The notes below the pieces were generated by a model. That model saw nothing but the letters and a program-made list of their open reading frames with translations, ran no database searches and was not told where the DNA came from. The position numbers and the translations under genes are program-made. Below, one piece after another: positions 1 to 64,000 of a DNA stretch of 64,000 nt. This DNA comes from Cyanidiococcus yangmingshanensis (taxonomy: Eukaryota > Rhodophyta > Bangiophyceae > Cyanidiales > Cyanidiaceae). Position 1 is the first letter of the stretch. Each line of letters begins with the position of its first letter. The stretch is taken from NCBI GenBank assembly GCA_013995675.1, contig VWRR01000002.1:62001-126000 (forward strand), written 5' to 3'.

Positions 1-1319
1 AGCGCGCCGGCGTCCACCAACGGATGCTCGTCTGAACGCCAACGGTTCTGTTGCCAGGCCATGTCGGAGGCGACCGCTGCAGAGGATCACCTACATCGTC
101 TGTATTGTCTGCAAGACCGTTACGACCTGCATACATCATGGTTGAATCGAACTTGTTATTTATATGCTATGGGTGTATCACTTCTATGAGTTGTATACAC
201 CAGGAGTGGTTTACCAGCATCGTCTCTATTGTCTACATGCATGGAGGGTTTACGTATCCGAGAGAACGTGGTAGGTGGTAGGGACCTCGGCAGCATTAAC
301 CTTTACCTTCTCGCTGTTGCGGATAGGGTTCATGTGGTCGCATCACGATCCCAAAGGCATCGATGACGTCGATAGATGAGGATCGGCTGAGTGCCCAGCG
401 TAGTTGCTATGGTGCATAAGTATGCAGGCTGAAAAGGAATCGTGATCTTTTTCGGGTTTTAACACAGACGATCCAATGGTGCATTCGTTGATGAATAAAG
501 CATTTATGGCTTGCGGCGCTCAAGCTCAGCTTGGTAGGTGTCGAGGCAATCGAGCTGCAAATGATTGGGGATCCGATTCGCTGGCTCGCCCCTACCGAGT
601 GGTTTACTAGAGTCAAGTTAGGGTGTTTCGATTCGGTGCCAACAGCAGCTTGTGGATAAAGTGCAAAAGGGCAATCACTTCTGGTTTGCAGCGAGAACGG
701 TGCGCCTGACGAAGAGGATGCTAGAGGCCTGGATTTCCAGACTCCGACGAAGAACGCTTGTGCAGAAAAATCCGCGGAGTTGGCACCCACCAGATTGGTT
801 GATCGTGATAGATGCAGCACGGATACCAACAGAAAAAACGTCATGAAGGGACAGCATGATCGGAAAGAATCAAATCGCCGGCGCTCAGCAAGGAATCCCA
901 AAACGTATCGATAAAGTTCCAGGATATAGATGCATGGATGTACGTTCAAATCCGCGTGAACAAAATGCTGCACGTAGAAGCATGGTTGTATTTGTAAATG
1001 TGCAGGCATGAGTATGCGCGTGAATGTGTGTATGTGTTTACCTGATGAAGCGTTGATGCATCAAGTCGTGAATGCATCCCTGGTAAAACGTTCATTCATG
1101 TTTTCTGTAACGCTACCAGAGGGCTATCATCGTTCATGGCTGCAAAAGGAGCGCTGACGTGCCCGCCCGAGAGGCGCTGAATCGCAGCGTCCAGTCGCAC
1201 TCGCTGTGCGATCGTCCCAGCTAGCGGTCCGGGGACGCCCTCGTTTCCGCGAGGAACAGAGCGAGAGGAGAACAAGCCGTTGCCGAAACTGGGCGGAAAT
1301 TGGCTCTCACTGTGCCGCT
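1..1319. other. Left intergenic region
   Basis: No recognised gene lies here. The only sizeable open frame is on the minus strand, 407-1009 (ATG start, 200 codons). It is rich in Cys, Phe and Ser with one hydrophobic patch and matches no family I know; an open frame this long could arise by chance in 64 kb. The stretch just before 1320 is probably the 5' leader of the GRAM-VASt gene. Confidence 0.5.
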
Positions 1320-3472
1320 ATGGCCACCGAAGAGGGTGCTTCTCAAGTCCTCTCGTCAAAGGAGCCACTGGCGGTGGTTGCACCAAGTGAGTCGTTGGCA
1401 CCGTTAACGCCAGGCGTGTCGGAGCAACAGGCTTCGACGGCAGAGGAGCCCTTCTTCCCCGCCTCACCGGCGGAATGTGCCGAAGAGGACAAGAATGAGG
1501 TCGATGCAGCTGGAGAACAGTCTGATGATTTTTTGGCAGCGCGTCCAGTGATGGAAAGTCAGTCTGAGAAACCCTCGCTGCCAGCGGCTGCAGACGAGCT
1601 TGTCGAGCGGGCCCTCGACGAAGACCGTTCGCTTGCGTCCCTGCTCAACGCAGATGGCCCTGTACGATGGCCATCCGCTGAAACTCTGCTGCATCACGTC
1701 TCCTGTTCTCTCGAGAGGCGATATCTACTTTATCCAGGAACGATGTACATCACAGAGCGATATTTGTGTTTCAAGCTTTCAATATCACATGGCCCTTCTT
1801 TCCTGGAGGCGGCCGCTGCAGCGAGCGCGTCCGCAAGCAGCTTCCTAAGTTTTGGCTATCGGTCTAGTCCTTCAACGCGAATTGAGTCTGCTCCGGTACC
1901 GAATGACGAACAACGGACCAGCGCTGTGAACGAGAAAGAACAGTTCAGTTCGACCAGACGGGGCGATATGGACGCTTCCATTTCGCCATCCATCAACGCG
2001 CATGACGTGATGGCTTCGACATCGCCACCGTCTCGGACTGGCGAGACAGGTTCTGCGACGCTGTGGCTCGTACCGTTCGAAGCTGTGACCTCAGTTCGCA
2101 AGTCGTCGTATCTGTATCTGGAGAGCGCATTGGAGGTATCGACAGCGTTCGGGCTCTGCAATCATACCCGTTATGGTGGAGTGTTTTGGACACGGCCGCG
2201 GAGTACGCCCCCGGCGGTCAAGTTTCTGCGCTTCGCTGCATTCTCTGAGCCAAACCGCGACGCCGTCTACCAGTATATGATGAAAGCTTGGATGGCACGA
2301 TTGAGCCTGCTCGCGCTAGAGGGACGTTTGCCCCTGAGTATCCAGGATCCAGGGAAACAACATCCATCTGCAGTGTCCGCGAGACCATCGGGAAGTCCAG
2401 CTCCCACACTGGAATTGGAGCTGCAAACGGCCCCGAAGTGCCGTCGGATCGCACGGCGACCAGCGTCGATACGCCGTCTCCGTCTGGTTCTGCGGAAATG
2501 AGCCGAGGCTCTTCCAGAGATTGGCTGAAATCGATGGAGCCAAGCCCGGACATTCAGGTCAATGGTGCGACGCCACGCGAAAGCAGTGCTCCGGTCACTG
2601 TCGATATCGCTTATGACATTGAAGCTGGCCAGATGTTTCTGGAAATTCCAGCATTCGTTTGGTCCGCTGAGCAATCAACAGACGCACCTGAAGAACGTGT
2701 CTTCGAAATGTTCTTTGCGGACTCGTCGCCGCTCCCGAGACAACTCAATGAACAGCTTGGGCACAGTGAACTCCAGATGAGCACCTGGCAGCGCTTGGAT
2801 GCCACCAGTGATAGTACAGGGGGCGTAGCTGCTTGCGTCGTGCCGCGGTATCGGACGATTTCATACCAGGTAACAGTTCGACGTGGACTGCTCAGCTTTA
2901 CAGGCCATTGCACCGAATCGCAATCCTTCCTGCGTACCCCGGCAGCATTACGAGACCATGCGTTTCCTCATAGTGCGATGTACGAGATATCGGTGCTCAC
3001 ACGGGACATGCCTTCATCAGACACGTTTCTTGTCCGGCAACGGATTTTCTTTGATCTCTCTCTTGACGACAAGGCATGGCGTGTTCGAGTCCGTGCTGTT
3101 CTCGGGATCCAGTGGCTCGCACGCACGGTTTGGCGTCCCTTTATCGAACGTAGCGTTGCATCGCAAAGTCGTCACGCCTTTGAACAAATGGCCAAACTTA
3201 TGCAGAGCCACATCGATACAAGATGGAATCGAAACGACACGACTCAGCTGCAAGAACGCGTTCTTTTATTGAAAGGTCAACCAGTTTTCGGCATCCACTG
3301 GACTCGGATCAGCAGCGTGCTCCAGTCGACATGCCGTGGCTATGGTCACGCCATGGAAAATGCACTAGGGCGGCTGCCGCCGCTGCTCTTGTATCGTTTG
3401 TTTCTTGCCCAAACCGTTCTGCTCATGACGCTCTCCGCCTTGTGTGGCTACTTGCTAGCGAGGACGGCCTGA
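1320..3472 (+). CDS. GRAM and VASt domain membrane protein (Lam/Aster-like sterol transporter)
   Basis: Probable sterol or lipid transfer protein anchored at membrane contact sites, as for yeast Lam/Ltc and animal GRAMD1 proteins. The first ATG of the frame is at 1320; an acidic, disordered N-terminus leads into a GRAM domain (about nt 1670-2300, with LYPGTMYITERYLCFK near 1728) interrupted by a Ser-rich insert. After a disordered linker, a VASt domain runs about nt 2600-3230 (DIEAGQMFLEIPAFVW; YRTISYQVTVRRGLLSFTGH), and a single hydrophobic C-terminal helix (LLLYRLFLAQTVLLMTLSAL) ends the protein, as in tail-anchored Lam proteins. The GRAM and VASt parts lie in different frames; the switch falls near 2310-2345 and behaves as one missing base (or two extra), although a short intron cannot be excluded. 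Domain order supports one gene. Confidence 0.8.
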
Positions 3473-4695
3473 GCAGCATCCATCTAGGCTGATGGTCTTG
3501 TCGCTGATCGTGCTTGTTTCCAGCACCCACGAAGGCGTCTGCTGTCTTGGCGAGTGAGATCGAGACCGCGGATGCGACTGGCGTCCCCGAACGTGCGCGC
3601 GACTCCATGGCCTTGGAAGCCGTCGCGGTTGTCTCAGAGACACGCTGGTTCGTGGAACCAAGCAGACGCGATCCGCTGCGTACGGTATCTCGTATGGACG
3701 TGCGCTATCAAGAAGACCTGATGTGATGCCCGTCTGACAGCGTCTTGTCAGTGTCTCTAGACTCGACGATGCTTCGAGTGTCTACGAGGCCGCCCCAAAT
3801 ATCCATCTAGACGCTCGTTTGCTTTATACGCTGATCAGCGATGACGTGTCTTCGTCGGTGCGCATTGGGATCGCCAAGAGGCTATCATTGAGCTTTGTCG
3901 TGTGTCGTGCGATGCTGGCAGGGTGAGAGAAGCAGGTTCGCCCAATACGAATGCGGTTCTCAGTAGCACGCCCGATCATGCTCATCTTGGGGGTGCGCCA
4001 TCGAGCCAATCCGAACGGAAATCCTTGCATCATCTTATTCAGGTTGTATCCAGTGCCAACATCAGTGACGTCCATTAAGGAATAGCGATCTCGTTTCCGC
4101 GTTTTGGGTGGGTCGCGTCCTGGAGAACTCGGATGTGGAATCATCCGGAACATTATCTGCCAGCGTTCGCCAATGTCCTGCATAAGCGAGAGCCGACGAA
4201 GCAGTACCTTGCGAGAGCATGGATAGAGTTGGCCGCCCAGATCCAACATTCATGAGTACGCACACTACACAACAACGTCCGTGCCGTCATCAGCGAGATT
4301 CATGGTTTGCACTCGTAGGGTCGGCAGTCTCTCTCTCAAGACAAGAAGAGGATCGCATTCGCGAGCACGTTGCCATAACCAGATTCCTGGACGGGTCCCC
4401 ATAACGAACATTCAAGTTGAGCGTGTGCGTCATGAACGCATCCGTTCGTGCCGTGCGCTATCGGCGAATGGTTCGCGAGTATCGTTCCTCCTTTCAATGT
4501 GGGTCCAGTGTTGCAGCTCAATATACTTGTAAAGGGTTCGCGAGTGACTTTAGATGGTTTCCAGAGAGCGGTGTTCTACGCAAACGATCACGAGATCACG
4601 GCCAGACCAGGACGAGTGTTTCGCGTGGCAAGCTCGAGCTCCCTATCCACTGACTTGGAGCGAAAACTCAGAAAAACGCTCGCCACGGTTTCATG
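3473..4695. other. Convergent intergenic region
   Basis: Lies between the 3' ends of the GRAM-VASt gene and the TruA gene. Several overlapping short frames occur, including a 141-codon minus frame at 3824-4249, but none shows a recognisable motif. I see nothing I can support here. Confidence 0.5.
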
Positions 4696-5898
4696 TCAGC
4701 GTTTTTCGAGCTCTGCACCATTCGGAAATGGCGCTCCTCTGGCCGATTTTCGTATCGTGTCTGTTCCCTCTGCAGGCGTATTCGTCGAAGCCGAATGCTT
4801 GATCGGATATCCGTCCGCGTAGTAGACTTGCTCGAGACAGAGACCCTGGGCTGGTGCTGGTTTCACTCGCGCTGCAATGAGCGCACGCCCACGCAATCCC
4901 TGTTCTAGAGCTTTCAGTACCAATTCCGGCTCGAGATCGCCTTTAGCGACCGCCAGAAATGCTCCGATGAGGTTGCGGATCATTCGGTACAGCGCCCCAT
5001 CGAGTTCGAAGTGAAACTGCCATACGGGTACAATGCCGCCTTCGTCGCGAGGTACCAACACGATACGCCGTATCGTTCGCACCGTCGAATGAAGGACTCG
5101 TTGTCGGTCGGCCTTGTTTGGCGGGGAATGAGCGAACGCCCCAAAGTCATGTGTACCGACGAAAGCCTGCAAGAGTGACTCAGCATCAGTCCATCTCGGT
5201 AAAGAACGATGCTCCGAGTAGACGTATCGTTGATGCAGTGGGTCTCTCCACTGACCAGCGAACATGCGATACACATAGAGCTTGCCTCGCGCATGGTAGA
5301 TGGCATGCCACGGCAATATCTTGTACTCCTGAATGTGTCGAATCAAACATAATTGTGGCAAAGGTGCTACCTCCAGCGCTCGAATCTGAATCGTTCGCGG
5401 AAGCAGCTGGTTCATCGCGTGCTGTAACTGGAGCGGTTCGAAGGCTACGCTCTCAGCCATGGACTCGGGAATATCAAAATGAACCACCTGGCCACGGGCG
5501 TGAACACCAGCATCGGTACGACCCGCCCCGACGACCTGACAACGCCACTGGCAACAGCCGAGACGTCTTTGCAACACGAGCTCCAGCTGACTCTGAATGG
5601 TCGGATAGGCTCTCGAGTTACTCTGTCGCTGAAATCCGTGAAAGTCTGTGCCATCATAAGCAACGACCGCTCGGTAACGAACAAGTTCCGTATGCTGGGC
5701 CCTGGTTAGCGTAGGTTCCGTGCACTGGGCATCAATTTCGACGGGTCCAGTATGAACGCAGCCAAGTCGCCAATAGGAACGCTGCCTTGGCCTCCGTCGC
5801 TGTGCTGAACGGCCAATAGGTGGCGGCAGCGGCAGTATGAAAGCGACTGGCCCTGGCTCAGCGTACGCAGTACAGGTTATCGTTGCTCGCGTGGGCAT
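4696..5898 (-). CDS. truA: tRNA pseudouridine synthase, TruA family
   Basis: Converts uridines of the tRNA anticodon arm (typically 38-40) to pseudouridine. The catalytic Asp lies in the family signature AGRTDAGVHARGQ (about nt 5520-5480), preceded by YDGTDFHGFQRQ. The C-terminal half carries the usual RMIRNLIGAFLAVAKGD segment and the terminal APAQGLCLEQVYY block. The open frame extends to 5937 but begins with GTG; the ATG at 5898 gives about 400 residues. The first ~80 residues are Arg/Pro-rich with few acids, longer than bacterial TruA (~270 aa), which suggests an organelle transit peptide, although which organelle is not clear. The frame is uninterrupted. It is divergent from nothing close: 740 bp separate it from ALG7, transcribed the same way. 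Confidence 0.9.
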   Translation of the reverse strand: MPTRATITCTAYAEPGPVAFILPLPPPIGRSAQRRRPRQRSYWRLGCVHTGPVEIDAQCTEPTLTRAQHTELVRYRAVVAYDGTDFHGFQRQSNSRAYPTIQSQLELVLQRRLGCCQWRCQVVGAGRTDAGVHARGQVVHFDIPESMAESVAFEPLQLQHAMNQLLPRTIQIRALEVAPLPQLCLIRHIQEYKILPWHAIYHARGKLYVYRMFAGQWRDPLHQRYVYSEHRSLPRWTDAESLLQAFVGTHDFGAFAHSPPNKADRQRVLHSTVRTIRRIVLVPRDEGGIVPVWQFHFELDGALYRMIRNLIGAFLAVAKGDLEPELVLKALEQGLRGRALIAARVKPAPAQGLCLEQVYYADGYPIKHSASTNTPAEGTDTIRKSARGAPFPNGAELEKR

Positions 5899-6641
5899 AT
5901 CGACTTGGTGGACGGCTCGCGGACCTATCCGCAGCACAGAGACCCGTTCCGCGACCGTGTTCGCTGACGCCGCTGCTTAGAACGAGGCCTGCCCGGGATA
6001 CAAGACTTTGTTTTGCTGCGGGAGGGGTCCCCCTAGAGACTCAAGTTGATTTGGTGAATGCCGCTGCGCTTCTTCAGCAAAGTATAAAGTGCACTCGCTG
6101 CATGTTCGAAACCAGGAGAAGTGACGTCCGCGTCGGCGGCGTCTACAAGACCTGTTTCTGCAACCTTCGATGCGGTCGGAGCGTGGGCAAACAACGGCAA
6201 CCGAGCACCCCAAGGCACGATATAACTGGGAGGTGTCTCTTTCAGACAGAAAAGCCTTTTTGCCGTTCGATCCGAATGCGAGCAAACGCAATTCTACGCG
6301 AGTTTATCGATTCCGTCGACTTGGTTAATGATAGCGTTCGCGCGATGAGTGCAAGTGACGTGCTCCGTGCCAGCTCCGAAACCGACGAGCGGTCGACGCG
6401 AATCCGGTGTCCTGCTCGAGCCGGCATCGTTCCCTTTAGGTGAGGGTACACTTGAAGATTGATCGATAGGGCTGAATGCTGAGTTCCGGCAGCGATGGTA
6501 CACTCTGGATACAAGCGTACTATTGACGAGTTCCCGTTCAACGATGAGGCCGTATCTATGCAAAGACGTTCCTCGATAGCGAGATGGCGACATCAGTCCA
6601 CAAGCCGGATCTGAGCACGCCTTTACGGACGGTGCATGTCT
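5899..6641. other. Intergenic region
   Basis: Between the start of the TruA gene and the end of ALG7. Only short overlapping frames are present on both strands, with no motif I recognise. Confidence 0.5.
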
Positions 6642-7931
6642 TCAGGAGAACCAAGCCACCTTGTGCAGCACCAGCATACGTAACCCGTAACCAAGGGCGC
6701 AGAAGAAGGCCTGCAGGGCCATGAGCACGATACAAAGCTGTCGCTCGGTCATGGGGCCCCAAATCAGCAGCACCAAGTTGAGCAAATTCATGTGGCTTGG
6801 AACGCCTTCAAGCTTGCGAGTCTTGGGGTTCAGCCGCGGGAGTCGATGTCGCGGGCATTCGATAATCCCCAGCAACTGTGGTAGACTGTACAGAAAATTG
6901 AAGACCTGGGGGATGAAGAACAGCAATAGCGTCTCGCTGTAGTGTCCAAGGATTGCTGCCATAGCCAAGCACATACCCGCGAAATAGCAATATGTGTCGC
7001 CTACAAAGACTGCCGAGGGGTACCAATTGTGCACGAAGAGTGCTGCGCTTGTTGCCAAAAACGGTGCGATCAGATCGAGCGAGAAGAGATGATTCGCCCG
7101 CAAACGCTCCGGATCAGCGACTGGCAACGGAAACCAGCCCCGCAAATGGGCAGCATTATGTAAAGCAACTGCACAGCCTATGACAAGCGCCTGACCCACC
7201 TCGAGTCCATTGATACCTGCGTGGATATTGATTGCGTTCGAGCAGAACACCGCGAGCAGCAGCATGTAGAGCTTGTAGAACCAGCCCAGATCGACAAGGC
7301 GTGGAACCACCAACGGCATACGCTTCAGTGCCTCCACGCGATCAGCGCGCACCCAAATGGCGAGCTGGCCAAGCACTCGGCTGAGCCAGACTCGAACAGG
7401 TTGCGGCACGATAACGGTCGTGGAGCCTGCATACGCCGCCAACAGCGGTAACGTCGCAATACACGGCAGAATCATCTTGTCACGCCAACGAAGATCAAGC
7501 ACATCGTCCGCAAATCCTAGCAAGATCATGAACGTGACCGACGCAAGCGCAGCGTTGTAGAAAGGTGTCGCCTCTGGTCCACGAAATAGATGGAAAAGAC
7601 AGAGCGCACATAGGTAGACGGCCGCAGCGACAAGACCCAGCGCCTCTGGTACCAAAGGTTGCTCTCGGTTTGTTGTGCCTCCAGCTTTTCCAGAAACCTT
7701 GTTCAAGTCACGACCACATAACCCTGATCTTTCAAAACGCGGCGCGAAACGAGGAATCAGGAACAGCGTCGCTAGAAACGCCCCCGCTGAGCTCAGCCAG
7801 TTCAGTAACACATGGACTCGTGCCGCCCCGTCAAGTTGAACATAAACACTTCCAAATACGATCATAAGTAGACACAGGCCAACGCGTGCGTTCCGCACTC
7901 GAGACCATACCTGTATACGGCTCGTCTCCAT
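6642..7931 (-). CDS. ALG7: UDP-GlcNAc:dolichyl-phosphate GlcNAc-1-P transferase
   Basis: Catalyses the first committed step of N-glycan assembly, moving GlcNAc-1-phosphate from UDP-GlcNAc to dolichyl phosphate in the ER membrane (the tunicamycin target, DPAGT1 in animals). The 429-residue product is polytopic with about ten hydrophobic segments, the usual size. Family hallmarks are visible: GFADDVLDLRWRDK (Asp pair, about nt 7520-7480), the NIHAGINGLEVGQ loop (about 7240-7200), the FVGDTYCYFAG motif (about 7000) and the eukaryote-specific region RLNPKTRKLEGVPSHMNLLN near the C-terminus. ATG start at 7931; no frame break. It is head-to-head with the Aurora kinase gene across a 0.8-0.9 kb spacer. 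Confidence 0.95.
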   Translation of the reverse strand: METSRIQVWSRVRNARVGLCLLMIVFGSVYVQLDGAARVHVLLNWLSSAGAFLATLFLIPRFAPRFERSGLCGRDLNKVSGKAGGTTNREQPLVPEALGLVAAAVYLCALCLFHLFRGPEATPFYNAALASVTFMILLGFADDVLDLRWRDKMILPCIATLPLLAAYAGSTTVIVPQPVRVWLSRVLGQLAIWVRADRVEALKRMPLVVPRLVDLGWFYKLYMLLLAVFCSNAINIHAGINGLEVGQALVIGCAVALHNAAHLRGWFPLPVADPERLRANHLFSLDLIAPFLATSAALFVHNWYPSAVFVGDTYCYFAGMCLAMAAILGHYSETLLLFFIPQVFNFLYSLPQLLGIIECPRHRLPRLNPKTRKLEGVPSHMNLLNLVLLIWGPMTERQLCIVLMALQAFFCALGYGLRMLVLHKVAWFS

Positions 7932-8810
7932 GTCGAGCGCTCGTCAGGGACGGTACTCCAGCGGAAATCGCCGCCAAGCGCGCGCCTGGATGGTGGTGGC
8001 CACTCGGATGCGCATCGAAGCGAGTCCGCAGCGCGATGCGTTCGTGGGCGTGCCCAGGTTTCCGTTCAAGCCGTGCGTGCGTGTCGATATCTTCATATGC
8101 GTGTGTACGTTCCTGGGATGGATCGACTCGTATCCGCATTCGCGTGTCCATGTGTGCGCTCAAGCCAGGCACGGGTCGATACATGCATTCGTTTACGCAT
8201 ATTCAAGCTACTTGTTCAACATTGTTCGTATGCGTAGGAAGTAAGCGCTCGTGTAGATGAATCCGTGTATAAGTCTAGTAGAGCTGCGTCTTTGTTTCGA
8301 TGCATCGATGCCCTCGTATACGCATGTCCAAGCGATGCGTGCGTATGCGTGTCTGATCGCCAAAAAGCGAAACGCTTCCGGTTGCGATTCGGCCATGGCG
8401 CGCCGGAGCCGTTGCGCACACGCACGCATCCGTCTGTGGCAATGGCACGACGACGACGACGACTGGCCGAATGGCAGCCGGAAGCGTTTCGCTTTTGGCG
8501 ATCGATCCGCGGCCACGAACCATCCGATGGCGTCCCGTGGCCTCGCCAACCGCGTTGAGATCAAGCCATGCGTTTTCTTTTCCCGAGGACGTTTGGATTG
8601 GTCTCTTTTTGTTCTTTACGGGCTGTTGGGGTGCGTAACGCGAACGTGATTCTTGTTGGTTCAGTTCTTGGCCGTTCAGGTTCGTTGTTGTCTGTTGAAG
8701 GTGGCGTTTTCTTTAGGGTCGTTGCCAGAGTCATGTCGGCCACGCTGAGTGCGGCCTGGGCGCGGGCTCGAACGACATCACGTCTGCCAAAAGCTGAACT
8801 CGACTCCAGG
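7932..8810. other. ALG7/Aurora divergent spacer
   Basis: Shared upstream region of two divergent genes. Its middle holds a long inverted repeat (separate entry). Several 60-130 codon frames run through it on both strands, but these largely reflect low stop density in GC-rich repetitive sequence (for example a GAC trinucleotide run at about 8446-8463). An ATG at 8733 is in frame with the Aurora N-terminal segment and could be the true Aurora start. Confidence 0.5.
8356..8502. repeat. Imperfect inverted repeat, two ~39-nt arms
   Basis: Left arm 8356-8395 and right arm 8464-8502 are reverse complements with only a few mismatches or single-base offsets; both share GCGAAACGCTTCCGG and its complement. 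The spacer is about 68 nt and contains a (GAC)n run. If transcribed, the arms would form a ~38-bp stem. It is intergenic, upstream of the Aurora kinase. It could be a small inverted-repeat transposon relic, a cruciform, or a structured RNA. Confidence 0.7.
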
Positions 8811-10018
8811 ATGGCGACCAGAGACGACTCAGGGCGGCTGTGGTCACGGGAGAACAAGTTAGGGTGAGGGGCTCAGGTCCGAGGTGGCCGCGTCATCGTC
8901 GACACGAGCGCCGCTCTCTCCGGTGGAGGTGCAAGCCAACAACGGTGACATCGGACCAGCGACTGCGACAGACATGCTGCTCGGCGGCTTGCCGAGAAGT
9001 GTCAACAAGTCTGCGTTGAAGAGGTCGCTGATGGCGGATTGGACGCCTGAGAAGCGCATGGCCGTCCAGAGTGGCGGGCAACATCATGGCCTACGGACGC
9101 CACAACCGTTGCAGGACAAGGCGCTTGCGTCGCCTGTTGCTACCGAGCGTGAGCGTCGGCCGTGGACTTTGAGCGATTTCGAGATCGGGAGACCATTGGG
9201 TCGCGGCAAGTTCGGTAATGTCTATTTGGCTAGGGAGAAACGGACCCGGTACATCGTGGCCCTGAAGGTGCTCTTCAAGTCCCAGTTGCAGAAAGCTGGA
9301 GTAGAGCATCAGCTGCGACGCGAAATCGAAATCCAGTCTCACTTGCGGCATCCCAATATCCTCCGACTATTCGGTTACTTTCACGATGAGACCCGTGTTT
9401 TTCTCATTCTGGAGTATGCCGGCCGCGGGGAACTCTATCGGGAACTGCAGCGATGCGGTCGATTCAGTGAACGTCGGACCGCAACCTATATCGCGCAGCT
9501 CGCTCACGCCTTGCATTACTGTCACAACAAACACGTGATCCATCGCGATATCAAACCAGAAAATTTACTCTTGGGTATTTACGGAGAGTTGAAAATCGCT
9601 GATTTCGGATGGAGTGTGCACGCCCCGCAGTCGCGACGCAACACCTTGTGCGGTACGTTGGACTACCTGCCGCCTGAGATGGTCGAGGGATCACCGCACG
9701 ATGCCCATGTAGATATCTGGAGCTTGGGTGTGCTCACTTACGAGTTCCTGGTGGGTAACCCACCCTTTGAAGCACAGAGCCACGAGGAGACTTATCGACG
9801 CATCGCTCGGGTTGATCTGCGGTTTCCCCCTGGAGTCTCGACTGGGGCACGTGACCTCATTCGGAGGCTGTTGGTGAGGGATCCCGCCCAACGCTTGCCA
9901 CTAGGAGGCAGTGTTGAAACATTCGTGGATCCAGGCCAATGCCGAGTTCGTCCCCTGTATTGGGGAAATGCGTTTGCCCCGAAAAGTACCTTTCGCTGAG
10001 CGCCAAAATGCAATGTAA
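8811..10018 (+). CDS. Aurora-family mitotic Ser/Thr kinase
   Basis: Mitotic kinase expected at centrosome-like poles, kinetochores or midzone. Kinase landmarks in order: Gly loop [11 protein letters not shown] (about nt 9199), catalytic Lys in [16 protein letters not shown] (about 9541), DFGWSVHAP (about 9604, the Aurora-type DFGWS), activation loop [16 protein letters not shown] with the activating Thr, and DPAQRLPL near 9880. After CTA at 9901 the track frame loses similarity, but skipping one base gives [15 protein letters not shown], the normal Aurora subdomain XI, ending at the TAA at 10016-10018. A second one-base skip near 8863-8866 joins [16 protein letters not shown] from the ATG at 8811 to the kinase N-terminal region; without it the first in-frame ATG is 8974. 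The tail is short and the N-terminus disordered, as in other Auroras. Confidence 0.92.
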
Positions 10019-10479
10019 TTCCAGCGGCCGGGAAGTCTCCGCCAAGGATACCTCGATCACTCGAGGAGCGCGGATACAAATCATCGTCCAAGTCATTCGT
10101 TCTTGTGCCGGGGCATCACATCCGAGGACAATGATCGATGCTTTCTGAACAAGATCGTCATCCGATGCAAGGAACAAAGTTGGCCAGGCCAGCGGCCTGG
10201 AACGCTCACGGCAGTGTTCGCGAGGCCATCAATCGCCAGCGGGTGCGCCAGGGCGCATTTCCTGTGTCGATCCTCGTTGTGGAACAGTTCGGAGCACCCA
10301 GTGGCAGCGTGGCTCGACTCAAATCCGCACGAGTTGCAAGGATGTTTTCGAGACTCATCGCTCGTGTCGATTAGGCAGGGCCGCGGTCCCTGGCTCTGCC
10401 GCAACGTCCTCGCTCGCGCACCAAGCGTCTGCTGCGCGCGCTCTGGTCTCCGCCTCGGTGACGCAGCCCACTGCTAATG
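10019..10479. other. Convergent intergenic region
   Basis: Separates the 3' ends of the Aurora kinase and ClpP genes. Frames of up to 124 codons are present but overlap each other on both strands and show no known motif. Nothing supported. Confidence 0.5.
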
Positions 10480-11271
10480 TCAACTCGATTCTTTGGGATT
10501 GTCTCCTACGGCATCCTTCTCCACGTCCCGTTTATGGATCACCTCATCAATGAGGCCAAAGTCTCGCGCCGCCTCTGCGGACATGAAATGATCTCGCTCC
10601 ATCTTGTCCGCGATGACGCGCTTATCCTGGCCAGTGTGTTTCGCGTAAAGCTCATGGAGACGCTCCCGCAAAAACAGGATCTCGTTGGCGTGAATGGCAA
10701 TGTCTGACGCCTGTCCGCCGGCTTGCCCGCTCGGTTGGTGAATCATGACCCGTGCGTTCGGCAGACATCGTCGCTCTCCGGGTTCGCCCGCACACAACAG
10801 CAGCGAGGCCATTGAGCTCGCTTGACCCAGACAAACGGTGTGCACCGGAGACGAGATGTACTGCATGGTGTCGTAGATGGCCATGCCGGCCGAGATGACG
10901 CCACCCGGAGAGTGAATGTACATGGACAGGGCCTTGGCTGGCGCCACGGACTCCAAGTAAAGCAGTTGCGCGACGGTCAGCGAAGCTACCGTGTCCGTTA
11001 TTGGCCCGTTGAGTACAATAATTCGCTCCTTAAGCAGACGTGAATAAATGTCGTATACGCGCTCACCTCGAGGGGTTTGCTCTAGAACGATCGGCACCAA
11101 CTGAGCGTGTGCTGCTACGGCGTTTGTCGACGAGACCGGGACATAGACCTCGTGCTCTGTACCGCCAAACCCAGCGGGTCGAAACCAAGAACAAAATCGT
11201 GCGAGTGAGTTCGACCGACCAAAAGTATGCGCAGACGGCAGGATTCGAACCTGCGCGGCGTAACACCACAT
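10480..11271 (-). CDS. clpP: ATP-dependent Clp protease proteolytic subunit, organellar
   Basis: Serine peptidase chamber subunit of Clp proteases, probably mitochondrial. The core begins at [20 protein letters not shown]; the nucleophile Ser is in [11 protein letters not shown], the His in [15 protein letters not shown], and the terminal region [12 protein letters not shown] is standard. The only in-frame ATG before the core is at 11271, inside the tRNA-Ser gene that is transcribed the same way. The ~55 residues before the core are Arg/Ser/Ala-rich and lack acids for the first ~35, like a mitochondrial presequence. Either the first 14 codons overlap the tRNA 3' half, or the real start is elsewhere (for example the out-of-frame ATG in the leader near 11147, which would need a one-base correction). 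Confidence 0.9.
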
Positions 11272-11352
11272 GATACCGAGGTACTGTCCTAGATACAGCG
11301 CGTTCGTTCAGTACTTTCGAGTCATGCACCTTAACCACTCGGTCACGTCTGC
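11230..11352 (-). tRNA. tRNA-Ser (CGA) with intron
   Basis: Reading the minus strand from 11352: acceptor GCAGACG pairs with CGTCTGC (11237-11231), followed by discriminator G at 11230. The D arm reads TGACCGAGTGGTTAAGG. Anticodon stem CATGA (11326-11322) pairs with TCATG (11273-11269), and the loop reads CT-CGA-A with anticodon at 11319-11317. A 41-nt intron (11315-11275) sits one base 3' of the anticodon, the canonical position. A long variable arm (GGTG TTA CGCC type) and the T arm GCAGGTTCGAATCCTGC follow, as expected for type II tRNA-Ser. The mature length is about 82 nt. Confidence 0.95.
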
Positions 11353-11713
11353 GTCTGGGCGAGAGGGGGAGGTCCAAATTGGTATATAAAGGCCGGAACG
11401 ACGTGGCGATGTCGATGGCTGGCGTTGGGTCTCGGCTTGGTTATGGACGTACGCTCAGTGTCGGTCGCGTGCGAATGAATGGTGTTCATCGGGTATGGAG
11501 GCTCGCTCGATGGCGTCATTTTCGGAATAGGTTTGTGTCGGCTGGGTTGATCGGCTGATGAGACGCGTTCGACCAGGTTTAGCGGGGTTGGCACGTCGGC
11601 TGCTGTACCAGGGGCCTTGAAGTCAGTGCACAGTATAGGACGGAGCGGCTTCTAGGGTGGTGTTGTTGTTGGTGGTGGTTTGCGCGCTCCAGGGTACGTT
11701 TCGGCTTGCGTCA
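11353..11713. other. Short spacer
   Basis: Between the tRNA-Ser 5' end and the 3' end of the next minus-strand gene. It should contain the tRNA upstream region. No gene seen. Confidence 0.4.
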
Positions 11714-12859
11714 CTAGCCACGGCGATAGCGGCCTACGGACCGCGGGATGCTGTGCAGGCTGCCGTTCATCGTCACGAGCATGGCCGGGAGTGGACACTT
11801 GCCGTCGTCGTCGTCGTTCGGTTCGTTGGCGCGTTTGGCGCTCGTCAGCATCGCCACTTGTTGCTCGAGTTTCTGGGTGACGCGTTCGGCGAAGAGCACG
11901 TCGTTCTCCATGTCTGACAGGGTTGTCGAGGTGTCGCTGGGAGAACGCCAGAGCGAACGACGATCGATATTTTCTGACCCATTCTCATCACCAAATGCGC
12001 TGCGAGGTTCCGACTCTGGGCGACTTGGGATTCGTCTCGGAGAATGCTCTTGTTCACAGCACGTATCTGCGACGTCTTGCTCAGCAAACGGGTTTGAGGC
12101 AGTGCTCGGCATGAGCCCAGCGGCAAGTTCACGCCGAACTGCCGCGGCCTCGGCTCGCAAGGTAGCATTGGCGAGGATCATGCCCTCCATAATATTCACC
12201 AAACGTTCAATGACATCAATTGGCAGAATTGCATCCATTGCGCCCACTGGTTGCTTGCATTTTTCGTCCCTGAGTTGAGGGTGTGCACTTGCGCACTGTT
12301 GAAGCAGCGTTGCGATCTCATTCAAACGTTCAGCCTCGTTCAGATCGGTACACTCGCCGAGAATCGCACGCACACGAGCGGCGAGTGCGCCGAGCATTTC
12401 GGAACGGCCCGAATAAGCACGATCGAGTGCAGTGCTTAGCGCGCTCGACAAGTCGCTGGCATACGATGGATTCCACTCCATCGAATCAGAGGCGGATTTA
12501 TCTGGCATCGAATCAGAAGCGACGGGGCTCGCATCGCGCCTCGGTACCCGGTTTCGATTGCTAGAGCAGCAAAAATCTTTTTCCCGATATTCTGCAGAAT
12601 GTTTTCGGGTGAGGCTAGGACCATGTGTCTCGAAAGATACACCTGGCGAACGCGATCCTTGCGAGTTCTCTACCAGAGCGACTCCTGTCGACAATTCATT
12701 CGCGATGCCTGATCTTTGCTCAGCATCCTCTCGCAGAAGGGCAGATGTCTGCTCCACGGCCTCTGCATCCACAGCAAGCAGCTCAGTGCAAGGATCGTTT
12801 TTCATCGATTCGTCACCGCCACAAGTTGCCAGTTTCGGGGCGGAGCTCTCGCTCGGCAT
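11714..12859 (-). CDS. Unrecognised acidic protein with a predicted helical core
   Basis: 381-codon uninterrupted frame with an ATG at 12859. I do not recognise a family. The N-terminal ~140 residues are disordered and Ser/Asp/Glu-rich. The centre (about nt 12440-12130) is Ala/Leu/Glu-rich helix, including NEAERLNEIATLLQQCA and VIERLVNIMEGMILANATLR, consistent with a coiled coil. Further disorder with acidic runs (PNDDDDGK) lies near the C-terminus. No membrane segment is seen. It lies 57 bp downstream of another minus-strand gene, close enough for shared transcription but without functional hint. Confidence 0.65.
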   Translation of the reverse strand: MPSESSAPKLATCGGDESMKNDPCTELLAVDAEAVEQTSALLREDAEQRSGIANELSTGVALVENSQGSRSPGVSFETHGPSLTRKHSAEYREKDFCCSSNRNRVPRRDASPVASDSMPDKSASDSMEWNPSYASDLSSALSTALDRAYSGRSEMLGALAARVRAILGECTDLNEAERLNEIATLLQQCASAHPQLRDEKCKQPVGAMDAILPIDVIERLVNIMEGMILANATLRAEAAAVRRELAAGLMPSTASNPFAEQDVADTCCEQEHSPRRIPSRPESEPRSAFGDENGSENIDRRSLWRSPSDTSTTLSDMENDVLFAERVTQKLEQQVAMLTSAKRANEPNDDDDGKCPLPAMLVTMNGSLHSIPRSVGRYRRG

Positions 12860-12916
12860 CTCTGGGACGTTGACTATATCCGCTCTGGAAATATCATCCC
12901 GAGCAGGTGGCGGTCT

Positions 12917-13699
12917 TTAATTGACTTTCATCGCCGGCGGACCCCAGCGAGCACGAGACTCATCAGCAGTTGTGATGCAGATCGATCCCGGCCGATCTGC
13001 AAAGCCGAGCACCGAGTCTGTTTGCGAATCCCGCGAACGCCCCTGAGACGCTTCCAAAGGTGTTGCCCGATCCGCCGGTGGACCTTGCAGGGACAAGTTT
13101 TCGAAAGGAGCCCCAACCGCGGTCGCCACTGGAGCGATAGCAGCGACATAATTCGTTGCGCGAACACGCCGCTGGAGGAGTCGGTGAAACGCAGCCATAC
13201 CAAGCAGACAGAACTTGCGCCATAAAGTGATCATGCGCTTGAGAATCGCTCGCCACCACACATACTTCGTGTCGAGTTTGCGCCAGTACGCAACTCCGCC
13301 GAGCGCTAAACCCAGCGCCAGGGCCAGCGCGCCTGCTCGCTTCGATAACACGGTCCATCGTCCTTGATTTCCCGTTCGCCAACCCGAGACCAGCGATCTC
13401 GTCCAGTGTCCGACACGAACAAAAACATCGGCAGGAGTCATACGTGCCTCATTGGCAGCGAAGATGCGTGCATAGTGCGGGTACTCTTGCAGCAGGGCCT
13501 GCCGAGCGAGCTCGCCGAGTGACTCACGACGTCGCCGCCCTATAGCCAATGTATAAGCGACACCAACTCCGCTTCCAAGCACCATACCAGCATACACACG
13601 ACTAGATATAGGAGGCCGCTGTTTGTAAAAACCGAGAAAGCTACCCCAATCGTGCACAGACGCGCCACGCTCGCGCTGGAGGGCGCCCTGCGTACTCAT
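12917..13699 (-). CDS. Unrecognised two-segment membrane protein
   Basis: 260-codon uninterrupted frame starting at ATG 13699. Two hydrophobic segments are visible: VYAGMVLGSGVGVAYTLAIG near residue 36 and AGALALALGLALGGVAYW near residue 122, each followed by basic residues. A third weaker one lies around KFCLLGMAAFHRLLQ. Gly/Ala-rich helices of this kind are common in mitochondrial or plastid inner-membrane assembly factors, but no signature supports a specific name. The C-terminal ~60 residues are hydrophilic. The 5' end is nearly back-to-back with a possible plus-strand gene at 13705. Confidence 0.6.
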   Translation of the reverse strand: MSTQGALQRERGASVHDWGSFLGFYKQRPPISSRVYAGMVLGSGVGVAYTLAIGRRRRESLGELARQALLQEYPHYARIFAANEARMTPADVFVRVGHWTRSLVSGWRTGNQGRWTVLSKRAGALALALGLALGGVAYWRKLDTKYVWWRAILKRMITLWRKFCLLGMAAFHRLLQRRVRATNYVAAIAPVATAVGAPFENLSLQGPPADRATPLEASQGRSRDSQTDSVLGFADRPGSICITTADESRARWGPPAMKVN

Positions 13700-13704
13700 G
13701 GGGT

Positions 13705-14060
13705 CAACAACGCACGCAGCAGGAATTTGAATTGGCTGCGTGCACCGGCGACGTGGACAAGGCGATCGCCCAGCGCAGCGTCACCCGAGGCTGTGTCGAT
13801 CTGAAGATCCGGGGCGAGCAGCGCGTGTCCAGCGACGGCGACGCAGCGCACGCAACGCCTGCGGCTCGTTGTCGCGTGCCAGTTGCGTGGCGCCGAGGCC
13901 CCGCTGGATGGATGACAAGGCCGGCCACGCACGCCTCACCCGCGCAGATGCGTACAGGCTCGTTGCCGCGCCAGCGTCTCGACTGGAAAATCTCGAAGCG
14001 CAACTGGAGGCCTTGGAGGATCAGGTCTGGAAGCACGATTGTGATCATTGGAGTAGCTAG
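13705..14060 (+). CDS. Possible small protein with ankyrin-like start and coiled-coil end
   Basis: Weakly supported. In one frame from about 13705, the segment QEFELAACTGDVDKAIAQ resembles the first helix pair of an ankyrin repeat. In another frame, 13950-14060 ends with SRLENLEAQLEALEDQVWK, a convincing short coiled coil, before a stop at 14058-14060. One or two frame changes would be needed to join them, as in several neighbouring genes. Start codon not determined. The minus frame at 13704-14048 is the competing reading. Confidence 0.25.
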
Positions 14061-14905
14061 AGCGTTTGGTCGATCGTGTATACAACAGGGGTGGAGAGTC
14101 CTCTCGTTCAGGAGCAGGTGCCCAGGTAATAGGTTTTTGCTGTGAGCTGAACGTTTGGGGTTACGCGCTTGGGAGCGATGGTTGACACGCCCCTGTAACT
14201 AGGTGCGACTGGGTCGCGAGGCGTTTGTCTACAGGACGATATACTCATTCACGTTGAAGCGAGTGCTTGAGCGTTGCGGTGACGTCGGCCTGTGCGTGCA
14301 GCCGTGCTGCGATCTCAGGTCCGAGTTGGCGCGCTGCTGACCGGGCACGCGGTGCTCTCTGCGCAACTTGTTGATGGTGCGCGCGCGATGTTCTGATCTG
14401 CGAGGAATCGCCGATTGATGGAGTCTCTTTTGCGAGATAGTCTGTCCGCCCTGGCTTTGATGAGTGTTTCGTGACCTTGTTGCGGCACGGGGCCCAGTGG
14501 GAAAAGAGCGTCCGCGTTGGCAGGTAGAGGCTGCCACGTGCCACGCTTCTGGTTGGGAATTCGTCACGCCATGAGTGCATTTTTCGAAGCCGAGACTGGC
14601 GTTTGCTCTCCGAGTTTCGACGCGTTTCTATGCGCTCGTTTCATCTGCAAAGCGTGCATGACACCAGCGACGATACAATCGCGCGTTATCGGTGTCGAAC
14701 GTCCCTGAGGCATGCGTCGCTGGCTACGACTGCATCTTGAGACTCGCTTGATGTGCCTTTGAGCGGAAGTCTTATCGATAGCTCATCAAGCGCGTTCTAC
14801 CTATTCAGTGATGCTCGGTGGCAACTCCACCTGAACCAGTGGCGAGATCGGTCCAGACGCATCGCCAAAAGTCAGCGACGGCGCAAGACTTGTAAGGGTG
14901 CTGGC
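14061..14905. other. Intergenic region
   Basis: Upstream of WDR82's 3' end. Overlapping frames of about 110 codons on the minus strand (14229-14580) lack recognisable motifs. Nothing supported. Confidence 0.45.
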
Positions 14906-15977
14906 TCATACGTAATCGAGCGTGGCCGGGTCGGGTTGCCAGAACACAACATTCTGACAGGCACTCACAACCATCGCGTACTGAGGGTTGAATCCGAGCG
15001 CTCGCAAATGGGCCGAGTGTCCGTGCAAAACATGCACTGGATTGCCGGTTGCCCGCTCCCAGATGTGAATCGTTGCATCCTCCGAACCCGATAACACGTA
15101 CTGCGAGTCAGGACTGAAGCAGGCATCAAGCTCGTACGCTTGGTCGTTCGCGTGGCCCCGACACAGCGTCTGTAAACGTCCATTAAATGCGTCGAGCAGC
15201 TGAATACGCGGGTGTGGCTCCGCAGCGCCGACCAGCAAAGATCGACCATCGCCACTGAACTTGAGCACTGTCGGCTCGGAGTTCGTGACATTGCTCTCAA
15301 AATCGATGAAGGGCCCTTCGTCCCATTTGCGCAGATCATAGAGTTTGATAACCAGTTTCAGCAGGTCACTAAACGCCACTGCAGCAACGAGGCCGGATGG
15401 ATCCACCGCGACAGCTGGTCGGCCGCGCACTTGCAGCACGCCAGCGCAATGCGGATATCGAATATCCCAGAGCCGCATCGTACCGTCCAATGCCGCTGAT
15501 ATGAACTGAGTCGTCGTTCGGTGTCACCGCTATCGAGACGACCCGGGCTCGATGGCCACGAAAATAGCGTATATACTTGTTTTCGGTTATGGAAAGATAG
15601 CGTATATGATCGTCCCAGGATACTGCGCAAACAGCTGGAGCAGGCGTGCCACCAACGCCACCACCGGCATCGACAACTGGCTTGCTCGCGCAAAGCACCG
15701 CAGACTTGTGGTTGCCGAAACGCACCACTCCACAACCGTACCTCTTGACTGGTATCGTCTTCAACAGTTTGCCCTGTACTGCGCTATACAAGCTTATGAG
15801 GCCGTCGTCCCCGGCAACGGCAACAAGCTCGCCATCAGCAGAAAAATCGAGTGACCCCACCTGCTCGTTGTGAATATTCTTGAATACCTTGGTCTTCCGG
15901 AGACTGCAAATCGCACGATGGTTCAGCCGCACCGATGGAAAACTACGTTGTTGCAAAGCAACTCCTCTTTGATCCAT
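14906..15977 (-). CDS. SWD2: WD40 protein WDR82/Swd2
   Basis: Component of Set1/COMPASS histone H3K4 methyltransferase and of the PNUTS-PP1 and CPF termination machinery, where it binds phosphorylated RNA polymerase II CTD. The first half (ATG 15977) starts with KVFKNIHNEQVGSLDFSADG and reaches GHRARVVSIAVTPNDDS. The second half resumes with FISAALDGTMRLWDIRYP and ends with VVSACQNVVFWQPDPAT, closely following the WDR82 pattern (DDTFISGSLDKTIRLWD; SACSNMAFWLP). The two halves are separated by a one-base overhang near 15505-15509 (TCAGTT context); skipping one base restores the reading. Seven WD repeats fit the ~350-residue total. Confidence 0.92.
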
Positions 15978-16470
15978 GTATGCCAACTAATCAGCTGCAT
16001 TCGTGGGTAGTGCTTGACGGTCAAGTCTCTGGCTAGGCACCAGAAAAGCGTGCACGTCCACGCGTCGTGCCGAGTCGTTCCTGTGCGAGCACGCTGCCCG
16101 TAACCAGTCCAATGACCAACAAAAAACTCACTGACCACTAGATAGTACAAGTGAGGTTCCACGGTTCGATCGATGTCGCCTGGGGAAACCACCACTGCAC
16201 GTCAGGAGGCCTCGGCACGAACGGTCCTGTGCGGCTGCTTCGCTGACACAACCGCAAGGCTCGGGGATGAGCCGACGCCCCAAGAGGCACATGTCCGTAA
16301 AATTCCAAGAATATACATTGAATGGATAGATTGTTTCATGACGATCATCGGCGTGACGGCGGCTTGGCTGTTGGGCCCGCGCCAGGGGGTCTTTGCCAAC
16401 GCCAAGCCGCAGCATTGATTACGCTCCACAAGACTGTTCGGTCTAGCGTACAAGTCCGCCTGAGATCGTT
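15978..16470. other. WDR82/eS21 divergent spacer
   Basis: Shared upstream region of two divergent genes; short frames only. It should hold the eS21 promoter and 5' leader, but I see no specific motif. Confidence 0.4.
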
Positions 16471-16758
16471 ATGCAGAACGCCAGTGGACGTATCGTGGAC
16501 CTCTATGTGCCGCGAAAGTGCTCGGTGACGAACCGGCTCATTTCCGCGAAAGACCACGCATCAGTGCAGATTAACGTCGCCAAAGTAGATCCGGACACAG
16601 GGTGTGCCGTCCCTGGCGAGCACTTGACGATCGCGCTGACTGGCTCATTACGACGGATGGGACTGAGCGACCAAGCTGTTTACAAACTGGTGAAGGAGAG
16701 GGGTGCTTTAGACGATCTACAGTCGAGCGGTTCTGGTCTCGCTGGTGTTGCAGAGTAG
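16471..16758 (+). CDS. RPS21: 40S ribosomal protein eS21
   Basis: Small-subunit ribosomal protein needed for late 18S maturation. The 95-residue product begins [20 protein letters not shown] and continues [16 protein letters not shown], nearly identical to the eukaryotic eS21 start ([20 protein letters not shown]). The [19 protein letters not shown] block is also conserved. The C-terminus is about ten residues longer than typical. ATG at 16471; frame intact, no intron. Confidence 0.97.
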   Translation: [95 protein letters not shown]

Positions 16759-17045
16759 GGGGCGAAGGACGAAGGCTCTACTCGTACGCGCCCGCGGGGA
16801 CTCGGCGGCGCGTCCTGAACTTGCAGTAGCGACCTCGACGCTCAGTGCGCATTGGTATCTACCCGGCAAGTTTATATACATAAGGTTTGCATTTGAGTAG
16901 ATGAACTGGACAATTCGGTAAGTTTATGTGGCATGCCTGGAAGTGCGCTGGATACCGCTTCTGGAGAAACCAACTGGACGCCAAACTAGAGGCTGTCGGT
17001 TGCCGAGCGTTTTGTCTTGGCAGTGCTTTTGCTTCATCGTCTTTG

Positions 17046-17642
17046 TCACGTTTTGGGCGACGTCCTGCCAGTGTCCGACGTTTCGCCCGTAATTTCGGCG
17101 AGTAAACGAGCTCGTTGCTCTGATGTGAGAGGTCGACCGTGACCCTTCGTCTCTATGTCGTTCGCGACCTGGTTGATGAGCTGGGAAACGCGTTCCGGTG
17201 GAATGCCTGTCTCACGGATCCTCTTCACCAGATAGAGACGCAAACCCTCTACACCACTTTCTCTGCGGACCTGTCCAAGTTCCTGTCCAAGCGTCTCAGA
17301 CATTTTTTTGGCAGCTTGAAGCACAAGCGAGTCTCCAAAAGTAATCGACGATAGTGGAGGCTCTGCTTTGGGCACCGCTGAAGTGCTACGATGGTGTGCC
17401 GCCAACGTGGTTGAAGCCTGGCGTCCTGCCGCCAAAACATCTGCAATCGACGCCTCGGACACTGCTGCGCGAGTCAAACGATGCATCTCCTGCAGCGATT
17501 GATACTGCTCATTTGCACGTTCAAGCAGTGACCGCGTTGCAGCAACTTCGCCCTCGAGTCTCTTCCGAAGTGTTCGCTCCAGCCGTCGACTCTGTCGCCA
17601 ATAGGTGAAGTACTGGTACACAAGTCGGAAAGAGCCCCACAT
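17046..17642 (-). CDS. Unrecognised basic coiled-coil protein
   Basis: 198-codon uninterrupted frame from ATG 17642. The N-terminus is aromatic and basic (MWGSFRLVYQYFTYWRQSRR) and could insert weakly in a membrane or serve as an organelle signal. It is followed by long charged helix (RLERTLRKRLEGEVAATRSL; ERANEQYQSLQEMHRL). The C-terminal half is helical and ends in a Thr/Ser-rich tail. No known domain identified. It is head-to-head with the RIB7-like gene across about 330 bp. Confidence 0.6.
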   Translation of the reverse strand: MWGSFRLVYQYFTYWRQSRRLERTLRKRLEGEVAATRSLLERANEQYQSLQEMHRLTRAAVSEASIADVLAAGRQASTTLAAHHRSTSAVPKAEPPLSSITFGDSLVLQAAKKMSETLGQELGQVRRESGVEGLRLYLVKRIRETGIPPERVSQLINQVANDIETKGHGRPLTSEQRARLLAEITGETSDTGRTSPKT

Positions 17643-17970
17643 AGACAGACGCGCTCCGGAACGAACGCACTTCTAGTTGACCAAAAACCGAAGGCAATCC
17701 GAAACGAAACAGCAAGCTCTGCGGGGAGGCTAGCAAGCCGAACTCGATACTCTAAAGCGCGCCCAACGAACACAACCGCCCCAACGGATCCAGTAGTTTG
17801 TTGGACGCCTAGCGTGCCACGTCTGTGAGGGCCTTCTCCTGAACGAGTGTCTCCACTCTGAACCGAATACGAAAGCCAAAACCTTTTTCCAGCAGACACC
17901 GGCCGGAAGCGCTCCAGGCACTCGGACTACGGCTGCGACGAGCGCACCGCTGGCCTTGTGGCCGCTCGGC
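17643..17970. other. Divergent spacer upstream of the RIB7-like gene
   Basis: Upstream region shared by the coiled-coil protein and the reductase. No features recognised. Confidence 0.4.
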
Positions 17971-18738
17971 ATGTCTCTGACGAACGACTGTGGTTGCTCG
18001 TGGCCGTGGCTCATCCAGTTGGGCGTTGAACCAGAAGATACGATTCTACGCACTTTATACGCACTCCAACGAGAATCAGCCAAAGAGCAACGGCCCTGGT
18101 TCGTGACCCTCTCCTTTGCACAGTCACTGGACGGTAAGATCGATGCTCGCCCGAGTGCAGGTGCAGCGCCGCTGCGGCTGTCGAGTGCTCGTGCCCAGCG
18201 CTTGACGCATGCGTTGCGGGCAATGCACCATACAGTGGCCGTAGGTTGGAATACCCTGCTCGCGGACAATCCGCTGCTGACTGTTCGCTGCGGAGTGCCG
18301 GAGAGCCACACACCGCCAGGTTGGACGCAGCCGCGACCCGTTGTCCTGTTGCCACACGGCGCCCTCCGGGCCGAGCAACTGGCACAGTCGCGACTCTGGC
18401 AAGAACGGCGTGACCAGCTTATCCTTGTTCCACGGGAAGTAGAATGGGGCTCTGAGGTCAATGCAGCATCGATGTTTGTGGAAGGCGGCCGGCGAGTGAT
18501 CTCGAGTCTCTTGAGCGCGACGATGAACGACCATGCCCTTGGTCGCCGCTGTGACGCAGTCATCATAACGATTGCTCCGTGCTGGGTTGGCAACACTCTG
18601 AATAGTGTGCCTGCGTTTGAACGCAAGCCTGCAATGCTACCGATGCCACGCCTTGGCAAGTTACGGTGTTGGTTGCTCGAAGATGAACTGATCTTGCTTG
18701 GTGTGCCGGCAACGGAATCGGGAAACGCAACGACCTGA
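17971..18738 (+). CDS. Pyrimidine reductase of riboflavin synthesis (RibD C-terminal/RIB7 type)
   Basis: Predicted to reduce the ribosyl side chain of the pyrimidine intermediate in riboflavin synthesis with NADPH. The fold signature is clear: PWFVTLSFAQSLDGKIDARP near residue 42, then RLTHALRAMHHTVAVGWNTL and LADNPLLTVR, the substrate and NADPH site of RIB7/RibD-C, with MFVEGGRRVISSLL later. No N-terminal deaminase domain is present, so it is a stand-alone reductase of about 255 residues, close to yeast Rib7 (~244). The open frame runs further upstream with TTG; the ATG at 17971 is the first good start. The residues before the core do not form an obvious transit peptide. Confidence 0.9.
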   Translation: MSLTNDCGCSWPWLIQLGVEPEDTILRTLYALQRESAKEQRPWFVTLSFAQSLDGKIDARPSAGAAPLRLSSARAQRLTHALRAMHHTVAVGWNTLLADNPLLTVRCGVPESHTPPGWTQPRPVVLLPHGALRAEQLAQSRLWQERRDQLILVPREVEWGSEVNAASMFVEGGRRVISSLLSATMNDHALGRRCDAVIITIAPCWVGNTLNSVPAFERKPAMLPMPRLGKLRCWLLEDELILLGVPATESGNATT

Positions 18739-19636
18739 TCGAGAACGCCATCTTGAATATCTCAACCGTGAGCGCAAGAAGGGAGCACGATAAGGATGCA
18801 TTGGAGTTATCTCATGCATCGGAATGCAGCCATCTCGAAGATGGTGTTATCGCGCCGTCAGCGATGTTCAGACAGACGGTTGTGACAGACGAGGAGATCT
18901 ACGCGTCCAACACACTTTCCATCATTGTATCGTCGCTAAACCCAAAACCGAAGCAGGTTATCGCCTGCTTGCTGGATCGGGACCACGAACGCTTTCCATG
19001 TACGATCTAGCTGATACTCGCCGCCCCGATGGCCGAAACTGTTTGAGTTATAGAGCTTGTGCTCGATGCAGGTGCGCTGTCTGGCCACCGTCGGTGTCCG
19101 TCTCTGCGACTGCCCTCTCACGTTTACGATGCCTCATCAGAGTCTCGTGTGCCGACCATTCGCCCGTCTGCAACGGCGGTGAGGCCCAGGACCCATGCAA
19201 CAGACGAATCAAGCAATACAATCACAGCGCCTGGCGCAGTGTCTCCACATGAACGCGGGCAGCAAAGGGTGTCGACGGGATCCGAACGACTCTGGCGAGT
19301 GAACGAAACCCTCGCTCTGGCCCGTCACCCCCGCAACGCATTTGTGTCGCTGTCATTCCTATCGGGTTTTTGGTGGTCGACAAGTCCGCCGCTGGATATT
19401 CGCTGCTTTGTTGGCACAAGCCTGTCCATGCATAGCGGGATGTCATCGCAGCGACGAGACCCAGTCTTCCGAGACGGTCCTCTTCGAACGCATCCCGAAT
19501 CGTCCGCAGCACCAACGCATCCCACGAGCAACGCATTGATGGCCAGGTATTCGCTGAAAACAATACGCGTCGATGATCGAAGACGTGAAATCACCTTTAC
19601 GTGACATGTGAAAAATCGAAAAGGGCCACGTATCCC
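18739..19636. other. Intergenic region, possibly with an unresolved gene
   Basis: About 900 bp between the RIB7-like gene and the 3' end of the RHD3-like gene. Plus-strand frames of 85, 142 and 181 codons overlap (18753-19604) but start at non-ATG codons and show no motif. Minus frames at 19222-19594 are no better. No gene can be supported. Confidence 0.45.
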
Positions 19637-21793
19637 TCAAATATCAATATCAAAGTGAACCGTTGGCTGCCACCGAAGCAAGGGCACTTTTCCGTGTCCC
19701 TCCTGTTCCGCAAGATCGGCATCATTACAGATGCTCGCGTTGAATGTGTGAGGGCCTCGTGACGTGCTCGCAATGAGCTGAAAGTTGCCATAACCGCGAG
19801 GACGCAGTGCCGTGTTGAGGCCGAACCCAATCACAACCCCACGCTGTTTCGGCGGTGGAGCCATTGCTCGTTTCTCCATCCGCGTCATGGCCTGCAGCTG
19901 TGCTGTCGGAGAGTCCCGATACTTGTTCGCAGCCTCCAGCAGCGTGTTTTGAAGGTCCGTGCGACTCGTGCGGTAAGAGAGTCGCATGCTTGGCACCAAG
20001 AGCTCCTCGGCCTTTCTATTGAAGAACTCGTCCATTCTTCTGACGAGGAACTGGCATTCGAATTCGCTGACCATTCCGCTGCGATCGGCAATCAGTGCGA
20101 GCATTTGGTCTCGGAACCGCGTCATGGCCTGGTTCTGTAGAATTTGTATCTGACGATTGAAAAGCGACCGAATGTGGTTCTGCAGTGTTGACATCAATTC
20201 ATGGCGCTTACGATTCCGAATCAGCGACGCGTCGCTGGTCGCAAAGGCGCTCGTCTCGGAATCATACTGCTCACCGGTTACAGAGAGCAGTTCTTGCGCC
20301 TTGCTGCCGAAGCCTTCGACGACTTTGCTGCTATCGACCTGGTTATACCATTTGGAGATCTGGTCCAGGGCAGCGCGCAGGAGGCGATCGTAGATGACGC
20401 CGCAGCGATGCGCTGCCACGAGCTCTGCGTATTCGGGCAAGCTCCCTTCCTTCGGTTCGATCAATTCTCGCCAGACCATATCAACGTACGTGGCGAATCC
20501 TTCGGCAGGGAGCTCTTTCGAATAAGTTGGCGCGAGGAGATTTTGCTCCGATTCACTCGGGGTCGTCGAGCGGCCGCTCCTCGGCCAGAGCACGACGCCG
20601 GTGGCGCCCGCCCCGGTCAAGAAACGAGCCCTCAGCGTATCAATCGCCTTGTTGTAGGCATCTGCCCGGTAGCGTGGATGCGGTAGCGATAGCACTTCAA
20701 CATCAAAGTGATCTTGAATGCGCGACTCACGATACTCGAGAGGTTTCTCTATCTGATTCGCCCAGATGCCCTCTAGATCGCGCTCGATGATCGATGCGAT
20801 CGCCTCAAGCGGTGAACCGTCATCGTGGTCATGCACAACGAAGAGTATTTTGCTCCGGGCCGGTGATTCCTTCGTAAATAGCTTCAAATGCTCGCTAAAA
20901 ACAGTCCGTGCTAGCGGGATGTATCCGGAAGCTTCCGCTCGTCCAATATCCGCGTACCAGGTATTCATGATCAAGACGTCAGATATGGTGGCGGCCAGCA
21001 TTGCGACTCGGTTGGCCCGTTGACTCGCGAGCTGGCGAGCACGATCGCGTTCACCGCTCTCCACACGATCGGTTGCCGGTACACCCTCCAGGCGACGTGC
21101 GGCGGACCTCGCACTGGCTCGCGCGTCTGCCTCCCGAAGAAGCGCCTCGGCCTCAGCGTCCTCGATCTCGGCAGACTCTTCCGTTTCGCGACCGTCGACA
21201 CCCTCCGAGTCAAGCAGAAGCAACCACGGTGCCCGCGGTGCAGCCACACTGCAGAAGCAACCTCGCGTGCCTCGTGCGTGACGACCAAAAGCCCGTCCCG
21301 TAACAAACTTGGACCCGAAAAGAGTGTTCAGAAGCGCAGACTTGCCACAGCCGCGTGGTCCGAGACTCGCCACAACCGCAAGCTCACGGTGACCAAGGAA
21401 ACCACCTTCAGCACCAGATGTACTATTCGCCGTTGATTCTGTTCCTAGCGGCTGGACGTGTTCGGCTATCCAGTCCGGCAGAGCGGGCGTCAACTCCCCT
21501 CGCGCATCAATGAGGTGAAGCGGAGCTGGAGCACCATCGGCCGCTCCACTGGTTGCCGTTATACCGGAAGGTCTCAAGCCCTCCATACCTTTAGGGGTGT
21601 TGTAATACAAACACAAGCTCGTCGCAGGTCGTCTCAAGACTTTCCCGTTAGCTGCTCTGCTGCAAACAGACGAGTTCGTACCTGCACGAAGCTGCGGGGT
21701 CCCGTCGTCGATGGCGAGGCGGTTCGCATTCGACGCCGGCGAGTCGACGGCGATCGCGTCGCTCGTCGGCAGGGCACGCGCTGGTGGATCCAT
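19637..21793 (-). CDS. RHD3/Sey1-like large GTPase without an evident membrane hairpin
   Basis: Dynamin-like GTPase of the RHD3/Sey1 (GB1/RHD3-type) group, whose members fuse ER tubules. ATG at 21793 gives 718 residues. P-loop GPRGCGKSALLNTLFGSKF (about nt 21360-21300), switch region ARGTRGC, and LLLLDSEGVDGRE (G3) are clear; FVVHDHDD probably corresponds to the RD-type G4 region. A long helical bundle follows (for example ALDQISKWYNQVDSSKVVEG and LVRRMDEFFNRKAEEL). Known family members end with two closely spaced transmembrane helices; here the last ~70 residues instead look beta-rich and hydrophilic (RGVVIGFGLNTALRPRGYGN), with no hydrophobic hairpin before the stop. The frame is intact, so truncation is not obvious. 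Confidence 0.82.
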   Translation of the reverse strand: MDPPARALPTSDAIAVDSPASNANRLAIDDGTPQLRAGTNSSVCSRAANGKVLRRPATSLCLYYNTPKGMEGLRPSGITATSGAADGAPAPLHLIDARGELTPALPDWIAEHVQPLGTESTANSTSGAEGGFLGHRELAVVASLGPRGCGKSALLNTLFGSKFVTGRAFGRHARGTRGCFCSVAAPRAPWLLLLDSEGVDGRETEESAEIEDAEAEALLREADARASARSAARRLEGVPATDRVESGERDRARQLASQRANRVAMLAATISDVLIMNTWYADIGRAEASGYIPLARTVFSEHLKLFTKESPARSKILFVVHDHDDGSPLEAIASIIERDLEGIWANQIEKPLEYRESRIQDHFDVEVLSLPHPRYRADAYNKAIDTLRARFLTGAGATGVVLWPRSGRSTTPSESEQNLLAPTYSKELPAEGFATYVDMVWRELIEPKEGSLPEYAELVAAHRCGVIYDRLLRAALDQISKWYNQVDSSKVVEGFGSKAQELLSVTGEQYDSETSAFATSDASLIRNRKRHELMSTLQNHIRSLFNRQIQILQNQAMTRFRDQMLALIADRSGMVSEFECQFLVRRMDEFFNRKAEELLVPSMRLSYRTSRTDLQNTLLEAANKYRDSPTAQLQAMTRMEKRAMAPPPKQRGVVIGFGLNTALRPRGYGNFQLIASTSRGPHTFNASICNDADLAEQEGHGKVPLLRWQPTVHFDIDI

Positions 21794-21847
21794 GCTCTGT
21801 CTCTTTTGAATCAATAGGTATAGAGTGTTCTATATTCAAGCATTCTC

Positions 21848-21928
21848 AGGACGGAACGATTGTCTTTGATCCCTCTACATAAACTCGACCAAATATTTTT
21901 TACTCGCGTATTTTCATGGTGGAGTGCT
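21848..21928. repeat. Direct repeat copy 1 (~80 bp)
   Basis: Shares TGTCTTTGATCCCTCT, an ACTCGACC block, TTTACTCGCG and TTTTCATGGTGGAG, in the same order, with the copy at 21981-22062. The offset is about 133 bp. It lies just upstream of the RHD3-like gene. Confidence 0.7.
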
Positions 21929-21980
21929 TGCTTCTGAATATGATTTTTACATATCGGCGGATCTTTCAATGTATACTTTA

Positions 21981-22062
21981 TGACGGGAACAGTTGTCTTT
22001 GATCCCTCTGCATATAACTCGACCCCAAAATTTATTTACTCGCGCCTTTTCATGGTGGAGCG
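21981..22062. repeat. Direct repeat copy 2 (~80 bp)
   Basis: Second copy of the repeat at 21848-21928, with several substitutions and small indels, suggesting an old local duplication of a promoter-proximal segment. Confidence 0.7.
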
Positions 22063-22538
22063 CTAGACCCTACCCCTCTCGTATGTTGTGGTGTACGTGC
22101 TCAGTAACTACCCATCAATCGATCTTTACGTCACTGCCTCAACTCGATAGGCACATCTCAAGCTCGGGTTTGAAACAGACTCTGCGCGACAGGGCACAAC
22201 ACTCGGATATGTCGAGAAATGAGTCGGGAGGCGCCTCTGTCGGAGCCTTTGCGGATCTTTTCTGGAGAGCGTGCTCACGCACACCGCTCTTTCGATCTGA
22301 AGCATAATCGAAGGACAACTCATGTGCGCAACTGCTGGATATCGGAGCCTCCGGCGATCGTACTGCCCCCTGCTGATTGTTCAGAGGTCTGCGATACTTG
22401 CTATACAGCTCGAAACGATTTCCATCGTCACACTATATCCTCGGATGGATCATCCAGACACGACTAGCCTTGGTCCAGTCACCAGACGATTGTTCAGTCG
22501 TGACTACTCCCGAGACGCATGCTCATGCCAAGCCATGT

Positions 22539-22808
22539 CTAAGGGTTCGTTGGACGCGGTGGCAGGGACGACGCCGCACCGGCTAGATCACCCTCGAGAC
22601 CCTCATGTCGCTTGTCGTGCCACGCATAACGTAACGATTTTTCAATGAGATCCACGTGCGAGAGAAGCATCCGCCGACAGCAGTAGCGCTTCAAACCCAG
22701 GGCGTCTAACGCCTCAGCTTCCGTTTTCTCCCGCAAAAGCTGCAAATACGTCTCCCACTTGTCACCGATAACTTTCCCACACGTAAAACAGCGCACTGGA
22801 ATGATCAT
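22539..22808 (-). CDS. RPB10: RNA polymerase subunit RPB10 (ABC10-beta)
   Basis: Small zinc-binding subunit shared by RNA polymerases I, II and III. Starts [18 protein letters not shown] with the CFTCG zinc ligands, followed by [18 protein letters not shown], which supplies the CC pair, and [12 protein letters not shown]. The open frame begins two codons earlier (MI) at 22814, but the universal start MIIPVRC corresponds to the ATG at 22808. The product is about 89 residues, some 20 longer than usual because of a disordered tail. Confidence 0.97.
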
Positions 22809-23943
22809 GATCACTCGATGTAGCTAGGATGCTTGGAACAGAACACAGTGAGGACGTCGCTCCTGGCGCCTATACCAGCAGCAGCTGCCGAAAAGAACAA
22901 CTCGCTGCCGCCCCTGTTTCAACCCAGCCAAGACCTCGTTTCGACACCAAACGCCTCGCGCACAACAAGCACCTCGACTTGCCCGCTTCAAGCGTGAGAG
23001 GAACCGAGCAACCGACTGCCAAGCGACCGCGCAAACCAACGTCAAAAACTTGAGCGATACAATGAGAATACGACTCGTTATCGAGCGCTGGTCGTGGACG
23101 GGCGCACCGTCACGGCGTTACGACCGAGCGTTCATTGTGGTCGCGGCCACTGAGCAGCGGTCTCGTCAAGGCAACAGGGGCATATGCACTCTCAAACAGT
23201 TGGTTCCAGAAACGCATCGTTTTTTCGGATTGGGATATGAGAGACCCGTTATCGATTCCTATATGTATCTGCTTGGGGGATGTGCAAAGCGGCATTTATT
23301 CTTCTAGCAATGAATTCGCATTGATGCAGTGCATCGGGCTGGATCCAGACACATCAATTATCGATTCCTTGCCAGTATGAGGAGCGTTGACTGCCCTTAG
23401 TGCTGAAGTGGCGTGCTTCCATTGGGTCTTTCGTAAGCGCCCTGAGCGCCGCTCGATCTCGTGATGCTCTATTTGTCCACTGCTCGGTCATACGTCGCGA
23501 CCAGATGGAGTGGCGAGGTCTTGTCATTCGAGGCGTTGCGTAGGACGCATCTGCATTCATGGATAGCCAGCGCCTTGAGTCTGGTTCGCCTCTGTTAGGA
23601 CTAGAAATTCATAGGTATCAAGATTGGTGGCGATGATCGAGCGATACCGGTCAAGATCATTCTCTTGTTTCCTGGGCCGAATGAATGATATATGCTATGC
23701 GCGACGGTATCAGTGTGTTTGTCGGTGAGGGCTCCTCGAGTTTCGGAGTCAAGATCCGTATCCGATCAAGGATACGGTTTTTGTAGGAGACCAGAAGCCG
23801 TGGTCATCACGATGATGTAACCGTCGTGCGGTCGAATGAGCGTCGTTCATCACACTACAGAAATGATTCCTGGCAGGGCGCCCTTGAGGGTGGCCATCAG
23901 CCAACAGCAACCGGGCGATCAGAGACTTGGTGGCAGCCCCAAT
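22809..23943. other. Intergenic region
   Basis: A 74-codon plus frame at 22829-23053 starts with ATG beside the RPB10 start and ends in a basic run (AKRPRKPTSK) like a nuclear signal, but similarity cannot be judged. The remaining ~900 bp up to the RPF2 3' end shows only short frames. Confidence 0.4.
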
Positions 23944-24940
23944 TCACTCGGTCATTTTTGGACGAGATACAGACGTTCTGCGGAAACCAGATCGCTCGCG
24001 AACGTGCACTGACGTTGCGAGTGCCAAATCCTTCAGGTCCTGTCGAGGCAGGTAGACCTTGCCCACTTTCGACAGCTTCGATGGGTCGTATTTGATGTTC
24101 TTCTCCCGTTTCGGGAGCGACGAACCTGCTGCTTTCTGTAGTTGCTCCATCGTTGGCATTGTCTGCCGCATCAACGCCTCACTCGCAAAACGAGTCCGTC
24201 GCAGACACCAATCCATACTGGGCCCTGTAGGCATCAAGCGTACAAGGGGTATGCGAGCATCACCATCAGGTCGCCGCTTCAAACGCAGTGTATAATGACG
24301 AAGAAGAATCCGAAGGTTGCCTAACGTGTTCGAGTCTGTCGGTATCGAAGGCAGTTTCTGGCATCGCGACTGCAACCAGGACTATCGCTCGATCAATGCC
24401 GGCGAGATTCACAGCACTCAGGTCGTAAGCCCGGAAAAAGTCGAGAAAGAAATTACGCAACCGCTGGCCGTGCGGCTCTGCCGACCACGCATCTCCAAGG
24501 AAGCAGAGACACGGTTTCGTACCGACAGAAGCCATGGGTTTGACAGCTGCTCTAACCTGATCTTTTGTCTCAAGTGACTCGATACCCACTTCGATCATAT
24601 CGAGAACACGACTATCATAGCTACGGCCCAGAATGAGTCCGTGAGGGCGCTTCTTCTGATGCGTCGCGAGGACGAACAGGGAGCAGTCGCTCTTCTGCAA
24701 CAAGAACTCCAGTGATGCTTCGCCGCCGACCTCAAACGGTCGAATCTCATTCCGCTTATTCAAAACTGTCACCAGTGGCTTTTTCATACAGGCAAGCGCT
24801 CGGACTCCGTCAACGGCAGTCTGAGAGGTCTTGCTAGCACGCAAAACCAACAGACGCTTGGGATTCTCCTCGAGTTTCGGCGCTCGACGTTCCAGTGCCC
24901 TTTTCCCTGCCTTTGTTCGCCCTTTATGTTTCGATTCCAT
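23944..24940 (-). CDS. RPF2: Ribosome production factor 2 (Brix domain)
   Basis: Nucleolar Brix-domain protein that, with RRS1, loads the 5S RNP into pre-60S particles. The ATG at 24940 gives MESKHKGRTKAGKRALERR, matching the basic RPF2 start; an earlier in-frame ATG exists at 25120. FLLQKSDCSLFVLATHQKKR, GRSYDSRVLDMIEVGIES and RNFFLDFFRAYDLSAVNLAG are diagnostic. After LEHV near 24322 the reading moves by one skipped base to NLRILLRHYTLRLKRRPDGD, then GPSMDWCLRRTRFASEALM, exactly as in other RPF2 proteins. The total is about 330 residues. Confidence 0.93.
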
Positions 24941-25272
24941 GGTAACTGTTGCGAAAGCGTACCGATTCGACTGCAGAGAAACGGTTTCGAACGTACGTCG
25001 CCGTGAGCGTGTCGACGGTAGCGCTGCGCCCGAAACGAGCGCACCGGTTCGACGCTGCCGAAAAGAGCGCCACGAACTACTTCGCGGAAATCTTGATGCC
25101 GAAGAGCTGTTCGTGATCATTTTCGAACGAGATCAGGTTTGTTGAAACGGTAGAGCTGGATCGATTGAGAAGTAGCGTTTGATCTCATCGCGGCTGTGTG
25201 GAGGTGATCGGTCGCAACAAGGCGTAAGGAGGTGTTTGCCGCAGACATTGGCTGTCTGGAGCCGACGCCACG

Positions 25273-26518
25273 ATGCGAAACCATGTCGCAAAGACCAGTG
25301 CCTCCTGTTCACTTGAACCGTACATGGATGTCATGCAACGTCTGAATCAAATCTGTCCAGTCTGGTTACCCGAAGAACTGGAGGCGTTTACGTTCGCTGG
25401 TTTCGTCCCGATAACGACTTGTGCTCGAGAGGTAGGCGCTTGTTTCCTACGCGTGCACTGTCCGCGCGGACCGCTGGACCTGGGCGACGCACTCGTCTTG
25501 CTCGACGCCTGGGCAGAGAACCTCCTACAACAGCGCGGTTTGGAGAACGCTGTCCAAAAACGGCTGGAGCGTGCTCACGATTTGGCCGAGTTTGTTGCAG
25601 AGGTGAGAGACCTACTGGAGCGTTGCGTCGATGGGCGGGCAACGATACAACACCGCACTGGCAATGAGGTTCCGAACCTGACTCGACTAGCGTTGCCGGA
25701 TCCAGCGTTCTATCGGGTTCTTTGCGCAGACTTGACTGCTATCGGCTGGTCGTGTCTGCGTCATCTCGAGATGGATTTCCAAGCCATGACCGTAGAGGCC
25801 AGAGACCGCAGTGGTCGCGTTCATGAGCTCCTGATCCGAGATCTATTGAGTGAGCGCCCTACGTGTGTGGTTGCCTTGCCGCGGCCACTGGAAGCAGTCT
25901 GCCGGCCTCTGTCTGATAATGACCGCGTGTTTTTCTCGCTCTCAGAGACGTACGACCGATTTCAGATCATGCTTGATGAGCTAGATCCGTTCTTCCGCGT
26001 TCTGGATGACTTTGATCGCTACACCTGGGTTCTAGAGCCGGAGCATCCTACATATGTGCAGCCAACGCGTCGTATAACGCTCGCTCCTCAATGCTCGCTG
26101 GTGGTTGATATTGATCCCGTGGATCCGTTTCGCTTGACGAGTGTTCGTTTCTTCGGTAGCGAGCAGCGAATCGAGGGAATGCGGAATCGATTCTACGAGC
26201 GGACTGGGACTTTGGGATGCAGTCCACAAGACGCCTCGTGAGAACCTAGAGACCATTTTGGAGCTGCGGTTTCCTCCAAGGCCGGCCGCGATGAGTGAAT
26301 ACGAATACGAGAACGAGTGTGGTATCTGTTATACCTACCATCTGGAGGGTGTGGGTGTTCCCGATTGGGCATGTGACGCTGCTTCATGCCGCCGACCCTA
26401 TCACAGCAGCTGTCTCCGGACATGGCTCTCGAGTATACCCGAAACGCGTCAATCTTTCCAGGTCTATTATGGAGTTTGTCCATACTGCGCGGGACCGATA
26501 CAGGTGAGCAAGTCCTAA
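25273..26518 (+). CDS. FANCL: FANCL-type E3 ubiquitin ligase
   Basis: RING-type E3 of the Fanconi anaemia pathway, which monoubiquitinates FANCD2/FANCI in crosslink repair. The first part (ATG 25273) covers the substrate-binding URD region. A one-base skip near 26211-26215 joins it to LWDAVHKTPRENLETILELR, then YENECGICYTYHLEG, PDWACDAASC, PYHSSCLRTWLSSI and RQSFQVYYGVCPYCAGPI. This matches the FANCL RING with its C4HC3 spacing and the hallmark RQSF...CPYC. The track splits the gene into two frames. Total about 415 residues, close to human FANCL (375). Confidence 0.92.
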
Positions 26519-26653
26519 TGCGCTCGCCTCTGATGAGTCAGGATGCCTCGCAGAGCTGTGGCCAACGACTTGTTCATTTGATGGATTTTGATTCAAGAGA
26601 AGGCATCATTCAACCAAGGCTAGGTGATCATGGGACGAAGGAGCCAGAATGCT

Positions 26654-27560
26654 TCAGGTTTCTCGCAGGAGCGCTCGTAGATGCGTTTGTAATTCCGATA
26701 TGAACGCTGCACATCGCGGGATGGCGTTGTACGTGGAGGGCGGCAATCGGGGACTCGAATCGTGCCAAACCATCGATGGTTGACTGGCATTTCCTCGATC
26801 GCGTGCCATGAGGATATCGATTTTCATGGAAAAGATGCAGAGCCTGCATACGAACAACAAGTAGGCCGAAATACTGGCGAAAGAGAAGGCTGTCAACAAG
26901 GATATTCTGTCGGGATTTGCACGCCACACGCCACGTTCGCGTTCGCAGCCCTCAAGTTCGGATGCGGTCATCGAACTGCGTATAAAAATCGTTGATAGCA
27001 TGGCTGGGAGCTCAAGAACAAACAGATCAAGTGCATTCGTCAACAGCACGAAGCGCATCCAGTCTAAAAACTGTTGATTCGAGTTGTCTCTGCGGCATTC
27101 TCTGCCGCACAGTAAAGCGTGGCCATGTATAAACGCGTTTCGGTGGCATCGATCGAGAGGTGCGCCCTCCTGGAGAAAAGGAATCGTCAACCATAACGCT
27201 TCGTCAAACTGTTCGGCTCAGACAGCTTGCTTGCTCTCCAGTGAGCTCACAATTCGATTCGGTAGGTTCCAGATAACAAAATCGCTGAGTCCCGCCTCCT
27301 CTTGTTCATCGCCGCACCAGATTGCCAGCAATTCAGTCTCTGGGAAGCCAAATGGATCACCCGACGAGAGCACAGGAGTGGGTCAATCGAGTGAACTCGA
27401 AGACGCATGGTAGTAGACGATGCTGCAAGTCTATTGGACTGGAGATCGGCTGCATCACAGTGACATTTCGGGTCACACTTCGGCGCCTGATATCGGAGGA
27501 GCAGCGAGACGACAAATCATCTTCGGTTCATGAACAGGATCTGTCTTCGTACGAAAGAGG
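26654..27560 (-). CDS. Possible unrecognised protein(s), membrane-like C-terminal part
   Basis: Low-confidence call. A minus frame from about 27190 to 26654 carries two hydrophobic stretches (FVLLTNALDLFVLELPAMLS; LLTAFSFASISAYLLFVCRL) but has no ATG at its start. Upstream on the same strand, about 27490-27230, another frame reads protein-like (PETELLAIWCGDEQEEAGL; LSDFVIWNLPNRIVSSLE) before a TGA. The two could be separate genes or one gene with breaks. No family recognised. Confidence 0.3.
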
Positions 27561-27629
27561 CCCAGCCTTTCCTGGCATCAGAGCACCTGCTCTGGATAAC
27601 GACATCTCGACGCGTGTCAGAAAAGGTGC

Positions 27630-28593
27630 CTAGAGCGAGCATCGCTCAGACTCCAGCGTCAACTCGACACGCACTGGTCGATGGTCAGACAAGTCATAGA
27701 CATCAGCTTGAGGCCATTCGTCATGACGCAAGTCTGGTGGCAGCAACTGCGCCTCTGCGATTACGTTTTGCTGAGCGCCATCAATGAAAATATGATCACA
27801 ACAAATCTGCCGCCCATCGTGGGTTAAATGGGTGATCGTGCGCTCAGGCAATCTGCAACGCGAGTAACCAACCGTCTCCAGGTATTCTAAAATCGGATCC
27901 TCTAAGCTGAGTGTATTCCAGTCACCACAGAGAACCGCAAGGCGATAGCGCGGACTGATCTCCTCCAGCTGCTTTGGACATGACCCGATGGATCGTTCGC
28001 GCCTGCAGCTTCCTAGTTAGCGTATCCCACGGATGGTGGGGAAATGTCAGATGAACATTCGCCACGAACAGGTGCACATGCGGAGCTCTGATGGGCACCA
28101 AATGAACTAGGAGACCGATGCGGTCTCCGAGCGGGTTCAAAGCAAAACACTGCCAGCCATGTACCCGAAAATGATGCCGTCGAAACAGGATAACGAGTCC
28201 GTCACGTTTCTTTCCGGGACGCTTCGCCTTGATCCATTGAAACGTTGACTCGGGAAACCATCGTTGGAACAGCTCCTCAAACGCTGGCTCGAAGGTGTAC
28301 TCCTGCAGGCATATGATCTCGGCCAGGGTCTCGGAGAGCATCCTCTCGAGTTTTTCGTTCGACGGAGTTGCTCCGTTATCCGTGCAGAGGAAAGCACACA
28401 AATGTTCCGCTCGGTTTCTCCAATGTTGCGGATCCAGCCACTCAGGAGCGTTTTCGGCGACCGCACTGGATCCCGAACGGGCACAGACCGCTGGAGGGCG
28501 AACAGCATAGCATGGTGCCAACAAGTTAAACGTCAAGAAACTGAAGTGTAACGGACTGGTGCGGTTCCGTTCTTGTGGGCTCGAACTTTTCAT
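27630..28593 (-). CDS. Endonuclease/exonuclease/phosphatase (EEP) family protein
   Basis: EEP-fold metal-dependent phosphoesterase of the CCR4/nocturnin/angel-like or neutral sphingomyelinase-like type. Catalytic-site blocks visible: TFNLLAPCYA (N), CLQEYTFEP (E), ANVHLTF, CGDWNT (DxN) and YDLSDHRPVRVEL (final DH). The open frame begins with TTG; the ATG at 28593 (MKSSSPQERNR) is preferred. In the middle, RVMSK is followed by QLEEISPRYRLAVLCGDWNT only if one base is skipped near 27972-27975, in an AAA run. Which substrate it uses (mRNA poly(A), cyclic phosphate or lipid) cannot be told: no leucine-rich repeat or membrane segment is present. Confidence 0.85.
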
Positions 28594-29923
28594 CAAACGA
28601 TCCGCTTTGCTCACCAAATGAAGTCTGTTGGTACGACTCCCAAGCTGGTTACGAATTTACTCACCAAGTTCGGGTTAGACGCAAACCATACCGAAGAGAG
28701 GTGTCAGCAGCGCTTGACTACTGGCAGTGATGGAGATATGCTCCGGCCGAGGACGGGCGAGTTCATCCATCGCATCACTCGATGCGTTGCTCGGGGTACA
28801 CACACTCCAACAGCGCTGGATGAGCTTGGTTTTTTTCTCGATGCCTTTATCCGTATTGAACCATTTATGGATGCTTGGCTCGGTTCAAGGTCGGCGCGAA
28901 CCACCTTGGATGAAGAGAAAAGATCATTCGTGAAATGCTCACTGGAGGCAGCGTTCGTGCACCCAGAAACATTCCATCCAGAGATGGACCGTGTTTGTCG
29001 GTGAAAAAGTTCGCTGTCACGTGCACAAGGTCCACAGTCAATCTCGATGGAGTCTCCAAATAGGGCAGCACTAACTCACGGCAGCGTTGTCTTAGTGGAT
29101 GAGACCTTTTCCAAACTCGGAGCCGCTCTTGAATGTCATACGTCCTTGAACCGTCTCCGCAAGGCTTCCTCTGCAGACGAGACTGGCGAATGCTGGCATG
29201 GTCGCTGGCCTCATCGAACTTGAACAGGATGAAGTGTATTCGCAAACGAGCTTGCGTGTTTGCTTGGATGGATATCTTTCAGCGGCAAGAGGGACTGATG
29301 CAACATTCGGGACAATTTTCAAAGACTCCTACGCACTGCCGCCCATTCCAACGCATTTGCGGATGCTCGTCCAAGCATGCCTTTTCTGTGGTTCGTCTTA
29401 TGGGCACTGTTACCATGAAAAACGAAATCGACTTGGGTTGCGTCCATACCACGGGAGATGTCCAGCATAAAAAGCCGCCTCCGTCATCATCCTATTCAAG
29501 AGTAGTTGTCGCTAAGGGAAATCAAGTGTGATGCACGGAGTCTTGCGCAGTCTCATTCTGGGGTGCAACGGTTCGACTTGGATATCGCTGAAGAACGCCG
29601 AGCGTATGCTCCCGAAGCCAGCCTGCTTCAGCTCACGAGTGACCCAGAACCTGCAATACTGACTTGCTCCCAAGGCAAAAAATTCGCATGATACGCTTGA
29701 GCAGTATTCACATTGGCCGTGGCGTTGCGGAAAATCGCACGCTTCGGAACGAACGCGAACGCTGAGGCGATGTAACGGAAATAAAGCCCCTGTGCACAAA
29801 CGGTTCCACTTTGCCGTGAAATCGACGTGAAACAAAAAAAAAGCAAAAAATTCACTCTCTCCAGAATAAAGTTTCAGCACACTTCATCCATACCAGCGAT
29901 GAAGAAAAAAGCAACACGCGTGC
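28594..29923. other. Unresolved region between EEP and STMP1 genes
   Basis: Roughly 1.3 kb. A plus-strand series of frames (ATG 28618 to 29004; ATG 29046 to 29216; 29198 to 29470) has protein-like composition and would need several frame changes to make one product. The minus frame 28865-29245 competes. I recognise no family and do not call a gene. An A-rich run at about 29830-29850 is the most AT-biased part. Confidence 0.35.
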
Positions 29924-30091
29924 CTACTTATTGTGCGTCTGCTCTTGTCGCATGTTTCGCTCGAACCGGAGTACCGCGCGTCTCGTTTCTTCCAACCAGA
30001 ACCTAACATTTGGCACTCGGTACTGTTGCGCAACATACATTCCCGTGCAAGTGCCCATGAAAAACACAAAAGTCACAGTCGCAAGCGACAT
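29924..30091 (-). CDS. STMP1-like short transmembrane mitochondrial protein
   Basis: 55-residue product from ATG 30091: MSLATVTFVFFMGTCTGMYV, then AQQYRVPNVRFWLEETRRAV and a charged tail. This follows the animal/plant STMP1 pattern (one N-terminal membrane helix, GMYLAQNY.IPN, then a charged helix), a micropeptide of the inner mitochondrial membrane linked to respiratory complexes. The open frame continues upstream without a convincing start, and similarity begins only at this ATG. It is head-to-head with the glutaredoxin gene, 158 bp between start codons. It was buried within a longer non-ATG frame. Confidence 0.8.
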   Translation of the reverse strand: MSLATVTFVFFMGTCTGMYVAQQYRVPNVRFWLEETRRAVLRFERNMRQEQTHNK

Positions 30092-30249
30092 GTCGGTGAC
30101 GCAGTGCTCCTTCGTGAAGCGCGAGTCGGATGCAGCGGAAAAGTCACCAGGGCCTGTCGACCGAGAAACGGACGCGACCGCGCGCGTCCCGCAGCCAGCC
30201 TGGCCCCGGGCATCGACGTTCGAGGGAACTTTCTGGGTTCGCGTCCGCC

Positions 30250-30975
30250 ATGGATACCACCACAGCGTCGACAGTCCCGATTCCAAAGACGGATCCGAGC
30301 CGATGGTCATTAGATCAACCGCCTGAGAATCCAACGCTGCTTTTCTTCTTTGGTTCAGAAGCTGCCGATGTGGCTGCCGCGAGCCGCAGCGTGTACCGGG
30401 CGTTGCTGGCTCAACAGGAACAATGTCACCCTCATTTGGACGTGATGTGCTTCGATGTCTATGAACAGCGAGGGACGCTGGACAAGATTCTTCAAAAGTA
30501 TGACGTTCGAGCTGTGCCGACAGTGCTTGGTTTCCCTGCGCGCGCCGAACAGCCGCTGGGTCGTGTCGAGGGTGCCTACCCGGCTCGAGTTGGCGCGTTG
30601 GCGGAGCAGATCACGAGCGGCACACTGCTTATGGAGAGCGTGAGTGTGCAGGAACGCATACGGAGAATGATTGAAAAGAACCAGGTGCTGTTGTTTATGA
30701 AGGGAACACCCGATAGACCACGATGCGGGTTCAGCCAACAAATCGTCCAACTTCTCTTAGAGGAACTCGAGCTTCCACGATCGCGTCTCGCCACCTTCGA
30801 TGTACTCTCCGACGAGGCCATTCGACAGGGACTCAAGGAGTATAGTCAGTGGCCAACCTTCCCGCAGCTCTATATCCGCGGTGAACTGATCGGCGGGCTG
30901 GATGTTTGTCGTGAAATGACGCGCTCGGGTGAGTTGGCGGAACTGCTCGCTGCGACTCTAGAAACTGAGCACTGA
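30250..30975 (+). CDS. PICOT/Grx3-type monothiol glutaredoxin
   Basis: Iron-sulfur cluster carrier of the Grx3/Grx4 (PICOT) group, with an N-terminal thioredoxin-like domain (about residues 1-115: LLFFFGSEAADV, YDVRAVPTVLGFP) lacking the CxxC site, and a C-terminal monothiol glutaredoxin domain (about 135-240). The latter has VLLFMKGTPDRPRCGFSQQI with the CGFS motif, YSQWPTFPQLYIRGELIGG and GGLDVCREM, all glutathione and cluster-binding signatures. ATG at 30250; the frame is intact (241 aa). Only one Grx domain is present, as in fungal rather than plant proteins. Confidence 0.93.
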   Translation: MDTTTASTVPIPKTDPSRWSLDQPPENPTLLFFFGSEAADVAAASRSVYRALLAQQEQCHPHLDVMCFDVYEQRGTLDKILQKYDVRAVPTVLGFPARAEQPLGRVEGAYPARVGALAEQITSGTLLMESVSVQERIRRMIEKNQVLLFMKGTPDRPRCGFSQQIVQLLLEELELPRSRLATFDVLSDEAIRQGLKEYSQWPTFPQLYIRGELIGGLDVCREMTRSGELAELLAATLETEH

Positions 30976-31651
30976 GCCCGAAATCAGATGAATGCGCGAG
31001 ACCTGCTAAGTGTTGGCGGCTTGAGTTTGTACTGTCGTGATCGATTTGTTATGGACAAGCGGGACAATATAGGATCCGGTGGCGAGACCCGTCCATCGCG
31101 ATCGCGGCTCGAGTCGACTTGAGCGTGAAGCGCTGGCTTTTGATGCCTGGGCTAGCGGACTGGCTGGCGCGACGCGGATCAGTCGCGCGCAGGTAACCAT
31201 TCGAATGCATCCAACGATGCGATGAGCACGGGTAACGAGTCCGAGAAACCAATACATACAGAAGCGGTTTTCATGTAGAACAATTCGGTTCAAAGGCTTT
31301 AAGGAAGCACGAGAAGTAGTTCTTCGCTTGGCATACCCAGAGCGGTATCCTGACATAGGATCCATACCGGCGACTAAGACGACCATCTGACCGTGTGGTT
31401 GAGTCCTCTAAACTCGAAAAATGGTGCTCTTACCTCGGACATGACCCAGCTTGAAGCTGCTGCTGTCGTATCGTCGACGCAATTCGGACGTCGAGCCTTC
31501 GTTCGCGCGGTAGAATCTCATTGAAGCACCCGATTCGGCCAGTGACGCATATTTGTCGGGCGAGCGAGCACGGCTACACCCGTCGTTTCCTAATTCTGAC
31601 AAAATTGTTCTCTTCATGGACATTTGAATCAATGGGTGGCATCTCGACGAG
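30976..31651. other. Intergenic region
   Basis: Between the convergent ends of the glutaredoxin and HMCES genes. Short minus frames only (31006-31386, 31408-31632); no motif seen. Confidence 0.45.
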
Positions 31652-32678
31652 CTATCTATTCAGATTGCCTGCTGCGTTTGGGCCCTTGTGCTGACCTTGC
31701 CTTCTGGGTGCAAAAGCGCTCGATGGCTTGATCCAACGCACCATCTGCTCAGATTGCCTGCTGCGTTTGGGCCCTTGTGCTGACCTTGTCTTCTTGGTAC
31801 ACAATCGCTCGATGGTCTGATCCGACGGTGATCTTTTCAGCACGCTGGCGAATGACTGTCGAATATCTACACTGGACTTGTCAACGGACTCGATAGGCCG
31901 CAACTGGACCAAAGAGGGGTCATCATTCTTGACGGAGGACACCGCCCTAGATACGGCATGCCAGGCGACCTGATCGGTTGGGCGCAGGCAACGTTCTGCG
32001 GCATCACGAGCCGACACGCGATCGACATCCAGCCAGGTCTCGAGCTTTTCGACGGTGTCCAAAATCGCAGGCATACGGTCATGCATCCACAATAGATCAG
32101 GACTTGCTGAGACGGTGAAGATAGCAAAGCGATTCAATATCCGTGTCTTCGACGAACATTGCCGCCATAAAGAGAGGCGTTGTCCCGGGCTCGCCAGCAT
32201 CTGCTGACACGCATGATGCATGTTCAGCGTCCAGCGACTTGCGCGAAAAGATGAAATAGGGCACACGCACCGTCTTGGACGACAGCTTGACTTTTGCACT
32301 GCCTTTTTGAACCGCCGGATCAGCTGATGTCCATTCGTAAAAACCATTCGCGACAACGACTGCACGATGGCCAGACTCGAGCGCTCTGCGAAACGTCACT
32401 TTGTCGAATGCCGTCTCCGCACGCACATTGATCACCGTTAACGCCGTCCTATTTTTCACGCCATAACCACCCGGTATGGAAATCGCCCAACGCATCGGTT
32501 GCAGTACTCGTTTCCCAGCAACCAAACGCACCAAAGGTACCGTCTGCTGAGGGGCTACATTATAACGAGGCCGATAGCAATAACGCCTCTCCTGCTCCTT
32601 CTCCAACAACCAGCCACTCGACCCTGCTATCCGCACTAGTTGTTCACGATCGTAATACAGCGCGAAACGACCACACAT
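31652..32678 (-). CDS. HMCES: SRAP-domain abasic-site shield protein (HMCES/YedK)
   Basis: Crosslinks to abasic sites in single-stranded DNA through the N-terminal Cys and has autoproteolytic ability. The true start is the ATG at 32678, giving MCGRFALYYDREQL so Cys2 becomes N-terminal. RPRYNVAPQQTVPLVR, INVRAETAFDKVTFRRAL and VVANGFYEWTSADP (Glu of the active site) are diagnostic. The reading moves by one skipped base near 32126-32128 from EDTDIES to FAIFTVSASPDLLWMHDRMP, which holds the catalytic HDRMP His. The C-terminal ~50 codons come from a tandem duplication (separate entry). Head-to-head with the aminotransferase gene. Confidence 0.92.
31661..31838. repeat. 89-bp tandem duplication at the HMCES 3' end
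   Basis: Unit 1 starts at 31661 and unit 2 at 31750; both begin CAGATTGCCTGCTGCGTTTG, with the first 39 bases identical and the rest slightly diverged. Because 89 is not a multiple of three, the two copies are read in different frames at the end of the HMCES protein, giving related DNA but unrelated tail peptides. Confidence 0.85.
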
Positions 32679-33031
32679 AAAACAACAGCAACAACAACAA
32701 CACCGTGCCGTCCAATTAGACTCGCCAACGAGATCGCTGCCGAGCGGGAGGAGGCGTCGCGAGAACGCGCGTCCATGGGAACGTGCCGGCCGCTGGTCAT
32801 CGCGAGCGCCCGTCGTGGCATGCGCCTGGGGGCCGTGTGTGCCCCAGCGATCGCTGCCAGCGCTCGTCGACGACACGCTGGCCACGGGCGACGATGCGGC
32901 TGCGCACGCAACGGACGACCGCTGAGCGCGCGATCACACCGATTCGATCCCGTCCACGCATCGGGTTGTGTCCGAGCAGGCGTGCAGGAAACGTGGCCTC
33001 GAGACGGGAGACGACGCAAGCCTCAATCATC
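32679..33031. other. HMCES/aminotransferase divergent spacer
   Basis: Shared 353-bp promoter region. A CAA/TTG-type trinucleotide run lies at about 32681-32702, immediately upstream of the HMCES start codon. No protein is supported here: the minus frame through it encodes a Cys run with no conserved part. Confidence 0.5.
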
Positions 33032-34476
33032 ATGTCCGCGGGTTTTGTGAATGATTTGGGTTTGTCGGTTGGTTGCTTGGTAGGAAGACGGGAGAGGATG
33101 CAACTGAGTTTGAAGCATCAACGGAGCCGATGGGTTGTAAAGCGAGCGAAACCGAACGTTCCGTTAACAATGGTCATCGAAGACGCGCCAAGTCGCGAAG
33201 CAGTCGAAAGGCTGGAACGATCGGAGTTTGATCGTTATGTTCAGAATACTTATGCGAGGTATCCGGTGACGTTGGTGAGTGGTCAGGGCGCGACGGTGCG
33301 GGACGACGCTGGTCGTACGTTTATTGACTGCGTGGCTGGGATCGCGACCTGTTCGCTGGGTCACGCTGATTCGCGCCTCAGTTGTCGCTATTTCGGAGCA
33401 AATTCGTCGTCTTCATCACGTTTCTAATTTGTACTATACAGTGGAGCAAGCGAAACTGGCGAAATGGCTGGTTGAACACTCCTGCGGCGATCGGGTTTTC
33501 TTCTGTAACTCGGGTGCAGAAGCGAACGAGGCCGCCCTGAAGCTGGTGCGCAAATACGCCCATACACAGCTTGGTCTGGATATGCCGATCGTGATCACGG
33601 CGCAGAACAGCTTTCATGGCCGAACGCTGGCCACGATCACTGCAACAGGTCAGCCGAAATACCAGCGCGGATTCGAGCCGCTCATGCCGGGGTTTCGTTA
33701 CGTTCCATACAACGATGTCACGGCCTTGGAGCGCGCAGTGGCTGAACTGGTTCAGGTCCAACACTCCTGGTGGAGACGTGTTCGCGGAGCGCCTCGAATG
33801 GGTCTCGCGGCGATCATGCTGGAAGCGCTACAGGGCGAGGGCGGCGTTCGGCCTGGTGATCCCGCCTTCTTTGCGGCTGTGCGTCGTGTCTGTGACGAGA
33901 CCGGTGCACTGCTGGTCATGGACGAAGTCCAAGTTGGCATGGGACGCACTGGGAAGCTCTTCGGTTTTGAGAATCTGTCTATTGAGCCGGATGTGTTCAC
34001 GCTAGCGAAAGGGCTCGGTGGCGGCATACCAATTGGTGCGATGGTCTGCAGCGCGCGTTTGCGCGATGTGCTGCAGCCAGGAGAGCACGCCTCGACATTT
34101 GGGGGGAACCCGCTCGCCTGCAGAGCGGGTCTCGTGGTTACACATGCGCTCACGGAAGACAAAGTGCTGGATAATGTGCGCATACGCGGCGCCCAGCTCC
34201 GAGATGCACTGGAATCTCTGGTAGCCGCGTATCCAGATGCGGCTCGCGAAACTCGCGGCTGGGGACTCATTCAGGGCTTGGAGCTGCGCGAGCCTCGAGC
34301 GCCCCAGTTCGTTCAAGCAGCATTGGGAGAGGGTTTGTTGCTCGTACCAGCGGGTCCGAATGTCAGTTCGCTTCGTGCCGCCATTAACGATCACCGAGCG
34401 CGAACTGGGCCAAGCGATACAGGCAACACGACGAGTCTTCCAGAGCCTCTTCGCCTCGGATTCACGCACCACCTGA
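33032..34476 (+). CDS. Acetylornithine/ornithine-type aminotransferase (class III)
   Basis: PLP-dependent class III transaminase, most like acetylornithine aminotransferase (ArgD) of arginine synthesis. The ATG at 33032 leads into [19 protein letters not shown] and [16 protein letters not shown]. After one skipped base near 33379-33384, [19 protein letters not shown] continues; then [50 protein letters not shown] and [14 protein letters not shown] (PLP Lys). A second one-base skip near 34364-34368 converts the track tail into [18 protein letters not shown], the normal C-terminus, ending at 34476 rather than 34796. The N-terminal ~45 residues are basic and may target plastid or mitochondrion. 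Confidence 0.92.
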
Positions 34477-36012
34477 GACCATTGCACGGCCATCAAGGGG
34501 TCGACTCAAGATCCTGCTCAGAGAGACCCAGAGAGACTCGTGGGCCCGACGCTCCCGGAGACAGCGCGCGCACGCAGTGCACTCCGCAGACGACTATGCG
34601 ATCGAGCGAGTTCCCCATTCTGGGCGCGCAACGTGGAGACTTCTCGTTCCAATCGAGGGAGAATCCACTCTTCGATGAAGATGCGCTCGTGATGATATCT
34701 TTGCGCAGCTGCACGCCAATAAAGTATCTCCAAGACACCTCTCTCACAATTCATACAATGGTGCTCCATGAGGAACTACACGGCAGGACGAAATGAATCC
34801 CGAGACGTCCACCAACGTGGCGGGTACATGCACGCACGCTTCTCCCGAAAGGGGATGCGTGCACGAGTCATTTCCCGCCAATCGACCAGGACCACAAGCT
34901 TTTTCGTTGTTGAACTGGCTTGTGGATTCATCGGCTGAATCACAAAAAGCGTTCACTTGCTTCACGGAAGACACCGCTGCATGTAATCGTGATGTTTTGG
35001 TTTGGTGCCCCCTTTGAGCTTTTTGTCAGAGGAGGTCATCGTTATCGTTTGGGGGATCACGGTCGACTCCTGAGGCAGGCGATGCTCGGTTGACTGCATG
35101 CCATTCAGGGTCGAGGTTCGTTTTAGAGATCACAGGTGGAGTGCCACAGAAACGTTACCGCCATCTGCGTCTGCCCGGCCCATATGAACGCAACTCGCTT
35201 GATGTTGCATGACCAGTAGTGGATATGCGCAAACGTGATCGAGGCAGTATCGCTTCAGACGAGAGGGGCGCATGCAGGATATGCTGCACAGGGGGATCCT
35301 ATTAGACCAGTCTGTTCGCGACGGAAAAGAGGCAAGATCACGGTTGTCCCTGTGGACAACACTTGGGTGGATCCGTGGTCTCCACTGAGCGGCCTCATCA
35401 CGAATCCAAGTGGGGCGCACCCCGCACGACGATCCGTGATGCGCAGAGGCCCTGTTGCGACCCACAAGCGGATGCCGAACTACCATGACAAGATGTCTCA
35501 ATGAACGCAGCGATCTATCCACGGGTTTTTACGCTTCAGCACGTCAATGCGTCGTTGTTCTAAGGAGAGCGCGCGAGTTCTTTACCCAGAAACTCAATGA
35601 CCTCGTGGGCTGACACGAAACACCATGAACGCTGGCAGCGACAGTGGGTTCACGCGGCGTCGCTTCCCCATCGCTCTACTCGAGCGCGCTATTCTCGATG
35701 ACCATAGGGTCCGCAGTGTGCGGTCCACTCTCGCGACAAGTCGTCGAGCGTTCGAGGCGTCCGTCAGGAAAAGGAGGAATGTTGCTGCGAACTCGTCCAG
35801 GCGATACGCTCAGCCACCGCTGGCAGTGCGCTTTCCAAACCGAGAGCCAAACACGTAGTGGCCTCCGTTCAGGTCTGTCGATAAATATCCGACGTGCGCT
35901 AGCTACGAGGCCGATGCCTCCACGCAGTCTCCGTCGATGCGTCGGAGGCATCCCACCATATCCCCAATGTATTTCTATTATAATCACCAACAACGACAGC
36001 CCAAGGTCCGTC
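34477..36012. other. Long intergenic region
   Basis: About 1.5 kb between the 3' ends of the aminotransferase and DUF1995 genes. Frames up to 191 codons (35644-36219, plus strand) overlap the DUF1995 3' end and a competing minus frame; none shows a motif. A short perfect inverted repeat with TGCACGCA arms lies at 34829-34862. No gene supported. Confidence 0.5.
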
Positions 36013-37167
36013 TCATGTCGCTGTACCAAGACGTTCCTCGACCTGTGCAAAACTCGGACGAGCATTGTCCACGGCGATGCAGGTAAATTCGCCATCCGGC
36101 CCGGATTGCAACGTCTGCCACGGTTCGGGGAACACTCGGAAAAGCATACCATTTCGCAGCGGTTTCAGATAGTATATTGGTTCAAAATGCTCAAGATAAC
36201 GCTTGCGGAGAGCAGTTAACCGCGGATAGAAGATTGGCGGATAGTAATTGCTCCGCAAGCGATCCATGGTTCCATTCAGGACCACTATGGTCGCATCCGG
36301 ATACAATTGAGAGGGGCGTTCCAGTTGCAACCATTCCTCTACGTTAAAACCGGGTTGAACGACCAGAATCAAATCTGGTGGTTCAATCTCCGTCAGATGT
36401 GCATGTTTTCGATACATGGGAAGCGCGGTGAGCGTATAGAGGAACTCTCTTGTCCCATACGTCCGTTGAGCTTGTTTCGCCTCTGCGATATCTGGGAAAA
36501 CAACGTGCAGACGTTTCCGCAAAGCGACCACGAAAGGTTTTATAATCTCCTGCGCGTGCAAAGCGTTCGCATCCAAGAGCCTCGACAGAGCAGCATTAGG
36601 ATCTTTCACCGCTGGGAAAGAGATCTCGTAGAGTGCGGGGTAGCACGTCGTCCGCTGCTGGACCTTGGCCAGTACACCCTGGACTTGTCCATGCAACTCG
36701 CTCGTGTTCCGAGGCAACGCTGTCCACTGACAAAAAGGAACATAATCACAACGCCCAATCAAGGTTAAGATGTCCGTAGTTAGGAAGCAGTAAAGAGACG
36801 GGCACGCAACGCCACCCAGGTGCGTTCGTTCCGCTAAGCACTCGCTTGCACCCAACTTGAGGCGAACACTGCCTCGGGTGCTTCTTGGCTCGATAGACGG
36901 CGTTCGTGTCTGCAGTGACCGCTTTTGGTTCTTTGGGGAGGCCCCACCAGTCAAGACCCGAGCCAACACCTGCAGACCAATGCGGATAGACGGTAGCAGT
37001 TCGAGCCACTCGGGCGGTGAACAACCCAGTCGCTCGAGGTCACAGGGGCGCGTATAGCCCCATAGCGGCGGTTGTCTTCCGTCCAGCCATGTCGCTCTGG
37101 GTCCCGCTGGCGTATCGGAGTCGCGCGACAACGAAAAGCGGTGCTCTGGCTCATGTGAACACGTCAT
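36013..37167 (-). CDS. DUF1995 protein (LPA3-like, plastid)
   Basis: Member of the DUF1995 family of cyanobacteria and plastids; plant LPA3 assists photosystem II assembly and another member is fused to adenylate kinase. Family blocks: CYPALYEISFPAVKDPNAAL, VVFPDIAEAKQAQRTYG, LILVVQPGFNVEEWLQLE, NGTMDRLRSNYYPPIFYP and FEPIYYLKPL. The open frame begins with GTG at 37281; the ATG at 37167 (MTCSHEPEHRFSLSRD) is used, giving about 384 residues with ~150 before the domain, ample for a transit peptide. Frame intact. The start is only 3 bp from the upstream-most ATG of the divergent maspardin gene. Confidence 0.87.
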   Translation of the reverse strand: MTCSHEPEHRFSLSRDSDTPAGPRATWLDGRQPPLWGYTRPCDLERLGCSPPEWLELLPSIRIGLQVLARVLTGGASPKNQKRSLQTRTPSIEPRSTRGSVRLKLGASECLAERTHLGGVACPSLYCFLTTDILTLIGRCDYVPFCQWTALPRNTSELHGQVQGVLAKVQQRTTCYPALYEISFPAVKDPNAALSRLLDANALHAQEIIKPFVVALRKRLHVVFPDIAEAKQAQRTYGTREFLYTLTALPMYRKHAHLTEIEPPDLILVVQPGFNVEEWLQLERPSQLYPDATIVVLNGTMDRLRSNYYPPIFYPRLTALRKRYLEHFEPIYYLKPLRNGMLFRVFPEPWQTLQSGPDGEFTCIAVDNARPSFAQVEERLGTAT

Positions 37168-37170
37168 GGG

Positions 37171-38734
37171 ATGTACGCGCTCTTTCCCAGTGAAGTCGAT
37201 AACCAGCAGAGATCGATGAAGCGCCCCAAGGTACTTGACCAGAGTGAATCGGAGTCCTGGGGACAAGGGAGACCCGAACACCCCGGGGGCTTTTCTGACA
37301 CGTTGGGGCCTCGTCGCGCTCGACTTGTTGGCAGTCGCGAGTACCGCCTTTGGTATTACTATGTTTTAGGGAGAGAAAACGCTGTAGGAACGCTGGTTCT
37401 TCTTCCAGACCACCTTAATGGAGCCAGCGGGCTTTATGCACTGGCCACAGCAGCAGCTCTAGCCGGTCACCGAGTTGTTCTAATCGACTGGCCGGAGCAC
37501 GTGCATACCGTAGAGGTGTTTCAAGCGGACCTGGACGAGCTCCTACAAGCACTTTGCGAGAATGAATCAATCACGACGCAGGTGCATCTCGTTGGAGCCG
37601 GTCTTGGTGCCCTGCTCGCGTTGCGATTTGCCCAGTATCATCCGAATAGTGTTGCTTCGCTAGCGCTAGCAGGCGCGCTGTGGCAGCAGGAGACACTCCA
37701 TGGGATGCTTCCTTTATGGTCTCTTGTTGGTCATGCTTGTGCGTCTTCTTTGAAGTTGCCACGGACGTGGCTCGAGCGGAGCCTCCTGGACTCGAGTCGA
37801 GTTACGATCCAGGACGCGCACCTGTATCGACTGCTCTATCCAGTTTTTCGAGACCGCGTGCAGCAAGCGTCTCTAGGCAGCCTTTGTACACGCGTGTGTC
37901 TGCTTCGGAGTGTCGGCAACGTCGGCGCCATTCGCCTCCCCGAGGAGCGCATGTCGCTGATGACTCCGCTACCGCGTGGATGGCGAACGACACAAACGGA
38001 CGGAGATACCGATCTGGATCGGTTTAGTAGAGCTCGATGGCCATATACTGGACCAGCTGCACGAAAGGGTACCCGAGTATCCAGCAATCCCCAGCGGCGT
38101 GGGTCGTTTCCGGCTCAGATAGAGTCTCAGCCTCGGGCCCTGCTCTGGCACAGCTTCAAGCAATGCTTCGCATTCTGGACCAGAAATGCTCACATTTGGT
38201 CGGTGAAAGCTGTCTCAGATGATGCAGACACGATCGCGCTAATGACACTGTTTCCAAGAGCTCGTCGAGCATATCTGAAAGGCCAGTTCAACAATTACCC
38301 ATTTCTGGTTTCCTCCGCAGAGTTCAGGTATGCACGTGCTGGTGCATCTGCGTCGGCAAGCCTATCCAGCATTTCAGCGCACGACCGTGTCTAAACCCAC
38401 ACAGATCATGCGCTCCCTACCAGAGGACACCGAGGACGACAGTGCTGGCAGGGGTAAGTCGGAAAACGTGCCAGGATCAGTTCGCGTATTTGTCTGGTCC
38501 GAAAAAGTTAGATCGATCCCGAGGAACGGAATCATGAACTCGATGGGCGGCTCATGCTCCCAGTCGACATCATGGTCCACAGCTGTCGTGTCGGCCGAGA
38601 CAACGACGTACCAGGACACGTTGACGGATACTTGGCCGGAGGTGGAGACGTCTTCGAGTCCTGCGTCCGATACCAACTCAGAAGCGAGTTTTACCGGCTG
38701 CTCTCCAGCCGACTCGCTTGTGGAACTCGCATAG
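37171..38734 (+). CDS. Maspardin (SPG21)-like alpha/beta hydrolase
   Basis: Alpha/beta-hydrolase-fold protein of the maspardin group, endosome/trans-Golgi associated in animals, with no proven enzyme activity. VLIDWPEHVHTVEVFQADLD, HLVGAGLGALLALRFAQYH (nucleophile-elbow position is GAG, lacking Ser) and FPRARRAYLKGQFNNYPFLV match maspardin (YPNARRAHLKTGGNFPYL). One skipped base near 38326-38328 joins SSAEF to MHVLVHLRRQ, the expected final helix, and the frame then continues into a disordered acidic tail to 38734. The ATG at 37171 nearly touches the divergent DUF1995 start, so the ATG at 37216 (MKRPKVLDQSES) may be the real start. Confidence 0.82.
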
Positions 38735-39515
38735 CCGAGTTAACGATGGAGATACTGAACATCTTTGGGGTGGATACACGCATAGGCGAAGAGGCTTGGT
38801 GTGGAACTGGGGTTCAACGATCGCCTCGCGTTCACTCCTGACGCTTCTGCGAAACTATGACGGCCTCTGAAGCTCCAACAAAGAATTTCAGCTGCTACGC
38901 GAACCTTTTTCGATGCACAGACGAATATGGAACAGCGTTTTGATCAGTCGTCCGGCGAACGAACCAAGCGACGGACGACACGGACACTGCCTGTCCCGAT
39001 CACTTTTCCGTACTGTGTGCCTAACTGTTTTGGTTCAAAGAGATCGCCCTCTCTGAACAGCACTTTAGACGCTTCTGTCTCGCTTCCTCTCAATCTAATC
39101 ACTGGAAACGTTCCCTCAATAGTTTCAAGGGTCACTCGCAAGGACGGCGGCTCCCGGGTGTCGTCACCTGCCCGAATCGCCCCAACATGAACCGCAACGA
39201 ATGACCAGCATCATTCCATCGATTGACAGTGCAAACAAAACTCGTCATGAACTACTATAAAGACGTTTCGGTGACTCATCACGAAAGCGAATGAACCATG
39301 CCCATACTGTCCTCTGCGGTCGTGTTCGAAGGACGAAACGAGTCGGTCGTTGCGGGGACGCCTCCTTATTCGACCCAGCGTTCTCGGGTAGGCGGCTCCG
39401 GTCTCTGGGTGACTCCGAGTGGCGGTTACCTTGCTGCTGTTGGCAACCACTTGGAACGGAATAGCACTCATTGTTTACACTCGCACTGACTCGGTTCTCT
39501 CCGATATAGGACGCA
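38735..39515. other. Intergenic region with a possible small minus-strand gene
   Basis: A 65-codon minus frame at 38944-39141, extendable upstream in frame to about 39205, reads protein-like: SLRVTLETIEGTFPVIRLRG, then SKVLFREGDLFEP and YGKVIGTGSVRVVRRLV. Its beta-strand rhythm recalls the Sm-like RNase P subunit Pop4/Rpp29, but I cannot confirm this. No ATG is in frame without a break. The rest of the interval shows nothing. Confidence 0.3.
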
Positions 39516-41757
39516 ATGAGTACGCTGTTGGTGCCAGTACTCGCCTTCGTGGTGGCTGGACTTGCAACGCAGCGCTGGGGAAAAGCGAAGCCACAGCGTC
39601 CTTCTACTGATCCAGAGACGCTACGAATACCGCTCGTACCAGGAAACAGGTACTGAAACAAGAGAGCAATTGATCGTACAGACTGGCCAGAATGGTGATG
39701 TGTTGCGAGTCGCTCGCGCGAAAGCAACTTCCTACGCTGCTCAGGAGCCGATTCAGGAGTTTGCGCTTCAGGTGCGGAGTATGCGTGCAGACCTTCTGAT
39801 AGAACGATTCGGACCCAATGCGACTCTTCGCTTCGGAACGGCTGGTTTACGAGCACCCATGGGCGCGGGTTACAACCTCTTCAACACCGTGGTGGTGGTT
39901 CGAGCCACCGAGGCTGTACTTGGTTACCTCGCGGACACCTACGGGTGGGACACGCTGCGCGCTCGGGGACTTGTCATCGGCTACGATGCTCGGCTTCATT
40001 CGGAAACGTTTGCCAAAGCAGCTGCTCGAGTCTGCCTGGAGCACCAGGTGGCTGTCGGTCTCCTTGACCGATGGGTTCCGACGCCGCTCGTGGCTTTTGG
40101 CGTTGTCCATCAACACCGTTGTGCTGGCATCATGATGACAGCGAGTCACAATCCCAAAGAGTACAACGGATACAAACTCTTCACAGAACGAGGTGCCCAG
40201 ATCAGCTCCGAAACTGCCAAAGCCATTGAGGCCCGATTGCAGTTGAATACGGTTGAGCGAGCCAGTCCAGAGCGCCACGCTTGTCCCCAAGTTGAGGAAT
40301 GGTTCGCACCGCGAGACTCAGTTGAGGCGCTCTCCACTGCGTATATAGAGCGAGCGCGAGAGGAGCTTTACGTGCCCGTGAACGCGGATCCATCACGTTT
40401 GCGTATTGTACACACCGCTTTACATGGCGTTGCGGATGCGTACCTGTCGAAGCTGTTTGCGACCTTTGAACTGCCTGCGTATGTGCCGACCATTGCGCAA
40501 CAGCAACCGGACGGTCAGTTTCCCACTGCGTCGCCACCGAACCCAGAGGAAGGTGTTCGCGTTTTGCGGCTCGCATTGCAAACTGCTGAGCAGATCGCTC
40601 GGGCTGGTTCGAAGGCAGCGATGAACAGCGCGGTCGTGGTCCTCGCAAACGACCCTGATGCGGATCGACTCGCCGTAGCAGAGCTGGTGCCTGGTCCAAA
40701 TCCACAGTGGCATCTATTTCATGGTGATGAGCTCGGTATGCTGCTTGCCTGGTGGATGATACGACAGGTACAGGCAGGAAGCCATCACCGTTCATCGCGT
40801 GAAGTGGTCCTCATCAACAGCGTCGTGTCGTCGCGGATGTTGGATGCGTTCGCCAGCCATCAACACAAGCCTCGCTGTCGCTTTCTGCAGCATTATCCGG
40901 GTTTCAAATGGCTCAGTGAGCTCGCGCTTGAACAAGCTGCTCAGCAACGTCAAGTGTTGCTCGTCTACGAGGAGGCGCTAGGGTACGCGCTCGGTGGACT
41001 CCATTCGGGACAACTGCTCGTGAACGACAAGGACGGGATCACCGCTGGCGCTGTCGTCGCTCAAATGGCCTACTTTTGCCACCAAAACAAAGCATTCGGC
41101 TCATTACAGGGTCTTTTGGAGAGCCTCTATCGCCAGTACGGTCTCTATTTGCAATACGCTGGGTATTTGCGTTGCCAAGACTTTACAATACTGGTGCCAC
41201 TATTCGAGCGCATTCGTCATCGCCTCGCCAATGGTGAGTTGCTCTTATTCACATCCGATGATGGTGCAGGTGGTGGCAAACCGCTTCCACCGCGTCGCTA
41301 TCAGGTTCATGGTGTTTTCGATTGGACCCAGGGCTACTACTGTGCGTACGGTTGCGATCCTGTGCCGCTTACATTGCCGCCACAGCGCCAAGCTCATTTT
41401 ATGACGTTTTGTATCCGTGAGAGTGACGAGCGGAGGCAGAGTCTGCAACGACAGCAACCCGAGGAGCGCTCTCGCCGGCAGCGTCGGTCACAAGTCCAGT
41501 CAGCATCGAGAGATGCGACACCTTCACCGTCGAGGAGTCCAACACTACCCGCAGATGCGGAGTTACGCGTCACGTTGCGGAACAGTGGCACCGAACCCAA
41601 ACTGAAATTCTATTCGGAGCTTCATTTGCCTCCGAACGCGGCTCAAGCGGTCGATCGAGACACCTTGAGGCAGTCCCTGCGTCGTGCCGTTCGTGCCCTC
41701 ATTGAAGCGTTCTTGCAACCAGCTCTACATGGGCTCGAATACGGCAGCACATCATAA
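39516..41757 (+). CDS. Phosphoglucomutase/phosphopentomutase (PGM2-like) with N-terminal hydrophobic segment
   Basis: Alpha-D-phosphohexomutase family enzyme, eukaryotic PGM2/PGM2L1 branch (phosphopentomutase, glucose-1,6-bisphosphate synthase). LRFGTAGLRAPMGAGYNLFN, catalytic MMTASHNPKEYNGYKLF (phosphoserine), LANDPDADRLAVAE (Mg2+ loop), YEEALGYALGG (sugar loop) and LRNSGTEPKLKFYSE (phosphate loop) are all intact. The frame starts with TTG at 39562; the likely start is ATG 39516, MSTLLVPVLAFVVAGLATQR, joined by one skipped base near 39647-39650. That adds a hydrophobic N-terminal helix followed by basic residues, unusual for a cytosolic mutase. An Arg/Ser-rich insert near 41430-41550 interrupts domain 4. 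Confidence 0.9.
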
Positions 41758-42334
41758 AGTGTCGGGGAGCGTTCCATGGCTGGTTGCAGGAGAAGCGTCG
41801 GTGGCCCGCCGGCTGGCAATCATCGAGATATTGCGGGTAGCTTTGCATTTCATGACTAAAACGAATGACTCGACCACATGATTGCAAGGCCACCGCCAGC
41901 ATGATACGGTTGAAAAGGACCGTGCTCGACTGGGCACATTCAAGGAACAATCGCAAAAAATTGCATGGTAGGATCAATCGTGCCACCTCTGAGCGGTCAA
42001 GGTAGGAGAGGCAGTGGAGCACTTGCGCGCTGGAATTGTCGTAGGCGTTGGCGGCCCAACACTTCGACGAGACAACCAGATAGGTATGGCAAGACGTCAG
42101 GATCGTCTACCCCTGTGCAGCCTGACGGAGTATCGTGGCAACGACAGCGCTGCGCTTGATCTCTCTGCTCTACCGACAACGTGTTGCTTCTCAGCCGCGC
42201 TCCAAGTATGCGGGCCGTGAAATCTCCTTACCATCGAGTCGAAGGGTATGGGTCCGAGCTCGAGCCAACTACCTTGTGTGCTTTCAGGATGGATTGCAGG
42301 GATGCCTCTCACCAGCGTCTGTCCGCTTGCCGTC
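41758..42334. other. Intergenic region
   Basis: Between the convergent 3' ends of the phosphomutase and COQ6 genes; only short overlapping frames. Confidence 0.5.
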
Positions 42335-43785
42335 CTAGTTGTATTCGCCAGTGGCGAGACGGACCACGGCTGCTCGCCATGGTGATACGGTCTCAAGCGT
42401 GCGCATGCCGAGCCCGCGCAAGGTACTTGCGAGCTGCTCGCCAAGTCCGCGCGTCGCTGACGGAAATGCAAAGATGCGACGCAAGGCAGCGAGGCTCAGC
42501 AGCATCATGGTATTCATCGGCAAACGCTCACGAGTATACGCAGCCAAAAGACTCGGATCACCAAGATCTCGACCGGTTTTCCAAGCATGTTGCAGGATTC
42601 GAGCGAGAGCTCGAGCGTCAGCGATGCCCAAGTTAACACCCTGACCTGCCAGCGGATGGATAACATGCGCGGCGTCACCAACCAGAACGACTCGCTTTCC
42701 GTCATAGGTCGATGCACTGCCAAAATGCAATGGAAAAGACCAGCGATCGCGTTGGTCAATGGCACTTGGAATGAGTCGTCGAAAGGTTGGCACTGCAGCG
42801 TGCAAATGGGCAGATGCTTGTCGAGGCGTTCTTGTCGAGGCGCTGGCAGCGTCTTGCCCTTCTCCAGCATGGACGCCGTGCAACGCCTCGTGGAGAGCGT
42901 CGAGGAACTGTGCCTCGGTAGCTTCCAATTCCAACCAATCTGCCTCGACTGTGTTCGTCGACCAGACGATATTGCTGTACTGGCTATGGACCACCGAGTG
43001 GAAGCACAGCGACCGGACCGTGCGGTAGAAATCGCTGAATGGCCAAGCGGTTGGGTTCATGGTTCTCAACGATTGCCACAATCGCTCGTTGATGGTACGA
43101 CTGACCAATCCAGCCGAGACCAGTACGTTCTCGAACTGGAGAACGAGCACCGTCTGCGGCAACGACCAGAGAGGCGAAAACCGAGACTGGCTCTCGATGC
43201 TGCGTCTGCTTCTCGCAACGTCAGCTGAACCCATTGACTATCTGGGACCCAGGCCAGTGAGGCAAGACCGGCCCTACTCCAGCGAAGCAACGCGTGGTGA
43301 TCGTCGCTCATCCTGGCGGGCTTGTCTGGGGTGGAAACGACCCCACCTGAACGAGACGCCTCCTCTAGACATTGATGCAGAGTCTGCAGTAGCGCTCGTT
43401 CCTCGACGATGTATCCCAGCACAGTCGGATCCGTCGACTCGGAATCCGTTCGATCGGTCGCTTGAAAGGTGATCTGTTCCATATCTGAACGTCCGTACAC
43501 GAAAAGAGTATCAAAGCAGGTGATAGCTGACTTGGGTATTCGTTGCCATACGCCTAGAGACTGGAGGAAACGCTGGGATGCTGGTGTCAGTGCCACCGTG
43601 CGTAAACTGGACGCAACCTCGGCGATCGGTTGCCACGGCGTGGCGGGTTTGGGCTCGATCACGAGAACTCGAGCTGCCGGACTAGCGAGTCTCTGGTGCA
43701 ACGCGAGCGCCAGTGTTGCGCCAACAATGCCACCGCCCACAACCGCAACGTCCACAGACGCCGACGGGGGCGCTCCTGTCTGCAT
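42335..43785 (-). CDS. COQ6: Ubiquinone biosynthesis monooxygenase COQ6
   Basis: FAD-dependent hydroxylase of the UbiH/COQ6 group that hydroxylates the benzoquinone ring C5 in mitochondria. From ATG 43785: VDVAVVGGGIVGATLALALH (FAD GxGxxG), VGWQ-type mid region, then VVAADGARSPVRERTGLG and RFLPHGPVAVLPLGG, then SNIVWSTNTVEADWLELE, and KRVVLVGDAAHVIHPLAGQG with NLGIADARALARI. The three parts lie in three frames; one skipped base near 43166 and another near 42988 join them, and the middle part is missing from either long open frame. Total about 480 residues, as in other COQ6. No clear presequence is seen. Confidence 0.93.
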
Positions 43786-44706
43786 GATTCGCTATCGTCG
43801 CAGCGTTCACTGCATAGGCAGCTCTTTACCCAGTCGCGACCAAGATGCCGCTGGTACGCGTCACTTGAGAGCCGATCAATGGGGCCCTTTATGCAGTCAA
43901 TTAAAGGCGCTGCGTGACTAGAAACGTGGAGGCCACAGGTTACTGAACCGAGCGGACGTCCTGCGCACACAGTCTCTGACTCGCGAACCGTAGCTTCGTG
44001 CGAAACCTTCCGTCTCGATGGAACACGCAACCTGTTTTGTAAGCACTTGTCCACTCCGAATAAGAGGTATGCACCCGACAGAGACAAAAGTTTCGTTCAG
44101 TCTGTGCAGCACCCGAAAACGCTTCGATGGGTTAATAGGCCAGACCAAGACGCTGACTCGTATCGCCACCGTTGCTTCATGGCTTGGCAGAACGAACCGA
44201 CTCGTTCTCATCTAGTCTCAATATAGAGCTGTGACCTCGACGAGAAGTATCTCAAAGCATGAATGCTTCAATTTCACAGGATGACAAGTCACTTTCAGAA
44301 TATCGATGAGTCAAAAGATGAGACTATCGAGCATCGTCAAGGCGGAGCATCGATCCCGAGATATTCGTATTCTAAGAGACTCACTCCGTAAAGATGAACA
44401 GGTTGATTTCGGTTTCGGTCTAGGGATAGGAACGACGCTCTGGTTACGATAACGAGTTGAAGTCTTTATACCTCGTGACAGGCGAACAAGGCTCAGGTTT
44501 GTCGTTTGTGGCTTTGGCACGAACGCTCGTTTCGGTCGGTCTACAGCGTCGTTCCGAGGACGGTGAAGCGACCCTGGCTCCCTGGCGAGTGTCTCGGAAC
44601 GGGAACGACAGGACAGATAGCCAGGTCTTGGATGAAAGCGAGACATCTTCTGAACTGTTGTGTAGGCGCCGTCCTAACTAGGAGCTGATCAAACTGAGCA
44701 GCACGG
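43786..44706. other. COQ6/PCI-protein divergent spacer
   Basis: About 0.9 kb. Frames up to 142 codons occur but overlap on both strands with no motif. It presumably contains two promoters. Confidence 0.45.
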
Positions 44707-46283
44707 ATGGAGGTATTCGAAGAAACCGAAGCTGGGAACAGTGACGCCGGGCTCTCACGAGAGTCAACAACGGAAGCGTATCGTGCCCAGCCGCCTGCGC
44801 TGGAGACGCTATCGGTCTTGTGGAGACAGCTGAACGAAGCCTTCGATGCAGGCGATAGCGTTGGACTCGAAGCATATGATCAGGTGCTCTCCGAGCGGGT
44901 GCCGACAACACTGCTAGAGCAGACCTGGATGGAGGACGCCCTCGACCGAGACCAGCTTGGAGCTCACCCATGGACGTATGCAGACTTGCGGTTCGCGCAT
45001 GAACTCGCCACGAACGGAGGTTTATTACGCCAACCAGTGCTGCGGTCGCAAATCGTGAAGATGCTTGTCGATGTTGCCGAGTCAGAGGCAACAGGATGTC
45101 GGTTGCCGACCTCTACGGGTCATCGATCAAAACGGACGGGCACTCGAGCATACGCAGGGCTCTATCGACACGTTGCCCATGCATTAGGACAAGAGACGGA
45201 GCCTGGCGATGAAACATGGTCCACGCTTTGTTCAGCTCGTCCGCTATATCCACAACGCACTAGGTTATATCACACCAATGCATGTGGATGCTCTTGGGCT
45301 CTGTGTAGTGCACGAGGCGTGGACGATGGCCCAAACGGTCGTCTTGGCCAGGGTTCCGCCCTTCTTGCTGCAGGTACCGTCTCCATGTGTGGTGCATCAT
45401 GAAGATATGTTGCGCTTTCTATTCGACGCAGCGACTGTTCGGTTCATGACCGGCGCTTATCGCTCTGCATGGCGTTATCTGCATCTTTTCTGGGCGCTTG
45501 AAGAGGTGCGTAGCCACGACCGGCACGCAGAAGGGACCACGGTCGTTCAGGGTACACCTATGGTACCAAGTATCCCTATCGATAAGACGATTCCATTGGC
45601 GTCCTGGTTCGCGCTTCAACCGTGTGTAACGAGTGAAATGGGCGTCAAACGCTCGGAACTACGTATTCGAGCAGCGCAACGGTATGTGTGCAGCGAACTG
45701 TTGGTCTACGGAACGATTCAGGACGCGTTACCGACAGCGTTGCACTCGAGAAGTGCTGGGTATTCCTCGCGTTCCGACGAGCCGCTTCTTGACTCGTTAC
45801 CGAGCGCTTGCAGAGGCATTCCAGACGGCACGCACCGCCGGCCATATTCGTTTTTTCGAGGAATTTCATCGTGATCATAAGGATTCTTTTCGACTTGATG
45901 GCAATGAGGCATGGGTTCTCGCGGTGCGTCTCGCTCTGGGCCGTCTCTTGGTCCTTGGGATGGCACGTGCGCATACAGCGCTCTCCCCGTGCGCCCTCAG
46001 CGAGCACACCGGTATCCCAGCCTCTGAACTGGAGCAAGTCATGGCGACGTTGTGCGTGGAAAGCAGTTGGAAACAGAGTGCTGGGTTGTTCTGGAATCGT
46101 TGGTTTACGACCATCATCGATTTCGATCCAGCGAGCCAGATGGTATGGTTTCAGCGGCGATCACGTCAACCGAGTACGCACACCACAGATGCTCGGGCAG
46201 CGAAAACGCTTCAGGTGCATATTCCGCACCATGTTCTTGAGGAATACTGGCACCATGCTTCCTTTTCATACGATACGAGCTGA
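44707..46283 (+). CDS. PCI-domain protein, PCID2/Thp1-like
   Basis: Probable TREX-2 subunit (Thp1/PCID2), coupling transcription to mRNA export, or a close PCI relative. Three successive frames (44707-, 45209-, 45633-) join by one skipped base near 45227-45230 (TTT run) and one near 45749-45752 (AA). The joined C-terminal half reads TGAYRSAWRYLHLFWALEEV, RIRAAQRYVCSELL, LGIPRVPTSRFLTRYRALAE, then VLAVRLALGRLLVLG and ASELEQVMATLCV: TPR-like helices followed by a winged helix, and the LLGHMPT...LLKKYHL-type motif seen in PCID2. The N-terminus is acidic and variable. CSN12-type paralogs cannot be excluded. Confidence 0.78.
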
Positions 46284-46543
46284 TTTGGTCAGCAATCGAA
46301 CCATTTCTGGTACTGGCTGGTGCTTGATCCAACAGATCTCGGTCATGGACAGAGGCCAAGTCACCAAAAACTGATGTCATCCCTACTTGATCAAGCTCAG
46401 AAGCAGATACCAGTGGGCGCTCAGGGCACCATTCGCCAAACAGTACGACTTGTAAACCGTGTAGCGGCGTATACGCTCGTCGAACTCGAAATCTGGTGCT
46501 TCGCGATCGAGATACCGAACCTTGACCGCAATCAACCATGGTT
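46284..46543. other. Short convergent spacer
   Basis: About 260 bp between the ends of the PCI-protein and IMP4 genes. The overlapping frames here are explained by the IMP4 C-terminus or by chance. Confidence 0.5.
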
Positions 46544-47570
46544 TCAGCCAAACAGTCGACGTCGCTTCCGAGCAGCACGAGTATAGGGTGCCAGACGCCA
46601 CTCATCATCCGCATCCATCTGATCCATGGTCCCGAGACGAATCCGAAAGAGGCCTAAATCGAAACGAGGGCCTAACTCGACCAATGTCGGACGGTTATGC
46701 CTTCGATTCGCGTTCGCTGTTGCTGAATCGGTCGTCGAGCGCTCGCCATCTCGTGGATCGGACCTGCCGCCGAAGAGGTCTCTCGTTCGACAACGTAGTG
46801 TCGGAAAGATATGATCGCATCATAACCTCGGTCAACAAACGCCATGATTCGTTTCGAGTCCGTTTTTGGAACTGGGAACAAGAATCGAAGAATGTTCTTC
46901 ACTCTTATGCCTAGACGGCTTGGAAAGCCGCCTTCAAAAATCACATGAGGATACGCCTCGCTGACTGGCGGCAGGGCGTTGTCGTTGTCGCCAGAGCGCT
47001 CCCGTCGAAGCATCTGTTCAACATCGTGTCGCATGACCACATTTGAGAGAGAGAAGTAGGCAGTCGGCCCCAGCGGGAGATGGCAAACAATCAAGGCATC
47101 GGGCTCCCCTCGCGTCTCGTGGAGGAGAATCAGGTCGGTTACTTGTTGCGCTCTCCCCATTTCTATGAGATCACGAATGACTAGGTTCCCCCGGTTGATG
47201 CGCTGTGCGTTCGGAATAGGAGACGCACCTCTTTCGCAAACTGAGCAAGCCGACTCGAAGGGTCCCGCGACGTAGTGACAACAATTTTCGGGTCCTCTAC
47301 GCCAGCGAGCGCGTACTCATCGTCGAGCATGAGCCGAGTCGACGCCAGCAGCTGCAGCGGGTCTCGAAGCGCCTCACCAGTGGTCGCGTTCGCCTGCTCG
47401 TCACCAGGTGCGTTGTCATTGGTGAAGCGCACACCAGTCGTACTCGAGCGCTGTTCAGAACGCTTTTTCTCGCCGAGGGCTGATGGCGCAGTACCTGCTG
47501 CGGCTGCCTCCAACGACTTGCGGTACAGGTACTCGCGCCGTAACCGTGCCTGTCGCCGTAAAGAGATCAT
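46544..47570 (-). CDS. IMP4: U3 snoRNP protein IMP4 (Brix domain)
   Basis: Brix-domain component of the Mpp10-Imp3-Imp4 complex in the SSU processome. ATG 47570 gives MISLRRQARLRREYLYRKS, matching the IMP4 start. DDEYALAGVEDPKIVVTTSR and DPSSRLAQFAKEVRLLF follow; NRGNLVIRDLIEMGRAQQVT and HLPLGPTAYFSLSNVVMRHD come after a break near 47213 that behaves as one missing base (CC for CCC). A second missing base near 46684 leads to LVELGPRFDLGLFRIRLGTM and DEWRLAPYTRAARKRRRLFG, the true C-terminus, ending at 46544 well past the track stop. An insert of ~25 residues precedes LVELGPRF. Confidence 0.93.
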
Positions 47571-48102
47571 AAAGGTTTGTATTGCACGTTCTCGCAAAAT
47601 TACCAAAGGCTCTTAATTGGGATTTGATAAGCTTGCAACAGGAGAAAAGAGCGTGTTGGGCTCGAGTTCGGGTCAACCACGTTGCCAACAACACGCGCAC
47701 GACAAGAGCCACGATCAGGAAGCGCGGAACCAGGGCCAGCACCGCCCCTTGCGAGTTCCCAACCGTTCCAGGCACGAAACGTTTGAAAATTAAAAAAAGA
47801 CTTCTAGGATGATATCGATCAAACAGTGTATTGTTTGGATATGGTGAGCGAACCTACACCGCAGGACCGAAAGCGTTCCGGAGGATGCGTTGGCGTTCCC
47901 AGGCGTGAAGCCTTTCAAACTGGTCATCATGGTCTATCCGTATCCTAGGATGGACACCAATGGATTGGCCAGTTGTAACCGTTGCACGCGGGCCTAACGC
48001 CGTCCATTACTTCGCTTGCTCATAGGAGCGAGTCTTCGAGACACGCCCATTGGTCATCAAGGGAACAGCTGTACATAGACTGGCACAAGAGAACGGTCGG
48101 TT
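47571..48102. other. IMP4/disordered-protein divergent spacer
   Basis: About 530 bp with a small AT-rich patch near 47780-47850. No gene supported. Confidence 0.45.
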
Positions 48103-50060
48103 ATGACGAGTACATCGAGTCTGCCGACGCTGCCGCTTGAGCCACGTCTGGTGCCAGCAGCGCACACGTGGCTCTCGGAGCGGTTTCCCAACGATGAAGA
48201 GGAGCAAGTGACGCGACTGGAGGAAGCTGCTTGCCTCAGATGGCTGCTTTACGGGCGATACGAGCACCTTTGCCACAGGGACTGGACGTCTATGCGAGTA
48301 AAGTGGTCGGCGGAGGACAACGTAGCGTCGCTAGCGACCAGCGTCTGGGAACGCCGTCCACGCACCATGTGATGCGAAGCCGTCATCGACGACGGCAGTT
48401 GAACGGTGCACCAAACGGCCCTAGAGCGTCTGCAGAAAGAGAGGGGATCGGACGTGGCGATGTTGAAGATTATGATGAAGGCGACGGCGACGATGACGAC
48501 GAAGGCTTGGAATCACAGGGCGTTGGTGGTACGGGTGCGGTGCCGCTGCGCGCGTTGGTGTTGCCTCGGTACGAGTTCCCGCACCATGCGATTATTTATG
48601 AACAATCCGATTGGTATCGAGAGCGACGACGTCTCGTCATGGAGGCTCCTTGTCCCCAACGCGTGGCGATGAACTTGAATCCCTCTGGATCGAGCCGCCC
48701 GTACAGCGCTCAAAACGTGTCTGTGACAACTTCAGCGAATACATATCGCTTTGACAGACGTTTCACAGAGGGATTCTCTCGTGGAAGTGTCCGCCAAGCG
48801 CGTTACGCTGACCTCTCAGCCACAGACCTGGACGATACCCTCGTTACGGCACTCTTTCAGAACGATGTGTCCTCTGTTGCGCGCTCACCAGACGAGGAAA
48901 CTACATCTGAGCAACCTCGGAACGCAACCATTATGGCGAGTGCTCGGTCCCGTGACCTCCTGACACCGCTGGTCGCGTCCCGGACGGAGTCGAGCTTCGA
49001 GCGAACAAGTGCAGACCGTCTGGCCCGCGGATCTGTCGCAGCACACACATCCTTCCGAAACAGGGTCCGATACGGGCGCGCGCGAAGCACAATGGCTCTC
49101 GGCGAAGAACCAGACGAAGATCGCTCCCCATGGCAGTGGCGACGCACCACGAGAGCAGGCATGCATAGCACGGAGGAGGGTGCTCAGGGCACTCGACAAG
49201 ACCTAGCGATCGTTCAGAGTCGAGATGCATACACCCATCAACACGACGTTAATCGGCGTATGATGGACCCACAGTCGATCACTTTGGACGCTGGACGCGC
49301 TGAGCATCAATCGCTAGAGGTGAGACAAGGATCAGCAAATCGACGCCGTACGAGGAGCGATGCCACAGACTCAGATACCTTGGGATATACAACAGATTCG
49401 AGGCAGGACGCTCGACCGACGGCGGACCGTTATCCTAGACGGATCTCGCCCGTCGATGCTGGTCTTGCGCCAAACTGGTCGCCAGGGATCGATGACGTCA
49501 CGCGACGGTACATGGCTGCAATGATGGACGGATTGCCCGGACATGCCGGCACGCTGGGCTCGCTGCATGATGCACCCACCGTTGTTTTGGAGTCTTGGAC
49601 CCAAGCAACACCGGATAGAGCGACATGGGCCGCTTCGTTGCCATCAGACGAAGGATCGTTTGTCCAGGACCCTCTGAGCCGTCTGCAGCCGCGTAGACAA
49701 GGCACGGTATCACCCAACGCTCGTACGCTCGCCGATAGATCTGTCCCGCGTCCATCGATCTCTACGGCACCTGAGTGGTTGCGTGTCACTCGCTCCAGTA
49801 GCGGTGAGGGCTGGAATCACAGCACGATACATGCCGGCGAGTCGGCGGTCCGTGAAACCGCCGAGCGCACGTCCGAGACGGCAAGCGACCGGAGGCTGCA
49901 GGCTCGAATCTCCAGGCGTCTGCCGCCATCCACGGACTCGATTCTGGATTTCCGCGCTTGGGAGCGGCTTGCAACGAACGCTTCTTCATCGTCTCGCGAG
50001 CGTAGTCGTATGACCCCAGGCACACGTCAGCGGGAAACTGAACCAAGTACGAGACGATAA
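48103..50060 (+). CDS. Large unrecognised Ser/Arg/Asp-rich protein
   Basis: The 48231-50060 frame is open for 609 codons but starts non-ATG. The likely start is ATG 48103 (MTSTSSLPTLPLEPRLVPAA), whose helical segment with EEEQVTRLEEAACLRWLLYG ends near 48280, where one missing base (or two extra) would join the long frame. The joined product would be about 650 residues. One ordered patch, LPRYEFPHHAIIYEQSDWYR near nt 48560, stands out; an acidic run (DYDEGDGDDDDEG) precedes it and the remaining ~450 residues are disordered, Ser/Arg/Thr-rich, with many possible phosphosites. No domain recognised. Composition suggests a nuclear or regulatory scaffold, but that is a guess. Confidence 0.6.
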
Positions 50061-51502
50061 CGTGGATACACCTCCGTCGACTAGCTGTCCCCGAACCCGA
50101 TATATAACGTGCATGACGCCCACCTGTTACGAATCGATACTGAGGTGCGTCACGCTGGTTTCGTGAGCCAGCAACGACGAAGATTTCATCGAGGTTCACG
50201 ACGACTGCCGTAATCATCCGGCGATTCGGACAAGGCCAGACTGCAGGAGCGAAGACTCAAACCTTTGCGCCTAGACGGAGAGCAATCCCGATCATCGCGA
50301 CATGTCTGGACGTCAGCATGACGGTTCTGGAATCGTCGCTACGCCGATGGCAGGCTACTCATGATCTCTTGATTCAGGGTATCGCGGAATGACGCCGAGA
50401 AGGCCTAAAGAGCGCGTCGCGCTGCATGGTACGCGTTGCCAGGGTTTCATCCATCAGTAACGCGCACATCAGACTCGTCGAGCAAAAACCCTAAAACCCG
50501 GAATGCTGTTGTTCATGATCCGATAGCTCGATGTGCACCAGGAAGAATACCAGATGCGTACGATGATTCGATCCAGAACACCGGAAAGCATTCCGAGCGC
50601 ACCATCTACAATCAGCACTTCTCCGCTTTGTCTCTCTCGCCCACGAAACAGAATATCGCGGAGGCGACATCGTGCGCCAATCGATCGGATCGTCACAGAG
50701 TCTCGATCAGCACACCTCCAAACCCAGAACGCCTTATCGCTTGTACCAGATAGCGTCGATGGCAGGGTGCACAGTCATGGTCGTGCTCCGTGTTCGCCAT
50801 CGAGCGTAGACGCTAACAAGTCGTTTGCCAGCTTTCTGGAAGGCATCCTGCTATCCATGGCAGGCACATGCTTGCAAAAGACAAAGCCGGCTCTAGGTCG
50901 CCGAAGCACTGAACCCTAGACCACCTCCATGAATCGATAGAGCGAAGTGAATGATCGCTGTATCGATCGCCTGTTCTGGTCCGTCCACAAGCACGCACTC
51001 ACGTCAGGTCGAAGCAAGACACGCGACTTGACGTACCTCATTGGCCGCCTTGAACAGTTTCCCAAATGCCACCGTGCTGCCGCATCGACCAGGGCGTCAT
51101 GGCTCACCGGAACGTGACGTGGGCAAGGCGCCTCAGGGAGCGTGGCGTGTCCAGTACGCGACGCCGGTTGTCAACGCGGCCATAAGGAGCCGTGCATGTC
51201 GTCCCTAGCAGTCTGGGTTGTTCGGAAGCTGGCACGGGCACAAACTCATTGGCGGCATATTATCTCTGGCACTCGTTGTGATAGAGCATCCACGCAGAAC
51301 GAGGTACCAGGCGTGATGACGATTGCTACGTGCCGCACGACTTCGTGGCAGGAATGCTGTGAGATTTTGGGGAATCAGCTGTTGCGTTCTCGGACTGCCG
51401 GTTGTGGAATCCATTTGTGGGCTGCGAGACGGATACGCGATTGACAAGCGGTGACGTGTCTTGACTAGGACTCGTCGCTATCCATGAAAACGAAGGATGC
51501 TA
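50061..51502. other. Intergenic region
   Basis: About 1.4 kb. Overlapping frames below 145 codons on both strands; none has a motif. The right edge abuts the 93-bp tandem repeat. Confidence 0.5.
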
Positions 51503-51781
51503 GATGATTCATCATTACGGTATTCATGATCACGACAATACGGCATACTGATGCTTGTTCATGGTACAGATGATCTGAACAAGCGACAGAATCACGATGA
51601 TTCATCATTACGGTATTCATGATCACGACAATACGGCATACTGATGCTTGTTCATGGTACAGATGATCTGAAAAAGCGACAGAATCACGATGATTCATCA
51701 TTACGGTATTCATGATCACGACAATAAAGTAAATTGATGCTTGTTCATGGTACAGATGATCTGAACAAGCGACAGAATCAG
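51503..51781. repeat. 93-bp tandem repeat, three copies
   Basis: Copies begin at 51503, 51596 and 51689, each starting GATGATTCATCATTACGG. Copies 1 and 2 are almost identical; copy 3 differs in a short block near 51723-51735. Since 93 is a multiple of three and the unit lacks stops in one minus frame, the array makes an 84-codon periodic open frame (51465-51719), which I regard as a by-product. The unit contains self-complementary words (TGATTCATCA, CATGATCACG). Confidence 0.95.
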
Positions 51782-51954
51782 GCCAGGTCGATCGTGGTGG
51801 CGATCGAGGGCGCTAGTGGCTCGTCCACCCTCGAATGGGACGCGCGAGCCGGCGGCATGGCAAGATACGCACCCTTCGGAATATGAGGGACGGTGCGAAC
51901 TGTGCGCTTGACGAAACATAATAGCGTTAGGGTATCAATACATGCTTGAACGGA

Positions 51955-53758
51955 ATGGATGGTGCTGGCGAGTCTGTCGGAGTGAATTCCGGCATTGTTA
52001 CTGGTCCAGACACTGGCCAGGCGCTTGGAAGAACGGCTACGACAGTCACTGCCTCAGTAAGTCGGTCAGCTAGTATCGGTGACGTGCCAGCAGCGACCAG
52101 GAATGTCCTTGTTTGTTCGTCAGAGGGGCGTTGTGCCAGTTTTCCTGATGGTGGAAGAGCGCTCTGGTTGCAGCGAAGCGCAGCCGCAACGGTCACAGGA
52201 GCGCAGCCACGACCAGTTTCCACACCAGGTGGGTGGTCATGGAGCGCTGGCGCTCCACGGTGCTGGGCTGGTTAAGAAACCGCTAGTGGAACGTGAACTC
52301 GCCTTTTACGAGTACGTCTGGGGTGAGCTTGTTGATGCGTTTGAGTCCTTGGATGGCTCGTCTGATGACTGGGCAGCACGACGTGAACTCGTGGCGCCGC
52401 TTAGTCCGCGCAAGCTGGAGCGACTTTTGTCCTTCGAGACAAGGCAGCGCGCGCTTGCAAACCTAAGAGAAAAGCTTCAGTATCGGCGCATGAGGGAAGA
52501 GCGTTGTTGTGCGGGTTGTCGGCAAGCGTTGCCGACAGAGGTGGCGACCCTACGGGAGGTGACCTGCCCCTGCCAAATGCAGTTCTCAAACGAAGCGATC
52601 GAGTCTCTGCGCGAGTTTACAGCTCGTTACTATGGGATTGTTTCACTTTCTCGCGTTCGCGGCGAGTGGAGATACAATCATGATCATCCCTCGAATCATC
52701 CGGAGGAGGTGCATCGAAATGCCTGCTCGGAGCGGTCGACGTCCGTGTTGCCGGATGCGGCCGTGCGACGGACGCCGGCGAACGCCGACGACACCCAGGA
52801 ACTCCACGAGTTATGGTTTGCAGAAAACGGCAAGGCACTCGATGTGAACCCTTGGGCTCGGGTCTGCTTTGAACGCTCATTCGCGCCGCATCGAAATGAA
52901 CGAGGTATGCCAAGTGGCCACGACGAGGACAGCAGACATGCCGTAGATCGGTCTGGAGTCGCCGATGCAATCAAGGCTGGCGCCTCTGGATCCGACGCCG
53001 ACGAGACTGTGCTCCATGAATTTTTGGTCCTGGAGGACCTCACATTTCCGTTCCGCTATCCCTCAGTGCTGGATGTCAAGGTTGGCACGCGTGACTATGA
53101 CGACGAGGCATCGGAGGAGAAACGTCGACGACACATCGAAAAGTGTCGTATGACGACCAGCGCAACGTATGGTGTGCGCCTCACGGGTATGCAGGTTTTC
53201 CAACCAGAGCGACACACCTATCTCTGCCATGACAAGTATCACGGAAGGCGATTGAAGGACGAGGAACAGTTGCTGGATGAACTCACGCAGTACCTCGACA
53301 ACGGAGAACGAAGTCGCACCGCCGCGAGACGTGCTGTACAGGTCGCCAATTCGTTCCGAACCCGCTTAGAACGGTTGCGAAGCTTTGTCGCAGGCCAGGA
53401 TGAATGGAGATTCTACAGCTCGAGCTTGTTGTTTATCTACGAGGGCGATAGCGCTATTGATCTGGACGCCCAATCCTCGGCCAGTACCGGCTCGGCCACC
53501 TCGACAATTTCACAAACACGCCTGGTTGAACCTGCCGCGAATGGTTCCAGCGACTCGAATTCCGCACTCGTGTGTATGAAAATGATTGACTTTGCCCACA
53601 CACAACGCAGCAACTGCCAAGACGCACCCAATGATGACGGCTACCTCCTCGGCATCGAGACGATGATTCGATTATTTTTCAACGTGGCGCAGCGATTCGC
53701 CGAGCGCGAGGACGAATGGCAGACACAGACAGACTCGGACAAGGTCCGGAGATCCTGA
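51955..53758 (+). CDS. Inositol hexakisphosphate kinase (IP6K/Kcs1 family)
   Basis: Inositol polyphosphate kinase making pyrophosphorylated inositols (InsP7) from InsP6. The diagnostic PxxxDxKxG is at SVLDVKVGTRDYDDEASEEK (about nt 53068), preceded by FLVLEDLTFPFRYPSVLDVK. GVRLTGMQVFQ, SSSLLFIYEGDSA and VCMKMIDFAHT (Asp of the metal site) follow in order, as in IP6K. PHQVGGHGALALHG near 52220 is the family N-terminal QVGGH. The frame starts with GTG at 52079; a plausible ATG at 51955 in the previous frame would connect by one skipped base somewhere between 52080 and 52200. Long disordered insert at 52690-53000. About 600 residues. Confidence 0.9.
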
Positions 53759-54215
53759 AACGAGCCTGGATCTGCTGGCGCACTCGTTAACAGACCAGCA
53801 AATCCTCGAATCGACCGCCAATGTGAACGGAATCCCCGACAGCATGCTCGGAGTTGCTTTGCTGAAAGCACCGGAATTTCCCCCAGCCACTGGATCATAG
53901 CGCTTAAACGCGAATTGCACCTTCGTTGTTTTCGGCTTGGTACTGCCCAGCGCTGGGATAACATGCTCTCCAGGGCCGTCCAGCAACAATGGCGTGTGCG
54001 GTATCGAGTGGGCCCATTCGGTCGCGTAAAGCAGTCCAGCGGTCTCTACGCTTATTTCCAACTGTCGCACAAGATCCTGGTGACGTTGCTGACCCCACCG
54101 GATGCCTCAAGGCTGAGCGTCACCACGGGCTCACGATAGACTCGCAGCAGGCGCGGCCGTCGGAGACGCCCCGCCCAAACTGAGGCCCAACCAGAAGCAC
54201 TGCTCCACCCCCGGC
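53672..54215 (-). CDS. Possible unrecognised protein downstream of ARF1
   Basis: Low-confidence gene. A minus frame to 53672 reads DLVRQLEISVETAGLLYATE, then WAHSIPHTPLLLDGPGEHVI and KTTKVQFAFKRYDPVAGG. It connects upstream, with a one-base skip near 54090-54100, to RPRLLRVYREPVVTLSLEAS. Composition and secondary-structure rhythm look like real protein and no competing plus frame is better. Start codon unresolved (ATG at 54236 would overlap the end of ARF1). No family recognised; its 3' end would overlap the end of the IP6K gene on the other strand. Confidence 0.35.
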
Positions 54216-54222
54216 CTTATCC

Positions 54223-56034
<1,812 letters not shown>

Positions 56035-59000
56035 TTAGCGATTTGCATGGATTGCCCGAGTCATGCCTCGCTCACAGCCAGATGATGATTCGTCTGCGTC
56101 AGACGGGGTCTTTCCCCTAGAGGAGGCTGGCTGCTCCGACGGGTTCACGGTGTCGACTGCAAAGCCAGTCGATGCTATCCTCAATGCTCTGTACTTGGCA
56201 TTACAGCGGATAAGCACACCATGGGATAGGTGCGACTCATCGACGAATGCCGCACAAGGCTGCATGATCAGGATCTCATGATCATCGCATGCATAGAGGG
56301 CGCAGACCTTTGCACCGATGACAGCGATAGCGTCTTGAGACCTCCCTCGAATGCGTAACGGAGTCGTTCGGGTCGGTGCCGCCAGCCAGGTGGACTTGCG
56401 TACCACCTAGTCTGGTCTGCGTGGCATCGTCGTTCTCGTTGGGCATCACCGTTCGGTACTCGGTATCAAACGCGATATTGGAGCTTGAATCCTCGGATTG
56501 TGTTGCGAGCAGTGTGCTGCGGCCATGCAGCAACTGGATGCCGACCAGAATCGGTTCCGAGCCGGTGGACGCCGCAGCGTCGCCAGGACGGTACTCGAAC
56601 GCTTGACGCAGTTTCTGGGCCACCTTCGATTCTTTCTGGATGTTGCAAGAGAGCCATGCAGATTCATGACACGCACTCCAGCGAAGCGAAGTCAGTACAA
56701 CCCAATGAACGCGATGATCCGCCTCTTCGAGGGTAAGCACGGCCACCGACTTGGGCAGCGACGATGTGAACAGGCGCAGCGCCTCGGAAGGATGCGGCAC
56801 CTGGGTACAGAACAGCTCGGTCGGCAATTGCATACTGGTGGAACCGAGCTGATTTCGCATGAAAAGAAGTAAGCGTAGTGCGTGTTGCGAACCAGGTAAA
56901 ACCTGGTGGACATTGGCAACGACGATACATTCATGGGTCTCAGCCGAGAGCGGATACTGATCGTGTATGCTAATTCGAAGCGTGGGTGTGTCGAGCGTCT
57001 CATCGGCGTTCACTGGGAGGCCAGCAGTCGGTACGGGCGTCCCACAAACTCTGGTTCTACCTCGACGACGCGTCAAGTGCATGAAATGTTCGACTTGGGT
57101 CTGATGTGCTCGTGTCAAAAGATACATATAAAAGCAGGAATGCGGATCAGCGGCCATCTCGTCAACCGCTGATTGAACGACCGTGCCGTCTGCAGTACTC
57201 GAATCCGACGAGCGACCCGAGGCTACATGCTGCAACCCAGTGTGCAGCGGGCCTGTAGACTGCATGATATGGAAGGTGACTCGCGGCGGCGATAACGAGC
57301 ACACCGCGAGGGTATCAACCAAAGCAACCCATGCGCCTAGCGGCTGATCCGCTTGTACGCTCGCTGGGGTCAGTACGAAGATTGGGCGAGGCATCAGCGC
57401 AGCAGCACTGCAGCATGATGCGATCGTCGTCAGCAGTCTGGCGATAGAGCGTACAGGCATCTGTATCGCATCGGGCGGGTAGACAGCATGCGCACCGGTC
57501 GTTGGTCGTACACAGGGGAAACGAGCCGGTAGCGCCTCGAAAGTCGGGGACGCGAATACGCCCGCCGATGCCGCCTCAGCATCCCGCTTGTAGATTGATC
57601 TCGTAAGGATGCAGAAAGCAAGTACTTGAGGCTGGTTTTGCAGCCATTGTGCCGCCTCAGTGGGCGCTCTGAAACGTCATCGCAGCCGTGGCAAAGGCAT
57701 CGGCAGTCGTCGCATTGCATGCGAGCACGGTCACCGAAGCGATCGAATCTTTCGTTGCCCGCCGAATGCATTTATCCAGTGGTGAAAGGATGTGATAGAA
57801 CCCAAATCGCTCCATTTGGAAGTAATCACCTGACGTGGCGAGCCCAAGTGCTGTCTCGGCGCGCTCGAACGCCAGTAAATAGGCTGCCTCTTGCGGGCGC
57901 GGATGCCATGATGACGCTCGTTGTCGCCAGCCTGCAAAGAGTCGCTCCAGTGCTGGGGGCCGAATGACCAGCGTGCGCCATTTTCGACCCGAGGGATGTT
58001 CTCCCCAGGCCCGAATCTCGCTGCCCCAGTCCACGAACGCTCCGACGAGAGCATATTCCCGATCGATAGCCTCACGATGATCGTGCTCCTCTGTCGCTGT
58101 CTGCAGCCAACAGGCCCGCAATTCAGTCGTCGTTGGAATCGTGTGCACGCCACACGCCGGATTCTGTAATTGGCTTTCGGTATCCCGTTTTCCAAAACTT
58201 TCTCGTAAGCATTGATCAATCTGGTCGACAATCCAGCCTTTGAGCAAGCCGTCCAGGTCGAGCACAGCTCCGCAACGACTCAGCTGAGCTGTGGACAAGT
58301 GATCCTCGCCGGATCCATCCAGATGAATGAGATCGGACCATCCTACATTTTCCCATGAAACTTGGCGTTCATCCAACGGGTTTTGTATCTCTCCAGCGCT
58401 AAGCTTGTCGCGAAACAAGCGCCACAGGGCACCGCATGTCGGGTCATACCGGCCGCCGGTAGCACGATGGAGGCGATCCGCCTCCTGCAACAAGACAAAG
58501 AGCTGAGGAGTCACTGGCAACGCCTCTTGTGAACAAGCCTGACGACAGAAGCTGCTCAGCTCCGAATTCGAGTTCCAACGATTGGCCACACGATGGCACA
58601 TCTCCATGTGCGCACGCACACGCTCGAGCACTGCAGAAAGGATCGACTCTGGAACGGAGATTGTTCGAATACCATCGACGGATGCAGCCACCTCAGCAGG
58701 CGATGGCATATGTTGCCAGTGCGTATGCAACACAAGCGGGATTCCGAACGCACTCCCCGCAAACGTCACCAGTACTCGCGCCCCATAGATGGTCTGTTTC
58801 ACGTCGTCCAGCGTCATGACCAATGGGCGCTTTTCAACGGACTCGATAGAGTAACGACTCGCACTCGCGCCACCGTCGCCCGAGCGACACCATTGGTCAT
58901 CGTGCACGAAATATTCCTCTACTGCGCTCACGCCTAGGTCGTCTGCTGGCACCAGTAAGGATGACTCCTGGCTCGTACACTCATTTTCGGCATCTGCAGC

Positions 59001-59206
59001 ACCTGTGTCATCGATACCTGAAGCTGTGGAAAGCGAGTCGTAATGGGCACCCACTTTCTGTTCGTCATCATGAAAGTACCCGTCATCGGGGACTGAGAAC
59101 AAGCAGCCCATAAGCAAATCAAGAAGATCAGCGTCAAGTTATCAAAATTCCTCCAAAGTACCACCACACCAAGTATCAGCACCCCGCAATATGCAGCGAG
59201 CGTCAT
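56035..59206 (-). CDS. ApbE-type FMN transferase fused to two flavin-reductase-like domains
   Basis: The track shows separate frames, but homology runs through them. ApbE domain (about nt 58790-57600): MCHRVANRWNSNSELSSF, DLDGLLKGWIVDQIDQCL, LATSGDYFQMERFG and SVTVLACNATTADAFATAAM, with the terminal EAAQWLQNQPQVLAFCILTR found only after one skipped base near 57672-57674. That frame continues through MPRPIFVLTPAS without a stop into a first split-barrel flavin-reductase-like domain (VALVDTLAVCSLSPPRVTF; ETHECIVVANVHQVLPG) and a second (LFTSSLPKSVAVLTLEEADH). The latter is completed after another skip near 56345 by GAKVCALYACDDHEILIMQP. The N-terminus from ATG 59206 is a hydrophobic helix (MTLAAYCGVLILGVVVLW) joined by one missing base near 59125; otherwise the start is ATG 59111. 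About 1,000 residues; likely a membrane-anchored flavoprotein maturase/redox protein. Confidence 0.75.
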
Positions 59207-60385
59207 TGCGAACTAGGAACGATTGCATGGCTTGAGACAAGTGCCCTGCAAGTCGCCAGATCCGCATGCAGCGCGATCAAACCGACACGTGGCCAGCGCG
59301 CGAGCGCGTCGGCATCGCGGGCGGCCCCCACGCGATCGCCACGTGTGGGTCGTGCAGCCGCGGCGTCGATGCCGCACGACGCGACGGTGATGTCACGCAT
59401 GGTGTATGTCCGATGCGTGATATCATACGATGAATCATATATTTCCAAGGGATGAATTGTCCAATGCATAGAAACATCCTCGTGGTCCCTACAGGACATG
59501 CTCGTTCCATGGCCCATATCATAAGCAGTGGCCGTCCTGCGTATAGGACCATCGACGCGTGAACGATTCATGACGTCTATCAGAGGTACGTGTCATGCAG
59601 AGATCGCTGCTGACTGTGGCAAGTGTCCAAGCCTTGAATGGTTCATTGGCTTCTCATCGGAGATATTCCTCGAGGCTTGGTCTTCGAGTTGAGAAAAGCT
59701 TCCGAATACCACGACGCGACGACGAAAATGGCAAGCAGTGCTCGACCTGAATGGCGCGCGACCGAGAAGAGAATCGTATTTAACGGAGGCCTTGGACAAT
59801 GCCGATGTCGCAGCCATAGACCAATCATGCGATGAATAGGATGGTCGTAGGATGCGCGATAGACGCGTCTTCCGTCGCCTCTGCCCTAAGATGGCATCGT
59901 GAGTCGAGGCCAACGGCGCCAAGGTGCATATCGTCACCAGAGATGGGTATGTCGCGCCATAGATGCGCATTTTTAGATTGTGGTGAGTTATCCAGTTTCG
60001 TTTCGGACCTTGAAATCGGAGATTTTTCAGAGAAAGGGCGAGGCGCTGAGCGTCGTGCCCAGCAACCTTGGGCTCTCTGCGCTGACTGCCCATGCGCAAC
60101 GTTGCCCCAAACGGCTGATCCGCTGCCATGAGCACCTGCAGGAGCGATCAGATCCTCGGTATCGAATGTCGGGTCATAAGGTTCTGAAAGCATCGTTTCG
60201 TTCCGTGGCGTTTGCAGCTGCAGCGTATTTGTATCTCAAAGCGGAATCGCGCCGTGGCACTGGGCGTTACGCCCACAGTTCAACGAAACGGGTGAGAATG
60301 CATCCTCATGGCGTTGTTGCCGGCGTGCAGTTGCACAAACATTGCGTCAAAGAGTCGGGCGGGTCACCATGACCATTCTCCGTTC
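59207..60385. other. Intergenic region
   Basis: Between the ApbE-fusion start and the CPSF100 end. A 67-codon plus frame from ATG 60166 to 60372 (MSGHKVLKASFRSVAFAAAA start, one short hydrophobic patch) could be a micropeptide but nothing supports it. Other frames overlap without motif. Confidence 0.45.
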
Positions 60386-62972
60386 TCATAAAATAAGGTA
60401 TTGTGAGTAGACGAGGTCACGAACATCGAAATATTCTGAGCTGAGGGAGCCCTCCAGAACGACATCCTGTTGGCGTTTCCGCACCAGCACGATACTCGGC
60501 GGTCGATCGTTCTCGATGCAGAGCGCACCGCCAGCGAATTCAGCAGGCATCAGTGATTTGGTCATGATTTCCTTCAGGTCAGAGAGACGCATGTCACCAA
60601 TAAAGACGGTGAAATGACCAGACCTGGTGGATATTTCGGGGACTCGTTTTGGTGCTCAGTTCGTCCGACCGCGCAGCCAGCCAGGCCGAGTCGGGGACTG
60701 CCTGCGGCGTCTGCTCAGCGCGCGTTTGCTCTTCTCGGTGCTCAGCCGAAATCAGACGCATCTGACCGTCGTCATCGTGAAAAATATAGCCATCAAACCA
60801 AGCCATTTCGTAGTCTTGCATTCGACGCCAGAAACATTGTCGCAAGAGCGAATCATCCAGCTTAATTCGATACACTGAGGTGTCCGAGGAGACGTCCATC
60901 AATTCGCGCGCCCGGGGTGCAAAGATGCGCGAGAAATTCTTCTTCTCCAGATACTCGGCGAGTGCGTCGGTTTCGCGATCGCTACCGTGAATAATAATCA
61001 CCCGTTGTGGCGCGATGCTGACGATAAGCTGGCGCAACGAACGGCCATCCGCCAAACCCGCCATGTCAAAGTTACGAATACTGCAGCGAATCGCCAAGTC
61101 AACAACTAGATGGCGAACGAGCTTCGTCGGTAATGTCTCGCTGTTTCGATTACTGGACACATCTTCTCTGCCGGGGTCGCTGGTGCTTGCAGCTCTCTCG
61201 CCAGTCAATGTTCCGTGATTGGTGTTGCTCGGTGAGTGCTGCGGACCATTGGCGCGTGACGTCGTTAATGATTGGGTTCCAGCAGCTCTGCCGTCAAGAG
61301 TCTGCTCGTAACCGTCCCCTGCTCGCGGCACCTGCTCCATGGCTTCGTCCTGGTCCAGAAAACGCTGATCGATGCGATTGTCATCATCCACTTCAAAAGG
61401 AGGGCCCCCGTCGACTCTGTCACCCGGGTCCTCCCCAATCATGTAACTCACCGGATTGATGACCTCTCCATAGGCGTCCTGCGGCGGCGGCTCCAGCTCC
61501 TCATGAGGAAGCAAAAGACCAGCTCTCACGAGCGCTTGATATCGCGCATCGATATCATCCTCGTCCTCTTCTTCACCGGTTGTGGGGAAGTCAGGACCCA
61601 GCGTTTCGTGAAGCAGCGCCGCATCAGGGGAGGTGAGTTCGTCACCACCTGCTCCAGCTTCGATTCGGGTACCGAGCGGTTTCTCAGCTGCAGATGCCGT
61701 CACATGTGCACTGCGCGTGCCAATCGCATCCAAGCCCAGCTCGAGTCCAACCAATCGAGCCCGTTCTTGTTCTCGTTGCCATCGTTCCAGCTCTTCGCCC
61801 TGGAGCGGCACTCGCTCAGCATACGCAAGTGGCTCGCGTTGACGAAGCTTGTCTTTCTCGACTGCCAACCGAAACGCAAAGGTACCCGGCTCGGGTCGGT
61901 CGCTCATTAACACGAGTGCGCGCGGATCCGCTGCAATGCGCTGCAGAAAGAGCACACGCGAGAATCCGTAATCGAGAGACGGTAATGGAGTTAGGACGAC
62001 TTTGGGACTCGGCAGAGAGTCGACCTGATCGAGACCGTGCACAACCTGGACATGACGAAAACGAAATGGATTCTCCCGTTTGCTATCGAAAGCGCTCACA
62101 ATGGCATCACTCATCCACTCGATCAGCGAATGAGCAAATTCGATCGTATGGATCCCGACATGTTGCGCAAACACGATCGGATACAAGGATGCGATGTCCG
62201 GGTGCGCGGCCCAAAACTCCTCCGCTGCCAACACTAGCTCCAGGCAACGACCTGCTGAGTCTACTGGCATGAGCACGTCCCCACCCGCACGCAACGTCTC
62301 AAGGACTGCAGCCCAGAGATCTGTCTCTTTCTTCTGCGATGGAGCGGTGAGCACCCCGCTTGCACCCACAATGAGGTGGCTTGGTTTGTTGATCAACTGG
62401 GGCGTCGACGCGCACCCGTTGAGGAGGCGTTCCCGTCGATGATTCACATCCACACAGTAGACGATCTCTTCGGACTCCTTCTGAAATTTCCAGATAGATC
62501 CGCCGAGCAAGTGTCCCGCCGGGTAGGCCGTCGCGAACACGTTTTGGGCCAGTTCAATAACCTGCTGATACTTGACGGGACGGACCCGTTCGAACGCCTC
62601 GTCGACGTCGTCAAGCGTGAACGTGTCGAACTCTTCGCTAAAGTAACGATGCTGGTGCGCATCGTAAAGGAACATTTGTCCAAGGATTTGCACGGGGGTT
62701 GTGGCGTAGACAGGGACGCTTGCACTGAGGCCCAGTTTGCCGACAAGGTACGGCAAGGCGCCCACGTGAGCCAAGTCCGGATGCGATAAAAAGACCGCAT
62801 CTATGCCTCGGTTAATCACCGGACGCAGTGGGTCCAACATAGAGATATCGAACCGATCGTTCCAACCACAGTCCAGGAGGAACACCGCATCGTCGATTTC
62901 GAGAACTGTGCAGAGCGGTGGTGCTGACGTTCGTGCCCCGTACAGCGGCGTCACCCGAACTGATGAAGCCAT
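60386..62972 (-). CDS. CPSF2: Cleavage and polyadenylation factor CPSF100 (CPSF2/Ydh1)
   Basis: Catalytically inactive metallo-beta-lactamase/beta-CASP subunit of the mRNA 3'-end cleavage complex, partner of CPSF73. From ATG 62972: VTPLYGARTSAPPLCTVLEI, FLSHPDLAHVGALPYLVGKL (the HxHxDH zinc motif is degenerate, as expected for CPSF100), FTLDDVDEAFERVRPVKYQQ, AYPAGHLLGGSIWK, IVYCVDVNHRRERLLNG and DVLMPVDSAGRCLELVL. A disordered acidic insert (about nt 61700-61150) splits the beta-CASP/C-terminal part. One skipped base at about 60619-60630 joins the main frame to GHFTVFIGDMRLSDLKEIMT and EYFDVRDLVYSQYLIL, the conserved C-terminal domain, ending at 60386. About 860 residues. Confidence 0.95.
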
Positions 62973-64000
62973 CTCTCTTCAACGTCAAGCAAGAGCCATG
63001 GATGGACCCAACTATCCCGTGTGCTTCGGTTTCTCCTATGCTTACCACAACAAGGTTGTTTTTGCGCGATAAGCACCCGACTCCAAAACAACGAGCGCGT
63101 TCTCGATAAGCGATAGCGGCGGCCTGTGTTTCATTCAACCGCAACGGACTCGTGAGCTCGCCAGCGCCCTGTTCGAACCCACGAGTCAATGCTGCAACAA
63201 CGAAACGATTTTTGTCGCTTCAGGATGGCAATTCCTATGATACGCACCTGTTTCATAAGATGGCGAGGCCTCCGAGGGGAGCACACCATGAGATGAGGCC
63301 GAAAAAGCGATGGAAACTGCCTCCCCAGGGGTTTCACGGCGGGGTCGATGCCTCACGTGACGTGAATTTCGATAGCGATCAGTTCAAGCATAGACGAGAA
63401 ACGCTGGATTTATTGCTTACCTACTGAGCGTTTAATGGAATGAGTTCACAAAGCGCAGGACAAATATTGATAGTTCTGAGTGTTTCGCGCCCAGAAAGGC
63501 TTAAGCGCTGCCTTGGACACTCAGGCGATCAATCCGAACCGAGTTACAAGGACTGGGTAGGGCTGCAACAAGGCCCCATTCCACGTCGAAGCGTATCGAC
63601 TTTGGAACGATGGGTCGAGGGCGCCACCAGGGTCCGTCAAGCGGCTCGCTTTGCGGAGAACAACTGAACCGCCGCTTCGAAATTGCTCGTCTGCTTGCGA
63701 TCATCCTCGATTGTGTCAATGATGTCAATCAAATCACTCGACCCGTTCGTTGAGAAAAGCAAATGAAAACGAGCCCGTTTATGGCGAACGGCTACGGCAA
63801 GTACCAACGCCGTCGATCCAGTTTATCCACACAAATATCCCGAACCGTTCAGGGGCTTGAACTGGGACAGACTCGGGTTCCGCCGAATTTCCACGCTTCG
63901 AACCCAGATCGTGGCATCTATAATGGGTCGGTTTTTAGAGGGCGCGATCCATGGCCACCAGACCAGTATCGGTGAATTGACGCCTTGCGTTTGTGAGGAT
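62973..64000. other. Right-end region
   Basis: About 1 kb upstream of CPSF100 to the window edge. Plus frames at 63152-63427 and 63440-63667 are the longest. The first contains MARPPRGAHHEMRPKKRWKL, basic and Pro-rich, possibly an N-terminus, but no domain follows. A gene running off the right edge cannot be excluded. Confidence 0.4.

Follow-up and report, generated by a model that had tools for sequence, protein, structure and literature searches.

A red-algal fusion of ApbE and split-barrel domains is a candidate self-flavinylating, lipid-anchored flavin reductase

The window, that is the whole 64,000-nucleotide stretch of Cyanidiococcus yangmingshanensis DNA that was analysed, carries on its minus strand (56035..59111; all features below are on this strand) a gene for a 1024-residue protein, joined over two frame breaks. 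With a probability of roughly 0.6 we read this protein as a self-flavinylating flavin reductase held at a membrane by a lipid anchor. The reading is based on the domain make-up, on a conserved start, tail motif and set of catalytic residues, on the presence of one ApbE gene, and on two substrate families remaining unmatched in the genome. The initial annotation had proposed one chain with ApbE, split barrels and a membrane anchor, and our data support this view, the anchor being a predicted lipid signal. Within the searches made, no earlier description of an ApbE/split-barrel/anchor chain was found in the literature.

In the window assembly the ApbE domain and the flavin-reductase region are split over three minus-strand frames, as seen in the ORF analysis: ORF1 (59111-57657), ORF2 (57676-56282) and ORF3 (56406-56035). 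A +1 step is needed at both joins, so that the C-terminal end of ApbE does not run without a stop into the second region, as had been stated; this region exists, but comprises about 540 residues, and not ~450, when counted from the first break through ORF3. Both breaks are bridged by P0001, an unbroken relative of 1013 residues, which leaves no more than five residues unaligned there; identity to P0001 is 55% for 59111-57663, 53% for 57673-56420 and 59% for 56400-56173. The first break is placed at 57657..57676 by the frame limits and by the P0001 alignment, which overlaps itself there (residues 479-482). For the second break the position within 56345..56406 is uncertain. ORF3 opens at 56406, and in the P0001 alignment the change of frame falls between 56420 and 56400, with five P0001 residues unaligned; we put the break at 56345 in the joined protein, while the alignment would favour ~56400-56420.

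The frame breaks are likely to be assembly errors, because P0001 is unbroken over both sites and the ARF1 gene of the window, of which no other copy above 53% identity was found, is broken likewise. It is very improbable that the gene is truly broken in this strain (a pseudogene) or that its parts are separate genes. Such a view could draw on the two breaks themselves and on the statement that the published Cyanidiococcus assembly was short-read corrected (PMC9812998, available text), which would make residual single-base errors less likely if the window stems from that assembly. It is opposed by the broken ARF1, by unbroken relatives with the same domain order and by the 53-59% identity to P0001 on both sides of each break. 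We do not favour introns as an explanation for the frame changes, considering the overlapping P0001 alignment at the first join. At the second join 5 residues and 19 bases are unaligned with P0001, and 16 residues and 97 bases with P0002. Five splice words were scanned over the gene and none was present; 36 introns are given for Cyanidiococcus in the available text of PMC9812998.

The fusion family comprises 45 members, the window protein included, and the four members with a named organism are all from red algae. P0001 (55% identity to the window protein over 97%) and P0002 (1018 residues, 41% over 99%) are single unbroken chains with the architecture that was sought in relatives, and their shared order supports the view that ApbE and the flavin-reductase-like region form one conserved protein. 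With the limit set at E<=0.01, which is more permissive than the Pfam cut-off, all 37 aligned members matched ApbE and 32 of them matched Flavin_Reduct, and no domains beyond these two were found. A FolD-ApbE fusion (P0043) and the ApbE-fumarate reductase (FRD) fusions P0006-P0011 and P0045 were left out of the family.

The ApbE domain (57600..58784, approximately residues 110-505) extends over the first break and matches PF02424 with an E-value of 3.3e-33 in the joined protein. The score of 113.7 bits, compared to a curated cut-off of 25.6, confirms the ApbE-like domain of the initial annotation. The family profile aligns with the ApbE structures 6nxi and 6nxj, and this alignment locates the predicted catalytic motifs LATSGDYF (57842-57819), FYHI (from 57800) and ADAFATAAM (57704-57678) within 57678..57842. 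The columns of the catalytic Ser, His and Asp (S426/H439/D470 of P0001; triad as named in the available text of PMC12052999) show no variation in any of the 37 aligned relatives, and the window protein retains all three residues. The His column coincides with the position at which 6nxi and 6nxj have different residues. The positions of DxDGxxKG are likewise invariant or nearly so in the 37 members. This conservation speaks against a structural or inactive ApbE in a lipid-anchored reductase of flavin, quinone or iron, a reading we regard as improbable even though divergence is high here, as it is for the trypanosomatid ApbE domains, which share <25% identity with bacterial ones (PMC12052999, available text). 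The window gene is the only ApbE gene found in the genome and would thus represent a single-gene system.

Two C-terminal regions were compared to known folds by family profiles, built from 10 of 37 barrel-1 and 10 of 36 barrel-2 segments; cyanidiophyte rows, which have long insertions, were left out. Barrel 2 (56179..56790), which spans the second break and retains TSLRWSA, CNIQ and CDDHEILI, matched flavin reductases in the PDB with a best E-value of 9.4e-15, and 21 distinct solved flavin-reductase sequences were matched at E<0.002. The whole-family profile with P0001 and P0002 gave 6.8e-12 for the best flavin reductase. These profile matches firmly assign barrel 2 to the flavin-reductase fold for the family. 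For barrel 1 (56820..57421), which retains VDTLAVCSLSPPRVTF (57319-57272), the best PDB matches were also flavin reductases, with weak E-values of 0.0043-0.025, and its profile matched that of barrel 2 with a probability of 75.6 and a single-comparison E-value of 2.4e-5, weakly pointing to a degenerate split barrel. Thus the second of the two split barrels proposed earlier is well founded, while the first is tentative. A single-sequence PDB search with ORF2 gave no match, and the family profiles alone succeeded. The Flavin_Reduct HMM gave a divided result: most relatives matched at the looser limit, but PF01613 scored 19.8 bits on the window protein alone, below the Pfam cut-off of 27 (P0001: 21.4 bits).

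Some ApbE-type proteins, e.g., treponemal Ftp, hydrolyse FAD to FMN. Together with the flavin-binding fold of barrel 2, this would fit a flavin-supply module in which ApbE acts mainly as FAD hydrolase and provides FMN for the split barrels, close to the "flavin capture" of the initial annotation. We consider this unlikely, since it leaves the conserved tail motif and the transferase residues unexplained.

The protein starts with MGCLFS (59094..59111), which by the family pattern is a predicted signal for N-myristoylation at Gly2 and S-palmitoylation at Cys3. A myristoylation-type MG...S start is present in 39 of the 45 members, with Ser6 in all 39 and Cys3 in 35 (it is absent in four). The MG is residue 1 in 34 of these and lies inside the gene model in five; P0027, P0028 and P0051 have basic extensions ahead of the internal MG, which, if real, are possible organelle-targeting peptides. 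Among the six other members P0026 starts without MG and carries FDTQVSAS, and the gene models of P0031, P0032, P0033, P0039 and P0044 begin after the tail. A genome profile search revealed one N-myristoyltransferase match (5.7e-70) and seven DHHC matches, of which two overlap. The MGCLFS start suggests a cytosolic lipid anchor and not export. N-myristoylation is a cytosolic modification, and therefore the extracytoplasmic or organellar location proposed earlier is unlikely for the window protein; basic extensions before MGC occur in the models of a few relatives.

The hydrophobic N-terminal helix of the initial annotation stems from a different reading frame (58934..59212, ORF 59212-58934; KD19 1.9) that is no part of the protein. 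In the ApbE frame two stops are located nine codons upstream of the ATG at 59111, and none of the 39 members has a strongly hydrophobic 19-residue stretch (KD 1.6) within 100 residues from the MG. On these grounds the helix was rejected as anchor. Stretches with KD >=1.6 occur further along the chain in 24 of the 39, in the window protein at residue 110, and are taken for core strands.

Between this start and ApbE lies a tail motif that the initial annotation had missed, YDSLSTAS (residues 24-31, 59019..59042), by family conservation the predicted acceptor for self-flavinylation, with Ser31 as the expected FMN site. The pattern [YFH][DE][ST]xxxA[ST] occurs in exactly one copy per tail in 39 of 39 tails, just before ApbE, compared to a mean of 0.13 and a maximum of 2 of 39 for shuffled tails; the pattern was written after the first sequences had been seen, and the 39 tails are related, 31 being left after a loose redundancy filter. 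All 39 also fit the narrower [YH][DE][ST]xxxA[ST], and the A-[ST] end is invariant. This conserved, acceptor-like motif makes self-flavinylation the leading idea.

A comparable motif is present in ApbE-fumarate reductase fusions, where the acceptor motif is likewise placed before ApbE. A looser pattern, [DE]xxxxA[ST], was found in the first 130 residues of six of the seven fusions fetched (DGESSAS, DGEAAAS, DGESSAS, DGEASAS, DHNVGAS and DGRSSAS), and was absent from this region in P0010. Three of the seven (P0006, P0008, P0009) also start with MGGG[AI]S. For the Leptomonas enzyme, FMN is attached to Ser9 of the motif, and an S9N exchange abolishes activity (PMC8065229, available text).

The tail motif of the red-algal family departs from the known forms: the strict consensus from the literature, D-x-x-[S/T]-G-A-[S/T], and the trypanosomatid form are matched by none of the 39 tails. 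Glu takes the place of Asp in 23 of 39, Ser or Thr occupies position 4 in only 19, and no tail has Gly at position 5. In another enzyme, a Gly-to-Ala exchange at consensus position 5 left flavinylation at about half (PMC12052999, available text). ApbE may therefore flavinylate another protein in trans, the tail motif having another role, for example as phosphorylation, trafficking or docking site, and the same source describes ApbE enzymes as usually acting in trans on short motifs. This is the most credible of the alternatives, yet still improbable to us, since the motif stands where fused ApbE enzymes have their own acceptor and its end is invariant. Profile searches of the genome also speak against it, as they gave no match for FMN_bind or for NqrB/RnfD, although the same type of search also missed the Flavin_Reduct domain of the window itself. 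For FAD_binding_2, 11 matches were found (16 of 23 candidates scored), one of which spans the whole profile and is presumably succinate dehydrogenase.

For the self-flavinylating reductase we propose the following course of events. Myristoylation of Gly2 and palmitoylation of Cys3 would tether the chain to a membrane, on its cytosolic side. ApbE would take FAD, with Mg2+, and place FMN on Ser31 of YDSLSTAS, in the flexible tail of the same chain. The two split barrels at the C-terminus may pack as an intramolecular pseudo-dimer. Barrel 2 would bind flavin and accept electrons, with NAD(P)H as the most likely donor; from there they could pass to the tail-tethered FMN and then to an acceptor located at the membrane or close to it. 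Whether red algae from Cyanidiophyceae to florideophytes thus possess an undescribed class of covalent flavoenzymes, a cytosolic lipid-anchored chain in which a self-installed tail FMN shuttles between a pseudo-dimeric reductase core and a membrane-side acceptor, is in our estimate an evenly balanced question. If true, eukaryotes would on at least two occasions have combined ApbE, a self-acceptor tail and an acyl anchor with reductase modules of different kinds.

ApbE flavinylation has been described chiefly in bacteria, mostly outside the cytosol. Among eukaryotes, trypanosomatids are the cases mentioned in the available text of PMC12052999. With a red-algal family that carries another redox module and is predicted to be lipid-anchored in the cytosol, covalent FMN chemistry would extend to a major lineage of photosynthetic organisms. 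Kinship in layout with the trypanosomatid fusions is supported by the order of N-terminal acceptor-like motif, ApbE and redox module, as seen for FRDg of Leptomonas and Trypanosoma (ApbE-FRD-cytochrome b5 reductase). However, the red-algal family has two split barrels, the first of them tentative, instead of an FRD core (FAD_binding_2) or cytochrome b5 reductase, and was therefore not filed as FRDg. It also starts with a predicted lipid anchor, and its motif differs from D(g/s)x(s/t)(s/g)AS, often by a Glu; trypanosome FRDg enzymes are glycosomal or mitochondrial (PMC8065229, available text). P0006, P0008 and P0009 share the layout of putative anchor, acceptor-like motif and ApbE, with MGGG[AI]S followed by DGESSAS, DGESSAS and DGEASAS, respectively, but their redox module consists of FAD_binding_2 and FAD/NAD-binding reductase domains (Pfam). 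This design points to modularity, with acyl anchor, acceptor tail and ApbE combined with an interchangeable reductase. Barrel 2 resembles the flavin reductases of two-component monooxygenases (HpaC, PheA2, HsaB; PF01613), the DH motif included, whereas the red-algal barrels are in tandem with a degenerate partner and fused to ApbE.

With bacterial ApbE, the FAD:protein FMN transferase (e.g., PDB 6nxi), the red-algal domain shares the profile match, Ser-His-Asp, ATSGDY and ADxxAT. The bacterial enzyme is a free periplasmic lipoprotein with a lipoprotein-type anchor, while the red-algal ApbE is fused and predicted to be cytosolic, with a predicted anchor of the eukaryotic myristoyl/palmitoyl type. 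In one scan of genome contigs, chlamydial ApbE (L021, L022, L024) were among the best of 25 bacterial loci. A tree of 43 rows was calculated from the window protein, 12 of the 44 family members that had been fetched, six of the seven FRD fusions, P0043 and 23 of these 25 loci, L036 and L042 having yielded no row; the bacterial rows had been picked by the patterns of the scan itself. FRD fusions, red algae and chlamydial rows group together in this tree (98/93), and L021, L022, L024 and P0043 adjoin the red-algal ApbE. The chlamydial proteins are stand-alone and P0043 is fused to FolD, in contrast to the red-algal fusion to split barrels. Chlamydial ApbE are the nearest bacterial relatives found, which offers a lead for the debate on chlamydial genes in algae but is not decisive: the red-algal/chlamydial fork has support values of 94/88, and the four chlamydia-like rows group together at 73/33.

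The ApbE-barrel fusion gene lies on the minus strand at 59111-56035. The ApbE part (ORF1) is a single open frame from ATG 59111 to the stop at 57657, the middle part (ORF2, 57676-56282) is open in a different frame, and the last part (ORF3, 56406-56035) occupies a third. Joining ORF1 to ORF2 and ORF2 to ORF3 requires a +1 step in each case. Due to these three reading frames the chain is not stop-free in the assembly, and the initial annotation, which had ApbE running without a stop into a barrel region of about 450 residues, has to be corrected. Searching with the joined protein (1024 aa) retrieved two unbroken relatives, P0001 (1013 aa, 55% identity over 97%) and P0002 (1018 aa, 41% identity over 99%). 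In tblastn, P0001 aligned to 59111-57663, 57673-56420 and 56400-56173 at 55, 53 and 59% identity; the alignments overlap by four residues at the first join, and five residues and 19 bases are left unaligned at the second. None of the five splice words scanned for was present in this gene.

Both frame breaks are most likely assembly errors. The gene may possibly be really broken in this strain, if the window belongs to the assembly of PMC9812998 (CCYA; 20 chromosomes, 12.0 Mbp, 36 introns; one sentence there has two genome sizes reversed): the accessible text of that paper states that short reads were used to correct the Cyanidiococcus assembly, which counts against assembly error. A real break is opposed by the intact P0001 and P0002, the former aligning across both breaks at 53-59% identity, and by the ARF1 gene of the window (54223-54787, minus strand), which is cut short in the same manner: a +1 shift falls on a GGG run, and the conserved end continues in the next frame. 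The ARF1 break is probably an assembly error, since the best other match to it in the genome is only 53% identical.

The ApbE domain proposed initially was recovered with 115.8 bits in the joined protein, and was found in all 37 relatives of our alignment (E≤0.01). In the accessible text of PMC12052999 the catalytic triad of ApbE is given as Ser-His-Asp. No variation is seen among the 37 relatives in the triad columns (ATSGDY, H-I and AD), and the window protein keeps all three residues. In the whole-protein profile alignment, the His column corresponds to the position at which 6nxi and 6nxj differ; we take these structures to be the ApbE of V. cholerae and its His variant. This conservation supports the predicted ApbE activity of the window protein. 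In a tree of 43 ApbE rows, the 13 red-algal-type rows, including the window, hold together (100/99). They group with six ApbE-fumarate reductase (FRD) fusions and four chlamydia-like rows (98/93), and the red-algal and chlamydia-like rows form a group at 94/88. Among the bacterial rows found, the chlamydial loci L021, L022 and L024 and the FolD-ApbE fusion P0043 are nearest to red-algal ApbE; an old gene transfer is a possible origin of this closeness.

Two split barrels had also been proposed, and at the level of the family the second is clearly borne out. A profile of barrel 2 gave 24 PDB matches at E up to 1, of which the first 21 (all E<0.002) are by name flavin reductases or similar oxidoreductases and flavoproteins; the best, 4l82, matched over the full length at 9.4e-15 and carries a code name only. 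Barrel 1 reached only E 0.0043, with 7 of 8 matches up to E 10 of the flavin-reductase kind. Both profiles were built from ten relatives, cyanidiophyte rows being left out; the whole-protein profile of 37 rows, which includes them, gave E 6.8e-12 for 4l82, and its matches to flavin reductases identified by name begin at 3.7e-11. With Flavin_Reduct, the joined protein scored 19.8 bits, under the cut-off of 27, and 32/37 aligned relatives were positive (E≤0.01). A single comparison of the two barrel profiles matched 130 columns (probability 75.6, E 2.4e-5). We read the pair, from these profiles, as an old duplication with one copy degenerate. As flavin reductases act as dimers, it may form an intramolecular dimer.

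The hydrophobic N-terminal helix that had been taken for an anchor does not belong to this protein: its frame does not join ApbE, and two stops lie nine codons before ATG 59111 in the ApbE frame. The window protein starts with MGCLFS. Among the 45 family members (the 37 aligned relatives, seven further ones and the window), 39 have such an MG pattern of the myristoylation type. Ser6 is constant among these 39, and residue 3 is Cys in 35, Asn in three and Ala in one. MG is residue 1 in 34 of them and lies 8 to 47 residues inside the gene model in five (P0027, P0028, P0040, P0041, P0051). Of the remaining six members, five begin after the tail preceding ApbE and P0026 begins without MG. No 19-residue stretch with a KD hydrophobicity score of at least 1.6 was found within 100 residues from MG in any of the 39, and 24 have one elsewhere in the chain. 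One N-myristoyltransferase match and seven DHHC matches (two overlapping) were found in the genome. Because N-myristoylation takes place in the cytosol, the predicted lipid-anchored protein should face the cytosol. In P0027, P0028 and P0051, 29-47 residues rich in basic residues precede MGC; they may be upstream read-through or organelle-targeting forms, and if translated could be targeting peptides.

The pattern [YFH][DE][ST]xxxA[ST] occurs exactly once in each of the 39 tails (shuffled tails: mean 0.13, maximum 2). The shuffles exaggerate this contrast, as the pattern was drawn up with the first sequences in view and the rows share ancestry (a loose filter leaves 31). The copy in the window is YDSLSTAS, at residues 24-31; the window, P0001 and P0002 agree in all 12 residues of YDSLSTASGIDD. 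The accessible part of PMC12052999 describes ApbE acceptors as D-x-x-[S/T]-G-A-[S/T], seven residues being sufficient and working best at a terminus. In trypanosomatid NADH-fumarate reductase (FRDg), the very N-terminus contains D3(g/s)x(s/t)(s/g)AS9; the flavin sits on Ser9, and activity is lost with S9N (PMC8065229, accessible part). Neither the strict consensus nor the form seen in trypanosomatids is matched by any of the 39 tails: 23 have Glu in place of Asp, 19 have Ser/Thr at position 4, and none has Gly at position 5. In the available text of PMC12052999, Asp-to-Ala has only minor effects, while Gly-to-Ala loses about half of the flavinylation.

We put a probability of roughly 60% on the protein being a flavin reductase that is held by a lipid anchor and flavinylates itself on the tail. 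It would be acylated and held at the membrane, the ApbE domain would place FMN on Ser31, and electrons from NAD(P)H would reach the tethered FMN by way of the barrels. The layout resembles that of FRDg, but FRD and cytochrome b5 reductase domains are absent, and the red-algal fusion is therefore not an FRDg. In the genome searched (12,072,675 bases, 20 contigs), ApbE matches came only from this gene, and the substrate families FMN_bind and NqrB/RnfD had no match; such negatives are not absolute, since Flavin_Reduct also had none there despite the window's own barrels. FAD_binding_2 gave 11 matches, one spanning the whole profile (16/23 candidates scored).

The four family members with an assigned organism are all from red algae: Agarophyton chilense (P0029), Chondrus crispus (P0039), Gracilaria domingensis (P0044, a fragment) and Purpureofilum apyrenoidigerum (P0046). 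No description of the ApbE-split-barrel arrangement was found in the accessible literature on eukaryotic, algal and trypanosomatid ApbE, where absence is not proof as subscription papers fell mostly outside the scope. The sole red-alga match there was PMC3207994, one table of which includes an ApbE transcript from Porphyra yezoensis; PMC8238504, as far as accessible, deals with bacterial flavinylation.

A looser [DE]xxxxA[ST] is present in the first 130 residues of 6/7 retrieved ApbE-FRD fusions (none in P0010), and three of these six start with MGGG[AI]S. These three, P0006, P0008 and P0009, carry DGESSAS or DGEASAS before ApbE and are possibly a second acyl-anchored self-flavinylating fusion. 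A stop-to-stop frame of the planctomycete locus L023 combines ApbE with a membrane part (at a guess NosR-like) and two acceptor motifs of the SGAT type, and might be another.

Two further pairs of neighbouring frames in the window may be broken genes. A FAD-dependent monooxygenase (43785-42338, minus strand; our guess is UbiH/Coq6-like) apparently consists of two overlapping frames, a DAO-type N-terminal half and a FAD_binding_3 C-terminal half, perhaps another frame break. At 1320-3469 (plus strand), abutting frames with a GRAM and a VASt domain may represent one sterol-transfer-type protein, possibly from a broken gene.
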